A stretch of 64,000 bases of DNA from Seleniivibrio woodruffii (lineage in GTDB: Bacteria > Chrysiogenota > Deferribacteres > Deferribacterales > Geovibrionaceae): NCBI RefSeq assembly GCF_004339245.1, contig NZ_SMGG01000004.1, positions 620,001-684,000 on the forward strand, in the 5' to 3' direction. The notes beneath the pieces are model-generated. The model was not told the DNA's origin, did no database searches, and saw only the letters and a list, made by a program, of their open reading frames with translations. Below are positions 1-64,000 of this stretch, piece by piece. The number at the start of each line of letters is the position of its first letter. The first letter of the stretch is position 1. The position numbers and the translations under genes were made by a program.

Positions 1-402
1 ATATTCTCCGTGAGTCTTTTCACCTTCTTCATAATAGTTTTCGACAGAGCTTCAGGCCTGACAGCCGAGGAGCGCAGAGAGACAGCTATTCTGAAGGCGG
101 TGGGCTATGCCCCGTCCGACATAATTACAGTGCGGCTCTACGAAGCACTGATAATCTCGGTGTTGGCCATACTGACGGCGGTTTCGCTGGCCATGCTCTA
201 TGTTTACGGGATGCAGGCGCCTCTGCTGAAATCTGTTTTCACAGGCTATTCATACCTGAGGCCTGAGTTTGCCCTTCCGTTTGTTTTCCCGGCCAGGGAG
301 ATGGCGCTGACCTGTCTGACGGTGATACCTGTTTATGCGGCGGCGGTCATCATTCCCGCATGGAGGGCATCGGTAACGGATGCCCATGAGAGCCTGAGAT
401 GA
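1..402 (+). CDS. ABC transporter permease, FtsX/MacB type, C-terminal part
   Basis: The reading frame is open from the first base, so the gene begins upstream and only about 133 C-terminal codons are present. The visible part has the pattern of an FtsX-domain permease: a cytoplasmic stretch rich in charge with ERRETAILKAVGY, which is the conserved coupling-helix region of MacB/LolC permeases, followed by two hydrophobic segments and a short basic tail. It overlaps the following ATPase gene by 4 bases (ATGA), so the two are translationally coupled and form one transporter of the LolCDE/MacB class that moves lipoproteins or other substrates from the inner membrane. Substrate cannot be read from this fragment. 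Confidence 0.85.
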   Translation: MFSVSLFTFFIIVFDRASGLTAEERRETAILKAVGYAPSDIITVRLYEALIISVLAILTAVSLAMLYVYGMQAPLLKSVFTGYSYLRPEFALPFVFPAREMALTCLTVIPVYAAAVIIPAWRASVTDAHESLR

Positions 403-1040
403 TAAGATTTGTCAACGTCACCAAGAGCTACGGCGAGATAGTGCCGCTGAAAGATTTCAGCATGGATATCCCTGCCGGAAAAACAGTCATTCTGGACGGC
501 AGGAGCGGAAGCGGAAAAAGCACCGTGCTTGCTCTGGCCGCTGCACTGACCAGACCCGACAGCGGAGATATCGAGGTCTGCGGAAAACTCATAGCCAAGC
601 TGCCTGAGGAATTTGCCGCAGTTTTCAGACGGCAGAGAGTTGGCATAATATTCCAGAACTACAACCTGATACCCAATCTGTCGGTTTTCGACAACATAAC
701 CATCCCCCTGCTCCCCTCCGGCGTACCCTTTAAAGAGCAGAAAGAACGTGCGCAGGCTGTTATGGAGCGGCTGAAAATTGCCGACAGAAGCGCCGAGACG
801 GTCAAAAAGCTGTCAGGCGGCGAACAGCAGCGGGTAGCCATCGCAAGGGCACTCATAAACAACCCGTCGGTTGTTCTGGCTGACGAGCCCACATCAAATC
901 TGGATGCGAAACTCACCGACAGCATTCTCGATATATTCAGAGGAATGAAGGCCGAAGGCCGTACCATACTTATAGCCACCCACGACAGAGCCATCATAGA
1001 GAGCGGAATTGCGGACACGATAATCCGGATGGAAAAATGA
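399..1040 (+). CDS. ABC transporter ATP-binding protein, LolD/MacB type
   Basis: A 213-residue nucleotide-binding subunit. Walker A is GRSGSGKST near residue 37, the Q-loop FQNYNLIP follows, the ABC signature is LSGGEQQRVAIARAL near residue 140 and Walker B is VVLADEPTSNLD, with the switch histidine in ATHD. The NLDAK form after Walker B and the short length are typical of the LolD/FtsE/MacB group. The ATG overlaps the permease stop codon, and its own stop overlaps the next gene's ATG, so the three genes are one operon. It energises the permease at the inner membrane. Confidence 0.92.
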   Translation: MIRFVNVTKSYGEIVPLKDFSMDIPAGKTVILDGRSGSGKSTVLALAAALTRPDSGDIEVCGKLIAKLPEEFAAVFRRQRVGIIFQNYNLIPNLSVFDNITIPLLPSGVPFKEQKERAQAVMERLKIADRSAETVKKLSGGEQQRVAIARALINNPSVVLADEPTSNLDAKLTDSILDIFRGMKAEGRTILIATHDRAIIESGIADTIIRMEK

Positions 1041-1984
1041 GCTTTCTGATACCGGAAATCTTTATTCAGCTGATAATCTACGCTGTTTCAATGTTCTTTC
1101 TTTCCGTCGGTTTTGTTATCAGCATCAGAATCATAAGACGATGGGATTTCAGCAGTTCTTCGGCTGTTCAGTATGGTCTGGAGAAGCAGTCATACCTGAT
1201 TTCGGTGCTGATGAAATATATCTTCATAATCAATATCCCCGTTTTTCTGCTGTTCATCTTCGCAAACGACAAGCTCTCGGCTTATCTTGAGGGTGCGATG
1301 TGCGCCGCAGGGGTCGTTAATGCCACCGTTTACGGCAAATATCTGATAACGGTGAAAATAATTAACCTGATCCTCTATGCCGCATGGCTGTCGCTTAACC
1401 GTCTTGATTCGAAAAGTGAAACAATGGCATATACTCCTTTAAAATCAAAACTGATCCCGTTAATTTTCGTTTCGTTTGTGTCAGAGCTTATACTGTTTAT
1501 CCTCCATTTCGGCTCCATAGATCCCACTGTGGCGGTTAGCTGCTGTAATGTCATCTTCGGCAACAACACTTCTGTTTTCAAAACCTTTTCGGCGGATTAC
1601 TCAGTTCAGATATATGCGGCCGCTTTCATTCTGCTCACGCTGTCTGCACTCTCCCGAAAATTGCTCATCCTATCGAACCTGCTTCACCTTGCGGCGGGAA
1701 TATCCGTTCTGACATATGCCGTATCACCATATATTTATGAACTGCCTACCCATAAATGCCCATTCTGCATTCTCCAGCCGGAATACGGTTTTATAGGATA
1801 TGTGTTCTATGTCCTTATCTATGCCGGAACAGCTTTGGGAGTTTCAGCGGGATTCATATCGATAATATCCGGAAAAACACCCGAAAAGGCTGTGCGGTAT
1901 GCGCTTATTTTCAACACAGCCTATATGCTCCTCTGCCTCAGTTTCCCGCTATCGTATTATCTCAGAAACAGCACATGGCTGTGA
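1037..1984 (+). CDS. multi-pass membrane protein with CC and CxxC cysteine pairs
   Basis: A 315-residue protein with about eight hydrophobic segments and no soluble domain; I do not recognise a named family. Two cysteine pairs stand out: a vicinal pair (SCCNVIFG, near residue 170) and a CPFC motif (near residue 242), both in loops between membrane segments. CPFC is the thioredoxin-like redox or metal-binding arrangement, so disulfide exchange or metal handling at the membrane is possible but is inference. The start ATG overlaps the ABC ATPase stop by 4 bases, which ties it to the exporter operon. Confidence 0.6.
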   Translation: MSFLIPEIFIQLIIYAVSMFFLSVGFVISIRIIRRWDFSSSSAVQYGLEKQSYLISVLMKYIFIINIPVFLLFIFANDKLSAYLEGAMCAAGVVNATVYGKYLITVKIINLILYAAWLSLNRLDSKSETMAYTPLKSKLIPLIFVSFVSELILFILHFGSIDPTVAVSCCNVIFGNNTSVFKTFSADYSVQIYAAAFILLTLSALSRKLLILSNLLHLAAGISVLTYAVSPYIYELPTHKCPFCILQPEYGFIGYVFYVLIYAGTALGVSAGFISIISGKTPEKAVRYALIFNTAYMLLCLSFPLSYYLRNSTWL

Positions 1985-2053
1985 CCATTCTTCATTGACA
2001 AAACATTAAACCACACCATCTTAGTCTTATAAGCATTTCACGAGGTGGTTATC

Positions 2054-2668
2054 ATGGCAAATAAAGTTTATGTGGTTTTCCACAGTTTTTACGGACACGT
2101 TTTTGAAATGGCAAAGGCAGTGGCAGAAGGTGCCGCCAAGGTTGCGGATACGGAAGTGACACTGTTCAGAGTTCCTGAAACAGTTGACGAGGAAACGCTG
2201 AAAAAAGCCGGAGCATACGATGCTCAGAAGGCGTTTGCCCATATACCCGTGATAGACCCTGCACAGCTAGCGGATGCAGACGCTGTAATATTCGGCACAC
2301 CCACCCGCTTCGGCAACATGAGCTCCCAGATGCGTGCTTTTCTCGACAGAACAGGTGGTCTCTGGGCGAAGGGCGGGCTGATTGGCAAGGTGGGAAGTGT
2401 TTTCGTGTCCACAGGCACACAGCACGGCGGACAGGAAACTACAATAACCAGTTTCCACACAACCCTGCTTCACCACGGAATGGTTATCGTGGGTGTTCCC
2501 TACAGCCAGCCGGGACTTACGATTATGTCTGAAATAACAGGCGGAAGCCCCTATGGAGCCGGAACCCTTGCGGCGGCGGACGGAAGCCGTATGCCCTCTG
2601 CAAACGAACTGGAGATAGCCAGATTTCAGGGTGAGCATGTGGCGAGAATTTCTGCTAAATTGAAATAG
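2054..2668 (+). CDS. wrbA: NAD(P)H:quinone oxidoreductase, WrbA family
   Basis: A flavodoxin-fold protein of 204 residues. The N-terminal [19 protein letters not shown] is the FMN phosphate-binding loop, and [24 protein letters not shown] plus the later [10 protein letters not shown] and [11 protein letters not shown] blocks are signatures of WrbA. The enzyme performs two-electron reduction of quinones with NAD(P)H, limiting oxidative stress. I chose the ATG at 2054 because GAGGTGG lies five bases upstream; an in-frame GTG at 2045 falls inside that ribosome site. It is followed by a hairpin and stands alone. Confidence 0.93.
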
Positions 2669-2686
2669 AAGCACTGACAAAACTAA

Positions 2687-2705
2687 GGCGGGTTAAAAAC
2701 CCGCC
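2687..2705 (+). terminator. hairpin downstream of wrbA
   Basis: A perfect 7-bp GC-rich stem (GGCGGGT/ACCCGCC) with a TAAAA loop lies 18 bases after the wrbA stop. There is no T-tract after it, so it could be a terminator or a transcript-end stabilising structure. A near-copy of the stem occurs at about 2850-2868 next to the convergent LuxR gene. Confidence 0.5.
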
Positions 2706-2734
2706 TCAGGTTGTTGACAAAGTCTTAGTGTTGT

Positions 2735-2806
2735 GAGATTGCCACGTCACTCCGTTCCTCGCAATGACGTAAATAATTGTCACTGCGAGCGTAGCGCGGC
2801 AGTCTC
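2735..2806. repeat. dispersed palindromic repeat, family 1 (long form)
   Basis: Two inverted arms of about 30 bases: the left arm starts GAGATTGCC and ends CGCAATGAC, the right arm starts GTCACTGCGAG and ends GCAGTCTC, so the whole can fold on itself. It sits between the convergent ends of wrbA and the LuxR gene. Related elements occur at 5767-5830, 37059-37122 and 46956-47018. Similar gtcattctgag/gagattc elements are widespread as non-coding repeats in many bacterial genomes. Confidence 0.7.
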
Positions 2807-2872
2807 ATCAAGGTGGTGTGCCTGAAACTTCAGTTTGTCATCAGTCTGAGGCGGATTAAAAACCCGCCTTCT

Positions 2873-3454
2873 TTATATAAGACCTGTGTTATAAGCGAAC
2901 TGAACCAGTGAAGCCGAATTGGCCATGTTTAGTTTCTGGAGCATCTTGTTACGGTGGGTATCCACTGTGTTTTTGCTGATGCAGAGCTGTTCGGCGATCT
3001 CTCTGCTTGTTTTGCCGAGAGCTATCAGGCGAAGAACCTCGCACTCTCTGTTGGTAAGGATCCCCTGAAAGCTGTCGTCCATAAATCCGTTGCCGCCGGA
3101 CAGGCATTTTTCCAGTGAATATTTGATAACTTCAACACTGTCCTCGGCATAAACAAAATGGCAGATGCCGTGAACCGCATTATAATAATTAAGGTGCTTA
3201 TTTTCTCTTGTGGTGTGTAAAACTATCTTTTCGGGCGCAAGATTTGCGCAAATGGAACCGAGAACATCGTCACCGTAGTTTCTGGAATAGATATCAACCA
3301 CAAGAGAATCAGGTTTAAATTCTCTAATGGCATCAGGCAATTCCCCCGGATTTCCAACCGTGCGCACATCTTTTACAAACTTCATATCGAGTATGGTTTT
3401 TGCCAAACATTCACGAAATAAAGTTCCGCGGCTATAAACAAGCACACAACTCAT
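2873..3454 (-). CDS. LuxR/NarL-type response regulator with degenerate receiver
   Basis: About 193 residues: an N-terminal receiver-like domain and a C-terminal LuxR helix-turn-helix (LTNRECEVLRLIALGKTSREI then SKNTVDTHRNKMLQKL). The likely phosphoacceptor aspartate is in SLVVDIY, but the acidic pair that normally binds Mg2+ near the N-terminus is absent (the strand reads CVLVYSRGT), so phosphorylation-dependent control is doubtful. I prefer the ATG at 3454, which has AAGGTG upstream, over an in-frame GTG at 3481. No histidine kinase is adjacent; targets are unknown. Confidence 0.8.
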   Translation of the reverse strand: MSCVLVYSRGTLFRECLAKTILDMKFVKDVRTVGNPGELPDAIREFKPDSLVVDIYSRNYGDDVLGSICANLAPEKIVLHTTRENKHLNYYNAVHGICHFVYAEDSVEVIKYSLEKCLSGGNGFMDDSFQGILTNRECEVLRLIALGKTSREIAEQLCISKNTVDTHRNKMLQKLNMANSASLVQFAYNTGLI

Positions 3455-3816
3455 ATAATATTGCACCTTATTATTAAACACAGCGAAACTTTACTGCTAT
3501 TAAACACAATTGTAAATACTGTCAATTATGTATTTTACTGAATACACTAGCATTTCAAGAATTTCTCCTTACCCTCCTAACTATCTATTAATTTCCAAGC
3601 GTGAAATCTTAGAAATTTCTTAAAGTTTTGTCATGATTATTATATAGTATAAAATCATAGTAATACAGAAAGTTTCATTCCTTAAAAAATCTAACTAATC
3701 AAAATAGATTAATTATTTTTCATTATGTGATTATAATATTTGTGAATTATTAGAAAACAAAAATTATCGCCTTGACCGTTTTCAGCGATAATTTGTTTAT
3801 AAACCATAGTATATTA
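3455..3816. other. AT-rich intergenic region
   Basis: About 360 bases of very AT-rich sequence between the start of the LuxR gene and the end of suhB. Besides the suhB terminator near 3761-3794 I see no open frame or RNA gene; it presumably carries the promoter of the LuxR gene. Confidence 0.6.
3761..3794 (-). terminator. terminator of suhB
   Basis: A 10-bp inverted repeat (AAATTATCGC/GCGATAATTT) with a 14-base loop; on the minus strand it is followed by T-rich sequence. It lies about 20 bases past the suhB stop codon. Confidence 0.65.
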
Positions 3817-4587
3817 TTATATGTTTTTGATGATGGATAAAAATTCTCCGTGAACGCCTTCTGATGCGGCTAAAATAAACTTTTCATAGAGATCGGGGGA
3901 CTCCCCCTGCTTCATTCCGGAAACGACACATCCGGCCTCCCTGGCAATGACCGCTCCGCCGGCTATATCCCATGGACTTAAATTAAATTCATAGTAAGCA
4001 TCAAATACTCCTCTTGCCGTGTAACACAGATCAAGAGCCGCAGAACCAGCTCTGCGTATGCCTCTGGTGTTTGCCAGTATCCTTTCCAGTATTTTCAGTA
4101 TGTCGCCGCCCTTCCCTTCTGCAATCCCATATGGAAAGCCTGTGGCCGTCAGACAATCCACCGCCCTTGTTTTTACAGAGCAGTGTATCCTCTCTCCGTT
4201 CAGAAATGCGCCGCCGCCGGCCTCTGCCTTGAAAAGCTCGTTCATCACAGGATTATAGACAATGCCGTATTCTCCCTCGGAACCGTTATATACCCCCACC
4301 GATATACAGCAGAAGGGGAAACCGTGAACAAAATTGGTAGTGCCGTCTATAGGATCTATATACACAGCCTTTTTCTTCTCAGTACGCCCGGCGGCTGATT
4401 CCTCGGCAACAAATCCGTATTCGCCGCCCATGAACGACAGTTCATTAAGAAGAATCCTCTCCACTTCCACATCATACTGCGTAACAAGGTCTATTTTACC
4501 CTTAAGCGAAACCTCTTTGGTTCCGTTGAATCCTTTAAGCAGGTGCTCCCCTGCTTTTAAAACAGCTTTTTCAATCTTTGAAAGCAT
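3817..4587 (-). CDS. suhB: inositol monophosphatase family protein (SuhB-like)
   Basis: A 256-residue Mg2+-dependent sugar phosphatase. The metal-binding motifs are in order: FVAEES (first glutamate), YIDPIDGTTNFVHGFPF (the DPxDGT signature) and the C-terminal WDIAGGAVIAREAG. Family members hydrolyse inositol-1-phosphate, fructose-1,6-bisphosphate or related esters; SuhB of enterics also acts in rRNA transcription complexes, and which applies here cannot be told. ATG at 4587 was chosen because GAGAG precedes it; an in-frame TTG lies five codons upstream. Divergent from the AFG1-like gene. Confidence 0.85.
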   Translation of the reverse strand: MLSKIEKAVLKAGEHLLKGFNGTKEVSLKGKIDLVTQYDVEVERILLNELSFMGGEYGFVAEESAAGRTEKKKAVYIDPIDGTTNFVHGFPFCCISVGVYNGSEGEYGIVYNPVMNELFKAEAGGGAFLNGERIHCSVKTRAVDCLTATGFPYGIAEGKGGDILKILERILANTRGIRRAGSAALDLCYTARGVFDAYYEFNLSPWDIAGGAVIAREAGCVVSGMKQGESPDLYEKFILAASEGVHGEFLSIIKNI

Positions 4588-4651
4588 TTGATTTTCTCTC
4601 AATTATTTTATATATTCGTTCAGCCTGACGGGCATCCGGGAGAAATTATAC

Positions 4652-5719
4652 ATGACTAATGCTGAAAAGTACATAGACTTGAGCGGTATATCCTTTGACA
4701 TATCAGTGGAACAATGTTTTGAAAATCTGAGACCCCATCCAAAGTTCTCAAGATGTACCTTCGAAAACTATATTCCCGACGAGAACTATCCCACACAATC
4801 GCAGATAAAGTCTCTGCTCCAGAACACTCTGGAACAGATGAAAACATACTCCCCCGCTCAGCAGACACAGGGAAAATCTCTTTTCGGATTCCTCAAAAGT
4901 AAAAAGACTTCAAACGGTTCGGAAAAGCCCAACAACATATATATCGACGGAAGCTACGGTATAGGCAAAACCCACCTTTTAAGCTCCTGCTACAACACCT
5001 GTGAGCGGGGCAGCAAAGCTTTTATGAGCTTCGGCGAGATGAACTACTATTTCCATTATCTTGGCGTTGAGAAATGCATTGAGCACTTCTCAGACCTCAG
5101 CCTGCTCCTCATAGACGAATTTGAGCTGGACGACCCCGCCATGACCCATATCATGGCTAAGTTTTTCAGAGAGATAAACAAAAACACACTGATAATCACC
5201 ACCTCCAACACCCTGCCCAACGAACTGGGAAAGCTGAGATTCCAGACAGATAACTTTACAAAGCAGCTCGGAGATATCGCCGGAAGCTTTGAAACCATCA
5301 TAGTTGAGGGTGAGGACTACAGAAAACGCAATAAGATATGGATGAAAAACGTATCGGAAGACAGTTTTCTGGACGCTTTCGCTATGTATACTGCGGAAAG
5401 CAAGGCAAAATCCAAGATAACCTTTGAAAATCTGATCAAAATACTGGAATCCACCCATCCGTTCAAATATTTCGTTATCCCTGAAGCGGTGGAGGCGATA
5501 TTCATTGACGGACTGATGCCCTTCCCTAACCTGAACAATGCGCTGAGGTTCAACCAGCTGATAGACCACTGCTACTACTACAACACAAAGCTTTTCATCA
5601 GAAGCCCTCATCAGCTTTCTGACATTTTCCCTCCGGAACTGATAGAGTCCAGCTTCCAGAAAAAACTGCTCAGATGCCTCTCCAGACTGGATGAGCTTGC
5701 GGTGTTCTTTAAGATCTAA
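4652..5719 (+). CDS. AFG1/ZapE-like AAA ATPase
   Basis: A 355-residue single AAA domain protein. Walker A is GSYGIGKT (residues 100-107), Walker B is LLLIDEFELDD near residue 155, followed by sensor-1-like IITTSNTLPNEL. The DEFE box and the TSN-LPxEL motif are those of the AFG1/ZapE family, which in Gram-negative bacteria associates with the division ring and in mitochondria with respiratory-chain quality control. It is divergent from suhB and has no operon partner; the downstream 276 bases hold only repeats. Confidence 0.75.
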   Translation: MTNAEKYIDLSGISFDISVEQCFENLRPHPKFSRCTFENYIPDENYPTQSQIKSLLQNTLEQMKTYSPAQQTQGKSLFGFLKSKKTSNGSEKPNNIYIDGSYGIGKTHLLSSCYNTCERGSKAFMSFGEMNYYFHYLGVEKCIEHFSDLSLLLIDEFELDDPAMTHIMAKFFREINKNTLIITTSNTLPNELGKLRFQTDNFTKQLGDIAGSFETIIVEGEDYRKRNKIWMKNVSEDSFLDAFAMYTAESKAKSKITFENLIKILESTHPFKYFVIPEAVEAIFIDGLMPFPNLNNALRFNQLIDHCYYYNTKLFIRSPHQLSDIFPPELIESSFQKKLLRCLSRLDELAVFFKI

Positions 5720-5766
5720 TGCATTTTTCGTAATAATTAACGTTTGAGTAAGACCATTCTGTCTTC

Positions 5767-5830
5767 GTCACTCTGAACGAAGTGAAGAGTCTCAAGCGTA
5801 GAGACTCTTCGGCTGAATCCTCAGAGTGAC
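5767..5830. repeat. dispersed palindromic repeat, family 1
   Basis: Near-perfect inverted arms: GTCACTCTGA...GAAGAGTCTC, a short loop, then GAGACTCTTC...TCAGAGTGAC. It lies just past the AFG1-like gene and could form a long hairpin in RNA. Confidence 0.75.
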
Positions 5831-5839
5831 TAAAATAAC

Positions 5840-5872
5840 GTCTCTGCGAACGGAGTGAAGCAGTCTTCCAAG
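5840..5872. repeat. dispersed repeat, family 1 variant
   Basis: A single-arm variant beginning GTCTCTGCGA and ending GAAGCAGTCTTCCAA. The same ends recur at 41332-41374 with a different interior. Confidence 0.6.
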
Positions 5873-5995
5873 TCAAATACATGATGCCTACGCTGTATCT
5901 GTGCATGGAAGTTCGCTTTAGCTCACAGCTACGCTGTTTCGTTCAGCCTTTGGCTAGTGTCACATTAAATGTTCCTCGCGAAGACGAAATCTGCT

Positions 5996-6586
5996 CTAGC
6001 CGTTCTTAATGGCTTCCGTCAGCTTCTCTATCTTAAGGTGAGCGTTGAGGATAAGTGCCGTTCTGTTGTCCAGAGTTACGGCAGCATGGGGTATCTTTGA
6101 GTTGAAGGCTATGGAATCGCCCTCGTTGAGGTCTATATCTTCACTGCCGAGCTTCATTTTTATTCCGCCCTGAACAACGTACATATATTCGAATCCTTCG
6201 TGGCTGAACAGCTTCTCGTCCATCTTCTCCGGCTTAACTGTCACAAGGAGCCAGTCCATATAGTCGAACGACTTTATCTTCGCAAGCTCTTCATACATAT
6301 AGCCGTGCTTAACACCTTCCCTGTAGATGAATTTTTTCTCTTCGCTTCGGACGATGAAAAAATCGTTCTGGTTAACTTCTTCTTCAAAGAAATATGTCAT
6401 CTTGACGTTTAGAACCTTTGCTATTTTCCCAAGGGTGTTGATGGGGGGCATGACAATGTTGTTCTCTATCTGAGATATGAGTGCTTTTGAAAAACCGGTG
6501 AAGTTTGCAACGTCCTGAAGGGTCAGCCCTCGTTCGTTACGGATTTTTCGTACACGTTCACCGATCTTGATTTCTATGTCTTCCAT
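5996..6586 (-). CDS. XRE-family transcriptional regulator with cupin domain
   Basis: A 196-residue regulator. Residues 1-65 form an XRE helix-turn-helix (GERVRKIRNERGLTLQDVANFTGFSKALISQIE) and residues 120-190 a cupin barrel (FEYMYVVQGGIKMKLGSEDIDLNEGDSIAFNSKIPH). Family members bind small ligands such as amino acids, polyamines or nucleotides in the cupin and repress nearby transport or catabolic genes. It lies 62 bases downstream of mutS2 on the same strand and its target is not evident. A second cupin regulator is at 45172-45726. Confidence 0.88.
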   Translation of the reverse strand: MEDIEIKIGERVRKIRNERGLTLQDVANFTGFSKALISQIENNIVMPPINTLGKIAKVLNVKMTYFFEEEVNQNDFFIVRSEEKKFIYREGVKHGYMYEELAKIKSFDYMDWLLVTVKPEKMDEKLFSHEGFEYMYVVQGGIKMKLGSEDIDLNEGDSIAFNSKIPHAAVTLDNRTALILNAHLKIEKLTEAIKNG

Positions 6587-6648
6587 ACTTCCCCCAAGAA
6601 AATCTTGAGTTAAGTATTACTGAATATTGTTAGATTGTCAACGGAGAT

Positions 6649-8922
6649 TTAAAAATCTATGACAGTGACAGCCTGACCGCCCTCTTCGTTTGAAGCAGTT
6701 TTATATGCCCTGACCCTCGGATCGCTCCTGAGAAACTCCTGAATAGCGCTTCGAAGCTGTCCCGTGCCCCTTCCGTGCACCACATAGAGCCTGTTCAGTC
6801 CCGCCAAAACAGATTCGTCCAGAGTCTTGTCCAGAATGTCCAGAGCCTCCTCAACACGCTTGCCAACCAGCAGAAGCTCGTGCTTAGCCGAAGGGGCAAC
6901 GTTTTTGGACACCAGAACATCCTTTTTCGTGTCCTTGTTGTCCATTTTCTTGCCGATAAGCTCTTTCAGCTTGATTGAGATTTTAAGTCCGCCGATATCC
7001 ATTCTGGCGCTGTCGCCGTCAATGCTTAAGACCTTGCCGGATTTATCATATTTTTCAAGGTGGATAACATCGCCGACCTTTACGCCCTCAACAGGCTTAA
7101 TGACCTTTTTGACCTTGCCAAGCTTGGTCTCCGCCTTCTGAATATCCTCTTCCACTGTCTCTTTGACCTTGTGGGGTTTTTCGGCGTATTTTTTAGCTCT
7201 GTGATACAGCCTGAGTGCTTCCTCAAGCAGTTCCGACTCTTTCTTGGCCAGTTTTTCGTTCAGTTCCTGCTCACGCAGTTCGATGAACTCCTCTTTCTCT
7301 TTCAGCTGAGCCTGAAGAATCTCAAGGTCTTTGGTTTTGCTGACTATCTCCGCCTGCATGCGGCCTATCTCCTCAACGGAGACCTCCGCATCGCTCTTAT
7401 GCTGTTCTATGATGTCGTTGGCGGCCTCTATAACGTCCGCAGGGAATTTAAGACGCTTTGCTATGACAAGGGGGTCGGATTTGCCTGACACGCCCCTCAG
7501 CAGCCTGTAGCGGGGAGAAAAATCGGTATAGTCGAAGTCCACCGCATAAATTACGGCGTCGTCCTCTTTCAGAGCGTGGGTCTTTAGCTCGGAAAAGTGG
7601 GTTGTGACCACGGTCTTTGCCCGTTTCGCAGACAGTTTCCGGCAGACGGCAACGGCCAGAGCGGAACCCTCCCTGGGTTCGGTTCCCGTTCCAGCTTCGT
7701 CCAGCAGAACGAGACTCTGGGAGTCTGCAGTTTTCAGAATATCCCTGATATTCGTCATGTGGGCGGAGAAGGTGGACAGATCCATCACAAGTGACTGGTT
7801 ATCGCCGATATCCGCCAGAATATGATTAAAGTTGACTATTTCGGCATATTTTCCGAACAGCGGAAGCCCGCATTTGCCCAGAATATGGTTCAGGCCGATG
7901 GATTTCAGTGCCGCCGTCTTTCCGCCTGTGTTAGGTCCGGTGATCACAGCCGTAAACTCTCCGCCTTTCATGGAAAAATCCAGAGGAACAGAATCCTTTC
8001 CCTTTTCAAGGAAGATTACGGGGTGATGCACATCACGGAAAACCACGGAATCGGAAAAATCAGGAAACACAAAATCTTTATTCTTATAAAATCCGGCCGT
8101 TTCCAGATGGAAAACAACCTCGGTGTACGCCTCCACAGTGGTCTCTATCCTGCCGTGAGCCTCGAAGATGCTGTCGGCTATCTCTTTCAGCAGACGAACG
8201 GTCTCCTCACGCTCAAGGGCAAGAAACTCCTGTATGGCATTGTTAAGCCCCACAGTTGATGACGGCTCAACAAAAAAGGTCTGTCCGCTGGCCGAACGGT
8301 CGTGGACGATACCCTGAATATACTGTTTGAAATTGGTTTTGCAGGGAACGGTGAAACGTCCGCTGCGCTCGGTTATGACCTGTTCCTGAATGAACTTTGA
8401 TGCGGAGTTCATGGCAAAAACGCCCGCAAGCTCTCTCTGCACCTGTCTGCGCAGGGATTTCAGCTCACTGCGTATCTCGGACAGCTTGTGTGATGCGCCG
8501 TCTTTGACCTCGCCCATGTCGTTCACAGTGTCTTCTATCCGGTCGGTTATCTCCGAAAGGGTGGATATCTCACTCAGATACAGCTTTAGGCTGTTGGCTC
8601 CGAACTCGATAAGCCCTTTTTTGATATCCCTCACACCGCTGAAAAAACCTGCAAATATAAGCAGTTCATCCGGTTCAAGGAAAAGCAGGGGGTCGTTAAG
8701 ACGGGGAAGAAGATTTAGAAAATCTTCGTCCTTCGGTATGTATACATCGGACACGGAGACATAGCTCAGAGCTTCGCTCAGCTCCGATTTATACCTCTCT
8801 ATCTTGTCCAGTGCGTAGTAGGGTTTCAGGGCGTTCAGCCTGCCCTTTGCCAGAGCTGAGCTGAACCCCTTTTCCATATATTTTTTGAATAATCCGAACT
8901 CTAAGGTGTCTAAATGAATCAT
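6649..8922 (-). CDS. mutS2: endonuclease MutS2
   Basis: A 757-residue MutS-family protein lacking the mismatch-recognition domain. The central ATPase has Walker A GPNTGGKTAALK and Walker B VLLDEAGTGTEP; a coiled coil of about 110 residues follows, and the C-terminal Smr nuclease domain carries LYVVHGRGTGQLR. MutS2 suppresses homologous recombination and, in Bacillus, rescues collided ribosomes. Length matches the family. The ATG overlaps the cvpA stop by one base (TGATG), so it is translated as the last gene of the pfkA-cvpA operon. Confidence 0.95.
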   Translation of the reverse strand: MIHLDTLEFGLFKKYMEKGFSSALAKGRLNALKPYYALDKIERYKSELSEALSYVSVSDVYIPKDEDFLNLLPRLNDPLLFLEPDELLIFAGFFSGVRDIKKGLIEFGANSLKLYLSEISTLSEITDRIEDTVNDMGEVKDGASHKLSEIRSELKSLRRQVQRELAGVFAMNSASKFIQEQVITERSGRFTVPCKTNFKQYIQGIVHDRSASGQTFFVEPSSTVGLNNAIQEFLALEREETVRLLKEIADSIFEAHGRIETTVEAYTEVVFHLETAGFYKNKDFVFPDFSDSVVFRDVHHPVIFLEKGKDSVPLDFSMKGGEFTAVITGPNTGGKTAALKSIGLNHILGKCGLPLFGKYAEIVNFNHILADIGDNQSLVMDLSTFSAHMTNIRDILKTADSQSLVLLDEAGTGTEPREGSALAVAVCRKLSAKRAKTVVTTHFSELKTHALKEDDAVIYAVDFDYTDFSPRYRLLRGVSGKSDPLVIAKRLKFPADVIEAANDIIEQHKSDAEVSVEEIGRMQAEIVSKTKDLEILQAQLKEKEEFIELREQELNEKLAKKESELLEEALRLYHRAKKYAEKPHKVKETVEEDIQKAETKLGKVKKVIKPVEGVKVGDVIHLEKYDKSGKVLSIDGDSARMDIGGLKISIKLKELIGKKMDNKDTKKDVLVSKNVAPSAKHELLLVGKRVEEALDILDKTLDESVLAGLNRLYVVHGRGTGQLRSAIQEFLRSDPRVRAYKTASNEEGGQAVTVIDF

Positions 8923-9620
8923 CAGTTTTTCTGGAATTCTTCCTCAAGTATGCTCTTTTTCTTCGCTGGAGCCTGTTTAACCGTCTCTTCGGCCTTTGCC
9001 TTCGCCGCATCTTTAACAGCCGCTTTCGCAGTGTTCTTAACAGCTTCCGCCGACTGTTTCACAGCCTCCATGTTCGCATCCTCTATGGCCTGCTGAACCT
9101 CTTCCGCAGAGGGCAGTTCGAAAGGATTGTTTCTTTTAACGGTGGATGCCCTGTTCATCAGGTTGTAAACGCTGGGGGCAAAATCCGCCAGTTTTCTGGA
9201 GACCGAGCCGTCTTTCATGCTGGCTCTGACACTGCTGTCGGGAGCAAGGGTGGTCAGCATGAAGCTCAGGAAAACGCTGAGTATTGCCGCCGCCTTCATT
9301 CCGCCGAAGAGTGCGCCCACGCCCTGATTCAGCCAGCCGAGCTTAACCTCTTTGAACAATCTGGACAGAAGTGTGCCCAGAAACATGACAACTCCGTATG
9401 AAACCAGAAACGCCGCAACGTAGCCCAGCGCCTGATTTGTCTTTTCGGACATGCCGAAAACCGCAAGCTGGCTTCCGAATACGGATGAATACTGGAACGA
9501 AGCAAGAAAGCCGAACATAAGGGCTATCATGCCGAAGATCTCCATCACAAGGCCTTTCATAAAGCCTTTGAAGGCGACTATGCCGATTATTACAAGGACT
9601 ACAACGTCAATTATTCCCAT
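8922..9620 (-). CDS. cvpA: CvpA family inner-membrane protein
   Basis: About 232 residues: four N-terminal membrane segments (GIIDVVVLVIIGIVAFKGFMKG is the typical CvpA opening) followed by a cytoplasmic alanine- and lysine-rich tail that looks helical. CvpA is linked to colicin V export and to bile and envelope stress tolerance; its biochemical role is not settled. I chose the ATG at 9620, preceded by AAGGATG; this start lies inside the 3' end of yqeY, so translation is coupled. The charged tail is longer than in Escherichia CvpA. Confidence 0.85.
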   Translation of the reverse strand: MGIIDVVVLVIIGIVAFKGFMKGLVMEIFGMIALMFGFLASFQYSSVFGSQLAVFGMSEKTNQALGYVAAFLVSYGVVMFLGTLLSRLFKEVKLGWLNQGVGALFGGMKAAAILSVFLSFMLTTLAPDSSVRASMKDGSVSRKLADFAPSVYNLMNRASTVKRNNPFELPSAEEVQQAIEDANMEAVKQSAEAVKNTAKAAVKDAAKAKAEETVKQAPAKKKSILEEEFQKN

Positions 9621-10059
9621 CAAAAGCATCCTTAACAAGCTGATTAATGAGTTTACCGTCCGCTTTGCCTGCGGTCTTAGCCATTACAGCCTGCATAACT
9701 TTGCCGAAATTCTTTTTATCGGATGTGTCAACACCCTCGCAAGCAGCCGCAACGACCGCTTTAACCTCATCTTCGCTCATCTGCTCAGGCATGTAGCCTG
9801 AAAGAAATTTTGCCTCGGCAAGCTCTTTGTCCGCAAGGTCGTCTCTGCCTGCGGCCTTGAACTGGTCGGCGGCATCTCTGCGTTTTTTCATTGCAGTTGC
9901 GATAACTTTCTGAACGCCGGCATCGTCAAGTTCTGCCTTGGCGTCTATCTCTGCGTTCTTTATCTCAGCACGGAGCATACGCACGGTATCCAGAGCAAGC
10001 TGATTCTTCTCTTTCATAAACGTTTTCATATCTTCCGTAATCTTAGCTTTCAGTGACAT
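9607..10059 (-). CDS. GatB/YqeY domain protein
   Basis: A 150-residue helical protein matching the YqeY family throughout (MSLKAKITEDMKTFMK, RAEIKNAEIDAK, FLSGYMPEQMSEDEV, GKVMQAVMAKTAGKADGKLIN). The domain resembles the tail of GatB and is thought to bind tRNA; YqeY itself is uncharacterised in most bacteria. The ATG at 10059 overlaps the upstream stop by one base and has GGAGAG before it. Confidence 0.9.
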   Translation of the reverse strand: MSLKAKITEDMKTFMKEKNQLALDTVRMLRAEIKNAEIDAKAELDDAGVQKVIATAMKKRRDAADQFKAAGRDDLADKELAEAKFLSGYMPEQMSEDEVKAVVAAACEGVDTSDKKNFGKVMQAVMAKTAGKADGKLINQLVKDAFDGNN

Positions 10060-10556
10060 CAAAAACTCTCCTTACCAACAAGCCTCGCCAGAATATATAA
10101 AAAGTCCGACAGCCTGTTAACATATTTTAAAACAGCGGCATTTACATTAGCACATGCCGAAAGACTAATCAATCGTCTTTCAAATCTGCGGCAGATGGTG
10201 CGGCATATATCGGTCTTAGCCGCTCTTATATTTTCGGATGGAATTATAAAACCTTTAAGATCAAGCTGTTTTTCACCGCTGCGGATGAACTCTTCCAGAA
10301 ACTCCACCTCGCCCTCAGCGGGGATGAATTTTTCTCCAGATGAATCGGCGCAGTGGGAGTTAATTGTGAAGATATTCTTCTGAATGCGTTCAATCGTTCC
10401 CGCATATTTTGGCAGAATAAATTTCAGCTCACCCAGATTGCTCACCAGTTCGTCTCCGGTTCCCAGCGTCTCAATGCGGATGTCGTCCTTGCCAACACGC
10501 TCGCCGCTGAAAAGGGAAGTCTGCCCTTTGTCTCCGCCTTTGGTGGTGACGCTCAT
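10059..10556 (-). CDS. cob(I)alamin adenosyltransferase, PduO type
   Basis: A 165-residue helical-bundle enzyme that transfers the adenosyl group of ATP to cob(I)alamin, giving coenzyme B12. Recognised by the N-terminal TTKGGDKGQTSLFSGERV (ATP-binding) with LGTGDELVSNLGEL, and the C-terminal RTICRRFERRLISL and YVNRLSDFLYILAR helices. It sits between pfkA and yqeY with one-base overlaps on both sides, an arrangement that looks like shared expression only. Confidence 0.93.
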   Translation of the reverse strand: MSVTTKGGDKGQTSLFSGERVGKDDIRIETLGTGDELVSNLGELKFILPKYAGTIERIQKNIFTINSHCADSSGEKFIPAEGEVEFLEEFIRSGEKQLDLKGFIIPSENIRAAKTDICRTICRRFERRLISLSACANVNAAVLKYVNRLSDFLYILARLVGKESF

Positions 10557-11518
10557 CAGAGGCTCAGCTCTTCGGCTATTTTGAGCATGGTCTCGTCAAG
10601 GTCTCTCTTTTTGGTGAGAACTTCCGACAGAGGAGTGAAAGATATCTCACGGTTGCCAAGCCCCGCCATTACCCCCGTGCGGCCTTCGATAAGCCCTTTA
10701 ACGGCGGCAGAACCCAGACGGGTTGCAAGTGTTCTGTCGAACACCGACGGTGCACCGCCCCTCTGGAGATGTCCCAGAACCGTTATTCTGGTGTCGAACC
10801 CGCCGATGAGCTGAAACGCCTTGCCTATGTCGTATGCGCTTCCGGCTCCTTCGGCAACTATGACCACACTTCTGGATTTTCCCTCAACGTATCTGACCTT
10901 TATTTTATTGATTATGCTTTCGATGTTATATTTGACCTCTGGAATTATGACCGCCTCAGCACCGGATGCTATGGCCGACATAAGAGCCAGATAGCCGCAG
11001 TTGCGCCCCATGACCTCTATAAGGAACGTTCTGTCGTGTGAGCTGGCTGTCTCGTTTATCATATCCACCGCACGGCAGATGGTGTTCAGAGCGGTATCAA
11101 CGCCTATGGAGATGCTCGTGCCGTAGATATCGTTGTCTATTGACCCCGGAAGCCCCACGACCTTTATTCCGAATTTCTCGTGAAGGATCCTTGCTCCTGT
11201 GAGCGAACCGTCGCCGCCTATCACCACCAGCCCCTCGATGCCGTTCGCCTCAAGGTTTCCGACTGCCATCTGCTGTCCCTCATCGGTCTTGAACTCAAGT
11301 GATCTGGCACTTTTCAGAAATGTGCCGCCCCGCTGTATCATATTTGCAACATCCTTGCTTTCAAGGAGTTTTATTCTGTTCTCCATAAGACCTTTATAGC
11401 CCTGCTCAATGCCGAACACCTCAAGCCCGTTGGCTATTCCGGTGCGCACTACGCTTCGTATGGCGGCATTCATCCCGGGGCAGTCGCCCCCGCTGGTCAT
11501 AACAGCTATTCTGTTCAT
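10556..11518 (-). CDS. pfkA: ATP-dependent 6-phosphofructokinase
   Basis: A 320-residue phosphofructokinase that commits fructose-6-phosphate to glycolysis. Motifs: GGDCPGMNAAIRS at the start, GGDGSLTGA (the glycine after GGD favours ATP over PPi as donor), PGSIDNDI (catalytic aspartate), EVMGRNCGYLAL, and LGHLQRGGAPS. Length equals the bacterial ATP-PFK. It follows the CHASE2 cyclase by 12 bases and overlaps the PduO gene, so it is in a six-gene minus-strand operon. Confidence 0.96.
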   Translation of the reverse strand: MNRIAVMTSGGDCPGMNAAIRSVVRTGIANGLEVFGIEQGYKGLMENRIKLLESKDVANMIQRGGTFLKSARSLEFKTDEGQQMAVGNLEANGIEGLVVIGGDGSLTGARILHEKFGIKVVGLPGSIDNDIYGTSISIGVDTALNTICRAVDMINETASSHDRTFLIEVMGRNCGYLALMSAIASGAEAVIIPEVKYNIESIINKIKVRYVEGKSRSVVIVAEGAGSAYDIGKAFQLIGGFDTRITVLGHLQRGGAPSVFDRTLATRLGSAAVKGLIEGRTGVMAGLGNREISFTPLSEVLTKKRDLDETMLKIAEELSL

Positions 11519-11530
11519 ATTTATCTCCCG

Positions 11531-13615
11531 TTATTTTGTTTTCATGGTATATGTGCCGTCCCAGTCGCTTTCCGGCGGTTCTTTAATATATTCCCTGCAC
11601 CTTTCGGTGAAAACTGATGAAGTGGCGTCTCCCGCCGCTTCCATCTCTTCAAAGACAGCCAGAGCACCCTCAAAGTTCCTCGCAAAATACATGTCAAGGC
11701 CTGCATGGAACCTGTCGGCAATAGCTTTGTTCTCCGGCGTGTTCTCCATGACCTCATAAATGGCAACAGGTTCTTTTTTACCCTTAACCCTTACGCTGTC
11801 GAGCTTTCTGGTCAGAAACTGCATTTTGCAGTGCGCCAGAGTATATTCACTCACCACGATGCGGGTCTTATATGCCTTGCAGAGACCTTCCAGACGGGAT
11901 GCAATATTGACGCTGTCGCCAATAGCAGTATATTCGAAACGTACGGTGGAACCCATGTTTCCGCATACGGCGGGACCGGAGTTAACACCGACACCAACGT
12001 CGATATTCGGCAGTCCGGCTTCCGTGAAGCGTCCGTTTATCTCGTGCAGAGTGCGTATCAGCTCCAGAGCGGTCTTAACAGCCATGTCGGCATGGTCGGG
12101 CAGATCGAGCGGAGTGTTGAACAGAGCCATCATGGCATCGCCTATGTATTTATCAAGCATGCCTTTATTGCTAAGAACGACCTTTGTCATAGGGTCGTGT
12201 ATCTTGTTAAGCATTGATGTCAGCTCGGTGGCCGAAAGCTTCTCGGAAAGGGTAGTGAAACCTCTGATGTCCGAGAACATTATCGTTATGAAACGCTCTT
12301 CGCCGCCCAGTTTCAGCTTATCGGGGTCTTTCTGTATCTCCTCGACAAGTTCGGGGGAAACGTAGGATGCGAAAGCCTTTTTAACCTCTTTCGCCTTCCG
12401 CTCGACAGTGAAGAATGCGAACGACTCAAGGGTCGCAGTCATAAGGATTGCCGGAGCCATAGTATAAAACTCATGCTGCCAGTGGTTTCCGAAGATGAAC
12501 ATGGCATAGGACACTCCCGCTGTCAGCGTGAAAGATCCGAAATAGAGCATCAGCCTGTAGTGCTGTTTTCGCAGGTAGCTTATGGCAAGGATAACCAGCA
12601 TCAGAACCACTATAGACGCATAGTCGTAGGCATCCGATGTGGTGAGAAATTCATTGTTCAGAAGGTTGCTGAGTGCCGCATAGTGAAGCGAAACCCCTGG
12701 GGTTACGGCATCCACAGGTGTCGGACGCATATCATATATGCCGACCTCTGTCACACCGACAATGACCATCTTGTCCTTGAAAAATGAAGGCGGTATCTCG
12801 CCGTTTATAACCTTATAGGCAGAGACGTATTCAACGTTATCGTAATAGTTCAGGCGGAAATATGAGCTGTTTTTAAGGTTTACGTTGTCTATTTTAAAGG
12901 ATTTGACCCCTTTTTCGTTCAGAACCAGTTCGGCATCCTTGTCCAGCCCGTAGCGCATCATCTGCACGGCAAGGGGCGGGAATATATAGCCTTTGTGTAT
13001 ATAGGCCAGCGGATAGTTCCGGTAAAGCCCGTCCACATCCGGCTCGGTGCTGAAAGAGGCGCAGGTCAGGCCTGATTCCGCAATAATGGGGATGTTGACC
13101 TCAGCAAATTTGAACTCTTTTACACCGACGTATTTCCCCTGAATGTCGTAGTTCAGGTAAGCACAGTTCTCAAGATAGTCTATGGCCTGTTCTGTGGTCT
13201 CCTCGGTAGCTTCTCCTCTGAAAAAGAAGCCGAGGATAATGTTTCCGCTGTTTATTATGGAATCCGCAAGCAGTTCATCGCTCTTCTCATCCGAAGGCTC
13301 GGAAAAAACTATATCCAGCCCCACAATATCGGCCTGACTCAGGTTGCTGAACATCTTGGCTATGACGTCCCTGGGCCAGACCCAGCGCCCCAGCTTGTTT
13401 ACGCTCGGTTCGTCGACAGTGACGATCACCAGACGCTTGTCTGGCTCCGGAGCCATGCCGAGACTGCTGCGCACGGGAAATTTAATGTCCTCGAAGCCAA
13501 GAGCGAACCTTTCAATAAATGCGGGCTTCTTATACATTCCCCAGCAGCCTACCGCAAGCGAGACTATCAATATGATAAGCCTGTAGTTTTTCAAAAGACC
13601 TTTCAGAAACGCCAT
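11531..13615 (-). CDS. CHASE2-domain class III adenylate cyclase
   Basis: A 694-residue membrane receptor cyclase. An N-terminal membrane segment is followed by a CHASE2 extracytoplasmic sensor (residues about 35-330, VDEPSVNKLGRWVWPRDV, DIVFSEP), then three membrane segments and a cytoplasmic class III catalytic domain with the metal aspartates in MFSDIRGFT and YIGDAMMALF and the YTAIGDSVNIASRLEG block. The lysine before YIGDA fits ATP as substrate, giving cAMP. It heads the operon ending in pfkA and mutS2. The ligand is unknown. Confidence 0.9.
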   Translation of the reverse strand: MAFLKGLLKNYRLIILIVSLAVGCWGMYKKPAFIERFALGFEDIKFPVRSSLGMAPEPDKRLVIVTVDEPSVNKLGRWVWPRDVIAKMFSNLSQADIVGLDIVFSEPSDEKSDELLADSIINSGNIILGFFFRGEATEETTEQAIDYLENCAYLNYDIQGKYVGVKEFKFAEVNIPIIAESGLTCASFSTEPDVDGLYRNYPLAYIHKGYIFPPLAVQMMRYGLDKDAELVLNEKGVKSFKIDNVNLKNSSYFRLNYYDNVEYVSAYKVINGEIPPSFFKDKMVIVGVTEVGIYDMRPTPVDAVTPGVSLHYAALSNLLNNEFLTTSDAYDYASIVVLMLVILAISYLRKQHYRLMLYFGSFTLTAGVSYAMFIFGNHWQHEFYTMAPAILMTATLESFAFFTVERKAKEVKKAFASYVSPELVEEIQKDPDKLKLGGEERFITIMFSDIRGFTTLSEKLSATELTSMLNKIHDPMTKVVLSNKGMLDKYIGDAMMALFNTPLDLPDHADMAVKTALELIRTLHEINGRFTEAGLPNIDVGVGVNSGPAVCGNMGSTVRFEYTAIGDSVNIASRLEGLCKAYKTRIVVSEYTLAHCKMQFLTRKLDSVRVKGKKEPVAIYEVMENTPENKAIADRFHAGLDMYFARNFEGALAVFEEMEAAGDATSSVFTERCREYIKEPPESDWDGTYTMKTK

Positions 13616-13696
13616 AAAAGTTTATCCTGATTATTTAGTTATACAATAGTTACACAGAATCGCTTAAGCATCAATTCTATTTGTGCAAAAAAGAAA

Positions 13697-13714
13697 GGCG
13701 GCACAATGGCCGCC
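13697..13714 (-). terminator. terminator of the FlgT-like gene
   Basis: GGCGGC/GCCGCC stem with a six-base loop; on the minus strand a T-rich run follows at 13692-13687. It lies 10 bases beyond the stop codon at 13724. Confidence 0.8.
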
Positions 13715-13723
13715 TGTTGTTTG

Positions 13724-14830
13724 TCAGTAGAGTTTCTGCACCTGAATCAGGTAGTCGTTCAGACGCATTATCTTATAGTTGGGTCTGCTGCTGATGGACG
13801 TTGCCAGATACAGAGCTTTTTCAGGATACTTGACCTTCAGCGTATCCTCGCCGTTGTCTTTTACATCCAGAACCCACGCCGTGTAGCTTAACAGCTGTTT
13901 CAGATCCATCAGGTCTTCGATTGTGGATTTACCCACAAGCTGAACGCTAACCGTTCTGTTGTTCGCTCCCTTTATCTTCTCAAGAACTGTGCTCACAAGC
14001 TTTGTGGACACCTCTTTTGTCATGTTTTCCATCATCTGATGGGTTGCATCCTCAAGGGTCGCTCCCATTCCTCTGGCCGAAAGGAAATCGCTGGCCAGAA
14101 CTTTTGTTCCCGAACCCTGCTGCATAAGCAGTCTGTATGAGAGCCTGCCTGTTACAACATTAAAGGGCAGAGACACGCCGTAGCCTATGTCGGAACCCTC
14201 TTTGGCAGTGGCGACAGTGTCAACCTTTCCTATCAGAATTGTTCCTGACAGATATTTTGATGCCACCGCACGCATAGCCATGTAGTTGTTGGTCTTCATA
14301 GCCTTGTCCAGTTCGGAAACCTTTGTTCCGTCCGCATCGAAAATGTCCACAACCTCAAGCTGGTTGGCAGTCAGCTCGTTGATAACGGTTTCGGTGAGCA
14401 CGTTGGTCTCCTGAACAGTTTTGTCGGGGAACACAACGGGAATCATCACCGCAACGGAAGTGTTCATTGCGATTGCTCCCATGGCCTGTTTAGCCTTTTC
14501 GGGGGCGATAACCGCACTTATCATAACACGGTAAAGCTGTCCGTCCTCTTCCTCGCCTGTGACTTTGTAGCTCAGGATAACCCCTGTCACTTCGTTCTTG
14601 ATCGCTTCGTCAACAAGCACTGCGTTCTGTACTATTGTTTCAGACTTTACACGGACGCCGGATGCGGCCTCCATTGCAGCCCATTTCGCGCGGGCAGTCG
14701 CCTGAAGCTTTGCCGACGACTTGTCGCCGTTCATTATATCCGCCTCGCCCACACCCGTAACTGTTACGGGGTTTGCAAAAGCGGTCACGGCAAATATCAT
14801 TGCCATTAAACAGAGTATCAGTTTTTTCAT
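13724..14830 (-). CDS. exported protein with FlgT/LPP20-like N-terminal domain
   Basis: A 368-residue protein with a clear signal peptide (MKKLILCLMAMIFAVTAFA). Residues 22-110 (VTVTGVGEADI, ATARAKWAAMEAASGVRV, then SYKVTGEEEDGQLYRVMISA) match the pattern of FlgT N-terminal or LPP20-type domains, in which an alanine-rich helix packs on a strand pair. The remainder resembles a CsgG-like fold, with INELTANQLEVVD and ASKYLSGTILIGKV. It lies 57 bases downstream of the CsgG lipoprotein gene and has its own terminator. No flagellar genes are near, so a flagellar role is not supported; an envelope role with the CsgG protein is likelier. Confidence 0.6.
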   Translation of the reverse strand: MKKLILCLMAMIFAVTAFANPVTVTGVGEADIMNGDKSSAKLQATARAKWAAMEAASGVRVKSETIVQNAVLVDEAIKNEVTGVILSYKVTGEEEDGQLYRVMISAVIAPEKAKQAMGAIAMNTSVAVMIPVVFPDKTVQETNVLTETVINELTANQLEVVDIFDADGTKVSELDKAMKTNNYMAMRAVASKYLSGTILIGKVDTVATAKEGSDIGYGVSLPFNVVTGRLSYRLLMQQGSGTKVLASDFLSARGMGATLEDATHQMMENMTKEVSTKLVSTVLEKIKGANNRTVSVQLVGKSTIEDLMDLKQLLSYTAWVLDVKDNGEDTLKVKYPEKALYLATSISSRPNYKIMRLNDYLIQVQKLY

Positions 14831-14862
14831 ATGGTTCTCCGTATTGGGTTAAAATAACAAAA

Positions 14863-14880
14863 GGGCGGGTTGCCCCGCCC
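14863..14880 (-). terminator. hairpin after the CsgG gene
   Basis: A 7-bp GGGCGGG/CCCGCCC stem with a four-base loop, followed by TTTT on the minus strand. It separates the CsgG gene from the FlgT-like gene, so read-through or a second promoter must serve the latter. Confidence 0.75.
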
Positions 14881-14887
14881 GTCGATG

Positions 14888-16093
14888 TCAGAACATTTTC
14901 TTAAACACACTCTGCCCTTCCAGCTTTTTGCGCTGGATGATACTGCCGACTTTAAGTCTGGCGGTAACTTCGGGCTTGCCGTCTATAAGCACCCAGCTTT
15001 GTCCGGGCTGAACCTGATCAGACACAGTTATGTCAACAGGGATAACGGACATGTTGCATGAGGATGCGTTTGTCATGGGGTCAACTATTTCAAGGAAATC
15101 GAAAACTTCGAGCTTCTGGCCAGACTGGATGCCTTTTTCGGAGCCGATGTTAACCAGAGCTACCTTTTTATTGCCTCTCAGCTGCTGAATATAGCCTTTC
15201 TGTGCGAACTTTTCGGAAAACAGAGGGCGAATATCGTCCACAGCCTCACCAAGTGCCTTTTTTGCGGCTGTGAGCGCCATTTCGGGGTTAAAGTTTCTGG
15301 CTGTGCCCGCAACTTCTCTTCCGGTGGCTTTCTGGGAGATTATTATCTGTCCGCTCTCAACATCGAGCAGCTGAACGGTCATTTCAACGTTGACGTTCCA
15401 GCCTGTCTGGGTGTTTGCCAGAGCCGTTCCGATTGAAAGCGCCGCACCGAGGCCGCCGCCCACGTTATTGTTGTTGTCTATTTTTTCAATGTATTTGGTT
15501 GCGATGTTGTCCACCGAACCGGTGATGATGTACTGAACTCCGGCCATTTTGCCCAGCTTAACTGCTGTGGCGGGGTCGGCCATTGTCATCTGAAATTTCT
15601 GTTCGGAGAGTATTTTGTCCAGTTTTTTGCGGTCAAACATCTGTGTGCCGCCCATTTTGGAAATTGTGTTTTCCACAGCCGACTGGGCATACTCACCCAC
15701 TTTTGATGAAAACTGACGCTGGAAGGTGTCTATCTGGGTGTTAACCTGAACATCAGTACGGTTAGCCCCCACATAGCCTATTCCCGCTGCTCCGGGTGCC
15801 GCCACAACTCCGACAGCTCCTGCCGAAACTGATTTTCTTGTGCCCTTGGTATCGATGTTTGTGTTTGTAGCCGTCATTTCGCCGTATGTTGTGTTGTTGG
15901 CAAATTCGACAACTGCCACTCTGGGCATTTCGATTTTATAGGATGCTCTGCAGACATTGGGAATCTCGATCCTCTCTGCGTCCGCAGGTGATATCTGGTA
16001 AGACATAGGGTCTACCTTAGGCCCTCCGCCCGTACAGGCGGTTAAGACCAAAAGGCCTGACATCATTGCTGTATACCTAACTACTTTAAACAT
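14888..16093 (-). CDS. CsgG-family outer-membrane lipoprotein
   Basis: About 401 residues with a lipoprotein signal (LLVLTAC lipobox near residue 20). The CsgG domain is recognisable from RVAVVEFANNTT, FSSKVGEYAQSAVENTI, FDRKKLDKILSEQKFQ and AGVQYIITGSVDNI, followed by MTVQLLDVESGQIIISQKATG. CsgG proteins either form secretion pores for curli or, as with LpoB, act as periplasm-spanning lipoprotein activators; no curli genes are here. A C-terminal extension of about 110 residues with KVALVNIGSEKGIQSGQKLEVF looks like a ligand-binding beta module. ATG at 16093 is preferred because GGAGGG precedes it. Confidence 0.8.
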   Translation of the reverse strand: MFKVVRYTAMMSGLLVLTACTGGGPKVDPMSYQISPADAERIEIPNVCRASYKIEMPRVAVVEFANNTTYGEMTATNTNIDTKGTRKSVSAGAVGVVAAPGAAGIGYVGANRTDVQVNTQIDTFQRQFSSKVGEYAQSAVENTISKMGGTQMFDRKKLDKILSEQKFQMTMADPATAVKLGKMAGVQYIITGSVDNIATKYIEKIDNNNNVGGGLGAALSIGTALANTQTGWNVNVEMTVQLLDVESGQIIISQKATGREVAGTARNFNPEMALTAAKKALGEAVDDIRPLFSEKFAQKGYIQQLRGNKKVALVNIGSEKGIQSGQKLEVFDFLEIVDPMTNASSCNMSVIPVDITVSDQVQPGQSWVLIDGKPEVTARLKVGSIIQRKKLEGQSVFKKMF

Positions 16094-16153
16094 GAAACCC
16101 TCCATGCGCTTTTTATTGATTATGCCATAGATTCGATAAGTAACAAATAAAAG

Positions 16154-16783
16154 TTACTTTAATCCCATCTCTTTCATTACAATCTGAAGATCTTCCCAAC
16201 AGGGCTTTTTCATATTAGGATTGCGCAAAAGGTAGGCTGGATGGTATGTCGGCATCACCTTTATTCCGTTCAGGTCGACAAACTGGCCTCTGAGTTTGGT
16301 AATTCCCACATTTGTTCTGAGCAGATTCTGTGCGGCGACACTGCCGAGACAGATGATGATTTTCGGTTTGATATATTCGATCTGTCGGTAAAGGAACGGA
16401 ATACAGGTCATAGACTCGTTTTCGAAAGGGTTTCTGTTTTCAGGCGGTCTGCATTTAACTATGTTGGCGATGTAGACCTTCTCTCTGGAAAGCCCCATTG
16501 CCTCTATCATTTTTGTTAGGAGCTGTCCGGCACGTCCGACAAAGGGCTCGCCCTTCTCATCCTCGTCCGCTCCGGGGCCTTCACCCACGAACATCAGCTC
16601 GGCCTGTGTGTTGCCGACACCGAAAACAACGTTTTTACGGGTGGAGTGCAGAGGGCATTTCGTGCATGCCATGGTTTCCGCACGCAGAGCCTCGAAAGGA
16701 TCGCTGACAGCCTCACAGCCTTCGGCGATTATTTCAGAGATACCGTAAACCTCTTTGATGGGATTTTTATCAAACAGAGCCAT
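16154..16783 (-). CDS. uracil-DNA glycosylase, iron-sulfur family 4
   Basis: A 209-residue family 4 uracil-DNA glycosylase. The four iron-sulfur cysteines are in ACTKCPL and, later, KCRPPENRNP and MTCIPFL. The catalytic block is GEGPGADEDEKGEPFVGRAGQLL and the DNA-binding HPAYLLRNP motif is near the C-terminus. It removes uracil arising from cytosine deamination. I chose ATG 16783, with GGGAAGAA before it; this start lies inside the coaBC 3' end. Confidence 0.93.
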   Translation of the reverse strand: MALFDKNPIKEVYGISEIIAEGCEAVSDPFEALRAETMACTKCPLHSTRKNVVFGVGNTQAELMFVGEGPGADEDEKGEPFVGRAGQLLTKMIEAMGLSREKVYIANIVKCRPPENRNPFENESMTCIPFLYRQIEYIKPKIIICLGSVAAQNLLRTNVGITKLRGQFVDLNGIKVMPTYHPAYLLRNPNMKKPCWEDLQIVMKEMGLK

Positions 16784-17972
16784 TCTTCTTCCCGTGTACC
16801 TCTTTGGCAAGCAGCAGGATGGTCTCCGCCGCCTTCTCTTTTGGCACTTTTCCGGTGTTCACCGCCTCTCTGTCTCTGAAAAACACGGTGAGCTCGTTCT
16901 CGTCTGTTCCGAAACCTATGTCAGACCTTGAGATGTCGTTTGCGGCTATCATGTCCAGATTCTTCTCATTGAGCTTCTTCCGGGCATTGGCCGCCAGATT
17001 GTCAGATTCTGCAGCAAACCCCGCAAAAACCTGCCCTGCCTTTTTCAGCGGAGCTATCTCTTTGAGGATATCGGGATTTTTGACCAGTCTGATGGTCATT
17101 TCATTCTCATCGGTCTTTTTTATCTTGGTGTCCGAATATTCTGCAATGCGGAAGTCGGCAACCGCCGCCGCCATCACCAGAATATCGGTACTTTCAATCT
17201 CTTTTTTAACGGCTTCAAGCATCTCAAGGGCTGTCTGAACCTTAACGACATTAAGCCCGTCAAGGTTTACGCTGACAGAACCCGCAACCAGAGTTACCTC
17301 TGCGCCGAGGCTCTGCGCCTTTCTGGCCGCAGCCACGCCCATTTTTCCGCTTGAGCGGTTGCTGATGAACCGGACAGGGTCGATGGGTTCGGAAGTTGCG
17401 CCCGCTGTCACAAGCACCTTAAGCCCTGCAAGGGGCTTTTCTGCACAGAAAACGTAGTCGAAAATCTCCTCCGGCTCGGCCATGCGGCCTTTGCCCTCTG
17501 TTCTGCACGCCATCTCGCCCGTGTTAGGATCGATGAGGTCATGCCCCAGAGAGGCCAGCAGAGAAAGATTTTTCTGTGTGACAGGGTTCGCATACATGTC
17601 CAAGTTCATGGACGGTGCAATGCGGATAGGTTTTTTATAGGGGAGCACTGTGGAGGTGAGCAGATCGTCTGCTATTCCGTGTGCTATTTTGGCGATGATG
17701 TTCGCTGTGGCGGGGGCGATGATAAAATCATCCGCCCAGCCCGCAAGATGAACGTGTTCGATCATCTCCGGTTCGACACCCGCCTCAAACTCATTGGTAT
17801 AAACACGGTTTCCCGTGATAGCCTGAAATGTCAGCGGGGTAACGAAACTGCATGCTGCGGGGGTCATGATGACTCTTACATCACACCCCGCTTTAACCAT
17901 CAGTCTGCAAAGATGAACGGATTTGTAACAGGCGATCCCGCCCGTTACTCCCAGAAGGATCTTTTTAGACAT
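16770..17972 (-). CDS. coaBC: bifunctional phosphopantothenoylcysteine decarboxylase/synthetase
   Basis: A fused CoaBC enzyme of 400 residues. The N-terminal flavin decarboxylase half has ILLGVTGGIACYKS, the APSMNLDMYANP substrate loop and the ACRTEGKGRMAEPEEI block with the catalytic cysteine. The synthetase half begins near residue 185 with VLVTAGATSEPIDPVRFISNRSSGKMG, ending in KNPDILKEI and GFAAES. It converts 4'-phosphopantothenate and cysteine to 4'-phosphopantetheine in coenzyme A synthesis. The start overlaps the rpoZ stop. Confidence 0.97.
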   Translation of the reverse strand: MSKKILLGVTGGIACYKSVHLCRLMVKAGCDVRVIMTPAACSFVTPLTFQAITGNRVYTNEFEAGVEPEMIEHVHLAGWADDFIIAPATANIIAKIAHGIADDLLTSTVLPYKKPIRIAPSMNLDMYANPVTQKNLSLLASLGHDLIDPNTGEMACRTEGKGRMAEPEEIFDYVFCAEKPLAGLKVLVTAGATSEPIDPVRFISNRSSGKMGVAAARKAQSLGAEVTLVAGSVSVNLDGLNVVKVQTALEMLEAVKKEIESTDILVMAAAVADFRIAEYSDTKIKKTDENEMTIRLVKNPDILKEIAPLKKAGQVFAGFAAESDNLAANARKKLNEKNLDMIAANDISRSDIGFGTDENELTVFFRDREAVNTGKVPKEKAAETILLLAKEVHGKKNGSV

Positions 17973-18177
17973 CTTGCTCGTCAAAATCTATCTTGCCTGT
18001 GATAAGCTCGTTCAGGGCGTTTGTGGTGTTCTTGCTGTACTCGTCAGACTTTCTGCTGAGCGTGTCCTCTTTGGGAGTGTTCAGCTCGCGTGCGCGGAGT
18101 CCGGCAACGTGCACCAGCTTGAAGCGGCTTCTCAGAGTGGGCTTGGAAATGATTTGTTCAATGTCAAGTAAAGGCAA
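17965..18177 (-). CDS. rpoZ: RNA polymerase omega subunit
   Basis: A 70-residue omega subunit: SRFKLVHVAGLRARELN is the conserved core, and NTTNALNELITGKI follows. It stabilises the beta-prime subunit during RNA polymerase assembly. The start is TTG at 18177 with GGAGG eight bases upstream; no ATG is available. Its place between gmk and coaBC is the common bacterial order. Confidence 0.93.
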   Translation of the reverse strand: MPLLDIEQIISKPTLRSRFKLVHVAGLRARELNTPKEDTLSRKSDEYSKNTTNALNELITGKIDFDEQDV

Positions 18178-18193
18178 TTTATTTTCCTCCGTT

Positions 18194-18805
18194 TCAGTTC
18201 AGATCCATAATATCTTCTATTTTCTCAACATCGGCCGCACGCAGATGCTCGGCGATGTATATTGCTTCCAGATCGTTGTATGCCCTGTTTATCTCTTTGT
18301 TGACTATCAGATAGTCGTATTCATGAATATGCTGAACCTCTTCCAGGGCATTGGTCAGGCGGATATTCATTATCTCTTCGCTCTCTGTGCGGCGGTTTAT
18401 GAGCCTTGTTTTCAGGTCTTCCATGCTGGGCGCAGTTATGAAGATGTAAATTCCGTAGTCCAGAGAGTTTTTAAGCTGTCTTGCGCCTTTGGGGTCGATG
18501 TCCAGCAGAACGTCTTTGCCTGTGGCCAGAATGTCCTCAACAGTTTTGCGGCTTGTTCCGTAATAGTTGTTGTGCACCTTCGCCCACTCCAGAAACTCCC
18601 CACGCTCAATCATCGCCTCAAACTCCTCAACGGAGATAAAGTAATAATCCTCTGTGTCGGTTTCGTCGTGTCTGGGCTTGCGGGTGGTGAATGACACGGA
18701 ATAGCCTACTGTGCCGAAGTTTCCCAGCAGACGGCTGCAAAGAGTGGTTTTTCCCGCACCGCTGGGTGCGCTGACCACAAAAAGTTTTCCTTTACGCTGT
18801 TTCAT
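18194..18805 (-). CDS. gmk: guanylate kinase
   Basis: A 203-residue guanylate kinase converting GMP to GDP with ATP. The P-loop is SAPSGAGKTTL, the GMP-binding region has YSVSFTTRKPRHDE and GEFLEWAKVHNNYYGT, and the lid contains RLINRRTESEE. It starts inside the yicC end (four-base overlap) and precedes rpoZ. Confidence 0.96.
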   Translation of the reverse strand: MKQRKGKLFVVSAPSGAGKTTLCSRLLGNFGTVGYSVSFTTRKPRHDETDTEDYYFISVEEFEAMIERGEFLEWAKVHNNYYGTSRKTVEDILATGKDVLLDIDPKGARQLKNSLDYGIYIFITAPSMEDLKTRLINRRTESEEIMNIRLTNALEEVQHIHEYDYLIVNKEINRAYNDLEAIYIAEHLRAADVEKIEDIMDLN

Positions 18806-19671
18806 ACCAGATTCTGCACCTGTTCACGGATTTTTTCAATCTCGCTTTTCGCCTGAACAACATTATTTATGATTGCTGTCTTTCCGCTCTTTGAACCGAT
18901 GGTGTTGAACTCACGGTTGAGCTCCTGACACATGAAGTCCAGCTTCTTGCCGTTTTCGTGCTCTGTGTCGATGATTCTGCGGAACTGCTCGCCGTGTGAG
19001 GCGATACGGGTTATCTCTTCTGAGATGTCCGCTTTTTCCGCCATGACAGCCGCTTCCTGAACTATCTTCTCTTCCGCATCCACGCCGAAATCTGCCATGC
19101 GTTTTGCGAATTTCTCACGCCAGTATTCATAGACACCCTCACGATTCTTGTCTATGTCGGCGGCTATTCCGGAGATGGTGTCCAGACGGGATTTGATGTC
19201 GTCCGCAAGGTTTTTGCCTTCCAGAGTGCGCATTTCGTCCAGTTCTGCGGCGCATTTTTTTATGCATTCGATAACGAATTCCGAAAGCCTCTGGCCGAGG
19301 TCGTCGGTCTCTTCCGTCTCTAAAATATCGTTAAAGTTGAGCAGGTGTTCAAGGCTTATCTTTCCATGCACGCCGAATTTTTCCTTCAGCTCTGTCAGCA
19401 CGTTGAGATAGCTCTCCACAGCGTCCTGACGAAGCACAGGCCTGTATTGCTGTTTTTTGAGTTTCAGGTCAATATTGACATCAACCTTTCCACGCACAAG
19501 AATATCCTTAAGGACGTTTTTCAGCGACATCTCCATAAAGTTGAAGAGTCTGGGCATCCTTACGTTGCAGTCGAAATATCTGCTGTTGACAGACTTCATC
19601 TCCACTTTGATATCGCAGAGCTCGTTTCCTGTTATAATTTTACCGTAGCCGGTCATGCTTTTGGCGGTCAT
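18802..19671 (-). CDS. yicC: YicC/YloC family endoribonuclease
   Basis: A 289-residue protein with the YicC opening SMTGYGKI and [19 protein letters not shown], and the C-terminal DUF1732 part with [21 protein letters not shown]. Escherichia YicC is a ribonuclease that promotes decay of the small RNA RyhB. It heads the yicC-gmk-rpoZ-coaBC-udg run and is divergent from the SPFH gene. Confidence 0.93.
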
Positions 19672-19752
19672 GTTCCACCTGATAAGAAAATGATTTGCCT
19701 TAAAAGGCTTTTTGAGTTTAGAATAATAAACAAATTGTACTTGGAGGTCAAT

Positions 19753-20493
19753 ATGTTTCAGCTTCCTTTAGTGCTTCTGGTGCTGATTGTGATGCTTCTG
19801 ATCAATTCAGTCAAAATTCTCAGGGAGTACGAGCGCGGAGTTATCTTCCGTCTGGGACGCTACACAGGCGTCAGAGGACCCGGACTCATCATCCTGGTTC
19901 CCGTTCTGGAAAAGATGGTTAAGGTGAACCTGCGTACATTCGTTATGGATGTCCCCCCGCAGGATGTCATCACAAAGGACAACGTTTCGGTCAAAGTTAA
20001 TGCGGTTGTTTATTTCCGTGTTATGGAGCCGAGCAAGGCAGTGCTTGAGGTCGAGGATTTCTACTACGCCACAAGCCAGCTCGCCCAGACCACGCTGAGA
20101 AGTATTCTCGGTCAGTTCGAGCTTGACGAAATGCTCTCCAACAGAGAGAAGATAAACCACGACCTGCAGGATGTTCTGGACAGCCAGACCGATCCCTGGG
20201 GTGTTAAAATCTCCGCCGTTGAGATGAAACACGTCGACCTGCCCACGGAAATGCAGAGGGCGATGGCAAAACAGGCAGAGGCGGAAAGAGAAAGAAGAGC
20301 GAAGATAATCAACGCCGACGGCGAGATGCAGTCCGCACAGAAACTGCACGAGGCCAGCGAGATTATGGCTCAGAACCCGCTGACAATCCAGATCCGCTAC
20401 CTGCAAACCCTTAACCAGATAGCAAACGACAAAACCAACACGATAGTTTTCCCCATGTCTCTGGACAATATAACTAATCTGTTTAAGAAGTAG
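19753..20493 (+). CDS. SPFH/stomatin family protein (slipin)
   Basis: A 246-residue slipin. One N-terminal membrane segment ([20 protein letters not shown]) is followed by the SPFH domain with [43 protein letters not shown] and [14 protein letters not shown], then a charged coiled coil [17 protein letters not shown]. Slipins organise membrane microdomains. The ATG at 19753 follows GGAGG; a longer in-frame reading from 19345 lies inside yicC and is not credible. The NfeD partner usual in this family is not adjacent. Confidence 0.92.
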
Positions 20494-20531
20494 ATTTCTA
20501 TGAGGGGCGGCTTCGCAAGAGGTCGCCCTAC

Positions 20532-20576
20532 TCTTCTCCCTCCTTTAATAAAGGAGGGTTGGGGTGGATTTACATT
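20532..20576. repeat. dispersed repeat, family 2 (single arm)
   Basis: Starts CTTCTCCCTCCTTTAATA, contains an AGGAGGG palindrome half and ends GGGGTGGATTTACATT. It is the reverse complement of the right arm of the two-arm copies at 30061-30154 and 47054-47151. Confidence 0.7.
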
Positions 20577-20677
20577 AACTCTCAAACTAATCAAAAAAAA
20601 ATCAAACACTTAAGAAATCATCTTTGCATTATGGATAAAAACTGTATAATTAATTAATTTTAAATTTGCAGGTTCAT

Positions 20678-21568
20678 ATGTTAGAAGACACAATTAAATC
20701 AATTAAAGCATACCTTTACGATAGAACAACCAGCCCGCTTTTTGGGGCATTCATCACGTCATGGGTACTTTGGAATCACAGATTTGTTATGGCCATAGTT
20801 TTTGGAGATGGTTTGCAAGAAAAGTATGACATGATGGACAAGGCAATATGCGCTTCTTTTTTAGGATTATTGAGTCAATGGTTTGTTTTACCATTATTAA
20901 CAGCAATTTTGTACATCTTTATCTACCCATGGCCTGCTAGAAAAATTTATGCTTATACCAAAACTCAACAAATGAAAATTAATAAATTAAAAAATGAAAT
21001 TGAGGGAAATCGTTTATTAACTACAGAAGAATCGCGAAAAATTCTTATTGAAATGTCTTCTATTCAGGATAAATCAAAAATAGAATCCGAAAGATTAAAT
21101 GCTACAATATCTGCTTTAAAGCAAGAACTAGAAAATGAAAAAAGAAAAAACAAAACCATGCAAAACAATCTAGAAAATGAAAAAACCAAAACAATATATT
21201 TTAGTAGTAATCCCCCAAAGGATAATACAAGCAAAACAGCAATAATAACTACGAATAAAGCAATTAACTCGAGTCAGGTTAACCAATTGAACGAAGCGAT
21301 TAAGAATAAGACTATTAATAATGTCACTCCTCCGGCTTATGATCCAATATTGGTTCGTATAGCTATGGAAAAGGAGATCAATGAAAATGAAATACTTAGC
21401 TTCATAAATAAAGCATACAATAACAATACAAATGAAAGTAAAGACATCTTAGAAAAACTGATAGCATTGAATATGTTGGATAAAATTAATTCATCATATC
21501 AACTTACTAACACAGGAAAAGACTATATTATAAAGAATCGGTTGTTGAAAAAGAATATGATAAAATAA
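20678..21568 (+). CDS. AT-rich orphan membrane protein with coiled coil and winged-helix-like tail
   Basis: About 296 residues, family not recognised. Residues 20-45 and 65-90 are hydrophobic (SPLFGAFITSWVLWNHRFVM and LSQWFVLPLLTAILYIFIYP), residues 100-180 form a lysine/glutamate coiled coil, and the last 80 residues (ILEKLIALNMLDKI...YQLTNTGKDYI) have the look of a winged helix. Codon use is strongly AT-biased compared with all neighbours, a sign of recent transfer. ATG at 20678 lacks a strong ribosome site. It is alone, between a family-2 repeat and a tRNA gene. Confidence 0.65.
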   Translation: MLEDTIKSIKAYLYDRTTSPLFGAFITSWVLWNHRFVMAIVFGDGLQEKYDMMDKAICASFLGLLSQWFVLPLLTAILYIFIYPWPARKIYAYTKTQQMKINKLKNEIEGNRLLTTEESRKILIEMSSIQDKSKIESERLNATISALKQELENEKRKNKTMQNNLENEKTKTIYFSSNPPKDNTSKTAIITTNKAINSSQVNQLNEAIKNKTINNVTPPAYDPILVRIAMEKEINENEILSFINKAYNNNTNESKDILEKLIALNMLDKINSSYQLTNTGKDYIIKNRLLKKNMIK

Positions 21569-21642
21569 TAGTTTGAGTCTACCAAGGATGACTACACTAG
21601 CAGAGACACGGGTTGTAGATCAACCTTAATTTACGATAAATA

Positions 21643-21674
21643 AAAAGGCTCACCCCAAAAGGGATGAGCCTTTT
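21643..21674. terminator. bidirectional terminator between the orphan gene and tRNA-Leu
   Basis: A 10-bp stem AAAAGGCTCA/TGAGCCTTTT with a 12-base loop. A-run and T-run on the two sides let it act for the plus-strand orphan gene and for the minus-strand tRNA. Confidence 0.8.
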
Positions 21675-21678
21675 CATA

Positions 21679-21762
21679 TGCCGGAGGCGGGAATCGAACC
21701 CGCACACCATTGCTGATTCCGGATTTTGAGTCCAGCGCGTCTACCAGTTCCACCACTCCGGC
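21679..21762 (-). tRNA. tRNA-Leu (CAA)
   Basis: On the minus strand the acceptor arms GCCGGAG and CTCCGGC pair, the D arm has TGGTAGACGCG, the anticodon loop reads CTCAAAA giving anticodon CAA, the variable arm is long (class II), and the T arm has GGTTCGATTCC. The terminal CCA is not encoded. About 84 bases. Confidence 0.95.
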
Positions 21763-21914
21763 ATTATTTAACTGTCCAAAAACGAGTCAACATACTATGG
21801 CAACCCCGTTTTTTTGTCAATATAAACAAAAATTTTTACAAACCCTTCACCTATTTGCTTGAGAAATAAACTTTTATTTGATAAAATCCTGTATCTTTCG
21901 AACTGGAGACACGA

Positions 21915-24071
21915 TTGCGTAAAACCCTAATAGCTCTTGTTCTAGTTTTTCTAACTTCCCTGACCTCTGCATACGCTCTTGATATTCGTGTCGGTATTTA
22001 TCAAAACCACCCCCTGATATTCAAAAATGATAAAGGAAAAATCGAAGGTTTCTGCTACGACATACTCACAGAAATAGCTAAAAAAGAGGGCTGGAACCTC
22101 AAATATGACTTTGACACCTGGGCAAACGTTTACGACAAGCTGAAAAAGGGCGAAGTGGACATGGTTGTTCCCGTGGGGTTCAATCTGGACAGGACAGAGC
22201 ATATTCTATTCAACAACGAATCGCTCACAAGCAACTGGGGACAGATATCCGCCAGAAAAGGCGTTAAGCTGGAATCCATTCTTGATCTGGAAGGCAAAAC
22301 CATTGCCGTTCTGAAAGACGACATCTATTTCACAAGTGAAAACGGAATAAAGCAGCTGGCAAAGAAATTCGGAATAGACATTGAATATCTGATGTTCGAT
22401 GACTACGAAGATGCGATGCAGGCTGTGAAGGACGGAAAGGCCGACGGATGCCTCTCCAACCGTTTTTATACCATGGCAAACGGCGAAAAATACAACCTTC
22501 AGCGCACCCCAATTCTGGTAAACCCCATAGAGGTTCGGTTCGGAATATCCAAGTTCACCCCGATGCGTGCCCAGATAATAAGTACACTGGACAGAAACCT
22601 GTTCGACATGAAGCACTCCGAAGGTTCAGTCTATCAGGAGAGCTATGAAAAATGGCTCGCATTTGCCACCCGCTCCGGTTTCATGGCAGACACAAGAGTG
22701 GTTTTCGCTGTTCTGCTCATCCCTATTCTGTTCATAATCTCCGTTGTGCTCATCCTCCGTGCGGAGGTAAACCGCAAGACCCGTGAGATAACCAAAAAGA
22801 ACATAGAGCTTCAGCAGGAGATAGAGGAACGGATAAGCATGGAGGAGCGGCTGAAGGAGAACGAGGAGAAATACAGCACCCTGTTCAGCACTTCATACAA
22901 CCCCATTGCAATAATAACCGAGGACGGTGCACTGAGCGACGTTAACGGCGAGATGGTGGCGCAGTTCGGCTACGACCGAGATGAGCTTTTGCAGATGTAT
23001 CTGGAAATGCTTGTGGTAAAAGAACATATCCCCAGAGTCGAAGAGATTCTGAACAAGATGAATAAAACCAAAAAGTGGTCGTTTGAGCTGGATTTTGTGA
23101 AATCATGGGGCGATGTTTTCAACGCAGAGATATCCGCAAGCAGGCTTGAGACGGGCGGACGCACCTTCATTCAGCTTGTTATCATGGACGTGACCTCACG
23201 CAAAAAGGCAAGCGAACTGCTCAACCGCAGGCAGGAATACCTTGAGAAAAAGGTCGATCAGGAGGTTCAGAAGCGTCGTCAGAACGAAAGACTGATGATG
23301 CAGCAGTCGAAAATGGCCGCCATGGGCCAGATGATGAGCGCAATAGCCCACCAGTGGCGTCAGCCGCTGAACACCATAGCTATTTTTGTTCAGGACTTTG
23401 AAGACTCGTTCAAGCACGGTGAGCTGGACGAGGCATACGTTCAGGATCTGGTTCAGCAGTCCATGAAGCAGATTAACTTCATGTCCAAGACAATCGACGA
23501 TTTTAAAAACTTCTTCAAGCCGGACAAGGACGAGGTTATATTCGAGGTTTGCAGGGAGACTGCGAACTCAACCTCCCTTCTGGGCGTTCAGCTCACGAGG
23601 AACGGAATAGACCTTGTGATAGAGTTCAACGGAGTCAAATATACCTACACCGATATAGAGTCTCTCGAAGCCGAGATAGGCGCACACATTTATGTCCGTG
23701 GTTTCCCCAACGAGTATAAGCAGGTGCTTCTGAACCTTGTTCAGAACGCCAGAGACGCTGTCATGGACAGGATGGATGCCGACCCGTCTGTTAAGGGGGT
23801 TATTGAGGTCAGCGTGCGGGAGCGTGACGGACAGGCGACCATATCGGTCACCGACAACGGATGCGGGATACCCAAAGACGTTGCCGACAGGATCTTCGAA
23901 CCCTATTTCACCACCAAGGAGGAGGGAAAGGGAACGGGAGTCGGTCTGTACATGTCAAAGATAATCATTGAGCAGAACATGCGCGGCAGGCTGTTCTTTG
24001 AGTCGCTCAACGAAGGAACAAGATTCATCGTGGAGCTGAGAAGCCAGCCGAATCCTCAGGAGATGCTGTAA
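21915..24071 (+). CDS. sensor histidine kinase with periplasmic SBP_bac_3 domain and PAS
   Basis: A 718-residue kinase. A signal peptide is followed by a periplasmic amino-acid-binding-type (family 3) domain to about residue 250, one membrane segment (VVFAVLLIPILFIISVVLIL), a coiled coil, a PAS domain (residues 315-430), and a kinase core with phosphoacceptor His479 in AHQWRQPLNTI, N box LLNLVQNARDAV and G boxes DNGCGIP and GKGTGVGLYM. It likely senses a small solute in the periplasm. Start is TTG with GGAG upstream. No response regulator is adjacent, and its 3' end overlaps the convergent DUF445 gene by 16 bases. Confidence 0.9.
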   Translation: MRKTLIALVLVFLTSLTSAYALDIRVGIYQNHPLIFKNDKGKIEGFCYDILTEIAKKEGWNLKYDFDTWANVYDKLKKGEVDMVVPVGFNLDRTEHILFNNESLTSNWGQISARKGVKLESILDLEGKTIAVLKDDIYFTSENGIKQLAKKFGIDIEYLMFDDYEDAMQAVKDGKADGCLSNRFYTMANGEKYNLQRTPILVNPIEVRFGISKFTPMRAQIISTLDRNLFDMKHSEGSVYQESYEKWLAFATRSGFMADTRVVFAVLLIPILFIISVVLILRAEVNRKTREITKKNIELQQEIEERISMEERLKENEEKYSTLFSTSYNPIAIITEDGALSDVNGEMVAQFGYDRDELLQMYLEMLVVKEHIPRVEEILNKMNKTKKWSFELDFVKSWGDVFNAEISASRLETGGRTFIQLVIMDVTSRKKASELLNRRQEYLEKKVDQEVQKRRQNERLMMQQSKMAAMGQMMSAIAHQWRQPLNTIAIFVQDFEDSFKHGELDEAYVQDLVQQSMKQINFMSKTIDDFKNFFKPDKDEVIFEVCRETANSTSLLGVQLTRNGIDLVIEFNGVKYTYTDIESLEAEIGAHIYVRGFPNEYKQVLLNLVQNARDAVMDRMDADPSVKGVIEVSVRERDGQATISVTDNGCGIPKDVADRIFEPYFTTKEEGKGTGVGLYMSKIIIEQNMRGRLFFESLNEGTRFIVELRSQPNPQEML

Positions 24072-25558
24072 ATAAAGAGCATCTGGGCAAGCCCGAACAG
24101 AAAGCCCAGCACAAATCCCAGAATATTTATCCACTTGAAACTGTCGCTCATAAATGAAAAGAGCAGCGTCTCAACCTCGTAAAGGTTCAGTGAGTTGATG
24201 CGGTTCTCGGTTATCTTCGGCAGGTTCACAGAGTCCACTATCCTGTCCAGATTTTTTTCGACAATACCGTTTATCTGTTTAATGAACATCGACTTTATAC
24301 GGCCGAACATCTTTTTGGGGATATATCGGTATACGTTGTTGACCTCGACCTTTTCGCAAAATCCGCATATCATACCTGTCAGCTTATCGCCTGACGGGCG
24401 CACCATAAGGCGTATCTTCCCTTCAATGGTTTCTGTCAGTCCCGCCGCTTCGATTATCTCGCCAAGAGTTTTGTCAGGGTTCGCCCGGACGTAGTCCATA
24501 AGCTTCGTGCATATCTTTTCAGAGATATCCTCTGAACCTATCGCCCGCTGAATGGCTGTCACCAGAGAGCTTTTCAGGCTGAACACGGTGTCAAGCCCTA
24601 TGCTGTCCGCATGTTTGTACAGCGGTTTGCGGACTATCTCGCTCACATAACCTGTCAGTGCGTATTCTATACGGCCTCTGACATCGTTGCTCTGTTTGAC
24701 AGAACTTATCAGCTTCGGAAGATATTTATCCACCAGATCCCTGATGGTCTCCTCGTTCAGGAACATATTGAGAAAGCCCAGCTTCATCTGGTCAACCGTC
24801 CCCTCGGAGAAGTGGTTATTCTTCATTTCAATGAGCTTTACTGCGGTCTTCTCACGCACTTCGGGGTCATCGAAGGCTGTTTCCAGTGAATCCAGAATCT
24901 TGTCTGTGACGAATTTTGAAAATGCAGGAATCCTGTCGGTCATGGTCTGCGGAACTATATCCGCCAGAGATTTACCGGAAAGCACGAAATTATTGATATA
25001 GGCGGAGACTGCGTTTCCGGTCTCCTCCTGAAGTTTCTGTGATGAAAGGAAGCTGTCTATTGCGGTTTTCAGGCCATCCTTATAGTCCTGCAATCCGCTC
25101 AGCTTATAGCCGTAGACTGAACGTAAAATATCGTCGGCCGCCGCATCGAACATCCTGTCCAGCATGCCGCCGGCGTTGAGAGTTCTCAGCGCAGCGGAGA
25201 TAACGGTTTCGGGCTGATAGCCTGTTTTGGCGATTATGTCCGCCAGAGTGCCGTAGTCCTTCTCCAGAAAGGCTATCATCTCGTGCTCGACAGCCCTCTC
25301 CATCCGCTCCTGAACGGAACGGTTAAAGAAAGCCTCACGGATGTCGTCCTTCCGCAGAAGTTTGTCGCCTACCAGATGGCCGATCTCCCTCGCCAGTTTT
25401 GCCCTGTTTTTAGGGATAACGCCCTGCCATCCGAAAGACAGGACAGATGCCCTGTGGGGACGGAAAAGCATTTTGATTGCCAGCCAGTTCGTACCATAGC
25501 CCACCAACCCCATCGCAAGCGGGGTAAGCAGGAAATTAAGCGTTTGCGACAGCGACAA
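24056..25558 (-). CDS. DUF445 family membrane protein
   Basis: A 500-residue protein with the DUF445 opening (MGLVGYGTNWLAIKMLFRP, then GVIPKNRAKLAREIG), a long helical middle and a C-terminal membrane segment (NILGFVLGFLFGLAQMLFIY). The family (YheB/YjiN) is envelope-associated and of unknown function. The only plausible start is TTG at 25558, with GAGGGA upstream and lying inside the ppx 3' end. Confidence 0.8.
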   Translation of the reverse strand: MSLSQTLNFLLTPLAMGLVGYGTNWLAIKMLFRPHRASVLSFGWQGVIPKNRAKLAREIGHLVGDKLLRKDDIREAFFNRSVQERMERAVEHEMIAFLEKDYGTLADIIAKTGYQPETVISAALRTLNAGGMLDRMFDAAADDILRSVYGYKLSGLQDYKDGLKTAIDSFLSSQKLQEETGNAVSAYINNFVLSGKSLADIVPQTMTDRIPAFSKFVTDKILDSLETAFDDPEVREKTAVKLIEMKNNHFSEGTVDQMKLGFLNMFLNEETIRDLVDKYLPKLISSVKQSNDVRGRIEYALTGYVSEIVRKPLYKHADSIGLDTVFSLKSSLVTAIQRAIGSEDISEKICTKLMDYVRANPDKTLGEIIEAAGLTETIEGKIRLMVRPSGDKLTGMICGFCEKVEVNNVYRYIPKKMFGRIKSMFIKQINGIVEKNLDRIVDSVNLPKITENRINSLNLYEVETLLFSFMSDSFKWINILGFVLGFLFGLAQMLFIYSIS

Positions 25559-26450
25559 CGAGTCCCTCCCTCAGTCCGAAATCGGACACCGTAAGATCTT
25601 CAATTCCCAATATGCTCATCAGCTCAAGGGTAATAAGTATACCGGGGATGAGAACCTCCTGTCTGCCCGCTTCCATTCCGGGCACCAGAAGCCTCTCCTC
25701 TGCCGTAATTGCGCAGAGTTTTTCCAGTATCTTTTCAATCTGATGTTTCTTTATGTCAAAACCGTTGACCTTTATCTGGTCGTAGTTCTCCATATGCATT
25801 TCAATGGCAGCAAGGGTTGTGGGCGTGCCTGCGGAACCTATCAGCATGTCGGGCTTGCAGTCAAGGGCGTTCACCACCTCGTTAAGAACCCCGAACAGAG
25901 GGATGCGTATTCTGTCCATCTGCTCCATGTCCAGCACTCCGCTGAAATCATACCGTTCGGCCATCTTGACAACGCCCATTGGTACACTCAGCTTTCTGTG
26001 CTCCTGCCCCGGTTCGGCATAGATGAACTCGGTTGAACCGCCTCCTATGTCGAACACCAGAGCCTTTCTGCCTGTGGTATCCACGGCGGAACAGACGCCG
26101 CTGAATATCAGCCCCGCCTCAACAGTTCCGTCAATCACCTGAATATTTATGCCCAGTCTGCCCGCCGCCTCGATGAGGATATTGGAGTTTCTGGCCTCAC
26201 GAACGGCACTGGTCGCCACCGCATGAAACCTTTCGGCTCCGTGCAGGGTCATAGCCTCGGCAAACAGCCTGAGGGCGTTCATTGTCTTTTCGATGGAAGC
26301 GTCGCTCAGGATTCCCTTTGTGCTGAGAACCTCCGCCAATTTTGTCACATGGCGGTCTTTATGTACGATATTAACTATCTTTCCGTCTTCAACGTCCGCA
26401 ATCATAAGTCTGACCGCATTTGAACCGATATCTATAGCTGCTGCTCTCAT
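25536..26450 (-). CDS. ppx: Ppx/GppA-family phosphatase
   Basis: A 304-residue protein of the exopolyphosphatase/pppGpp phosphatase family (ASKHA fold). Motifs: AAIDIGSNAVRLMIADV (phosphate 1), VFDIGGGSTEFIY (phosphate 2) and the IGSAGTPTTLAA adenosine-type loop. It hydrolyses inorganic polyphosphate or pppGpp; the short length, without the C-terminal HD-like domain, fits the GppA/Ppx1 short forms. Starts right at the stop of the unknown membrane-protein gene. Confidence 0.9.
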   Translation of the reverse strand: MRAAAIDIGSNAVRLMIADVEDGKIVNIVHKDRHVTKLAEVLSTKGILSDASIEKTMNALRLFAEAMTLHGAERFHAVATSAVREARNSNILIEAAGRLGINIQVIDGTVEAGLIFSGVCSAVDTTGRKALVFDIGGGSTEFIYAEPGQEHRKLSVPMGVVKMAERYDFSGVLDMEQMDRIRIPLFGVLNEVVNALDCKPDMLIGSAGTPTTLAAIEMHMENYDQIKVNGFDIKKHQIEKILEKLCAITAEERLLVPGMEAGRQEVLIPGILITLELMSILGIEDLTVSDFGLREGLVVAVANA

Positions 26451-27802
26451 TACATCATCCTGAATCTTTTTATTCCCCGTGCCGAAACAGTGAGAATCCC
26501 TCTGAACACCGCCTCGCCGTCTTTTCCTGCGGCACGCAGTATAACATTCATATCGTAGGTTTTTTCAACGTATTTCTTCTCAAGGTCCGAGTCGGACACA
26601 GAGTACACCAGTGTGAGCGGTTCTTCAAGCCCCGAGATGAATCTGCGGACATTCAGCCGCAGAATATCCGTTACGCCGTCGATCTCGCTGTCCACCAGTT
26701 CCTTAATCTTTCTGTGGTGCACCCGCACCCGCTTTGAAAAGTGGATTATGCTGTCAGAGGGGTCGAACCCGTTTGCCGCATAGTCCGGCAGGTCTTTGGT
26801 GCGGATAAAGGTAGTCTTTTCAAAGGTTTTGCCCATTGCATGCTTCTTACTGCTCTCATATATCTGTGTTTCAAAGTCGAATATCAGCGATTCGAACCTG
26901 TTGCGCAGATATTCCCTTGAACCCTCTTTAATCCTGTCCTTGAACATATAGCCGAGCACAAGGGCAACGAAGAACGGCAGGGTGAAGTTTCCGTATCTCT
27001 GCTGTGCCCAGAAGGCAACAACCGTGGCAAAGACCATGGAAAAACCAGCCGCTGCGGAATAGAGCAGTCCGGTTGTGGCAGTGTCGGCCTTTTTTCTTTT
27101 GGCCTGAAGATGAAGAACACTGTAAAAAAAGTTCTTAAGCCAGTCGTAGCGGTTGATGAGCCTCTCGTTCTGCTCGTTGTCGCCGGCTGTGGACTGCGGA
27201 TAGTGCTCTTTGCGGTATCTCAGCTCCTCTTTTATGGTATCCAGGATCATATCCTTCAGCGGAGTGTTCAGCCTGTCGTAAAGCCTCACCAGATAAACGT
27301 TGGTGACGACACTGGTAAACTCGTCCCCCAGTGTGAACATCTCCATTTCGCCGTGCTTCTGCTGAAGTTTGCGGAAAATATTCCTGTTCTTCTCAACATG
27401 TTCCAGCAGGAGCTCCAGTTCCTCTTTCGTGCTGGTGTCGCATATGTTCTGCGTGTGGTTGCGAAGCATCGCCCTGTAGCCGCACACAAATTTTTTATAC
27501 ATGTATTCCCTTGCGGGGGAGTGCATGGCAATTTTTGATGTCTCGTCAAAACTTTTCAGCCTTTTATAGTAGTTATGCAGATAGTAGTCGGGTGTTTTAA
27601 GGCGGATGTTTCTCGTTAAATCCTGATAGAAATGCTTTTTTTCATAGCTGGACTCGTTGATGCCCATGTTGTCGGGGAAAAACAGAAAAAGATCGATATT
27701 GTAATCAGAGTCGTCCGGAGCCCCCTGCGGGGTGTATTCCAGTTTAATCTCCAGAGACTTGCTGTTGTGGACACGGATATTTACACTGTTTCGCATACAC
27801 AT
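26450..27802 (-). CDS. conserved-looking protein of unknown function with two central membrane segments
   Basis: A 450-residue protein I cannot assign. The N-terminal 230 residues are soluble, charged and mostly helical (EYTPQGAPDDSDYNIDLFLFFPD near the start), two hydrophobic segments lie around residues 255-300 (GLLYSAAAGFSMVFATVVAF and FTLPFFVALVLGYMF), and a C-terminal soluble part has HFSKRVRVHHRKIKELVD and strands ending RGIKRFRMM. It is followed directly by ppx and DUF445, which share its strand with overlaps. Confidence 0.6.
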   Translation of the reverse strand: MCMRNSVNIRVHNSKSLEIKLEYTPQGAPDDSDYNIDLFLFFPDNMGINESSYEKKHFYQDLTRNIRLKTPDYYLHNYYKRLKSFDETSKIAMHSPAREYMYKKFVCGYRAMLRNHTQNICDTSTKEELELLLEHVEKNRNIFRKLQQKHGEMEMFTLGDEFTSVVTNVYLVRLYDRLNTPLKDMILDTIKEELRYRKEHYPQSTAGDNEQNERLINRYDWLKNFFYSVLHLQAKRKKADTATTGLLYSAAAGFSMVFATVVAFWAQQRYGNFTLPFFVALVLGYMFKDRIKEGSREYLRNRFESLIFDFETQIYESSKKHAMGKTFEKTTFIRTKDLPDYAANGFDPSDSIIHFSKRVRVHHRKIKELVDSEIDGVTDILRLNVRRFISGLEEPLTLVYSVSDSDLEKKYVEKTYDMNVILRAAGKDGEAVFRGILTVSARGIKRFRMM

Positions 27803-27838
27803 ATAATAGCGGGCAAGTCACTATAAAGAAAGTGTTTA

Positions 27839-28834
27839 TTATTGCTTCTGGTTAACGTTCACCTTCTCCCTGTGTTCGTCATAGGTGACGCTGAAGGTGT
27901 GTCTGCGGTTTTTGTCTGCAACGAAATACAGATAATCAGTGGCTGCGGGGCTCAAAGCCGCCTCAATGGCCATCTTTGTTGGGTTGCAGATGGGTGTGGG
28001 GGGCAGTCCGCCTTTGCGGTAGGTGTTGTAGGGGTTGGAGGGATCCTGAAGGTCACGCTTTCTCAGGTTTCCGTCAAAATCCGGCATAAGGCCGTATATA
28101 ACTGTGGGATCGGCCTGAAGGCGCATCCCTTTTTTAAGCCTGTTGTGGTAAACGGAGGAAATCAGCGGAGCCTCGGATGAATCATAGGTCTCCTTCTGAA
28201 TTATGGATGCCAGAATGATTATGTCGTTAACCGACATTCCAAGTGCCGCCGCCCTGCTCTCGATATCCGCAGGAAGCTGTTTTTTAAAATAGAAATAGAG
28301 CGTCTTTATGACGGTTTTCGGTTTTGTCAGCGGTTCGAAAGTGTAGGTACTGGGGTAAAGGTAGCCCTCCAGACTCTCCAGATTCTGTCCGGTCAGCTCA
28401 TAAATATACTGCGGGTCACGGGTCAGCCGGAAAAACTCCTCTCCGTCGTCAACAACGAAACGCCCCACCCTCTTTGACATATCATAGGTGTTGAAGCCCT
28501 CCGGAAAGGTTATCTTCATCACCGACTGCCTGCCGAGAATTATCATATCCAGAAAATCTTTAAGGGGGGTGTCCTCAACCTTGTAGTACCCGAACTTCAT
28601 GTTCAGGTCTATCTCTTTCATGCGGATGAGATATTGACGGAACAGGGGCGGAGTGTCGAGCTTCGCAATCACGTTTTCATACATAAAATTAAATCCGTTC
28701 CCCTTGGGGATGGATATTTCAGCCGTTATTCTGGTGTTGTTGATGAAGTCCTCGCACTTCACCGTCCAGAGACCGAACGATGCCGTAGCGAGGAACATCA
28801 CAACCGTGAATGCGATAAAAGCAATTTTATACAT
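27839..28834 (-). CDS. mltG: endolytic murein transglycosylase MltG
   Basis: A 331-residue YceG-family enzyme anchored by one N-terminal membrane segment. The LysM-like part precedes the catalytic domain with ILASIIQKETYDSSEAPLIS (catalytic glutamate), VYHNRLKKGMRLQADPTVIY and YNTYRKGGLPPTPICNP. It cleaves nascent glycan strands and so limits their length. The ATG overlaps the carA stop by one base. Confidence 0.95.
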   Translation of the reverse strand: MYKIAFIAFTVVMFLATASFGLWTVKCEDFINNTRITAEISIPKGNGFNFMYENVIAKLDTPPLFRQYLIRMKEIDLNMKFGYYKVEDTPLKDFLDMIILGRQSVMKITFPEGFNTYDMSKRVGRFVVDDGEEFFRLTRDPQYIYELTGQNLESLEGYLYPSTYTFEPLTKPKTVIKTLYFYFKKQLPADIESRAAALGMSVNDIIILASIIQKETYDSSEAPLISSVYHNRLKKGMRLQADPTVIYGLMPDFDGNLRKRDLQDPSNPYNTYRKGGLPPTPICNPTKMAIEAALSPAATDYLYFVADKNRRHTFSVTYDEHREKVNVNQKQ

Positions 28835-29958
28835 TATGCACTTTTATGTTTATCAATCATTTCCACAAAACGTTCGAACAGGTATGTAGCATCCTGCGGG
28901 CCGGGGCCGTTTTCGGGGTGGTACTGAACGGAGAACATGGGGTGAACCTTGTGTTTAAGGCCTTCCACTGTCTTGTCGTTCAGGTTTATGTGGGTCACTT
29001 CCACCTGATCGCCGAGGCTTTCAACGTCAACAGCGAAGCAGTGGTTCTGAGCAGTTATTTCAACTTTACCCGTCTCGAAGTCTTTAACGGGCTGGTTTCC
29101 GCCGTGGTGACCGAATTTCAGTTTATATGTCTTTCCGCCCATGGCCAGTCCGAGGATCTGGTTTCCGAGGCAGATGCCGAATACAGGGTATTTGCCGATG
29201 AGCTTTTTCGCAAGCTCGATGGCATATTTAACAGGTTCGGGGTCGCCGGGGCCGTTCGAAAGAAATACGCCGTCGGGTTTAAGAGCGTCTATCTCTTCGA
29301 ATGTGGTGTTTGCGGGGACGACTGTCACTTCACAGCCCATATCAGCAAAGTATCTGAGGATGTTCTTTTTGATGCCGAAGTCAACTGCAACTATATGTCT
29401 TGAGGGGTTCACAACGTCTGTGTAGCCCTCTTCCAGAGTCCATGTTTTCTGAGTCCATTTGTACGGTTTTTTGCATGTAACGTGCTGAACGTAGTCCTGA
29501 CCTTCGATGCTTTTGATGGCAGCGGCCATTGCTTTCAGCTTCTCAACGTCTTCTGTCTCCGTGCTGATGATGGCGTTCATTGAGCCCTGCTCACGGATGT
29601 GGCGAACCAGCATTCTGGTGTCGATGCCCTCGATGCCTATCACGTTCTGCTCTTTCAGGAAATCGCCGAGGCTTTTGTCCGCTCTGTAGTTTGAGTATAT
29701 GTTGCTGTATTCCTTAACTATAAAGGCCGACAGCCATACCTTGTCGGATTCGAAATCCTCGCTGTTGATTCCGTAGTTGCCGATGAGCGGATATGTCATG
29801 GCCACCATCTGCCCATAGTATGACGGGTCGGTGAGGATCTCCTGATAGCCTGTTATGGATGTATTGAAAACAACCTCACCTTCGCAGGTGCCGTCTGCGC
29901 CGAATGACGTACCCTCGAAAACAGTGCCGTCGGAAAGAACCAAGTATGCTTTTTTCAT
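28834..29958 (-). CDS. carA: carbamoyl-phosphate synthase small subunit
   Basis: A 374-residue glutaminase subunit supplying ammonia to CarB for pyrimidine and arginine synthesis. The N-terminal part has VLSDGTVFEGTSFGA and TSITGYQEILTDPSYYGQ; the glutamine amidotransferase has PVFGICLGNQILGLA (nucleophile cysteine) and FSVQYHPENGPGP (histidine, glutamate). I chose ATG 29958; the in-frame extension upstream has no family similarity. carB is not in the window. Confidence 0.95.
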   Translation of the reverse strand: MKKAYLVLSDGTVFEGTSFGADGTCEGEVVFNTSITGYQEILTDPSYYGQMVAMTYPLIGNYGINSEDFESDKVWLSAFIVKEYSNIYSNYRADKSLGDFLKEQNVIGIEGIDTRMLVRHIREQGSMNAIISTETEDVEKLKAMAAAIKSIEGQDYVQHVTCKKPYKWTQKTWTLEEGYTDVVNPSRHIVAVDFGIKKNILRYFADMGCEVTVVPANTTFEEIDALKPDGVFLSNGPGDPEPVKYAIELAKKLIGKYPVFGICLGNQILGLAMGGKTYKLKFGHHGGNQPVKDFETGKVEITAQNHCFAVDVESLGDQVEVTHINLNDKTVEGLKHKVHPMFSVQYHPENGPGPQDATYLFERFVEMIDKHKSA

Positions 29959-30060
29959 TAACTCTCTACCTCGTTTTATGCTGACTAGGATTCTATGTCT
30001 TTTTTTAAAAAGTGCAACCCTATTTACAGTGGATTGGCACATAAAAAATACTTAGCATTT

Positions 30061-30154
30061 TAAGCCTCCCTTTAGCAAAGGGAGGTCTGGAGGGATTTAC
30101 ATTTGATATTAAGAAAATCCACCCCGACCCTCCTTTGCCGAAGGAGGGAGAAGA
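30061..30154. repeat. dispersed repeat, family 2 (two-arm copy)
   Basis: Left arm: CCTCCCTTT-AGC-AAAGGGAGG then GGGATTTACATT. A short AT spacer follows, then the right arm AAAATCCACCCCGACCC, TCCTTT-GCCG-AAGGAGGG and AGAA. The same architecture recurs at 47054-47151. It lies between carA and the GAPDH gene. Confidence 0.75.
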
Positions 30155-30215
30155 ACGGTAAAATTTCTGCTCAGAACCGACAACGCAGAAATGCGACGGT
30201 TATAAGCAGAAAAAA

Positions 30216-30236
30216 GCCGGAGTCAAAAACTCCGGC
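30216..30236 (-). terminator. terminator of the GAPDH gene
   Basis: An 8-bp stem GCCGGAGT/ACTCCGGC with a five-base loop, followed on the minus strand by TTTTTT. It is 10 bases past the stop codon. Confidence 0.85.
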
Positions 30237-30245
30237 TTCATAATA

Positions 30246-31691
30246 TTAATAGAATGCGGGATAGGTCTTCAACCTGAATCCGCACATGTATTCAGCGATA
30301 CGGTTAACCTGACGGCTGTATCCGTATTCGTTATCGTACCAAACATAGAGCACAGCCCTGTTGCCGTCGGCTATTGTGGCCAGACCGTCAACGATTCCTG
30401 TTGACTTGTTACCTACGAAGTCAGAGGAAACAACCTCCGGGCTGTTGACATAGGCTATCTGGTCTGTGAGGTTCGAGTTAAGGGACATATCACGGATATA
30501 ACCGTTAATCTCGTCCACAGTGGCCTTGTTTTCAAGCGTAAGGTTAAGGATGGCCAGAGAGACGTTGGGTGTGGGGACACGGATTGCGTTCCCTGTCAGC
30601 TTGCCCTTAAGCTCAGGCAGAGCCTTGGCGACAGCCTTTGCGGCTCCTGTCTCTGTGATGACCATGTTAAGGGGTGCACTTCTGCCCCTTCTCTCTTTTT
30701 TGTGATAGTTGTCTATCAGGTTCTGGTCGTTGGTGAACGAGTGGCATGTTTCAACGTGGCCGTTAACTATGCCGAACCTGTCCTGAATTATCTTAAGGAC
30801 GGGGACAATTGCGTTGGTCGTGCAGCTTGCCGCTGTTATTATCTTATCTGTAGATTTGATATCACTGTGGTTTATGCCGTATACGACGTTGGGCAGGGTT
30901 CCTTTGCCGGGAGCGGTAAGGATTACTTTGTCAACGCCTTTTGACTGAAGGTGAAGCCCCAGTCCCTCTTCTGTTGACCATTTGCCGGTGTTGTCGATTA
31001 CAAGGGCATTGTTTATGCCGTACTGGGTATAGTCGACCTTGTCGGGGCCTTCGGAAGCTATGAACTTCACATAGTTCCCGTTAACGATGATAGCGTCCTC
31101 TTCCTCAACAACAATGATGTTGCCTTCGAAAGCTCCGTGGACGGAGTCTCTGCGCAGAAGGCTGGCACGCTTTGCGATGTCCATCTTCTCGCCTTTGCGG
31201 ATAACCACCGCACGCAGACGAAGGCCAGTGCCGAATCTGGAACGGCTTATGATGATCCGTGCCATAAGACGTCCGATACGGCCGAAACCGTAAAGCACAA
31301 CGTCTTTTGCTTCCGGCTCTTCAAAGTCGGACGTTGTTATCTCCGCGAGTTCCTGTTTCACAAAGTTTTCAAGAGAAACAGACTTGTCGGTCTTCTCATA
31401 TTTTGCGTAAAGTTTGCCTATGTCCACTGTTGCGGGCTTTGTTTCCAGAGTAGCCACTACATCCAGATAGGGTTTGGTTTCTCTCACTGAAAGCTCACGG
31501 TCAAGGATCAGCCTTGCATACCTGTGGCTTTTCATTATCTGTATTGCGTTCTTTCTGACCAGAGACTGCCCGAAGAGTCTGATCACAACGCCTTTCTGCT
31601 TGTAAAGCCTTGTAATCACGGGAACCATTTCGTTCGCAATCTCTTCGCGCTCTGTCCAGTCTTTCATGTAGGCATCAATAGCCGCTTTCAT
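30246..31691 (-). CDS. gap: glyceraldehyde-3-phosphate dehydrogenase, long form
   Basis: A 481-residue enzyme. The C-terminal 350 residues are a type I GAPDH with the NAD-binding VVLYGFGRIGRLMAR and the catalytic cysteine in TAASCTTNAIVP, then RRGRSAPLNMV and WYDNEYGYSRQVNRI. About 125 extra N-terminal residues are helical and charged, as in the roughly 480-residue GAPDH subgroup seen in various Gram-negative bacteria. It interconverts glyceraldehyde-3-phosphate and 1,3-bisphosphoglycerate. ATG 31691 was chosen because AAGGAG lies before it. Confidence 0.93.
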   Translation of the reverse strand: MKAAIDAYMKDWTEREEIANEMVPVITRLYKQKGVVIRLFGQSLVRKNAIQIMKSHRYARLILDRELSVRETKPYLDVVATLETKPATVDIGKLYAKYEKTDKSVSLENFVKQELAEITTSDFEEPEAKDVVLYGFGRIGRLMARIIISRSRFGTGLRLRAVVIRKGEKMDIAKRASLLRRDSVHGAFEGNIIVVEEEDAIIVNGNYVKFIASEGPDKVDYTQYGINNALVIDNTGKWSTEEGLGLHLQSKGVDKVILTAPGKGTLPNVVYGINHSDIKSTDKIITAASCTTNAIVPVLKIIQDRFGIVNGHVETCHSFTNDQNLIDNYHKKERRGRSAPLNMVITETGAAKAVAKALPELKGKLTGNAIRVPTPNVSLAILNLTLENKATVDEINGYIRDMSLNSNLTDQIAYVNSPEVVSSDFVGNKSTGIVDGLATIADGNRAVLYVWYDNEYGYSRQVNRIAEYMCGFRLKTYPAFY

Positions 31692-31852
31692 GATCAACTC
31701 CTTAAAAGTAATAAGCACATTTCAATAATGTTTGGCTCATTAAATATTATTTTTGCAAAAAACTGAACTAAAAAAACAGTAAACATCAAATTTCCTGTTT
31801 GATTTTCCGATGCAATGAATATAATGACCGAAATCATTTCACAGGAGAAAAT

Positions 31853-32272
31853 ATGAGAAGAGACATTCAGAGAGCCTTTACCGTTGTTGTGGCGGCAGTG
31901 CTCATTCTTTTTGCGGCACACACAAGCGCACTGGCGGCACAGGATCAGCCCCTTACACCCGCTCTGGCGGCTTCTAAAGTCAAAATTATCGACATCCGTA
32001 CAGAAAAAGAGTGGAAAGACACAGGCATCCTTCAGGGTTCCTACACCATCACATATTTTGACGACAACGGAAACGTTAACCCCAATTTCTTCGCACAGAT
32101 CGACAAAGTGGTTAAAAAGAACGAAACATTCGGAATCATCTGCCGTTCAGGCAACAGAACAGGCAAAGTCATAGGCCTGCTGAAAGAAAAAGGCTATGTT
32201 AACGCTTTCGACGTTCTCGGCGGACTTAAGGAAGGAAAAAACAACGGCCTCGTATACGTTCCTTACAAATAA
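31853..32272 (+). CDS. exported rhodanese-like protein
   Basis: A 139-residue periplasmic protein: signal peptide of about 29 residues, then one rhodanese domain with KIIDIRTEKEW and the active-site loop CRSGNRTGKV (Cys97). The six-residue loop fits a sulfurtransferase that handles sulfane sulfur. The start at 31853 has AGGAG before it. Divergent from gap, and 184 bases upstream of glyA. Confidence 0.9.
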   Translation: MRRDIQRAFTVVVAAVLILFAAHTSALAAQDQPLTPALAASKVKIIDIRTEKEWKDTGILQGSYTITYFDDNGNVNPNFFAQIDKVVKKNETFGIICRSGNRTGKVIGLLKEKGYVNAFDVLGGLKEGKNNGLVYVPYK

Positions 32273-32310
32273 ATCATTTGACAAGCGGACAGGAATTTAT
32301 TACAAGAAGG

Positions 32311-32393
32311 GCGAACCCCATGACTGACGCAAATTAAGGAGGATCACCTCCGGGAAGTGGGGAGTATAACTACTAAAGCCGTGCGTCTGGGCT
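32311..32393 (+). ncRNA. ZTP (pfl) riboswitch upstream of glyA
   Basis: Key elements of the pfl motif are present in order: CCCCA (32316) pairing with TGGGG (32358), the conserved TGACTGACGC between them, the internal hairpin GGAGG/CCTCC, the GGGAAG block, and the 3' element GCCGTGCGTCTGGGC that forms the pseudoknot. ZTP riboswitches sense the folate-stress purine precursor ZMP/ZTP and control one-carbon genes such as glyA, which is directly downstream. The 3' element overlaps the terminator stem, which fits transcriptional control. Confidence 0.88.
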
Positions 32394-32427
32394 GTTCACA
32401 ATGATGAACCGTCCGGACGCTTTTTTT
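32383..32427 (+). terminator. expression-platform terminator of the ZTP riboswitch
   Basis: GCGTCTGGGCTGTTCA pairs with the later GAACCGTCCGGACGC with few mismatches, followed by seven Ts. The 5' half is part of the aptamer's pseudoknot element, so ligand binding and terminator formation are mutually exclusive. Confidence 0.85.
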
Positions 32428-32456
32428 GTTTTCGGACACTTAAGGAGGCTTTTTCA

Positions 32457-33701
32457 ATGGAAAATCTCAAAAATTTCGATCCTCAGCTTTATGATCTCAT
32501 TAAAAAAGAGGAAGAGAGACAGATCGACAAGATCCGTATGATCGCATCTGAAAACTACGTTTCTCAGGCGGTTCTGGACGCCACAGGCACAGTTCTCACA
32601 AACAAATACTCAGAAGGCTACCCCGGCAAAAGATACTATGAAGGTCAGCAGTTCATCGACCCCATCGAAGTGATGGCAATTGAACGTGCGAAAGAGCTTT
32701 TCGGTGCGGAACATGCAAACGTTCAGCCCTATTCCGGCTCACCCGCAAACCTTGCGGTTTACCTTGCCTTCGTCAAACCCGGCGAAACAGTTCTCGGCAT
32801 GGCTCTGCCCCACGGCGGACACCTTACCCACGGCTCACCCGTCAGCATCACAGGCAAATACTTCAACATCGTTTCCTACGAACTTGATAAAGAAACAGGT
32901 CTGCTGAACTACGACACAATCAGAAAGCTGGCGATCGAACACCAGCCCAAAATGATAATCGCAGGTCACTCCGCATATCCCCGTCAGCTGGATTTCGCAA
33001 AATTCAGAGAGATAGCTGACGAAGTCGGCGCAATCCTGTTTGTTGATATGGCTCACTTCGCAGGTCTTGTGGCAGGCGGCGCACACCCCAACCCCGTTCC
33101 CTATGCGGACGTTGTCAGCACCACAACCCACAAAACCCTCAGAGGCCCCAGAGGCGGCATGCTCCTCTGCAAAGAAAAACATGCGGCGGCCATCGACAAG
33201 GCCGTTTTCCCCGGTCTTCAGGGCGGTCCCCACAACCACACAACAGCAGGAATCGCTGTGGCTCTGAAAGAGGCTATGCAGCCTGAGTTCAAGGCTTATG
33301 CCGAGAACATCTGCAAAAACGCAAAAACAATGGCCACAGAGCTTAAAGGTTACGGATTCAATCTTGTTACAGGCGGAACCGACAACCACCTTCTGCTCAT
33401 CGACCTTACAAACAAGAACGTAACAGGCAAACAGGCCGCAAAAGCTCTGGACAAGGCCGGACTTGTGCTTAACTACAACTCTGTGCCCTATGACACACGC
33501 AAGCCCTTCGATCCCTCAGGCATCAGACTGGGTCTTGCCGCTGTAACCTCCAGAGGTTTCGGCGAGGAAGAGGTTAAAAAGACCGCTGCGTGGATGAACA
33601 AAGTTATCGAAAATTTCGAGAATGAAGCTCTTCTCGATGAAATCGCCAAAGAGGTTAAGGATCTTTGCAGAAAGTTCCCTCCTCCCGGCCTTGCATACTA
33701 A
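32457..33701 (+). CDS. glyA: serine hydroxymethyltransferase
   Basis: A 414-residue PLP enzyme interconverting serine and glycine with transfer of a one-carbon unit to tetrahydrofolate. Motifs: SENYVSQAVLDATGTVLTNKYSEGYPGKRYY, NVQPYSGSPANLAVY, and the PLP lysine in STTTHKTLRGPRGG. Length equals the family. GGAGG precedes the ATG and a ZTP riboswitch controls the leader. Confidence 0.98.
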   Translation: MENLKNFDPQLYDLIKKEEERQIDKIRMIASENYVSQAVLDATGTVLTNKYSEGYPGKRYYEGQQFIDPIEVMAIERAKELFGAEHANVQPYSGSPANLAVYLAFVKPGETVLGMALPHGGHLTHGSPVSITGKYFNIVSYELDKETGLLNYDTIRKLAIEHQPKMIIAGHSAYPRQLDFAKFREIADEVGAILFVDMAHFAGLVAGGAHPNPVPYADVVSTTTHKTLRGPRGGMLLCKEKHAAAIDKAVFPGLQGGPHNHTTAGIAVALKEAMQPEFKAYAENICKNAKTMATELKGYGFNLVTGGTDNHLLLIDLTNKNVTGKQAAKALDKAGLVLNYNSVPYDTRKPFDPSGIRLGLAAVTSRGFGEEEVKKTAAWMNKVIENFENEALLDEIAKEVKDLCRKFPPPGLAY

Positions 33702-33714
33702 ACCTAACATCTGA

Positions 33715-33784
33715 AAGCGGAAGGTTTTTTACCTTCCGTTCCGGTCAGACGGAGCGGAGGGTTTCTCACCTTCCGCTTTTTTCC
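33715..33784 (+). terminator. terminator of glyA
   Basis: Two overlapping hairpins: GCGGAAGGT/ACCTTCCGT with a T-rich loop, and a second GCGGAGG/CCTTCCGC ending in TTTTTT. The first strand can also pair with the last, giving a longer alternative structure. Confidence 0.75.
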
Positions 33785-33826
33785 GTTTAATATTATTATT
33801 TATTTTTTTCAGGGGAGATCTTTGAA

Positions 33827-34117
33827 GTGTCTTTATATCTCATAATCCAGACAGAACAGATTACCGACGAAGCCATGTATCAGAAGTACACATCCAGAGC
33901 CAGACCCATCATCGAATCATACGGCGGAGAATATCTCGCATCAACAACGGACATAATAGCAGTCAGCAAGAACTGGAGGCCGGAAAGAGCCGTAATAATC
34001 CGGTTTCCCGACAGAAAGGCATACGAAGACTGCTTCGCATCAAACGAATATCACGGCATAATCCATCTGCGCTCGAAAGCGATAATAGGAAAAGCTATAG
34101 CTGTTGAAGGCCTTTAG
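33827..34117 (+). CDS. DUF1330 family protein
   Basis: A 96-residue ferredoxin-like-fold protein matching DUF1330 (TDEAMYQKYTSRARPIIESYGGEYLAS, then RAVIIRFPDRKAYEDCFASNEY). The family is a dimeric alpha-beta barrel with no agreed function. The start is GTG, with GGGGAG about ten bases upstream. Its stop overlaps the convergent hemolysin III gene. Confidence 0.85.
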   Translation: MSLYLIIQTEQITDEAMYQKYTSRARPIIESYGGEYLASTTDIIAVSKNWRPERAVIIRFPDRKAYEDCFASNEYHGIIHLRSKAIIGKAIAVEGL

Positions 34118-34761
34118 GGGTTTATCCAGAGGATGTAGAGCACCATCGTCATAAAGTGGCATGTGCTGCCCGCAAGGACGAAGAAGTGCCATATCTCATG
34201 GAACCCGAAGTGTTTTGAAAAGTTCGGACGCTTAAGGGCATAGACCACTGCGCCGATAGTGTAGAACAGTCCGCCCGCAACCAGCCAGAGCACGCCGCCG
34301 GTGGGTATGTTCTTTACTATGGGATAGATGGCCACAACGCTTATCCAGCCCATGATAATGTATATCACTGTGGATATCACTCTGGGAGCGTGGATGAAGA
34401 ACAGTTTAAAGAATATTCCGAGGACAGCCATTCCCCACACAACGCCGAAAATGCTCCATCCCCAGCCGCCTCTCAGCGGAATCAGACAGAAGGGCGTATA
34501 GGTTCCCGCTATCATCATGAAAATCATAACGTGGTCAACTTTTTTCAGTCTTCTCGTTCCCGTTTCGCCAAGGTTGAAGATATGGTACGCCGCACTGGCC
34601 AGATAAAGCAGGGTCATGCTGGCTCCATAGATTGAGAAGGACACGATGTGCCACACTGTGGCGTAATACGACGAGAGCACAACCAGAACCGTTAGAGCGG
34701 CCAGTGAAAAAATAGCTCCGACAAGATGTGATATACCGCTAACAGGATCTTTAATGGTCAT
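34114..34761 (-). CDS. hemolysin III/PAQR family membrane protein
   Basis: A 215-residue protein with seven membrane segments. It shows the family's metal-site pattern: SGISHLVGAIFS at the start, AAYHIFN in the middle with DHVMIFMMIAGTYTPF, and GFHEIWHFFVLAGSTCHFMTM at the end, supplying the histidines. PAQR homologues are hydrolases or receptors; bacterial members affect membrane fluidity. Confidence 0.92.
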   Translation of the reverse strand: MTIKDPVSGISHLVGAIFSLAALTVLVVLSSYYATVWHIVSFSIYGASMTLLYLASAAYHIFNLGETGTRRLKKVDHVMIFMMIAGTYTPFCLIPLRGGWGWSIFGVVWGMAVLGIFFKLFFIHAPRVISTVIYIIMGWISVVAIYPIVKNIPTGGVLWLVAGGLFYTIGAVVYALKRPNFSKHFGFHEIWHFFVLAGSTCHFMTMVLYILWINP

Positions 34762-34894
34762 GCCTGCCTCCTTGAAACAATATGATACTGAGTCTCACTT
34801 AGTATAATATGTTCGTTTGCTAACCTGTTTGTCAATACAAAAAAAGGTTAAAAAGAACCTTTTTTATTAATTAACAAATGTTGATTAAAAAAGA

Positions 34895-34921
34895 ACCGCC
34901 GCCAAAAGCTCTGACGGCGGT
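34895..34921 (-). terminator. terminator of the DHH phosphoesterase gene
   Basis: ACCGCCG/CGGCGGT stem with a 13-base loop; on the minus strand it is followed by TTCTTTTTT. It lies 15 bases beyond the stop at 34936. Confidence 0.85.
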
Positions 34922-34935
34922 ACGTTGATGTTTTA

Positions 34936-35865
34936 TCAGCCGTCAGCGTTTATCTTTCTGACAATCTCGGCAAGCTTTTGTTCAGCAAAATCGTTATCGA
35001 CCTGACAGGTTCCGGCGTTCATATGTCCGCCGCCGCCGTAAGAAAGCATCAGTTCGCCGATGTTCGTTTTCGAGGTCTTATTGAAAATGGATTTTCCTGT
35101 GGCAAAGACCGTATTCTGCTTTTTCAGTCCCCACATAACATGGATTGATATGTTCTGCTCAGGGTACAGAGCATAGATTATGAATCTGTTTCCCGCATAG
35201 ATGGTGTCCTCGTTGCGAAGATCGAGCACAACAAGGTTTCCGTATACCTTCGCACATCTTTTTATCTGATCTTCAAAAAGTCTCTGCTGTTCGAAATACA
35301 GCTCCGCCCTCTCCTTCACATCCTCATCCTGCATGATATCGTCAATGGAGTGGTCTTTGCAGAGGTCTATAAGCTTCATCATAAGCTGATAGTTTGAGAT
35401 GCGGAAATCACGGAAACGGCCAAGCCCTGTTCTGGCGTCCATGAGGAAGTTCATCAGATCCCAGCCCTTGGGTTTCAGAACTTGCTCAAGGGTGAAGTTA
35501 GCAGAGTCGCCCCTGTCAACTGCCTCCATGATATCGTCGCCTATTTTGGGAAATCTCTCCTTTCCGCCGTAGTAGTTATAAACCACTCTGGCGGCGGAGG
35601 GAGCAGACGCCTCTATTATATGGTTGTCTTTTTTGCCCACACGGATGGTCTCGCTCAGGTGGTGATCGAACGCAAGGTGCACACCCTCAACGTAGGGCAG
35701 GTTTGTGGTGATGTCGTTATCGGTTATCTCCACCAGACCGTCCTGCATATCCTTGGGGTGAACAAATTTTATCTCATCAATAATATCCATGTCTTTCAGA
35801 AGCACGGCGCAAACCAGCCCGTCAAAGTCGCTTCTGGTGACCAGTCTGAACTTTTTATCAGCCAT
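34936..35865 (-). CDS. DHH-family phosphoesterase
   Basis: A 309-residue protein of the DHH superfamily. Metal-binding motifs are RSDFDGLVCAVLL, AFDHHLSE (the DHH box) and, in the C-terminal DHHA1 part, LSYGGGGHMNAG. Relatives hydrolyse short oligoribonucleotides, cyclic dinucleotides or polyphosphate; the specific substrate cannot be read here. It starts one base after mobA, whose 3' end holds its ribosome site (AAAGGAGAA). Confidence 0.88.
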   Translation of the reverse strand: MADKKFRLVTRSDFDGLVCAVLLKDMDIIDEIKFVHPKDMQDGLVEITDNDITTNLPYVEGVHLAFDHHLSETIRVGKKDNHIIEASAPSAARVVYNYYGGKERFPKIGDDIMEAVDRGDSANFTLEQVLKPKGWDLMNFLMDARTGLGRFRDFRISNYQLMMKLIDLCKDHSIDDIMQDEDVKERAELYFEQQRLFEDQIKRCAKVYGNLVVLDLRNEDTIYAGNRFIIYALYPEQNISIHVMWGLKKQNTVFATGKSIFNKTSKTNIGELMLSYGGGGHMNAGTCQVDNDFAEQKLAEIVRKINADG

Positions 35866-35866
35866 C

Positions 35867-36454
35867 CTATTCTCCTTTCAAATAATCCTGAGCCGCTGTC
35901 AGGTCATCCTTGGTATTTATATTTATAAACGATATTTTTTCATTTTCCGAGGCCAATATTTGACCTTCATCTAAATATACCACATCCGAAAGCGCAAATG
36001 CGTTCATCAGGCGGAAATTTCCTGCGGCTACCTGCTTCTCGAAAACTGGTATCATGGAAGGAGCATAGCAGGCATACAGAGGATGCGTCTTTCCATAGAT
36101 AACAGGCACAGCCGCATCATGCCCCTTGCAGGCGGCAAGAAGCTTTTCCGCATGTGCGGAATTTACCAGAGGGGTATCAGCCGCAACAACAAAAACCTCT
36201 TCACCGAAGTGCTTCAGCGCAGTCAGAATGCCTATCATCGGACACTGCTGTTCCTGCTCGTCCTGAACACAGGGCAGATCCAGAAATGAATATTTTCCGC
36301 AGTCCTTGGCAACAACGACAAGTCTGTCAGCCCATTTTCCAAGCTCCATCGCCGGATACTCGATGAGTCTGTGCCCGCCGATCACCTCCAAAGTCTTGTC
36401 AGAGTTAAATCTTCTGCTCTGGCCTCCCGCCATAATCGCTGCATTTCTAATCAT
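35867..36454 (-). CDS. mobA: molybdenum cofactor guanylyltransferase
   Basis: A 195-residue nucleotidyltransferase. The opening NAAIMAGGQSRRFNSDK is the GTP-binding loop, VVAADTPLVNSAHAEKLL carries the Mg2+ aspartate and FININTKDDL ends the fold. It attaches GMP to molybdopterin. Divergent from mobB with 76 bases between them, and upstream of the DHH gene. Confidence 0.88.
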   Translation of the reverse strand: MIRNAAIMAGGQSRRFNSDKTLEVIGGHRLIEYPAMELGKWADRLVVVAKDCGKYSFLDLPCVQDEQEQQCPMIGILTALKHFGEEVFVVAADTPLVNSAHAEKLLAACKGHDAAVPVIYGKTHPLYACYAPSMIPVFEKQVAAGNFRLMNAFALSDVVYLDEGQILASENEKISFININTKDDLTAAQDYLKGE

Positions 36455-36530
36455 TTACACAACCTTTCTTGCAATTTCGCTATTTTGAGACTAGATTCTA
36501 AAAACATATATACACCAACGGAGGAGTATT

Positions 36531-37031
36531 TTGAAACCTTTAGTATCTTTTGTGGGGACTTCCGGCTGCGGCAAAACCACTCTAATTGAGAAGGTGATTC
36601 CGCTGCTGACGGCAAAAGGCTACAACGTATCAACCGTTAAGCACGATGCCCACGACTTTCAGATGGACAAGGAGGGCAAGGACACCTGGAGACACAAAAA
36701 GGCGGGAGCCAGAGCCATTCTGATTTCCAACAAGGACAAGTTCGCAATGATATGTGATGTGGATAAAGAAAAATCCATCGACGAACTGACCGCAATGCTT
36801 CCCGACTACACCGACATTATAATAGCAGAAGGCTTCAAAAAGGAACTGCAAAAAAAGATCGAGGTGTTCAGAAGCGGCTATTCCACAAAACTGCAATGCG
36901 CCGAGGATGAAAACCTCATCGCCGTGGCAACTGACATGCCAGACAACCCTCAGGTTCAGGGCAGAAAACTGCTTGACCTCAACAATCCGCAGGAGATTGC
37001 GAACTTTATAATCGAAACAGCACTGAAATAG
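36531..37031 (+). CDS. mobB: molybdopterin-guanine dinucleotide biosynthesis adaptor MobB
   Basis: A 166-residue P-loop GTPase with the Walker motif VGTSGCGKTTLIEKVI, then VSTVKHDAHDFQMDKEGKDTWRH and IIIAEGFKKE, all typical of MobB. It assists MobA. The start is TTG, with GGAGGAG ahead of it. A family-1 repeat and a strong terminator follow. Confidence 0.92.
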   Translation: MKPLVSFVGTSGCGKTTLIEKVIPLLTAKGYNVSTVKHDAHDFQMDKEGKDTWRHKKAGARAILISNKDKFAMICDVDKEKSIDELTAMLPDYTDIIIAEGFKKELQKKIEVFRSGYSTKLQCAEDENLIAVATDMPDNPQVQGRKLLDLNNPQEIANFIIETALK

Positions 37032-37058
37032 GCTTTCGGCAAACCAGAAGAATCTGCC

Positions 37059-37122
37059 GTCACTCTGAGGCGCAGGCCGAAGAGTCTCAAACAAGAGATT
37101 CTTCATTACATTCAGAATGACG
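37059..37122. repeat. dispersed palindromic repeat, family 1
   Basis: Arms GTCACTCTGAGG...GAAGAGTCTC and AGAGATTCTTC...TCAGAATGAC, separated by a few bases. Located between mobB and its terminator. Confidence 0.75.
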
Positions 37123-37159
37123 GAAACCTTACTCCACTGATAACAACATCAACCATATG

Positions 37160-37189
37160 GGCGGAACAAATTTGTTCCGCCTTTTTTTT
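37160..37189 (+). terminator. terminator of mobB
   Basis: A perfect 11-bp palindrome GGCGGAACAAA/TTTGTTCCGCC followed by eight Ts. It insulates mobB from the yezD/nfl locus. Confidence 0.88.
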
Positions 37190-37192
37190 CGC

Positions 37193-37221
37193 TTGCATTT
37201 CTTTTTAATTTATAATATAAA
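37193..37221 (+). promoter_or_regulatory. candidate promoter of the yezD-nflHDK locus
   Basis: TTGCAT (37193-37198), a 17-base spacer and TATAAA (37216-37221). The -10 overlaps a 13-base sequence, TATAAAATCTATA, which also occurs upstream of sbp (45863-45875). Confidence 0.55.
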
Positions 37222-37256
37222 ATCTATAGAGATTGTGGATATTAACGGTGTTCATT

Positions 37257-37448
37257 ATGACAGCAAACCGACTTCAACGGCCAACAGCATGGAACAGCGA
37301 TATCGAAAGACTGGTGAAAGAACTTGTATCATCCGTAATGTTCGGAACTGTGACCATCATAATTCAGGACGGACGCATAATACAGGTTGACCGAAACGAA
37401 AAGATACGCATTTCAAAAAGCGTACATCAGGACTGGTCGGGAATTTAA
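37257..37448 (+). CDS. YezD-type small protein (DUF2292)
   Basis: A 63-residue protein. The core VKELVSSVMFGTVTIIIQDGRIIQVDRNEKIRI matches the DUF2292/YezD pattern, a short strand-turn-strand with a helix before it. The family often lies beside sulfur-assimilation genes; its function is not known. The start ATG has only a weak ribosome site (ACGGTG). It is the first gene of the nitrogenase-like locus: a hairpin-T-tract separates it from nflH and no room for another promoter exists after that hairpin. Confidence 0.78.
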   Translation: MTANRLQRPTAWNSDIERLVKELVSSVMFGTVTIIIQDGRIIQVDRNEKIRISKSVHQDWSGI

Positions 37449-37498
37449 CCCGCCGCCCTTACAGTTGAATATGAAACCAGACTGACCGGTAAACCGGA

Positions 37499-37534
37499 GG
37501 CTGAGAATAGAACCCCTATTCTCGGCCTTTTTTT
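37499..37534 (+). terminator. strong hairpin with T-tract between yezD and nflH (possible attenuator)
   Basis: A 12-bp stem GGCTGAGAATAG/CTATTCTCGGCC (one G-T pair) with a five-base loop and seven Ts. The T-tract ends only 18 bases before the nflH ATG, which leaves room for the ribosome site AGGAG but not for a promoter. Two smaller hairpins precede it (CGGG/CCCG and CCGG-TAAA-CCGG). Confidence 0.85.
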
Positions 37535-37552
37535 GTTTTAACAGGAGTAGGC

Positions 37553-38431
37553 ATGAGTGCAAAAGCTATCAAAAAAATTGCTATCTACGGAAAAGGCGGT
37601 ATCGGAAAATCCACTACCACCTCAAATCTGAGTGCGGCTCTGTCCGTGCTGGGCTACAAAGTTTTACAGGTGGGGTGTGACCCCAAAAGCGACTCAACCG
37701 TAACATTGCGCTCCGGCGAGTACATCCCCACCATCCTTGAGATTCTTAAAAACAAGAACACCCCGAAGCTGCACGAAATAGTCTACACAGGCTTCAACAA
37801 CGTATATTGCGTTGAGGCGGGAGGCCCTGCCCCCGGTGTCGGCTGTGCAGGCAGAGGCATAATCACTTCCGTTGAGCTTCTGAAACAGCTCAGGGCTTTT
37901 GAAGAGCTTGATCTGGACTACGTTATCTTCGATGTTCTGGGTGACGTTGTTTGCGGCGGATTCGCCGTTCCCATCAGGGAAGGCATAGCCGATCATGTTT
38001 TTACCGTCTCCTCGTCGGATTTCATGGCGGTTTACGCCGCAAACAACCTCTTCACAGGAATACGGAAATACTCAAACCAGAACGGTGCTCTTCTGGGCGG
38101 AATAATAGCAAACTCGGTGAACCAGCCCTATTCCAAGGACATCATCGATGATTTTGCAGAACGCACCGGAACGAAGATAATGGAATACGTCCCCCGCTCG
38201 CTCACCGTCACCCAGAGCGAACTTCAGGGGCAGACCACTCTGGAGGCTTTTCCCGAATCCGCTCAGGCTCAGGTATACCTGAACCTTGCCGGAAAAGTGG
38301 CACAGCACCAGGAATCGAAGATTCCGCAGCCCCTTGAGGTTGAGGAACTGCGCAAATGGGCATCTGACTGGTCTGAAAAACTGCTGGAACTTGAAAAAGG
38401 TACGGTGCAGAGCACCGGCGCAAGCATATAG
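37553..38431 (+). CDS. nitrogenase-like reductase component (NifH family)
   Basis: A 292-residue homodimeric iron protein homologue. The P-loop is GKGGIGKS (residues 13-20), GCDPKSDST is switch I, and the two cysteines that would hold the shared [4Fe-4S] cluster are Cys98 (GVGCAGRGI) and Cys134 (GDVVCGGFA). By family knowledge it passes electrons to a NifDK-like partner with ATP hydrolysis. It is not in a nif context: no nifB, nifE, nifN or nif regulators are near. ATG 37553 follows AGGAG; the next gene starts nine bases after its stop. Confidence 0.93.
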
Positions 38432-38440
38432 GAGCGCAAA

Positions 38441-39949
38441 ATGAGTTACTACGAACTGAAGCAGCCCCCGAAAAGGGAGGACAGACTCAACGCATGTATC
38501 GCCCATGGTTCGTCCGTTTGCGGCATGGGAAACAAAAAGGGAAAAGCCTGTCTGATGCAGGACGGCGAGCGTGGATTTCAGCAGGGGTCAATATGCCTTC
38601 TGCTGCCAGCTCTCGGCATGCTGAACAGCATGCCCGGCAACGTTGTTCTCCTGCACAGCTCGCTGGGATGCTCCACGGCAACGCACTCGCAAAACGGCAG
38701 TGTACGCTACGGCAACCTCGCCCGAACAGGTAAGCTGACCGACGTCATCTGGGCATCCACAGCTCTCAACGAAACCGATGTGATAAGCGGCGGAGAAGAG
38801 AAGCTCAGCGAAGCCATAAAAGAGATAGACGCACGCTATAAACCCTACTGCATAACCGTTGTGTCGGCATGTGTTCCCGGAATAATCGGCGACGATATCG
38901 ACGCCGTGATCCAGAACGTTCAGCCGGAGGTGGATGCTGTGCTCCTGCCTGTCCATTGCGAAGGCTTCCGCACAAAAATATGGGCAACGGCCTACGATGC
39001 GGTATACCACGGCATAAGCCGCACCCTCTTTTCAGGGAAACTGGGCGATGTCTCAAAGATCCGTGAGGATCTGAAACTGCCCAGACTTGAAAAAACCATC
39101 AATATCATGAACGTCTCCTCAATGGGACGAATAGACGAGCTGGAGCTTGAAAGACTGGTGAAAAAGATAGGTCTTGAGGCTAATATTTTTCCCGTCTACG
39201 CCCATCCCCAGAGCTTTGTGAAGGCATCACAGGCGGCTCTCTCCGTAAGCACATGCCCCACCCACGACGACTATTTCCTCGACTATCTGAAAGAGCGTTT
39301 CGACGTGCCATACACCCTCGCCCACATGCCCATCGGAATTGAAAACACCGGATTGTGGCTGAAGGATATCGCCGACAGACTGGGACTTGGCGCAGAGGCC
39401 GAAACCGTGATAAAGGAAGAAGAGACAGCTCTGCATAAGGCATTGGCTCAGTTCAAAGAATATTTTAAAGGCAAGAGGGTGTTTGTGAGTGCGGGAGAGT
39501 TCCGTGCGCTGTCAACCTCACTGCTTCTTGAAGAATTGGGTTTCGAAGTGGTCGGCATACGGTCGTTCCATCACGATGCCTTTGCCGACAACGAATATGA
39601 AAAACTGAACAGGTCCGCCAAAAGCGACTATGTTGTCAATATAGCAAACGTTCAGCCGTTTGAAGAGGCCAATCTGCTGAAAAAGCTGAAGCCCGACCTC
39701 TTTCTCGGTCACACTAACGGAAACGCCACAGCGGCGAAACTAGGAATCCCCACCCACCCGATCTATTATTCCGGTATCGCCTACATAGGCTACGCCGGAG
39801 CTTATCAGCTGGCAAAGAGGCTTTACAGACTTCTGAAGAACCCCTCATTCAACAGAAACCTGTCGAAGCATGTCACACTTCCCTATAAGCAGGAATGGTA
39901 CAGCGAAAGCCCCTTTGCCTACATTAAAGGAGGAAACTCAGATGGCTGA
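38441..39949 (+). CDS. nitrogenase-like catalytic component, NifD/NifE type
   Basis: A 502-residue NifD-type subunit. Cys52, Cys77 and Cys144 match the three P-cluster positions of NifD (spacing 52-77 is 25; Cys144 is in VVSACVPGIIGDDID). Cys272 in STCPTHDDYFLDYLKERF sits where NifD holds the active-site cofactor cysteine (HCYRSMNYI block). In the segment equivalent to the cofactor histidine (LGIPTHPIYYSG) the histidine is His439, three residues before the aligned NifD position, which is tyrosine here. The N-terminus has an extra set of cysteines (19, 27, 37). Forms the D half of an NflDK complex. Substrate unknown; see findings. Confidence 0.9.
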   Translation: MSYYELKQPPKREDRLNACIAHGSSVCGMGNKKGKACLMQDGERGFQQGSICLLLPALGMLNSMPGNVVLLHSSLGCSTATHSQNGSVRYGNLARTGKLTDVIWASTALNETDVISGGEEKLSEAIKEIDARYKPYCITVVSACVPGIIGDDIDAVIQNVQPEVDAVLLPVHCEGFRTKIWATAYDAVYHGISRTLFSGKLGDVSKIREDLKLPRLEKTINIMNVSSMGRIDELELERLVKKIGLEANIFPVYAHPQSFVKASQAALSVSTCPTHDDYFLDYLKERFDVPYTLAHMPIGIENTGLWLKDIADRLGLGAEAETVIKEEETALHKALAQFKEYFKGKRVFVSAGEFRALSTSLLLEELGFEVVGIRSFHHDAFADNEYEKLNRSAKSDYVVNIANVQPFEEANLLKKLKPDLFLGHTNGNATAAKLGIPTHPIYYSGIAYIGYAGAYQLAKRLYRLLKNPSFNRNLSKHVTLPYKQEWYSESPFAYIKGGNSDG

Positions 39950-41273
39950 ACACTTTATAGAACGTCCAAGATATTCATGTGCTCTCGGCGGAGCATTTTT
40001 CACCTCTACGGCACTTCCCGAAACGGTATCTATCGTCCACTCCGGTTCGGGTTGTGCCGGATCCTTCGCATGGGGGCAGAACGGCGGAAGCGGATGTCAG
40101 GTCAGCGGCCACTGTGCGGCTCTGGCGGCTGCTGGTACGAACGTTCAGGAACACGAAGTGGTCTTCGGCGGAGAGGATCGCCTGAAAGAAGAGATAGAAG
40201 GCACTCTTAAAGTTCTGGACGGAAAGCTCTATCTGGTACTTACGGGGTGCGTCACGGAGATAATCGGAGATGATGTTAATGCCGTCATAAACGAATTTAA
40301 AGAGGTCGGGGTTGAGATTGCCGCCGCCCTCACCGGAGGATTCAAAGGCAGTTCATACAAAGGGTATGACATAGTTCTGAAAGCCCTGATAAAGGACTTC
40401 GTTAAACCAGCACAGGAGAAAATACCCAACAGGGTCAATATCTTCGGCATAGTTCCCTTCGTAGATCCTTTCTGGCGTGGAAACCTTGAAGGCATAAGAG
40501 ACCTGCTCAGGGGTGCCGGAATAGAGGCGAACGTTTTCTTTACGCCGGATTCAAAGCTAGCAGACCTTGAATATTCGGCGTCTGCATCTCTGAACGTTGT
40601 GGTTTCAGGCGTGTACGGAATCGACCCTGCGGCGGAGTTTGAAAGAATACATAAAACTCCCTACACCTCACTGCCCCTGCCCATAGGCGCAGCGGCTTCG
40701 GCATCGTTCGTGCGTGCGGTATCCTCCGCTCTGGGGATAGATTCCGAAAGCTACATAGAGAGCGAGACAGAAAAATATTACAAATATCTGGAACTGCTCA
40801 CCGACTGCTACACCGATCTGGACTTTCAGCGTTATGCGTTGGTGGTGGGCGACTCGAACTACTCGGTGGCTGTAACAAAATTTCTGGCAAACGAGGTAGG
40901 CTGGGTTCCTGTTCTGGCTCAATGCACGGATATCCTCACTCCGGAAGAACAGGACAGGATAAAAGAACTGCTGGCAGACGGCATAACTTCCGACGTCCAC
41001 GTTGTTTTCGATACGGACGGCAGTCAATCGGCTGTGCATCTTAAAGAAATATGGGATGAAAACCGACACGGAGTATATGCGAACACCTTCTCTCCGGCAT
41101 TCGTTGCGGGCAGTTCTCTGGAAAGAGCCACAGCCGAACAGCTGGGCGCAGGACATCTGAGCATATCGTTTCCAGTGTCCAACAGAGTTATAATCAACAG
41201 GGGATACACAGGTTTTAAAGGGGGACTGACTCTGTCAGAGGATCTCTTAAGCGTTCTTGTCTCCCCAAGATAG
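39942..41273 (+). CDS. nitrogenase-like catalytic component, NifK/NifN type
   Basis: A 443-residue NifK-type subunit. The three P-cluster-position cysteines are Cys13, Cys38 (HSGSGCAGSF) and Cys103 (LTGCVTEIIGDD); spacing 13-38 is the same as in NifK. Two further cysteines (52, 58) sit in the next loop. The N-terminal extension typical of true NifK is missing. The ATG at 39942, with AAAGGAGG upstream, overlaps the nflD end by eight bases; a longer in-frame start inside nflD has no family support. Together with NflD it would be the reductase core. Confidence 0.9.
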   Translation: MAEHFIERPRYSCALGGAFFTSTALPETVSIVHSGSGCAGSFAWGQNGGSGCQVSGHCAALAAAGTNVQEHEVVFGGEDRLKEEIEGTLKVLDGKLYLVLTGCVTEIIGDDVNAVINEFKEVGVEIAAALTGGFKGSSYKGYDIVLKALIKDFVKPAQEKIPNRVNIFGIVPFVDPFWRGNLEGIRDLLRGAGIEANVFFTPDSKLADLEYSASASLNVVVSGVYGIDPAAEFERIHKTPYTSLPLPIGAAASASFVRAVSSALGIDSESYIESETEKYYKYLELLTDCYTDLDFQRYALVVGDSNYSVAVTKFLANEVGWVPVLAQCTDILTPEEQDRIKELLADGITSDVHVVFDTDGSQSAVHLKEIWDENRHGVYANTFSPAFVAGSSLERATAEQLGAGHLSISFPVSNRVIINRGYTGFKGGLTLSEDLLSVLVSPR

Positions 41274-41331
41274 ACCCTTTGAAATCTGTGGAAAAAGAAA
41301 AGGCGGTTCGGATCAGCTGAAACAACTGTAT

Positions 41332-41374
41332 GTCTCTGCGAGGAAGCCATAAGCTGACGAAGCAGTCTTCCAAC
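41332..41374. repeat. dispersed repeat, family 1 variant
   Basis: Begins GTCTCTGCGAGGAAGCC and ends GACGAAGCAGTCTTCCAA, the same ends as at 5840-5872. Confidence 0.6.
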
Positions 41375-41440
41375 TCATGAACATATCAGAGCAGTCAGCA
41401 AAACCGGACCGCTTTTTCAACTCAAATCCAAACAAAAAAA

Positions 41441-41460
41441 GGCGAGCCGTTAAGCTCGCC
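41441..41460. terminator. terminator between nflK and citrate synthase
   Basis: GGCGAGC/GCTCGCC stem with a six-base loop and T-runs on both sides, so it can end both the minus-strand citrate synthase transcript and the plus-strand nfl transcript. Confidence 0.85.
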
Positions 41461-41490
41461 TTTTTAATATCGTTTGCCCGAAAGCGCAGA

Positions 41491-42792
41491 TTATTTAATA
41501 CCTGCAACTTCCTCAAGCATAGCTGTAGTAACTGATTTGGGACGCTCGATAGCGTAGCCGAGAGCTCTGTCCCAAGTGATGTTCGCAAGAACACCGAATG
41601 CACGGCCGACGCCGAACAGAACTGTGTAGAAGTCATATTCTGTAAGGCCGTAGTACCACTGGATAACGCCGGACTGAGAGTCAACGTTGGGCCAGGGGTT
41701 TTTGGCTTTTCCATGCTCCTGAAGGATGCCGGGGGCAACTTCATAGATCATGGAAACGATTTTGAACAGTTCATCATCGGGCATATACTTAAGGCAGTAT
41801 TCACGCTGAGAAGTGTATCTGGGGTCGGTTTTTCTGAGAACTGCGTGGCCGTATCCGGGGATAACTGCGCCGCTGTTCAGAGTGTCCCAAAGGAATTTAA
41901 CAAGATCTTCCTTAGTGGGAACTTTTCCGCCGAGTTTTCTGTAAACTTCCTGAATCCATGAAAGAACTTCCTGGTTAGCAAGACCGTGAAGAGGACCTGC
42001 AAGACCGTTCAGACCGGCAGACAGAGAAAGGTATGCATCGGAAAGCGCAGACGCAACAAGGTGAGTTGTGTGTGCGGAAACGTTGCCTGACTCATGGTCG
42101 GAGTGAAGGATGAAGTACATTCTTGCAACATCGTCATAGGGAGGCTTGATGCCCATCATATGAGCGAAGTTGCCGCCGAAATCGAGGCTGTAGTCGGGAG
42201 CGATGGGAGTATCGCCTTTGTATTTCATTCTGTAGATATATGCTGCGATTTCAGGCAGTTTAGCCAGAATATCGGTAGCGTCTTCATACATGCTGTCCCA
42301 AGCTGTCATTTTATTGAAGCCGGCGTTGTAGAATTTGCAGAATTTAGACTCACGCTGCATAACAAGTATTGCAGTTGAGAAAAGTGTCATGGGGTGCTCG
42401 TCTCTGGGCATAGCTCTGAGCACATCGAAAACGTACTGGGGAACCTGAGCGCGGGATTTGAAATCGGCAACAACTTCAAGAGCCTGCTCTTTAGTGGGAA
42501 CATCGCCTGTAAGGAGGAAATACCAGAAACCTTCGACATAGGGGTAGTCTTTGCCATCGGGTTTGGGGAGTTTTGTCATTACTTCATCAATAGTAAGTCC
42601 ACGGAAACGTATGCCTTCCATAGGGTCGAGGTAGGAGATATCCGTAACGAGAGATTTAATTCCTCTGCCGCCGCCGATACACTGCTCTATTGTGTATTCG
42701 CCGAGTTTAACGTTGCCGAACTCTTTAAGGAGTTTGGTCGTTCTGGGGCGGTGAGCATCGATTTTCTGCTTGAGTACTTCTTTAAGTCCCAT
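41491..42792 (-). CDS. gltA: citrate synthase, mitochondrial (type I) form
   Basis: A 433-residue citrate synthase condensing acetyl-CoA and oxaloacetate. Several blocks match animal mitochondrial enzymes closely: HSDHESGNVSAHTTHLV (catalytic His), AGLNGLAGPLHGLANQEVL, PGYGHAVLRKTDPRYT (catalytic His) and KNPWPNVDSQSGVIQWYYG (catalytic Asp). This form differs from the hexameric NADH-inhibited enzyme of enterics; Geobacter and Desulfurella have the same type, and in Desulfurella it can run in reverse. GGAGG precedes ATG. Divergent from the EamA gene. Confidence 0.96.
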   Translation of the reverse strand: MGLKEVLKQKIDAHRPRTTKLLKEFGNVKLGEYTIEQCIGGGRGIKSLVTDISYLDPMEGIRFRGLTIDEVMTKLPKPDGKDYPYVEGFWYFLLTGDVPTKEQALEVVADFKSRAQVPQYVFDVLRAMPRDEHPMTLFSTAILVMQRESKFCKFYNAGFNKMTAWDSMYEDATDILAKLPEIAAYIYRMKYKGDTPIAPDYSLDFGGNFAHMMGIKPPYDDVARMYFILHSDHESGNVSAHTTHLVASALSDAYLSLSAGLNGLAGPLHGLANQEVLSWIQEVYRKLGGKVPTKEDLVKFLWDTLNSGAVIPGYGHAVLRKTDPRYTSQREYCLKYMPDDELFKIVSMIYEVAPGILQEHGKAKNPWPNVDSQSGVIQWYYGLTEYDFYTVLFGVGRAFGVLANITWDRALGYAIERPKSVTTAMLEEVAGIK

Positions 42793-42838
42793 TGAAATGC
42801 CTCCACTTTATTTTGTCGTCAGATTTAAACAGTGTTTA

Positions 42839-42867
42839 TTTTTATCATTAATGATAGCGCATGTCAA
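42839..42867 (-). promoter_or_regulatory. candidate promoter and operator of citrate synthase
   Basis: On the minus strand TTGACA (42867-42862), a 17-base spacer and TAAAAA. A perfect 14-base palindrome TATCATTAATGATA (42843-42856) overlaps the spacer and -10, where a repressor could act. Confidence 0.5.
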
Positions 42868-43075
42868 CATAGAAATTGTATACAGTGTGCATTACGACAT
42901 AGAAAAATCCTATAATCAAAAACCATACTAATCATTATTTTATACTTTATTGACAATTATTTATTCTTGACAAGCCTGTCAGAAGAATGTCATAATTCAA
43001 AAAATAAAGAGACAAAAAGACGGTATCTCAAATATCGCAGTTCGTTGACTCAAACTAAAAAACATATGGTTAAAA

Positions 43076-43915
43076 ATGCTTGGATTTCTTTTTATAATTT
43101 TTAGTGCTTTCACCCACTCGCTCTGGAATATACTGCTGAAAAGGGCAGAAAATAAATATGCATTCAATTTTTACATGCATTTTGCAAATATTCTGTTCTT
43201 TACGGCTATATACCCTATAGTATTTCCGGAATATTTGTACTTCGAAAAAGGAGTGGTGATAACGGCTTTCATCGCCTCCATTTTTTTCTCAACCTACCAT
43301 ATCCTCGTTTCCAGCGCCTACAAATATTCTGATGTATCATTGGTTTATCCGCTCACCACAGCATCGCCGTTTTTCATTGTGATCTGGGCTGTGATTTTTC
43401 TTAAAGAACATCTGACAGTTATGGGTCTCTCAGGCATCATTTTAACAGTTTTGGGAACAGCTGTTCTAAACCGCACCAAGGGTAAGTGGGGTGAATTTGG
43501 AAAAGGCGCTGCGTTTGCTCTTGCCGCAGCATTCTTTTATTCCTTCGGCGCACTGATGGACAAGAAAGGCGTGTCTGGAGCCAATTTCATCCTATACGTC
43601 TATTCAATGTCATTGTTTATGACAATGTTCATATTTGTTTATTCTATACGCAGTGGCGAAATAACGTTTAATTATGTAAAAAAAGATAAATGGTGGGTTA
43701 TTTTTGCAGGGCTTGTTGTATTCGGGTCATTTATTTCCTACCGATACGGGCTTAACATGGTAAACCTTTCCTACGCATCTGCTCTCAGACAGGTCAGCTC
43801 ACTGTTCGGAGCTGTCATGGGTATCATTTTTTTCAAGGAAAAACTGACTGTTTATAAGATGTTAGGCACTCTGATCATCATGGCGGGCATAATGTTTATC
43901 AAAATTGGCATGTAA
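43076..43915 (+). CDS. EamA/DMT-family transporter
   Basis: A 279-residue protein with ten predicted membrane segments arranged as two five-helix EamA repeats; each half ends in the typical pattern (IWAVIFLKEHLTVMGLSG and VMGIIFFKEKLTVYKMLG). DMT exporters move amino acids and related metabolites. The start lacks a clear ribosome site. A second family member is convergent at 44169. Confidence 0.88.
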   Translation: MLGFLFIIFSAFTHSLWNILLKRAENKYAFNFYMHFANILFFTAIYPIVFPEYLYFEKGVVITAFIASIFFSTYHILVSSAYKYSDVSLVYPLTTASPFFIVIWAVIFLKEHLTVMGLSGIILTVLGTAVLNRTKGKWGEFGKGAAFALAAAFFYSFGALMDKKGVSGANFILYVYSMSLFMTMFIFVYSIRSGEITFNYVKKDKWWVIFAGLVVFGSFISYRYGLNMVNLSYASALRQVSSLFGAVMGIIFFKEKLTVYKMLGTLIIMAGIMFIKIGM

Positions 43916-43977
43916 CTTGATAATACCATCTGCGGTAGCGGAACAACCGCGCCACTGAGACGGAGCTCACCGTGAGT

Positions 43978-44004
43978 GCCGGCAGGAGGCCGGCCTTCCT
44001 TTTT
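43978..44004 (+). terminator. terminator of the EamA gene
   Basis: GCCGGC/GCCGGC stem with an AGGAG loop, followed by CTTCCTTTTTT. Confidence 0.7.
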
Positions 44005-44089
44005 TATATACAGCGATACAAACGCCACGCATCAACGTATTTAATAAAATCTGCTTTTGGTCACTATCCGGTCACTGCATAACTCAATA

Positions 44090-44117
44090 AAAGAAAAAAG
44101 GCGAGCATTCGCCCGCC
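44090..44117 (-). terminator. terminator of the second EamA gene
   Basis: On the minus strand GGCGGGC-GAAT-GCTCGCC followed by TTTTTTCTTTT. It is about 50 bases past the stop. Confidence 0.75.
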
Positions 44118-44168
44118 TCTCTATATAACTTCTGATGCGCTGATATTACCACGCCCTACTTCCCGTTG

Positions 44169-45071
44169 CTACTTATTCTTCCTCAACAGAAAAATACCCA
44201 TAAATATCATAATGGTCGCAATGTAATCTGTAATTGTTATCGGCTCTCCAACTATAACTGCGCCGATGAATAACGCAACAACAGGCGGGATATAAGTCAC
44301 AGAAGATGCCGTAACTGTTCCTACTTCCTTTACGAGATAGTAATAAATTATATAAGCCAGACTGGTTCCCAGCAGTCCCAATCCTATAAAAAGCCCAAGT
44401 GCCGTGTGGAGATCATTAAAAACGGCTCCGATTCCTTTGTAATCGGTGAACAGCAGCATGGTTAATGAACTGAAACCGAGCTGATAAGCGGTAAGAGCAG
44501 CTGTGGGAAGCTTTAAAGGCATTACAAACTTTTTAGCGTAAACAAACGAAGCACCGAGACAAAGAGAGCCGAATGCTATATAAAGCACTCCTTTTATATT
44601 AGATTCCAGAATAGTGCTCCCCGATGGCATTGCAATCAAAACAACACCGGCGAAACCGGTTAATACTCCTATGATTTTAGTGAGAGTTATTTTTTCCTCA
44701 GGAATAAATATTACCGCAAGTATGAAAGAGAATAGCGGCACTGAACCGCTTAATGCACCTGCTACACCAGACATCAGCAAGACTATGCCTTTCACATATG
44801 CCAGATAATAGACCGAAGCTGCAAGCAGTGACATCACAGCAAAGTGTATAGAATATTTTAAGTGCGAAATACGAATATATCCTTTGAAAATAGCGTATGC
44901 CGCAACACAGATAAAACCAAGAACTACACGGTATAGTACTATCTGCATTGGTGTTATGAGATTCGCCGCCATCTTTATATAAATAAAGTTACAACCCCAG
45001 ATAAGACCTAAAGCACAGAATGCTAAAATGGGCAGCAAATTAATTTCCGATCTCATTGATTGTGTGGTCAC
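44169..45071 (-). CDS. EamA/DMT-family transporter
   Basis: A 10-helix exporter of 300 residues, two EamA repeats (FSFILAVIFIPEEKITLTKIIG and VALFIGAVIVGEPITITDYI). In Escherichia the relatives YdeD and RhtA export cysteine, O-acetylserine or threonine; the substrate here is not evident. I chose GTG 45071, with AAGGGGTG before it; a GTG at 45095 is a weaker alternative. Divergent from an XRE-cupin regulator, which probably controls it. Confidence 0.85.
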   Translation of the reverse strand: MTTQSMRSEINLLPILAFCALGLIWGCNFIYIKMAANLITPMQIVLYRVVLGFICVAAYAIFKGYIRISHLKYSIHFAVMSLLAASVYYLAYVKGIVLLMSGVAGALSGSVPLFSFILAVIFIPEEKITLTKIIGVLTGFAGVVLIAMPSGSTILESNIKGVLYIAFGSLCLGASFVYAKKFVMPLKLPTAALTAYQLGFSSLTMLLFTDYKGIGAVFNDLHTALGLFIGLGLLGTSLAYIIYYYLVKEVGTVTASSVTYIPPVVALFIGAVIVGEPITITDYIATIMIFMGIFLLRKNK

Positions 45072-45105
45072 GAAACACCCCTTGAAAAAAGACACTTACA
45101 ACTGT

Positions 45106-45156
45106 ACAATATAGTGCCCATATGAACGCAAAATTAATCCAAGTGCAATATATTGT
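45106..45156. promoter_or_regulatory. candidate operator pair between the EamA and XRE genes
   Basis: ACAATATAGTGC (45106-45117) and GTGCAATATATTGT (45143-45156) are inverted near-copies about 25 bases apart in the divergent promoter region. Each is itself nearly palindromic, as expected for a dimeric regulator. Confidence 0.5.
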
Positions 45157-45171
45157 CAAGGTGAATGCTAT

Positions 45172-45726
45172 ATGAACCAGTCTATTGACGCTATCTCTTA
45201 CAATCTCAAGAATATCAGGGAAAGCCGTGGGCTTAGCCTGGAGCAGCTTGCAGAACTTACCGGAGTCAGCAAAAGCATGCTGCGGCAAATAGAAATGGGC
45301 AAATCCAGTCCAACCATTACTACCATGTGGAAAGTGGCGAACGGTCTTCGTATTTCATTTACAGCTCTTATGGCAGAGCAGGATACCCATACTGAAGTGC
45401 AATCTTTTAAATTTAATAAGCCTATTCTGGCTGAAAAAGGACATTACAGGATTTATCCCCTCATCCCATTCAGCCCGCAACACTCATTCGAGACATATTA
45501 TTTTGAAATTGACCCAAACACCACTTTCAGCGGGGAACCGCATAATGGGAGTCTATTCGAATATATTTTTGTTACCCAGGGAGTTTTAGAGGTAATTGTG
45601 AAAGATAAATCTCACCAGATCAAAAGCGGTGAGTTTATAAAATTCAGTGCTGACTGTGGTCATATATATAGATGTATAAGTGAAACACCTGTAACAGCTA
45701 TTATGCAGTTGAGTTATATGTCTTAA
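45172..45726 (+). CDS. XRE-family regulator with cupin domain
   Basis: A 184-residue regulator with an XRE helix-turn-helix (LKNIRESRGLSLEQLAELTGVSKSMLRQIE) and a C-terminal cupin (FEYIFVTQGVLEVIVKDKSHQIKSGEFIKFSADCGH). Divergent from the EamA gene, with candidate operators between them. The cupin could bind an amino acid or thiol; that is inference. Confidence 0.9.
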   Translation: MNQSIDAISYNLKNIRESRGLSLEQLAELTGVSKSMLRQIEMGKSSPTITTMWKVANGLRISFTALMAEQDTHTEVQSFKFNKPILAEKGHYRIYPLIPFSPQHSFETYYFEIDPNTTFSGEPHNGSLFEYIFVTQGVLEVIVKDKSHQIKSGEFIKFSADCGHIYRCISETPVTAIMQLSYMS

Positions 45727-45862
45727 CGACCAGTTAGATATTTAAGAACGGTCTTCCTTTTTTTCAAATCTTCCCCGACATCAGGCAATCCTCTTCAACT
45801 TATATTATAATCTACTTAATTAACCATAAAATTTACTTAAAATTCATTCCGAATAATAAATC

Positions 45863-45888
45863 TATAAAATCTATATTTTTAGTTGACA
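45863..45888 (+). promoter_or_regulatory. sbp upstream region: shared 13-mer and -35 element
   Basis: TATAAAATCTATA (45863-45875) is identical to the sequence overlapping the yezD -10. A TTGACA -35 follows at 45883-45888, with an AT-rich -10 near 45906. The gap between sbp and the upstream XRE gene is 217 bases. Confidence 0.45.
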
Positions 45889-45943
45889 TTAAGATTTAAA
45901 AAGATTAAAACTCATTCACCAAATAAACCGGAGGGTTTTTGAT

Positions 45944-46936
45944 ATGAGAAAACTGCTGAAACCTTTTCTGACAATTGCTGTGCTCTTCGCACTGCCTCTC
46001 ACGCTTCTGGCAAAGGACATTACGCTCCTGAATGTTTCCTATGATCCCACCAGAGAGCTCTACGAAGAGTTCAACAAAGCTTTCGCCGTATACTGGAAAG
46101 CAAAGACAGGCGACAACGTCACCATTAAACAGTCCCACGGCGGCTCAGGCAAACAGGCACGCTCGGTTATAGACGGCCTTGAGGTGGACGTTGTTACTCT
46201 GGCTCTGGCATACGACATCGATGCCATCCACGACAACGGCAACCTCCTCCCTGCTGACTGGCAGAAACGTTTTAAATCCAACAGCTCACCCTATACATCA
46301 ACAATCGTTTTCCTCGTAAGAAAGGATAACCCCAAAGGCATCAAAGACTGGAACGACCTTATCAAACCCGGTGTGGCAGTTATCACCCCCAACCCCAAAA
46401 CTTCCGGCGGAGCCAGATGGAATTATCTTGCCGCATGGGCATACGCTCTGGAACACAAGCAGAATCCTCAGGAATTTGTGAAAGCTCTGTACAAGAACGT
46501 TCCCGTGCTTGACTCCGGCGCAAGGGGCGCAACAACGACCTTCGTTGAGCGGGGCATAGGCGATGTATTCCTTTCATGGGAGAACGAAGCTTTCCTTGTT
46601 CTTAATGAGCTTGGCAAGGATAAATTCGAAATAGTCGTACCCAGCCTCAGCATTCTCGCTGAACCCCCTGTTGCAGTGGTTGACAAAGTTGTGGACAAAA
46701 GAGGCACAAGAGACGTTGCAACAGCATACCTTAACTACCTCTATACAGTTGATGGCCAGCGTATCGCCGCACAGAACTACTATCGCCCCAGAGACAAGAA
46801 AGCTCTGGATGCATACGGCAAGTTCTTCGTTAAGACCAAACTGGTGACAGTGGACAAAACTTTCGGCGGATGGCGTAAGGCTCAGAAGACCCATTTTGAT
46901 GACGGCGGAACTTTCGACCAGATCTACGGCAAATAA
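45944..46936 (+). CDS. sbp: sulfate/thiosulfate ABC transporter substrate-binding protein
   Basis: A 330-residue periplasmic binding protein: signal peptide of about 23 residues, then [49 protein letters not shown] and [17 protein letters not shown], the sulfate-binding signature. It captures sulfate for CysTWA. It is separated from cysT by 252 bases holding two dispersed repeats, so a second promoter or read-through may serve the permease genes. Confidence 0.96.
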
Positions 46937-46955
46937 GCACTGAATATCTCACACT

Positions 46956-47018
46956 GTCATCCTGAGTGCAGCGAAGGATCTCAATCAGAGATTCTTCGGC
47001 AAAAGCCTCAGAATGACG
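46956..47018. repeat. dispersed palindromic repeat, family 1
   Basis: GTCATCCTGAGTGCAGCGAAGGATCTC and AGAGATTCTTC...CTCAGAATGAC arms. Between sbp and cysT. Confidence 0.75.
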
Positions 47019-47053
47019 GGTGACCATATTGATGGTAAAAAATATTGTCCTCT

Positions 47054-47151
47054 CTTAAATCCCCCTTTGGTAATGGGGGATTTAAGGGGATTTACATTAA
47101 GATAATAATGAAAATCCACCCCAACCCTCCTTTATTAAAGGAGGGAGAAAA
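47054..47151. repeat. dispersed repeat, family 2 (two-arm copy)
   Basis: Left arm AAATCCCCCTTT/GGGGGATTTAAGGGGATTTACATT and right arm AAAATCCACCCCAACCC, TCCTTTATTAAAGGAGGG, AGAAAA. Same layout as at 30061-30154; placed between sbp and cysT. Confidence 0.8.
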
Positions 47152-47188
47152 GCAAAAGCCCTTTTTTACTTGAACACAAGGAGGGAAT

Positions 47189-48004
47189 GTGAACAAGTAT
47201 AATGTCATAGGCGGCTTCGGTATATCCATGGGTTACACCCTGCTATACCTCAGCCTGATAGTGATAATACCGCTGTCAACCGTTCTTCTGTCCGCAATGT
47301 CCATGAGCTGGGGCGATTTCCTCGCCACTGTGCTGGACAGGCGGGCACTTCTTTCTTATAAGGTGACCATACTCGCCTCGCTTACGGCGGCGTTTGTAAA
47401 CCTTATCATCGGCTTCATCATGGCATGGGTTCTCACCAGATATGAGTTCTGGGGGAAATCCATAATCAATGCCGCAGTGGATCTTCCTTTCGCACTGCCC
47501 ACAGCGGTTGCGGGGATAACACTAACCGCACTTTACGCAGAAAGCGGATGGATAGGCTCTATTCTGGCCAAGTTCGGGATAAAGGTGATCTTTACCCAGA
47601 CGGGCATAGCTCTGGCGTTGATCTTCATAACCTTTCCTTTCGTTGTGCGGACGGTTCAGCCGGCTCTTGAGGAGCTTGAATCCGAACTGGAGGAGGCGGC
47701 GGCCAGTCTTGGCGCATCCCGAATCCAGACGCTGACAAAAGTTATTTTCCCCATAATAGCCCCGTCGCTTATAACGGGCTTTGCGCTGGCATTCGCCAGA
47801 GGTCTTGGGGAATACGGTTCGGTAATCTTTATCTCCGGCAACATGCCTTTTAAAACCGAGATAACGCCCCTGCTGATAATCACAAAACTTGAGCAGTTCA
47901 ACTATGCGGCGGCAAACGCCCTCGCCCTTATGACCCTTCTGACCGCCTTCACAGTCCTTTTTCTTCTTGGTGTGCTTAAAAAATTCATCAGGAGGGAGCA
48001 GTAA
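47189..48004 (+). CDS. cysT: sulfate ABC transporter permease CysT
   Basis: A 271-residue permease with six membrane segments and the EAA loop ([28 protein letters not shown]). The block [26 protein letters not shown] is typical of CysT. The start is GTG, preceded by AAGGAGGG. It ends on the first base of the cysW start. Confidence 0.95.
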
Positions 48005-48837
48005 TGGCGAACATCAGAAAAAGAAGCCTCAGCGAACCCCGCTGGGTGCGCTACAGCCTTATCGGCTTTGTCTTCCTGACATTTTTCCTGCTTCTGGCTC
48101 TGCCGCTGGCGGCCATCTTCGTTACGGCGTTTCGTGACGGCACAGAGGTATACCTTAAAGCCATATCCGATCCGGACGCACTCTCCGCAGTGAAACTCAC
48201 ACTGTTTGCAACCTTCTGCGCCGTTGTGCTGAACACTCTGTTCGGTGTCGCCGCCGCTTGGGCTGTTACAAAGTTCCGCTTCAAAGGTAAAAACCTGCTG
48301 ACGGCACTCATTGATCTGCCCTTTTCGGTCTCTCCTGTAATTGCGGGTCTTATCTTCATCCTGCTGTTCGGCACAAGCGGACTTTTCGGGAAGTTTTTAC
48401 AGGCAAACGACATAAGGATAGTATTTGCGGTGCCCGGAATTGTCCTTGCGACAATTTTCGTCACCTTCCCCTTTGTTGCCCGTGAGCTGATCCCGCTGAT
48501 GCAGGAACAGGGAACCGAAGAGGAGGAAGCGGCAAGACTTCTGGGAGCGTCAACGCTGAAAACCTTCCTCAAGATAACCATTCCCAATATAAAGCTGGGT
48601 CTGTTCTACGGAATAGTGCTCTGCTCCGCCAGAGCCATCGGCGAGTTCGGGGCGGTTTCGGTGGTTTCCGGCCACATCAGAGGGATGACCAACACCATGC
48701 CTCTGCACATTGAAATACTCTACAACGAATATAAATTTACGGCGGCGTTCGCTGTTTCAACACTTCTGGCTCTCACAGCCATAATAACTCTGATAGCAAA
48801 ACGCATTCTGGAAAACAGATCAAGGGGGGAAGCATGA
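48004..48837 (+). CDS. cysW: sulfate ABC transporter permease CysW
   Basis: A 277-residue permease partner of CysT. The EAA loop is [25 protein letters not shown] and the CysW block [35 protein letters not shown] is present. Overlaps both neighbours by one to four bases. Confidence 0.95.
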
Positions 48838-49907
48838 AAATTGAGATAAGGGAGCTGAATAAACACTACAACAGCCTCCATGCGCTGATAGACGTGAATC
48901 TGGATATTGAGAGCGGCGAGCTTATCTCACTTCTCGGCCCTTCAGGTTCCGGCAAAACCACTCTGCTTCGCACAATTGCGGGGCTTGAGAGCTACAGCGG
49001 CGGACAGATAATCTTCGGCGGCGAGGACACGGCAAAACAGCCTCTGGGCAAACGGGGCATAGGCTTTGTGTTTCAGCATTACGCCCTCTTCCGCCACATG
49101 ACCGTATTTGAGAACATTGCGTTCGGACTTACCTGCAAGCCCAAAAAGGAACGCCCGTCAAAAGAGCGCATCAGAGAGAAGGTTCAGGAGCTTCTGAGCC
49201 TTGTTCAACTGGACAATCTGGCGCAGAGGTTCCCTTCGGAGCTTTCAGGCGGACAGAGACAGCGGGTTGCTCTGGCAAGGGCACTGGCTGTTGAGCCGAA
49301 GGTTCTGCTTCTGGATGAGCCGTTCGGTGCACTGGATGCAAAGGTGCGCAAAGACCTGCGCAAATGGCTGAGAAGGCTGCACGATGAGCTTCACATAACT
49401 AGCATATTCGTCACCCACGATCAGGAGGAGGCTCTTGAGGTAGCCGACCGCATCGTAATCATGCACAAAGGGCGCATTGAACAGGCCGGAACCCCCGAAG
49501 AGGTCTACGAAAAACCTGCGAACAGCTTCGTATACAGCTTCCTCGGAAACGTTAACCTGTTCCACACCCGTCTGGTGAACGGAAGCCTTGTTCTGGGCAA
49601 CGCCGCAGAGATAAACGATGATTCCGAGATAAAGGACGCATCTCTCTATGTCCGCCCCCATGACGTGGAGATTCTGGATGCCGACAACAAAGAGGGAATC
49701 CTCGCCAAAGTGGTGTTCATGAGGCTGAAAGGTTCTGTGGCAAACATTGAGCTGCTCTCGGAAGAGGACGGGACATACATCGATGCCGAGGTCACCGCCG
49801 AAACATGGAGAGACCTGAAACTGAAGCTGCACCAGTATGTTAAAGTGCGCTTCAAAAACCAGAAGGTCTACACCAAGGGCGAAGAGGACATCGACTATGT
49901 CATATAA
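48834..49907 (+). CDS. cysA: sulfate ABC transporter ATP-binding protein CysA
   Basis: A 357-residue ATPase. Walker [10 protein letters not shown], signature [15 protein letters not shown] and Walker [20 protein letters not shown] are complete; a C-terminal TOBE-like regulatory domain (residues 240-357) follows. It powers CysTW. Its end overlaps cysH. Confidence 0.96.
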
Positions 49908-50595
49908 GGATATTTCAGCCGAATGGAGGGTTGAGGATTCGCTGGCGGCTCTGCGGTTCTTCCTCGGCAGGTTCAAAAAATACACTGTTGCATTCAGTCA
50001 GCAGGCAGAGGACGTTCTTCTGCTCGACCTTGTGAAGCAGATAGACCCGAATCCGGACGTTTTTTCAATTGATACGGGAAAGCTGTTCAAAGAGGCCGCA
50101 GAATACAACAGAAGCATTGAAGAGTTCTACGGAATAAAGATAAACGTCATAAGGCCTGACGAGGGCGAAGTTGAAAGGATGGTGGCCGAACACGGCGAAC
50201 AGCTTTACTACGAAAGCGCCGAACTTCGTAAGCATTGCTGTCATGTACGCAAGGTCAACCCCCTTCAGAAATATCTGAAAGGCTTTCCCCTTTGGCTGAC
50301 GGGTCTGCGGAAACAGCAGTCACCCACCAGAACAGACCTTGAGACAATAGAATATGATGAGGCAACCGGGGTTTATAAGTTAAGCCCTCTTTTGGGATGG
50401 ACTACGAGTCAGATGTTCGATTACATCGAAGCCAAAAAAATTCCGCTGAATCCGCTTTATGAGCAGGGATATCCTAGCATCGGATGCGCCTGCTGCACCA
50501 GACCTGTTCAGCCCGGCGAGGACATCCGCAGGGGCAGATGGTGGTGGGAAGACCCCACGCAGAAGGAATGCGGACTGCACGTTAAACACAAATAG
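49897..50595 (+). CDS. cysH: assimilatory adenylyl-sulfate (APS) reductase, iron-sulfur type
   Basis: A 232-residue CysH. The four [4Fe-4S] cysteines that mark the APS-using class are present: Cys114-Cys115 in HCCHVRKV, and Cys197 and Cys200 in GCACCTRPV. The catalytic cysteine is Cys225 in ECGLHV. PAPS reductases lack the first four. It reduces APS to sulfite, so no APS kinase is needed, and none is fused to CysN here. The ATG at 49897 overlaps the cysA end. Confidence 0.95.
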
Positions 50596-50612
50596 AAAAT
50601 CTGAGGTGAAAA

Positions 50613-51494
50613 ATGAATCATTTGGATAAGCTGGAAGCGAACAGCGTACACATCCTGCGGGAGGCATACAGGGAGTTCAAAAGCCTTTCAATGCTCTGGT
50701 CAATAGGCAAAGACAGCACTGTCCTGCTCTGGCTCACCAGAAAGGCGTTCTTCGGACACGTTCCCTTTCCGCTGATACATATAGACACGGCTTATAAGAT
50801 ACCGGAGATGATAAAATACCGGAACGAGCTTTGCCGTGAGTTCCGCATAAACCTTATAGTTGGTCAGAACAAAGCCGCTCTGGAAAACAAAGAGACCTTC
50901 CCCGACGGCAAGGTTGACAGACTGGGCTGCTGTAAGAGACTTAAAACCGATGCGCTTAAATATACCCTCTCCGGCGAATGGGAGAGACAGAGGCTGGATT
51001 TTGACACGGGCGAGCTTGTGCCCGACACATCAAAAGATGCTTTCACAGGGGTGATCGCAGGGGTTCGTGCCGATGAGGAGGGCAGCCGCTCAAAAGAGCG
51101 TGTTTTCTCCGCAAGGGACGAAAAGAGCGAATGGGACACCGCAAGCCAGCCGCCTGAACTCTGGAACCAGTATAAAACCGAGTTTGCACCCGGAACCCAC
51201 GTCCGCATCCACCCTCTTCTGGACTGGACAGAGCTGAATATCTGGGAATACATAGAGCGGGAGAATATCCCCGTGATTCCCATCTACTTCAATAACGGAC
51301 AGGGTAAACGATACCGCTCTTTGGGATGCTGGCCTTGCACCAGCCCGGTGGAGTCGGAGGCTTCAAACGTTCAGGAGATCATAGCCGAGCTTAAAAGCGG
51401 CAAATTCAGAAACATTGCCGAACGCTCCGGACGAGAACAGGACAAAGACGGCGGCGGTACGCTGGAACAACTGAGAAAAGACGGGTATATGTAA
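50613..51494 (+). CDS. cysD: sulfate adenylyltransferase subunit 2
   Basis: A 293-residue PP-loop ATP sulfurylase subunit: [15 protein letters not shown] is the ATP loop, then [16 protein letters not shown] and [10 protein letters not shown]. It makes APS from sulfate and ATP with CysN. The next gene begins one base after its stop. Confidence 0.96.
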
Positions 51495-51495
51495 T

Positions 51496-52845
51496 ATGAA
51501 CAGAATGAACATCGTTATAACAGGTCACGTTGACCACGGAAAAAGCACACTCATCGGCCGCCTTCTGGCGGACACCAACAGCCTGCCCGAAGGCAAGCTG
51601 GAAGCGGTTAAAAGCATGTGCGCAAAGAACGCACGCCCCTTCGAATACGCATTTCTGCTGGACGCTCTTGAAGACGAACAGAAACAGGGAATCACAATCG
51701 ATTCCGCCAGAGTCTTTTTTAAGAGCAGCCTGAGGGAATATATAATAATTGATGCTCCCGGTCACATAGAGTTCCTGAAAAACATGCTCACAGGCGCATC
51801 CAGAGCATCGGCGGCGGTTCTGCTTATCGATGCCAAGGAAGGAATAGCCGAAAACTCACGCAGACACGGGCTTCTGCTCTCTCTGCTGGGCATCCGTCAG
51901 GTTGTGGTCGCCGTAAACAAGATGGATCTGGTGAACTACAGCAAAGAGACCTTTGACAATATAGTCAGAGACTACAGCGAATATCTGGCGGGGCTTGGAA
52001 TAACCCCCAAACACTTCATCCCCGTTGCCGCCAGAGAGGGCGACAACCTGAAAAACACCTCCGAACAAATGCCGTGGTACACTGGCGAAACAATCCTTGA
52101 GGCTCTGGACGGTTTTGAAGAGGACAAAGCACTCCACGAAAAACCTTTCGCAATGCCACTGCAGGACGTATACAAATTTACGGCCAATAACGACGACCGC
52201 CGTATCTTTGCGGGCACTGTTGTTTCAGGCTCGGTGAGCGTTGGCGATCAGGTGACTTTCCTCCCCTCAGGCAAGTCCAGCCGGGTGAGCAGTATCGAAT
52301 CGTTCAACACACCGATAAAATATTCCGTCTCCGCAGGCGAGGCCGCAGGGTTCACCCTTGAAACCCAGATATACGTCAAGCCCGGTGAGGTGGCTGTGGT
52401 AGAGGGTCAGTCTGACCTCAAAACATCAAACCTGTTCCGTGCAAACGTTTTCTGGCTTGGCAACAAGCCTTTTGAGACAGGAAAACAGTATAAGCTGAAA
52501 CTGGCGGCTTCAAAATCTCCGGTTGTGATTGAAAAGATCGAAAAGCTCATCGATGCCCAAAGTCTGGACAACAACGACAACCGCACCGACATAAAACGCC
52601 ATGAAGCGGCCACTGTCGTTCTGCGCACGTCAAACTTCCTTGCTTTCGACACTTTCGAGAACAACGAACCACTCGGCAGATTTGTCATAATCGATGAATA
52701 CAACATAGCCGGCGGCGGGATTATCCTTGAATCCATCGCCACCGAAACCCTTACAAAACGAATCTACAGCCAGCAGGAGATAGAGCTTAACGCATACGTC
52801 AGAAAGCACTATCCCCACTGGGAATGCAAAGAAATTTCTAACTGA
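51496..52845 (+). CDS. cysN: sulfate adenylyltransferase subunit 1 (GTPase)
   Basis: A 449-residue EF-Tu-like GTPase: G1 [16 protein letters not shown]3 DAPGHIEF, G4 NKMDL. GTP hydrolysis drives APS formation by CysD. The C-terminal APS kinase domain of some CysNC fusions is absent, consistent with direct APS reduction. Confidence 0.95.
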
Positions 52846-52852
52846 GGAGCTT

Positions 52853-54418
52853 ATGGGATATTACAGACTGCCCGAGGGCTACGAAAAAACTGTTGAGGCA
52901 TTCGCCGCCGAACATGTAAGATTTTTAGACGGCGGACTGACTTCAGAGGATTTTAAAAAACTGTGCCCGCCGCTTGGAATATATGAACAGAAAACGGCAG
53001 GAACATACATGCAGAGAGTAAGACTTGCAGGCGGACTGATAACCCCCGACCTGCTGAAATCGCTTCTGGCACTGGCAGAAGAGTATGCGGGAGGTTTTCT
53101 GCATATCACCACCCGCCAAAACGTTCAGTTCCACGGGGTTGCGGAAGAGGATCTCGCTGTTCTTCAGCAGGAACTGGCAAAACTGAACCTGCTGACGAAG
53201 ACCGCAGGGGGAAACTGTGTGCGCAACGTACTCATAGACCCGCTTTCGGGAACGTCGCCGGACGATGTTTTCGATGTCGCCCCATGGGGGCTTGAGCTTT
53301 CCAACAGACTGCCTGAAAATCCCCTTTTTGCCACACTGCCCCGCAAGTTCAAGATAGCTCTGTCGTCCTCCGCTGCCGACCGTGCGCTGGCAAAAATCGC
53401 CGACCTGGGTCTCATCGCAAAGATAAAGGACAGCGTTCACGGATTCTCAGTCTACACTGGGGGCGGACTGGGCGTATCTTCCCGCATCGGGCACGAGATA
53501 TTCGAATTTCTGCCCGCAGAGGACATTCTGATTGCGGCCACAGTGTTCAACAAGGTGTTCGATGAATACGGACGGGATGTGCCCAGAAATCAGTCACGCC
53601 TGCGCTTTCTCATAGAGAGACTGGGTGCGGCTGAGTTTAAAAGGCTTGCGGAGGAAAAATTTGCAGAACTGAAAGACGATTCTTCCCTGAAGATTATTCC
53701 CGCAGAACTTCCAGTGGTCGGTGACGCACCGGATGCGGATGCGGAAATCACCCCGTTTGTAACCCGTCAGAGGCAGAAAAACAGGTTCACTGTAAAAATT
53801 CCCCTCTTTTTCGGGAACATATCTGTGGAAACAGGCGAAAAGATAGCTGACTTCGCCTCAAAATATCCTGAAACAGAGATAAGATTCACTCAGACACAGA
53901 ACATTCTGCTGAAAAACATCCCGGCCTCCGCTTTGAAAGAGGCAAAGGAGCTGGGAGAGAGCATCAGCAACCTTGCGAAGCTGAACAGCTTCATAAGTGA
54001 TGTTAAAACCTGTGCGGGAGCAGATTTCTGCCGCCTGTCCATAACCCGTTCATCAGCTCTTCACAAAGGCATAATAGATGCCGTAAAGGCGGAAGCAGAC
54101 CTTAAGGAAGTCGAAGGGATAAACGTCGGAATTTCCGGATGCCCCAACGGATGCGGACACACCGTAATATCCGACATAGGGTTCAGCGGAAGACTGAGCA
54201 AGGGTAAAGAGGCCTACAAGATATATCTGGGCGGCTCCGCAGATGAGCTGGGCAAAGAGGCCGGAGAGCTTGAGGCAGAAAAGATACCTCAGTTCTTTGT
54301 TGAATTTCTCAGGGAGTTCAAAAACTCAGGATTCACGGATTTCAGGCTGTTTCTGGGAACAGACGGCATTGACAAGGCAAAGGAAATAATAAGGGACTCT
54401 TCGCAAAGCTCCGATTGA
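52853..54418 (+). CDS. siroheme sulfite reductase (ferredoxin-type)
   Basis: A 521-residue nitrite/sulfite reductase family protein with duplicated half-domains. The siroheme-[4Fe-4S] cysteines are in TCAGADFC and SGCPNGCGH near residues 387-429. LHITTRQNVQFHGV and VRNVLIDPLSGTSPDDVFD are substrate-side motifs. Final step of assimilation, sulfite to sulfide, by its position after cysDN; a nitrite reductase role is less likely in this context. Confidence 0.9.
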   Translation: MGYYRLPEGYEKTVEAFAAEHVRFLDGGLTSEDFKKLCPPLGIYEQKTAGTYMQRVRLAGGLITPDLLKSLLALAEEYAGGFLHITTRQNVQFHGVAEEDLAVLQQELAKLNLLTKTAGGNCVRNVLIDPLSGTSPDDVFDVAPWGLELSNRLPENPLFATLPRKFKIALSSSAADRALAKIADLGLIAKIKDSVHGFSVYTGGGLGVSSRIGHEIFEFLPAEDILIAATVFNKVFDEYGRDVPRNQSRLRFLIERLGAAEFKRLAEEKFAELKDDSSLKIIPAELPVVGDAPDADAEITPFVTRQRQKNRFTVKIPLFFGNISVETGEKIADFASKYPETEIRFTQTQNILLKNIPASALKEAKELGESISNLAKLNSFISDVKTCAGADFCRLSITRSSALHKGIIDAVKAEADLKEVEGINVGISGCPNGCGHTVISDIGFSGRLSKGKEAYKIYLGGSADELGKEAGELEAEKIPQFFVEFLREFKNSGFTDFRLFLGTDGIDKAKEIIRDSSQSSD

Positions 54419-54431
54419 CCGCATAATCAAC

Positions 54432-54455
54432 AAGCCCCGCCCGAAAGCGGGGCTT
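54432..54455. terminator. terminator between sulfite reductase and the lipase gene
   Basis: AAGCCCCGC/GCGGGGCTT stem with a six-base loop, placed between two converging genes and usable by both. Confidence 0.75.
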
Positions 54456-54463
54456 AAATATAT

Positions 54464-56539
54464 CTAACCTGCGATCCCTTTTCGCACCAGTCCGCAAAAA
54501 TCTGCAATATACTGTTTCACCAGAATCCGTTGAGCACCAGACATCACCCCATACGCAACCGCTCTGTCCAAAAGCTGGTCGGTGCTGCTGACTGCCAGCT
54601 GTTCCAGCCCGGCTCCCAGACGATTCTTTTCGTCCTGAGTCGGTGGTCTGTTCTGCCGGATAGAAACAAACAGATCCTCCTTGTCTGAAGCAAATTTTAT
54701 CAGAAGACTTTCAAGTTCTTTCTGCGCCTGCGGATATTTTGCCAGAAGCGAGTCCAGATCACTTATGCCGAATACGTTTATAAGAATGTACCGCCAGGCC
54801 TGAAGCTCGTACGGAAAAGGATTGCGCACGGCAGCCAGAGCCATTTCATAGGTGCTTCTGGATTCATCGTAAACTGATGAACTTTCTACATATGCATGAG
54901 TCAGCATATCTATGAACTCTTTTTTGCCGAACCCGAATTTACCGTATATTATTGCGGCGTGGGCATCACCAGACGAATTCACCGTGTCAGGAGCCTGTCC
55001 GGCAGCGGCAAGAAATAATCTGTTTACGGCAGAGTGACTGCACCCGTTGAATTTGTTATAAATCCCCGCACAGAAATCGGAGGTTATATTCGGCTGCTGA
55101 ATTGTGTTCAGCAGTGATTTTGACGCAATGGTTACAGCAAAAGATTTTGATATTCCTGATTTGTAGTCAGGGTTGAAACATGGCCAGTAATTTTCTGAAC
55201 CTGAATCCTTTAATCCTGTTTTTTTAACATAGGGAACAAAATCGTCCGCTGAGTATTCGATCCCCTGCAAAGAAATCTGTTCAAATGCTTTCAGAACCGC
55301 AGATGTTCTCAGATAAATAGCCATGCATTCGTAAAGGTCTTTAATTCCGTGTCCGTTATGGGTGGATTTCGGCAGGGTGACAAGACACCCCAGTTTACCG
55401 CCGAAAGTGGAGACCGGATCGTAAGCGGTCATGAATATTTCTATATTGTTCTTCGACTGGTTCATTCTGTCCTTTTTCAGGTGGATCATGGATATTTCGG
55501 AGAGCCCAGCCGGATTATATCCAAAGCCGGATAAACGGCTGATATTGCCTGATGCGTTGGCTGTGAGTGAAAACTGAGTTAGTCCGCCGCCAAGTGAATG
55601 TCCGGTAACATAAAAATTTTTACCGGGGTTGCTGTCCAGCATAATTTTAAGCAGTCCCGCCGACTTCAGGTAAAGCAGACTGGGAGCCGAAAGCTGCTCT
55701 ATATCGGCATATACCATGTCGAGGCTGTCTGTGCCGGAAAAGGAGACCACTATATTGTTGTCCTTTTTGCCAAGCCATGCTCTCAGCCCCCTTGAGCTTG
55801 TGATAAGCCCTTTGGCTTCGTCATAAACCGGTTGCAGATATGTCGGCAATTCCGCTTTACTCAAATTCACATAGCCGCCGCTTTTTGAAGTATCTATGCC
55901 TGAATAGGCAAAATCTGCAAAAGTCAGCATCTGGGATGCCGTCGGTTTATCGATGTTCACACATTTAACCTGATAATAGAGGGCAGCCTCCAACTGCGCC
56001 GCCGCAATGTTGAGCAGTTCGGGTTCAAAGACCCTTGCAAAGAAATCCTGAATAGCCGTGAAACAGCCCTGAATAAGGCTTCTGTATTGCGGCAGAAGAG
56101 TATCTCCGGCCTGAGCCAGATACCTTCCCGCCATATCATCCGCAGAAGAAATACCAAACCACTCCTTAAGGTCATCAACAACGTCCCGTATTCTGCTGAT
56201 GGAATGGAAGAGCAATCCGAGCACTCCCTGAAGTGCCGGCGGGCGACCGACTTCTCTTCTGCAAAGCTCAAGTATAGCCTGCTCTTCCGGCAAAAGGCTG
56301 TAGCCGGAGCGTATTTTATCTTCGAACATCTCTATCGCAACCGAGTAGGTCTGCCGGATAAGAGCAGCCGCATCAGCCTGCGAAACGCTGTCGGGGTTGC
56401 TGAGATATTTCTGTTCCAGATCCTTTATCTTCTTAAGCACATCATCAAGCTCGGAAGAAGCCTTCAGATAGACTGTCTCGCTCAGCACCGGAGCCGTTTT
56501 CAGCAGATTCCTTTTTATAGGCAGATACAATTTATCCAT
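54464..56539 (-). CDS. class 3 lipase-like protein with C-terminal module shared with neighbour
   Basis: A 691-residue cytosolic-looking protein without signal peptide. Residues 1-230 are helical, with the lipase core at 230-410: GHSLGGG (Ser315), TAYDPVS (Asp374) and the His in HNGHGI (His394 or His397) form a plausible triad. Residues 488-605 resemble residues 80-193 of the neighbouring protein (NGCSHSAVNRLFL, YGKFGFGKKEF, ELQAWRYILINVFGISDLDSLLAKYPQA). It starts 12 bases after the upstream gene with GGAGG. Natural substrate unknown. Confidence 0.8.
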   Translation of the reverse strand: MDKLYLPIKRNLLKTAPVLSETVYLKASSELDDVLKKIKDLEQKYLSNPDSVSQADAAALIRQTYSVAIEMFEDKIRSGYSLLPEEQAILELCRREVGRPPALQGVLGLLFHSISRIRDVVDDLKEWFGISSADDMAGRYLAQAGDTLLPQYRSLIQGCFTAIQDFFARVFEPELLNIAAAQLEAALYYQVKCVNIDKPTASQMLTFADFAYSGIDTSKSGGYVNLSKAELPTYLQPVYDEAKGLITSSRGLRAWLGKKDNNIVVSFSGTDSLDMVYADIEQLSAPSLLYLKSAGLLKIMLDSNPGKNFYVTGHSLGGGLTQFSLTANASGNISRLSGFGYNPAGLSEISMIHLKKDRMNQSKNNIEIFMTAYDPVSTFGGKLGCLVTLPKSTHNGHGIKDLYECMAIYLRTSAVLKAFEQISLQGIEYSADDFVPYVKKTGLKDSGSENYWPCFNPDYKSGISKSFAVTIASKSLLNTIQQPNITSDFCAGIYNKFNGCSHSAVNRLFLAAAGQAPDTVNSSGDAHAAIIYGKFGFGKKEFIDMLTHAYVESSSVYDESRSTYEMALAAVRNPFPYELQAWRYILINVFGISDLDSLLAKYPQAQKELESLLIKFASDKEDLFVSIRQNRPPTQDEKNRLGAGLEQLAVSSTDQLLDRAVAYGVMSGAQRILVKQYIADFCGLVRKGIAG

Positions 56540-56551
56540 CTTGTGCCTCCG

Positions 56552-57415
56552 TTAAAGCATATTTCCGCTTTCGACATGCAGAGCCATCGCACGGACGCTT
56601 TGAATGTATCTGTCGAGAAATGCGGATATCCGGCTGATATAGGTATTCCGGTCTGCCTCCGTTATGTAGTGTATGGTGCTTAGCCAGTTAAGATAATCAG
56701 TCGTGTGCTGAATTATTGTGGATTTGATCTTAAGCTGAACTCCGTGTTTATCCAGCCGTCCTGCGAGAAAATCAGAATATATGGACTCTCTGGCGTTTAT
56801 ATAGTTCTGAAGTCTTTGCCTTGCAATGGCCAGACCCGCCTGAGGGCTTTTGGCCAGAATGCCGTCAACATCTATTCCGGCCTCCTCAATGGCAATCTTG
56901 CGCCATGCCAGAAGTTCATCATCAATGTAGTTGTTAAGTCTGCTCATAACGGTATTGTATGCGTTCAGGTTATCTGCATATCTGGCGGTCACGTTGTTAT
57001 AAGCTGCATTAAGAAGCTGTTTAAGCTGGTCGAGCCCTATCCCGTATTTACCGAAGAAAAATACTGCGTATTCATCTTTAACCGCCTGACGCACGTCCGC
57101 CGATGCGTCTGCAACCAGAAGCTCCCTGTTTGCAAAAGTGTGGCAGACACCGTTAACTCCGAAATTAACCCCGCTTGCGGTTCCTTCCGTTCCGGGAGGA
57201 ATATATGTCATAAGCCATTCCCTGTAGGTGTTAACTGTTGCTACAAGAGTTTTAGGATCTGTGGTTTCCCAGCCCCTTCCATAGTTTTTCCACTGAACGC
57301 TTCTGTCATTTTTGCCTACAACAAAAGCATGAGTGGAATTCGGAATAATATAAGCCGAATCCAGAGAATACGCCTCAACAGTCATTAAGCTGATACCGGG
57401 TTTATCGCTTCCCAT
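56552..57415 (-). CDS. probable permuted papain-fold protein sharing a module with the lipase
   Basis: A 287-residue protein, family not recognised. Residues 27-33 (STHAFVVGK, His29) are followed by NGVCHTFANREL with Cys91 at the start of a helix. A histidine on a strand before a cysteine heading a helix is the layout of permuted papain-like hydrolases. Residues 88-193 repeat the module seen at the C-terminus of the lipase, where the cysteine position is serine. No signal peptide. GGGAGG precedes the ATG. Confidence 0.55.
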   Translation of the reverse strand: MGSDKPGISLMTVEAYSLDSAYIIPNSTHAFVVGKNDRSVQWKNYGRGWETTDPKTLVATVNTYREWLMTYIPPGTEGTASGVNFGVNGVCHTFANRELLVADASADVRQAVKDEYAVFFFGKYGIGLDQLKQLLNAAYNNVTARYADNLNAYNTVMSRLNNYIDDELLAWRKIAIEEAGIDVDGILAKSPQAGLAIARQRLQNYINARESIYSDFLAGRLDKHGVQLKIKSTIIQHTTDYLNWLSTIHYITEADRNTYISRISAFLDRYIQSVRAMALHVESGNML

Positions 57416-57604
57416 ATTGGCCTCCCAAATAGTTTAATAACAAATCATACCTATGTGCATATCAGGTTGTCAAACCGAAAACATAAGCCATCGGTTTTTA
57501 TGCAAAATCCCCCCTACTGTTGACACCTTATACTATTTATGTTATAAATATTTTATATATGTAATTTACATATCATATCAATTAAAGTTTAATAGGAAGG
57601 GATA

Positions 57605-58915
57605 ATGATTTATACCAAACATCAGCAGAATATAGCTGAGAGTCTTAACTCGGACTCAGATATCAACGACTGGAAAGACTGGAAATGGCAGATTCGCCAC
57701 ACAATACGAACTATTGACGATTTCGAGAGCATACTTGATGTAAAATTTGAACCGTCGGAAAAGAACCTGATGGCAAAAACTCTCGAAAAATTTCCGCTCG
57801 CCATAACACCCTACTATGCATCCCTAATCGACCGAACCAACCTGAAAGATGATCCGGTTTTCAAACAGGCCTTCTGCTCCATAGAAGAGCTTAACATCGA
57901 CGCATGGGACATGGCCGACCCGCTATCCGAAGAGCACGACAGCCCCGTAAACTCCATAACCCACCGCTACCCCGACAGGGTTCTGTTCCACATAAGCAGT
58001 ATGTGCGCAATGTACTGCCGACACTGCACCAGAAAGCGTAAGGTCGGCGACAGGGACACAATCCCCTCCAAACAGACGCTGAACGCCGGACTGAAATATA
58101 TACGGGAGCATCCCGAGGTCAGAGACGTTCTGCTCTCCGGCGGCGACCCGCTCATGCTTTCCGACAGCACACTGAAATGGCTTCTGGACGAGGTTACCGC
58201 CATACCCCACGTTGAGGTGGTTCGCATAGGCACACGAATGCCTGTGGTTCTGCCCTACAGAATAACCGATAAACTCGTCTCAATCCTGTCCGCATACGAC
58301 AATCTATGGATAAACACCCACTTCAACCATCCTCGGGAGATAACCGAATCCGCAGAAACCGCCCTGAGAAAGCTCACACGTTCCGGTATCCCCATGGGCA
58401 ACCAGACGGTTCTTCTGGCCGGGGTCAACGACTGTCCCCAGATAATGAAAACACTGATGCACAAGCTGGTGAGAAACCGTGTGCGGCCCTACTACATCTA
58501 TCAGTGCGACCTCTCCGAAGGTCTTACACATTTCAGAACACCCGTCAGCAAAGGAATCGAAATAATCGAATCACTCAGGGGACACACCAGCGGGTTCGCC
58601 GTGCCCACCTACGTGATAGATGCTCCCGGAGGCGGCGGAAAGATTCCCGTTTCGCCCAACTACGTTGTCTCATGGTCATCTAACAAGGTCATCCTCAGAA
58701 ACTACGAAGGGGTGATCTGCTCATACAAAGAGCCTGACAGATATCACCCTGTCCAGTGCGACCTGAACTGCAGGGATTGCAGTCTTCAGCTTAACACCGA
58801 CGGCAGGGAATATCTGCCCCCTGTAGGCATCCGGAAGCTGATGGCGGATTATGACGACAAGATAGCCCTTGTTCCCGCAGACAACGAACGCATAAAAAGG
58901 AGGGAAAATGACTGA
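57605..58915 (+). CDS. ablA: lysine 2,3-aminomutase family protein
   Basis: A 436-residue radical SAM, PLP-dependent aminomutase. The cluster motif is [11 protein letters not shown] (CxxxCxxC), [12 protein letters not shown] is the SAM site, and [13 protein letters not shown] near the C-terminus contains the PLP lysine. It converts lysine to beta-lysine. The next gene is an acetyltransferase, giving the N-epsilon-acetyl-beta-lysine osmolyte pathway. Upstream 189 bases are AT-rich and likely hold the promoter. Confidence 0.94.
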
Positions 58916-59723
58916 CGTATCGGAAAAAATCAACAACGCACAGGTGCACCACGGAGTTTTCAGCGACAGGGCATACATCACCTTTATATATAAAGGATTC
59001 ACACTGGACGACCTGACGGGCATTGAGGAAATGGCAGAAACGAAGGGCTATTCAAAGATAATAGCCAAGGTAAAGCACCCCCTTTCGGAAATGTTTCTGG
59101 ACAGCAGATACCGCTGTGAAGCTTTCTTTCCGCTGAAAGGGGGCGGCAGTGTCTCTTTTATGGCAAAATATATTAAGCCCGAACGAATAGCCGTAAAGAA
59201 CAGTCAGATAATATATGATGTGCTGAGGGAGGCGGGAAGAGCTGAGAAGCATATTCCGGCGACAGACCTTGAGGTACGCAGGCTGACTCCGGACGATGCT
59301 TATGCCCTTTCGGAGCTTTACAAAATAGTATTTGAAACCTATCCGTTTCCGATATATAACATCGACTATCTGAAGGATACAATGGCACAGAATATCAGAT
59401 ATTTCGGAGTATTCTCCAGCGGCAGGCTGATAGCCGCCGCCAGTGCCGAAGCGGACAGCTCAAACACCTATGCCGAAATGAGCGACTTCGCCACCATGGA
59501 GCAGTACCGCAGACTTGGACTGGCAAGAATACTGAACGACAGGATGGAAAAAAGCCTGCTGAAAGACGGCATCGGCTGTTTCTACACAATCGCCAGAAGC
59601 GTATCCTACGGCATGAACAAAACGTTTTCCGGCTGCGGCTACACCTTCACCGGAACACTTTTTAACAACACAAACATAGGCGGCGGGATCGAAAGTATGA
59701 ACATATGGTATAAGCACGCATGA
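58908..59723 (+). CDS. ablB: beta-lysine N-acetyltransferase
   Basis: A 271-residue AblB-like protein. The N-terminal 120 residues are family-specific and the C-terminal part is a GNAT fold with [24 protein letters not shown] (acetyl-CoA loop). It acetylates beta-lysine at the epsilon amine, giving a compatible solute used in salty media by methanogens and some bacteria. Overlaps ablA by eight bases. Confidence 0.9.
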
Positions 59724-60328
59724 ACGATTTTTTCAGGGAAGCGATATTTCTGGCGACAATAATCAACCCCATTGCAGTTTTCGTTTACCTTGCGCCCGTG
59801 CGGCAGAAACTCCCTGAGCGGGACTTTCTGCGGGTGCTTTTCATGGCCACCCTCATTTCTATGGCAATAAACATGTTCTTCACCATCACGGGTGAGTGGA
59901 TCTTCCGCTCCGTCTTCAAGATAGACTTCAACTCATTCCGCATCTTCGGCGGAATCGTTCTGCTGAGCATATCCCTTATGTCCATCGTTCAGGGGCAGAA
60001 AGCCCTGATAAGCACAAGGGGCAGTCTGGACGACATCGCATCTGAGGTGGCAATGCCCTTTATGGCCGGTGTCGGAACCATTTCGGTCTGCATCCTTATG
60101 GGCAGCAAAATGGGCAAGCTGGAGGCCATAGGGGTAAACCTTGTGGTGGCGTTTGCGGCATTCGTGATAGTAGCCGTTCTGGCGAGCATCAGATATCACC
60201 TGAACAACGACATCACAGCAGTTTTCGACAAGGTTCTCGCCATCATGATACGCATAAACGGGTTCTTTATGGGGGCTTTCGGCGTTGACATGGTAAAAAC
60301 AGGTATCATTAATATCATAAACCAGTGA
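59720..60328 (+). CDS. MarC family integral membrane protein
   Basis: A 202-residue protein with six membrane segments and the MarC opening FLATIINPIAVFVYLAP, then AFRIFGGIVLL-like FNSFRIFGGIVLLSISL and FGVDMVKTGI. Function unsettled; once linked to antibiotic resistance. It starts inside the ablB end (four-base overlap), so it may be expressed with the osmolyte genes. Confidence 0.9.
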   Translation: MNDFFREAIFLATIINPIAVFVYLAPVRQKLPERDFLRVLFMATLISMAINMFFTITGEWIFRSVFKIDFNSFRIFGGIVLLSISLMSIVQGQKALISTRGSLDDIASEVAMPFMAGVGTISVCILMGSKMGKLEAIGVNLVVAFAAFVIVAVLASIRYHLNNDITAVFDKVLAIMIRINGFFMGAFGVDMVKTGIINIINQ

Positions 60329-60416
60329 AATAACCGCTTTTATTTGACCTGAATCAAAGTTATTAAGCAAACAAAACCCTATCCTACCCTCATAAGATAA
60401 AACACGGAGGGTATCC

Positions 60417-60806
60417 ATGAACGCTTTAATAAATGATCTCAAAAAGGACCACGAAAAACTTCTGAACATTCTTCAGGACGCACAGAACCTCGGACTCGGC
60501 TCCGAAGCCGGAAGAAAAAAACTCCTCGAAGGCAAACTCCTGCTCACAGACCACCTGAGAAAAGAGGACACAAAACTCTACCCCGCTCTTTCAGGAAACA
60601 CATCGGCGGCGGCCACAGCCAACGACTTCTCAAAGGAGATGCAGGGGCTGACAACTGAGATTCTGAACTTTATGAACAGGCTGAACACAGCAGAAATAAA
60701 TATTGAATACGCAAAGGAACTGGGAAGGATAATCTCCACAGTCCGCATGCGCATCCGCAGGGAGGAGATTCAGCTCTATCCCCTGTATGAGAAAGTTAAC
60801 GCATAA
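60417..60806 (+). CDS. hemerythrin-like HHE domain protein
   Basis: A 129-residue helical bundle. Metal-type residues appear in KKDHEKLL (His12) and LTDHLRKEDTKLYP (His52, Glu56), with MRIRREEIQLYPLYE at the end where complete hemerythrins have a histidine. The missing last histidine makes a di-iron site uncertain. GGAGGG precedes ATG and a GC-rich terminator follows. Confidence 0.8.
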   Translation: MNALINDLKKDHEKLLNILQDAQNLGLGSEAGRKKLLEGKLLLTDHLRKEDTKLYPALSGNTSAAATANDFSKEMQGLTTEILNFMNRLNTAEINIEYAKELGRIISTVRMRIRREEIQLYPLYEKVNA

Positions 60807-60830
60807 GAGATTGACAACATATCAACCCGT

Positions 60831-60856
60831 GCCCCGCTCCTGCGGGGCTTTGTTTT
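60831..60856 (+). terminator. terminator after the hemerythrin-like gene
   Basis: GCCCCGC/GCGGGGC stem with a TCCT loop, then TTTGTTTTC. Confidence 0.8.
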
Positions 60857-60975
60857 CTCCCGTATAGCAAAACACACCGTCACTCATTTGATTTGTGAAT
60901 AGTACATACTTAAATTAAACAACCACCCTTTATTTCTATTGACACAAAAGTGCCCCAGATATAAAATCGCCGACC

Positions 60976-62082
60976 ATGAATATGCTATACGATGTTATTA
61001 TTGTCGGTGCAGGGCCTGCCGGAGTTGCTTGCGCATATATGTGCAAGAAGAAGGGATTGTCTTACCTTCTTGTCGAAAGCGGGAAATCTGTTTTTCAGGG
61101 AATAATTAACACATATCCTGAAGGGAAAAAGGTTTACGCCTCCAAACCCAAGGAGATGGCGGGCGGTTTTCTTGTGGACGAACTGCGTCCGCCCGACAAA
61201 CCCGTCACAGTGGAAATGTATGTTCAGTACGTTCAGCATTTCGTTCAGCACGAAAATCTTTCAATAATCACCGAAGCCGAGTTTCAGGACATCGAAACCC
61301 ATAGAGGCTTTTTTCAGGTTCTAACCTCAAAAGGCGGATTCAAAGGCAAAAAGGTAGTCCTGTCATTCGGAAACAGCATCCCCAGAGAGCTTACGGTCTA
61401 CGGCGACGCAAAGATGGTTGCCAAAACGCTGGACGATCCCAAAAAATATATCGGCCTGAGAACCCTCGTTATAGGCGGAGGGAACACAGCCGCCGACGTT
61501 GTCATATCTATCCTTAAAATCAAAAGACAGCACAACGACTCCCAGCCTGTATACTGGGCGCATGTTTCGGAAACTTTCGATGTTAACAAAGAGACCGCCC
61601 AGAGACTGGGCGAAGAGATACTGCTCGGCGGAAACATACGTCTTCTGCCCGGCGCAACCCCCAGAATAGGCGAGGTTGACGACGAGGGCATAGACAGGCT
61701 GGTAATCCGTATCAACGAATTTAAAGAATCCGACGGTATAGAGCTTTACCATGCGATGAGCTTTCCCATGAAAAATGTGATAGCATGTATAGGTTCTCAG
61801 GGGTCTGCGACCCTTCTGGACAAACTCCAGATTCAGACGATATCCTGCACAGAGGGTATCTGCAAGGTGGCAAAAGAGGGCGACAGACTGGTTCTGCTCA
61901 ACTCCGACTTTGAGACCACCAGAAAAGGAATTTATATGATTGGCGGTGCGGTTTCCCCTTCATACATGAAGGTGGCCGACGGTGCTATAGCCGAAGAGAA
62001 GCACCCCAACCTTATTTACACTGCGATAAACGATGCGGCATCGGTTGTCGAGACAATTTTTTCAAAACTGCAAACAACGTAG
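60976..62082 (+). CDS. FAD/NAD(P)-dependent oxidoreductase, YpdA/thioredoxin reductase-like
   Basis: A 368-residue flavoprotein with two nucleotide-binding folds: DVIIVGAGPAGVACAYMCKKKG for FAD and RTLVIGGGNTAADVVIS for NAD(P)H, plus a C-terminal GIYMIGGAVSPSYMKVADGA. The CxxC redox pair of thioredoxin reductase is absent, as in YpdA-type disulfide reductases and ferredoxin-NADP reductase relatives. The substrate is not shown by the sequence. Confidence 0.8.
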   Translation: MNMLYDVIIVGAGPAGVACAYMCKKKGLSYLLVESGKSVFQGIINTYPEGKKVYASKPKEMAGGFLVDELRPPDKPVTVEMYVQYVQHFVQHENLSIITEAEFQDIETHRGFFQVLTSKGGFKGKKVVLSFGNSIPRELTVYGDAKMVAKTLDDPKKYIGLRTLVIGGGNTAADVVISILKIKRQHNDSQPVYWAHVSETFDVNKETAQRLGEEILLGGNIRLLPGATPRIGEVDDEGIDRLVIRINEFKESDGIELYHAMSFPMKNVIACIGSQGSATLLDKLQIQTISCTEGICKVAKEGDRLVLLNSDFETTRKGIYMIGGAVSPSYMKVADGAIAEEKHPNLIYTAINDAASVVETIFSKLQTT

Positions 62083-62111
62083 TATATATTTTTTTAATCA
62101 CGGAGGTTTAA

Positions 62112-64000
62112 GTGACGGCATTTCAGACAGATATCTTTGCGATCATTTGCGCCGTTGCGGCAATCATTTTCGGACTTGTTTCCGCTAAATGGATTCTCAG
62201 CCTGCCGCAGGGCAACGACAAAATGACACAAATCGCAGCTGCAATTCAGGAAGGCGCATCAGCCTACATGAAAAGACAGTACACTCTTATTGCAATCGTG
62301 GGCGCTGTAATCTTTGTTCTTCTCCTTGTAACACTCGGAGCAGTCACAGCCATCGGATTCGCAATTGGTGCGATTCTTTCAGGTCTCACAGGCTTCATAG
62401 GCATGTTCATCTCTGTAAGAGCAAACGTGCGTACGGCTGAAGCTGCCAGAGAGGGAATGACAAAAGCAATGAACGTAGCATTCAGAGGCGGCGCAGTGAC
62501 AGGCATGCTTGTTGTTGGTCTCGGTCTTCTGGGCGTTGCGGGCTATTTTGCGGTTCTTAAACTTACAAACGCAGAGGGCAGCCTCAGAGAGATCGTTAAC
62601 CACCTTGTTGGTCTCGGTCTCGGAGCATCACTCATCTCTATCTTCGCAAGACTCGGCGGCGGTATCTTCACCAAAGGTGCTGACGTTGGTGCCGACCTTG
62701 TGGGTAAAGTTGAAGCAGGTATCCCCGAAGACGACCCCAGAAACCCCGCTGTTATCGCTGACAACGTGGGCGACAACGTGGGCGACTGCGCAGGTATGGC
62801 TGCTGACCTTTTCGAAACATATGCGGTAACACTTATCGCTGCGATGCTCATCGGAGCCATCACAGTTGCAGATGCCGCTTCTGTTTCATATCCCCTTGCT
62901 CTTGGCGGCGTTTCAATCATCGCCTCCATCATCAGCACATTCTTTGTTAAGCTGGACAAACAGCAGCGCATTATGAGAGCCCTTTACAAAGGACTCATCG
63001 TTTCCGCTGTAATAGCTCTTGTGGCGTTCTTCTTCATCACAAACAGCTTCTTCCCCAACGGCCTTGAAGTTGCAGGCGTTCACCGCTCTGCTCTCAGCAT
63101 ATACACTGCGGCTGTTGTCGGTATAGTTGTTACCGGAGCTATCTTCTGGATCACAGAGTTCTACACAGGCACAAACTACTCGCCTGTTCAGAAACTTGCC
63201 AAGGCTTCCACAACAGGCCACGCTACCAACATCATCGCAGGTCTCGCTATCTCAATGAGCTCAACAGCACTTATCACAATCGTGATCGCTCTTGGTATCA
63301 TTGTTTCCTACTCTTGCGCCGATGTTTACGGTATCGCTGTTGCGGCAGTTTCAATGCTCTCACTCACAGGTATCGTTGTTGCGATGGATGCTTTCGGCCC
63401 CATCACAGACAACGCAGGCGGTATCGCTGAGATGGCTCAGATGGAAAGCTCCGTCAGAGACGTTACAGACCCCCTCGACGCTGTGGGCAACACAACAAAA
63501 GCGGTTACAAAAGGCTACGCCATCGGTTCTGCGGGACTTGCGGCTGTTATCCTTTTCACCTCATACACTCAGGAACTTGCGACTCACCTTGAGAAGCTCG
63601 GTCAGCCTTTCGACATCGGTGCGTTCACTCTTGCCGACCCGATGGTGATCGTCGGTCTTTTCCTCGGCGGCATGATCCCCTACTACTTTGCATCACTCTG
63701 CATGAGCGCAGTGGGCAAAGCGGGCGGTGCTGTTGTTGACGAAGTAAGACGCCAGTTCAGAGAGATCAAAGGTATCATGGAAGGCACAGGCAAACCCGAC
63801 TATGCGGCTTGCGTTGACATCGTTACAAAAGCGGCTGTGAAAGAGATGATCATTCCCGGCCTCATCCCCATCGTGTCTCCCCTTCTGATCCTTGCCATCT
63901 TCGGACCCAAGGCTCTCGGCGGTATGATCGTCGGTTCTATCGTAACAGGTCTTTTCATAGCTGTTTCAATGACCACCGGCGGCGGCGCATGGGACAACGC
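62112..64000 (+). CDS. hppA: membrane H+-translocating pyrophosphatase (3' end beyond window)
   Basis: At least 629 codons of V-type pyrophosphatase, cut by the window end. The start is GTG with GGAGG upstream; reading gives many membrane segments, the PPi site [29 protein letters not shown] and a later [16 protein letters not shown]. The stretch [17 protein letters not shown] carries lysine at the position that marks K+-independent H+-pumping forms. It makes a proton gradient from PPi. The family is about 670-700 residues, so roughly 40-60 are missing. Confidence 0.95.

What the first reader, a model, noticed from the sequence alone, without database searches (positions are those of the whole stretch)
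37434..37552. Structured leader and probable attenuator controlling nflHDK
A 12-bp hairpin with seven Ts ends 18 bases before the nflH ATG, leaving no room for a promoter. Unless a promoter lies inside yezD, the nfl genes must be reached by read-through, so a regulated terminator is likely. Two smaller hairpins (CGGG/CCCG and CCGG-TAAA-CCGG) and a CTGGT/ACCAG pair precede it, partly overlapping the end of yezD. This could be a riboswitch or protein-bound leader not matching types I know.
Basis: partly seen in the sequence, partly recalled or inferred. Interest (0 to 1): 0.65.

Follow-up and report, generated by a model that had tools for sequence, protein, structure and literature searches.

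The report
YezD-linked RNA switch for sulfur genes
Just before a set of nitrogenase-like sulfur-scavenging genes lies a 21-base RNA hairpin that overlaps a transcription stop signal; the same hairpin recurs next to genes for one unexplained small protein family (YezD/OscA) in four bacterial phyla and in phages, so that protein is probably the RNA-binding switch that lets transcription continue into sulfur genes or phage late genes.

Summary
A strong terminator (37499-37534) lies between yezD and nflH. Of the small hairpins noted, only CCGG-TAAA-CCGG is conserved. It is the core of a 21-nt element, GCUGA-[4-bp stem-loop]-AGGC (window 37481-37501), whose last three bases are the first three of the terminator stem. 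The two structures therefore exclude each other.

With 44 instances, 5 of 7 pairs covary. Rfam has no matching family. The element precedes cysK, metK, metY, metQ, sulfite reductase/cysH, ABC-transporter genes, nifB and nflH/nflD. It usually overlaps a terminator in the same register.

It tracks DUF2292 (YezD/OscA) genes. It occurs downstream of them in Desulfobacterota, Planctomycetota, Bacillota and this Deferribacterales genome; element-plus-terminator was not found in DUF2292-negative genomes.

Phages give an independent test. Contigs found by the RNA pattern alone encode DUF2292-like proteins upstream (8/17 with terminator, 0/103 without; p=3e-8). Contigs found by protein alone carry the element downstream (10 of 12 within 520 nt, an 11th at ~950), often before late genes.

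Best reading: DUF2292 proteins are RNA-binding antiterminators that work like LicT/BglG but are not homologous. Protein binding and direction of control are inferred.

The parts
37159..37182 (+). intrinsic terminator of the upstream mobB transcript; boundary of the yezD-nfl unit
   Evidence: 10-bp stem + T8
37193..37221 (+). probable sigma-70 promoter of yezD-nflHDK: TTGCAT-17-TATAAA
   Evidence: pattern match 8 of 12; prediction only
37257..37448 (+). yezD, DUF2292/OscA-family small protein (63 aa from ATG 37257; TTG 37233 possible); proposed RNA-binding antiterminator
   Evidence: Pfam PF10055, E=1.1e-14, 54.1 bits; absent from 47 other genomes of the class
37481..37501 (+). conserved RNA element ACUGACCGGUAAACCGGAGGC: C82-G100, U83-G99, internal loop GA(84-85)/A98, CCGG(86-89)/CCGG(94-97), loop UAAA; proposed protein-bound antiterminator hairpin
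   Evidence: model R1 29.2 bits, the only hit in its genome; covariation of the family 5 of 7 pairs
37499..37534 (+). intrinsic terminator (12-bp stem, U7); first three bases GGC (37499-37501) shared with the RNA element; extended pairing from 37496
37543..37547 (+). Shine-Dalgarno AGGAG of nflH
   Evidence: sequence
37553..38431 (+). nflH, NifH-like reductase of the controlled operon
   Evidence: PF00142 E=1.8e-97
38441..39949 (+). nflD, nitrogenase-like catalytic subunit; best solved match is 9d9u/9fmg chain A, taken to be methylthio-alkane reductase
   Evidence: E=1.4e-61
39942..41273 (+). nflK, nitrogenase-like catalytic subunit
   Evidence: PF00148 E=6.6e-68

Best explanation
The yezD-nflH intergenic region is a protein-dependent antitermination switch. 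Transcription starts before yezD (37193-37221). By default it stops at 37534, so only yezD mRNA is made. YezD (DUF2292) binds the 21-nt hairpin at 37481-37501, most likely at its conserved GA/A internal loop. Binding stabilises the hairpin, which keeps bases 37499-37501 out of the terminator stem and lets polymerase read into nflHDK. The regulator gene sits directly upstream of the terminator it controls, as bglG does in the bgl operon. The signal (sulfur shortage) probably reaches the switch through the level or activity of YezD. In other bacteria an Rrf2-family regulator gene, twice with a cysK-type gene, lies just upstream of DUF2292. The same protein-RNA module controls other sulfur genes in trans in other bacteria, and late genes in phages. 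Shown here by sequence comparison: the conserved element, covariation, overlap with the terminator, target genes and co-occurrence with DUF2292. Inferred: protein binding, antitermination as the direction, and the sulfur signal.
For: 1. Structure: 44 instances, 98.1% of pair cells paired (shuffled mean 89.0), 5 of 7 pairs with two-sided changes (CCGG/CCGG, CCAG/CTGG, TCAG/CTGA, CTAG/CTAG). RNAalifold on a MAFFT alignment returns the same fold. 2. Overlap: 35 of 44 hits in DUF2292+ genomes have a terminator starting in the element's 3' arm, nearly always in one register; 1 of 14 hits in DUF2292- genomes, 3.3% background, p=1.8e-6. 3. Energetics in the window: element alone -7.3 kcal/mol; full RNA prefers the terminator (-26.2) over the forced element fold (-19.2), so a stabiliser is needed. 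4. Targets: cysK, metK, metY, metQ, sulfite reductase/CysH, rhodanese, DsrE, TauE, nifB, nflH/D. 5. DUF2292 link: element + terminator in 14 of 24 DUF2292+ genomes, none convincing in 56 DUF2292- genomes; inspected negatives lie inside long reading frames. A simple pattern in 80 further DUF2292- genomes gave 4 matches, all in long frames. 6. Held-out loci: 3 of 12 Planctomycetota DUF2292 loci at E<=1.1e-4; Cytobacillus spongiae (Bacillota), element at the yezD stop codon, terminator, then cysH-sat-cysC. 7. Phages, both directions: 8 of 17 RNA-found terminator elements have DUF2292-like ORFs upstream against 0 of 103 without terminator (p=2.9e-8; two pass Pfam's cut-off at 40.6 and 43.6 bits); 10 of 12 protein-found loci have the element within 520 nt downstream and an 11th at about 950 nt.
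Against: No binding or expression data. DUF2292 has no solved relative, and low-confidence models gave no fold match, so an RNA-binding fold is unproven. Some DUF2292 genes have no element nearby (G224 and several Planctomycetota loci). About half of the phage elements lack a recognisable DUF2292 upstream. In some genomes the element is near a Shine-Dalgarno site without an overlapping terminator (G111, G146, G171, G247), so control there may be translational or of the opposite sign. The window copy lacks the outermost G-C pair (A37481/C37501). R1 was trained on DUF2292-adjacent copies, so the bacterial association is partly circular; the Planctomycetota, Cytobacillus and phage tests are not.
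Confidence: 0.75

Rival explanations
1. Small-metabolite riboswitch: the hairpin itself senses a sulfur metabolite (SAM, cysteine, O-acetylserine) and DUF2292 is merely a frequent first gene of the regulon.
For: Sulfur-wide regulon including metK, metY, metQ and cysK; tandem copies in G146 and G171; some elements far from any DUF2292 gene.
Against: About 21 nt with only a 2x1 internal loop conserved, smaller than known aptamers; element + terminator not found without DUF2292 in the genome; phages carry it before late genes together with a DUF2292-like gene, which a sulfur metabolite would not explain; no Rfam match.
Confidence: 0.12
2. DUF2292 binds the element but with the opposite or a different outcome: repression, for example by blocking the GGAGG Shine-Dalgarno site or favouring termination.
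For: Elements without a terminator lie close to start codons, with GGAGG inside the 3' arm (G171 and others).
Against: In most copies the 3' arm of the hairpin is the 5' arm of the terminator, so a stabilised hairpin must weaken the terminator; before phage late genes, activation is the expected sign.
Confidence: 0.07
3. Plain terminator with constant partial read-through that sets the yezD:nfl ratio; the upstream hairpin is incidental.
For: The terminator is strong and canonical, and no antiterminator is evident from energy alone.
Against: Hairpin conserved and covarying across four phyla and phages in fixed register with the terminator.
Confidence: 0.03
4. Translation-coupled attenuation: ribosomes finishing yezD decide whether the terminator forms.
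For: The yezD stop is 33 nt before the element; in Cytobacillus and one phage the element overlaps the stop codon.
Against: The same element works in leaders with no ORF before it (promoter directly upstream in L024, L025, L026 and L298) and at up to about 950 nt from the ORF.
Confidence: 0.03

Closest known systems
BglG/LicT/SacY antiterminators and their RAT hairpins
   Same: Small RNA hairpin with an asymmetric internal loop overlapping the 5' arm of an intrinsic terminator; regulator gene directly upstream of the terminator (family knowledge; overlap and gene order tested here).
   Different: The protein is a 50-65 aa DUF2292 with no PRD domain and no Pfam match to CAT_RBD; the RNA sequence differs; regulon is sulfur genes or phage late genes, not sugars.
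ANTAR antiterminators (EutV, NasR; PMC3369931)
   Same: RNA-binding protein prevents formation of an intrinsic terminator.
   Different: ANTAR sites are dual hairpins with hexanucleotide loops; here a single hairpin whose conserved bases lie in an internal loop, with variable 4-6 nt terminal loops.
S-box (SAM-I) riboswitch
   Same: Leader attenuator of sulfur genes; from general knowledge it controls the B. subtilis cysH operon, the counterpart of the operon found behind YezD + element in Cytobacillus.
   Different: Much smaller element, no Rfam SAM match, tied to a protein family.
OscA of Pseudomonas corrugata (oscA-sbp; cited in PMC2996968)
   Same: Same protein superfamily by NCBIfam NF033785 (26.4 bits, below its cut-off of 85); sulfur-starvation response.
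   Different: No RNA role described in the text read; no element was seen behind the OscA-like gene of G224.
Methylthio-alkane reductase (MarHDK; PMC12552129)
   Same: NflD best matches 9d9u/9fmg, taken from general knowledge to be the Mar structures (E=1.4e-61).
   Different: No leader RNA is reported for it in the paper passages read.

Membership tests
BglG/LicT-RAT antitermination | RNA hairpin overlapping and excluding an intrinsic terminator | tested here: met
BglG/LicT-RAT antitermination | protein with CAT_RBD RNA-binding and PRD domains | tested here: not met
   YezD matches only DUF2292 in Pfam
BglG/LicT-RAT antitermination | protein stabilises the hairpin | not testable with these tools
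   needs binding assay
Known riboswitch or cis-regulatory RNA families (Rfam 15) | score above a family's gathering threshold | tested here: not met
ANTAR antitermination | two adjacent hairpins with conserved hexanucleotide loops | tested here: not met
   single hairpin, loop of 4-6 variable bases
DUF2292 / YezD (PF10055) | profile match above the curated cut-off | tested here: met
   54.1 bits against a cut-off of 22
OscA (NF033785 equivalog) | score above the curated cut-off of 85 bits | tested here: not met
   26.4 bits
Methylthio-alkane reductase (Mar/Nfl) | catalytic subunit closest to MarD among solved nitrogenase-like enzymes | tested here: met
   that 9d9u/9fmg are the Mar structures is from general knowledge
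Methylthio-alkane reductase (Mar/Nfl) | C-S bond cleavage of methylthio-alkanes | not testable with these tools
   needs enzyme assay

The most novel reading that the evidence does not exclude
DUF2292 (YezD/OscA) proteins are a previously unrecognised family of sequence-specific RNA-binding antiterminators. Together with a 21-nt RNA element they form a compact module used by bacteria of several phyla for sulfur regulons, including the nitrogenase-like Nfl/Mar enzymes, and by phages to switch on late genes.
Probability: 0.7. Interest if true: 0.88.

Novelty: new variant of a known kind. Interest (0 to 1): 0.82.

Why it matters
It gives a testable function to DUF2292 (YezD/OscA), a small protein family that Pfam still lists as uncharacterized. 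It adds a protein-controlled RNA element to sulfur regulation, in Cytobacillus at an operon whose B. subtilis counterpart is controlled by a SAM riboswitch. It explains how a nitrogenase-like methylthio-alkane reductase operon could be switched on without its own promoter. It points to a very small antitermination module shared by bacteria and phages, at most about 65 codons plus 21 nt, which could serve as a genetic tool.

Tried and rejected
Energy-based folding of the leader without the terminator: not better than shuffles, so comparison was used instead. Sigma-54 promoter search: nothing before yezD or nflH; the single GG-N10-GC match at 37488 lies inside the element. The closest nfl relatives (L003, L004: nifB-nifX-nflHDK) have no DUF2292, element or terminator; this looked like non-conservation until DUF2292 loci were examined. 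The DNA of the leader has no match in the family beyond short chance hits. Model R1 alone does not separate weak true copies from chance: several DUF2292- genomes score 24-31 bits, but those hits lie inside long reading frames without terminator. G049 at 31.4 bits is such a case. Sequence and fold searches of DUF2292 in the PDB were uninformative. Plasmid tblastn gave only Cytobacillus. DUF2292 was not found by tblastn in annotated phages; it appeared only in IMG/VR contigs. A DNA-operator reading was rejected: the U-G wobble pair is the commonest at its position (32 of 44), the orientation is always sense, and the register with the terminator is fixed.

Full report
CHECK OF THE OBSERVATION. 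The window contains mobB, a terminator (37159-37182), yezD (ATG 37257, stop 37446-37448), and nflH (37553), nflD and nflK. The terminator at 37499-37534 is as described and is far more stable than shuffled sequence (z = -5.1); the rest of the leader is not (z = -0.3 to -1.0). The likeliest promoter is TTGCAT-17-TATAAA upstream of yezD. NflD is closest, among solved structures, to 9d9u/9fmg (E=1.4e-61), which I take from general knowledge to be methylthio-alkane reductase. That enzyme scavenges sulfur when sulfate is short (PMC12552129).

A LOCALLY UNIQUE MODULE. In 48 genomes of the class, both yezD and nflD occur only in this genome, not even in four others of its genus. The closest nfl operons, in termite-gut MAGs, are nifB-nifX-nflHDK without DUF2292 and without a leader terminator. 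Other Desulfobacterota do have a terminator immediately before nifB or nflD.

FINDING THE ELEMENT. Reading the sequence downstream of 23 DUF2292 genes found in 390 Desulfobacterota genomes showed a recurring string, GCTGACC[GA]G-N4/5-C[CT]GGAGGC. The window copy is ACTGACCGGTAAACCGGAGGC (37481-37501). A variant, GCTGATCAG..CTGAAGGC, lies before nfl and other genes in six genomes whose DUF2292 is a tandem two-domain protein. Covariation on the first 20 sequences was already clear. On a curated set of 44 (MAFFT, not fitted to the structure) 98.1% of pair cells pair, five of seven pairs show two-sided changes, and no shuffle reaches the covariation score. RNAalifold independently predicts the same fold. 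Stem types include CCGG/CCGG, CCAG/CTGG, TCAG/CTGA, TCAA/TTGA and CTAG/CTAG (Cytobacillus); a phage copy outside this set has CTAT/ATAG. The conserved bases surround an asymmetric internal loop (5'-CUGA / A-GG-3').

OVERLAP WITH THE TERMINATOR. In 35 of 44 model hits from DUF2292-positive genomes, a terminator begins inside the element's 3' arm, usually at the same offset (GGAGGC or GAAGGC). The same test succeeds at 1 of 14 hits in DUF2292-negative genomes and 3.3% of random positions. In the window, the hairpin forms first (-7.3 kcal/mol), but the complete RNA prefers the terminator (-26.2 against -19.2 with the hairpin forced). A stabilising factor is therefore needed for read-through.

TARGETS. 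Behind the element are cysK, metK, metY, metQ, a sulfite reductase gene followed by a CysH-type gene, rhodanese, DsrE, TauE, YeiH-type and ABC-transporter genes, nifB, and nflH/nflD. G148 has about seven copies within some 31 kb of DUF2292. In several genomes an Rrf2-family gene lies upstream of DUF2292, twice with a cysK-type (PALP) gene between. This suggests a cascade from a CymR-like sensor to DUF2292 to the regulon, which is inference.

LINK TO DUF2292. With the model, element + overlapping terminator occurs in 14 of 24 DUF2292-positive genomes. In 56 negative ones there is at most one doubtful case. The inspected negative hits lie mostly in long reading frames. A simple pattern in 80 more negative genomes gave four matches, all in long frames. 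Because the model was trained on DUF2292-adjacent copies, held-out tests matter more. Three of 12 Planctomycetota DUF2292 loci score E<=1.1e-4, with degenerate forms in others. In Cytobacillus spongiae (Bacillota) the element overlaps the yezD stop codon and is followed by an overlapping terminator and the cysH-sat-cysC operon.

THE PHAGE TEST. A scan of viral contigs with the DNA pattern alone gave 120 matches. Of these, 17 have the overlapping terminator, and 8 of the 17 have a DUF2292-like ORF within 600 nt upstream; none of the 103 without terminator has one (p=2.9e-8). Two of these proteins clearly pass Pfam's DUF2292 cut-off. Conversely, a scan with the phage protein profile gave 12 true relatives. 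Ten have element + terminator within 520 nt downstream, and an eleventh has the element about 950 nt downstream. Genes behind the phage elements include portal, terminase and a DUF1492 regulator. The two searches share no input other than the hypothesis, so this is the strongest evidence that protein and RNA act together. It also argues for activation (read-through), since late genes must be switched on.

SOURCE OF THE MODULE. The window's YezD is closest to the single-domain proteins of G148 and G337 (57% and 53%) and its element has the C-G type. Its nfl genes are closest to termite-gut lineages whose elements, where present, are of the U-A type. Among the 44 elements, all 18 U-A types come from the six tandem-DUF2292 genomes and all 26 C-G types from others. 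Protein and element therefore seem to travel together, placed in front of nflHDK from another source.

MECHANISM AND LIMITS. Shown: element, covariation, exclusive pairing, targets, co-occurrence. Inferred: binding of DUF2292 to the internal loop, antitermination, sulfur signalling. Structure prediction of YezD (helix plus beta strands, pLDDT 66-67) was too weak to compare, and no solved relative exists. Literature searches in the open-access library found no RNA role for YezD, OscA or DUF2292. That library lacks most subscription journals, so prior description cannot be excluded.

VERDICT. It works like RAT/LicT antitermination but fails membership in that family because the protein domain is absent. 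It is best described as a new protein-RNA antitermination module.

Noticed in passing
window 32310-32399 (+): ZMP/ZTP riboswitch (54.2 bits) directly before the gene at 32457, which looks like glyA; ordinary.
   Followed up: no
window 37037-37125: Imperfect palindrome (GTCACTCTGAGG...AGAATGACG) resembling a REP-like repeat between mobB and its terminator; a 25-bp match occurs at G000:C5:219938.
   Followed up: no
L058-L062, L064: Tandem two-domain DUF2292 proteins in Desulfobacterota genomes that carry nfl genes; all their elements have U-A instead of C-G next to the internal loop, suggesting co-evolution.
   Followed up: partly
L176, L179, L180, L185, L194, L208, L237, L245, L249, L288-L298, L300: Phage contigs with DUF2292-like genes and/or the element + terminator, several before late genes; Pfam PBSX_XtrA (PF17356) weakly matches one DUF2292 member (E=0.008), so PBSX XtrA may be related.
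   Followed up: partly
L157, L159, L075: Elements without a terminator at the usual place are followed by a short hairpin with a T-run just inside the next reading frame (GGCTGATAATCAGCCTTTTGTTTT), possibly a displaced terminator.
   Followed up: no
G000:C3:799978-801279: A true nifB lies elsewhere in the window's genome (488.9 bits), so cluster assembly for Nfl need not depend on a local nifB.
   Followed up: yes
L077:3684-4559: A lone NifH-like gene sits between a porin gene and a sulfate-binding-protein gene in a DUF2292/element sulfur cluster (G337).
   Followed up: no
window 45944-46936: Sulfate ABC transporter binding protein gene downstream of the nfl region; it has no copy of the element.
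   Followed up: partly
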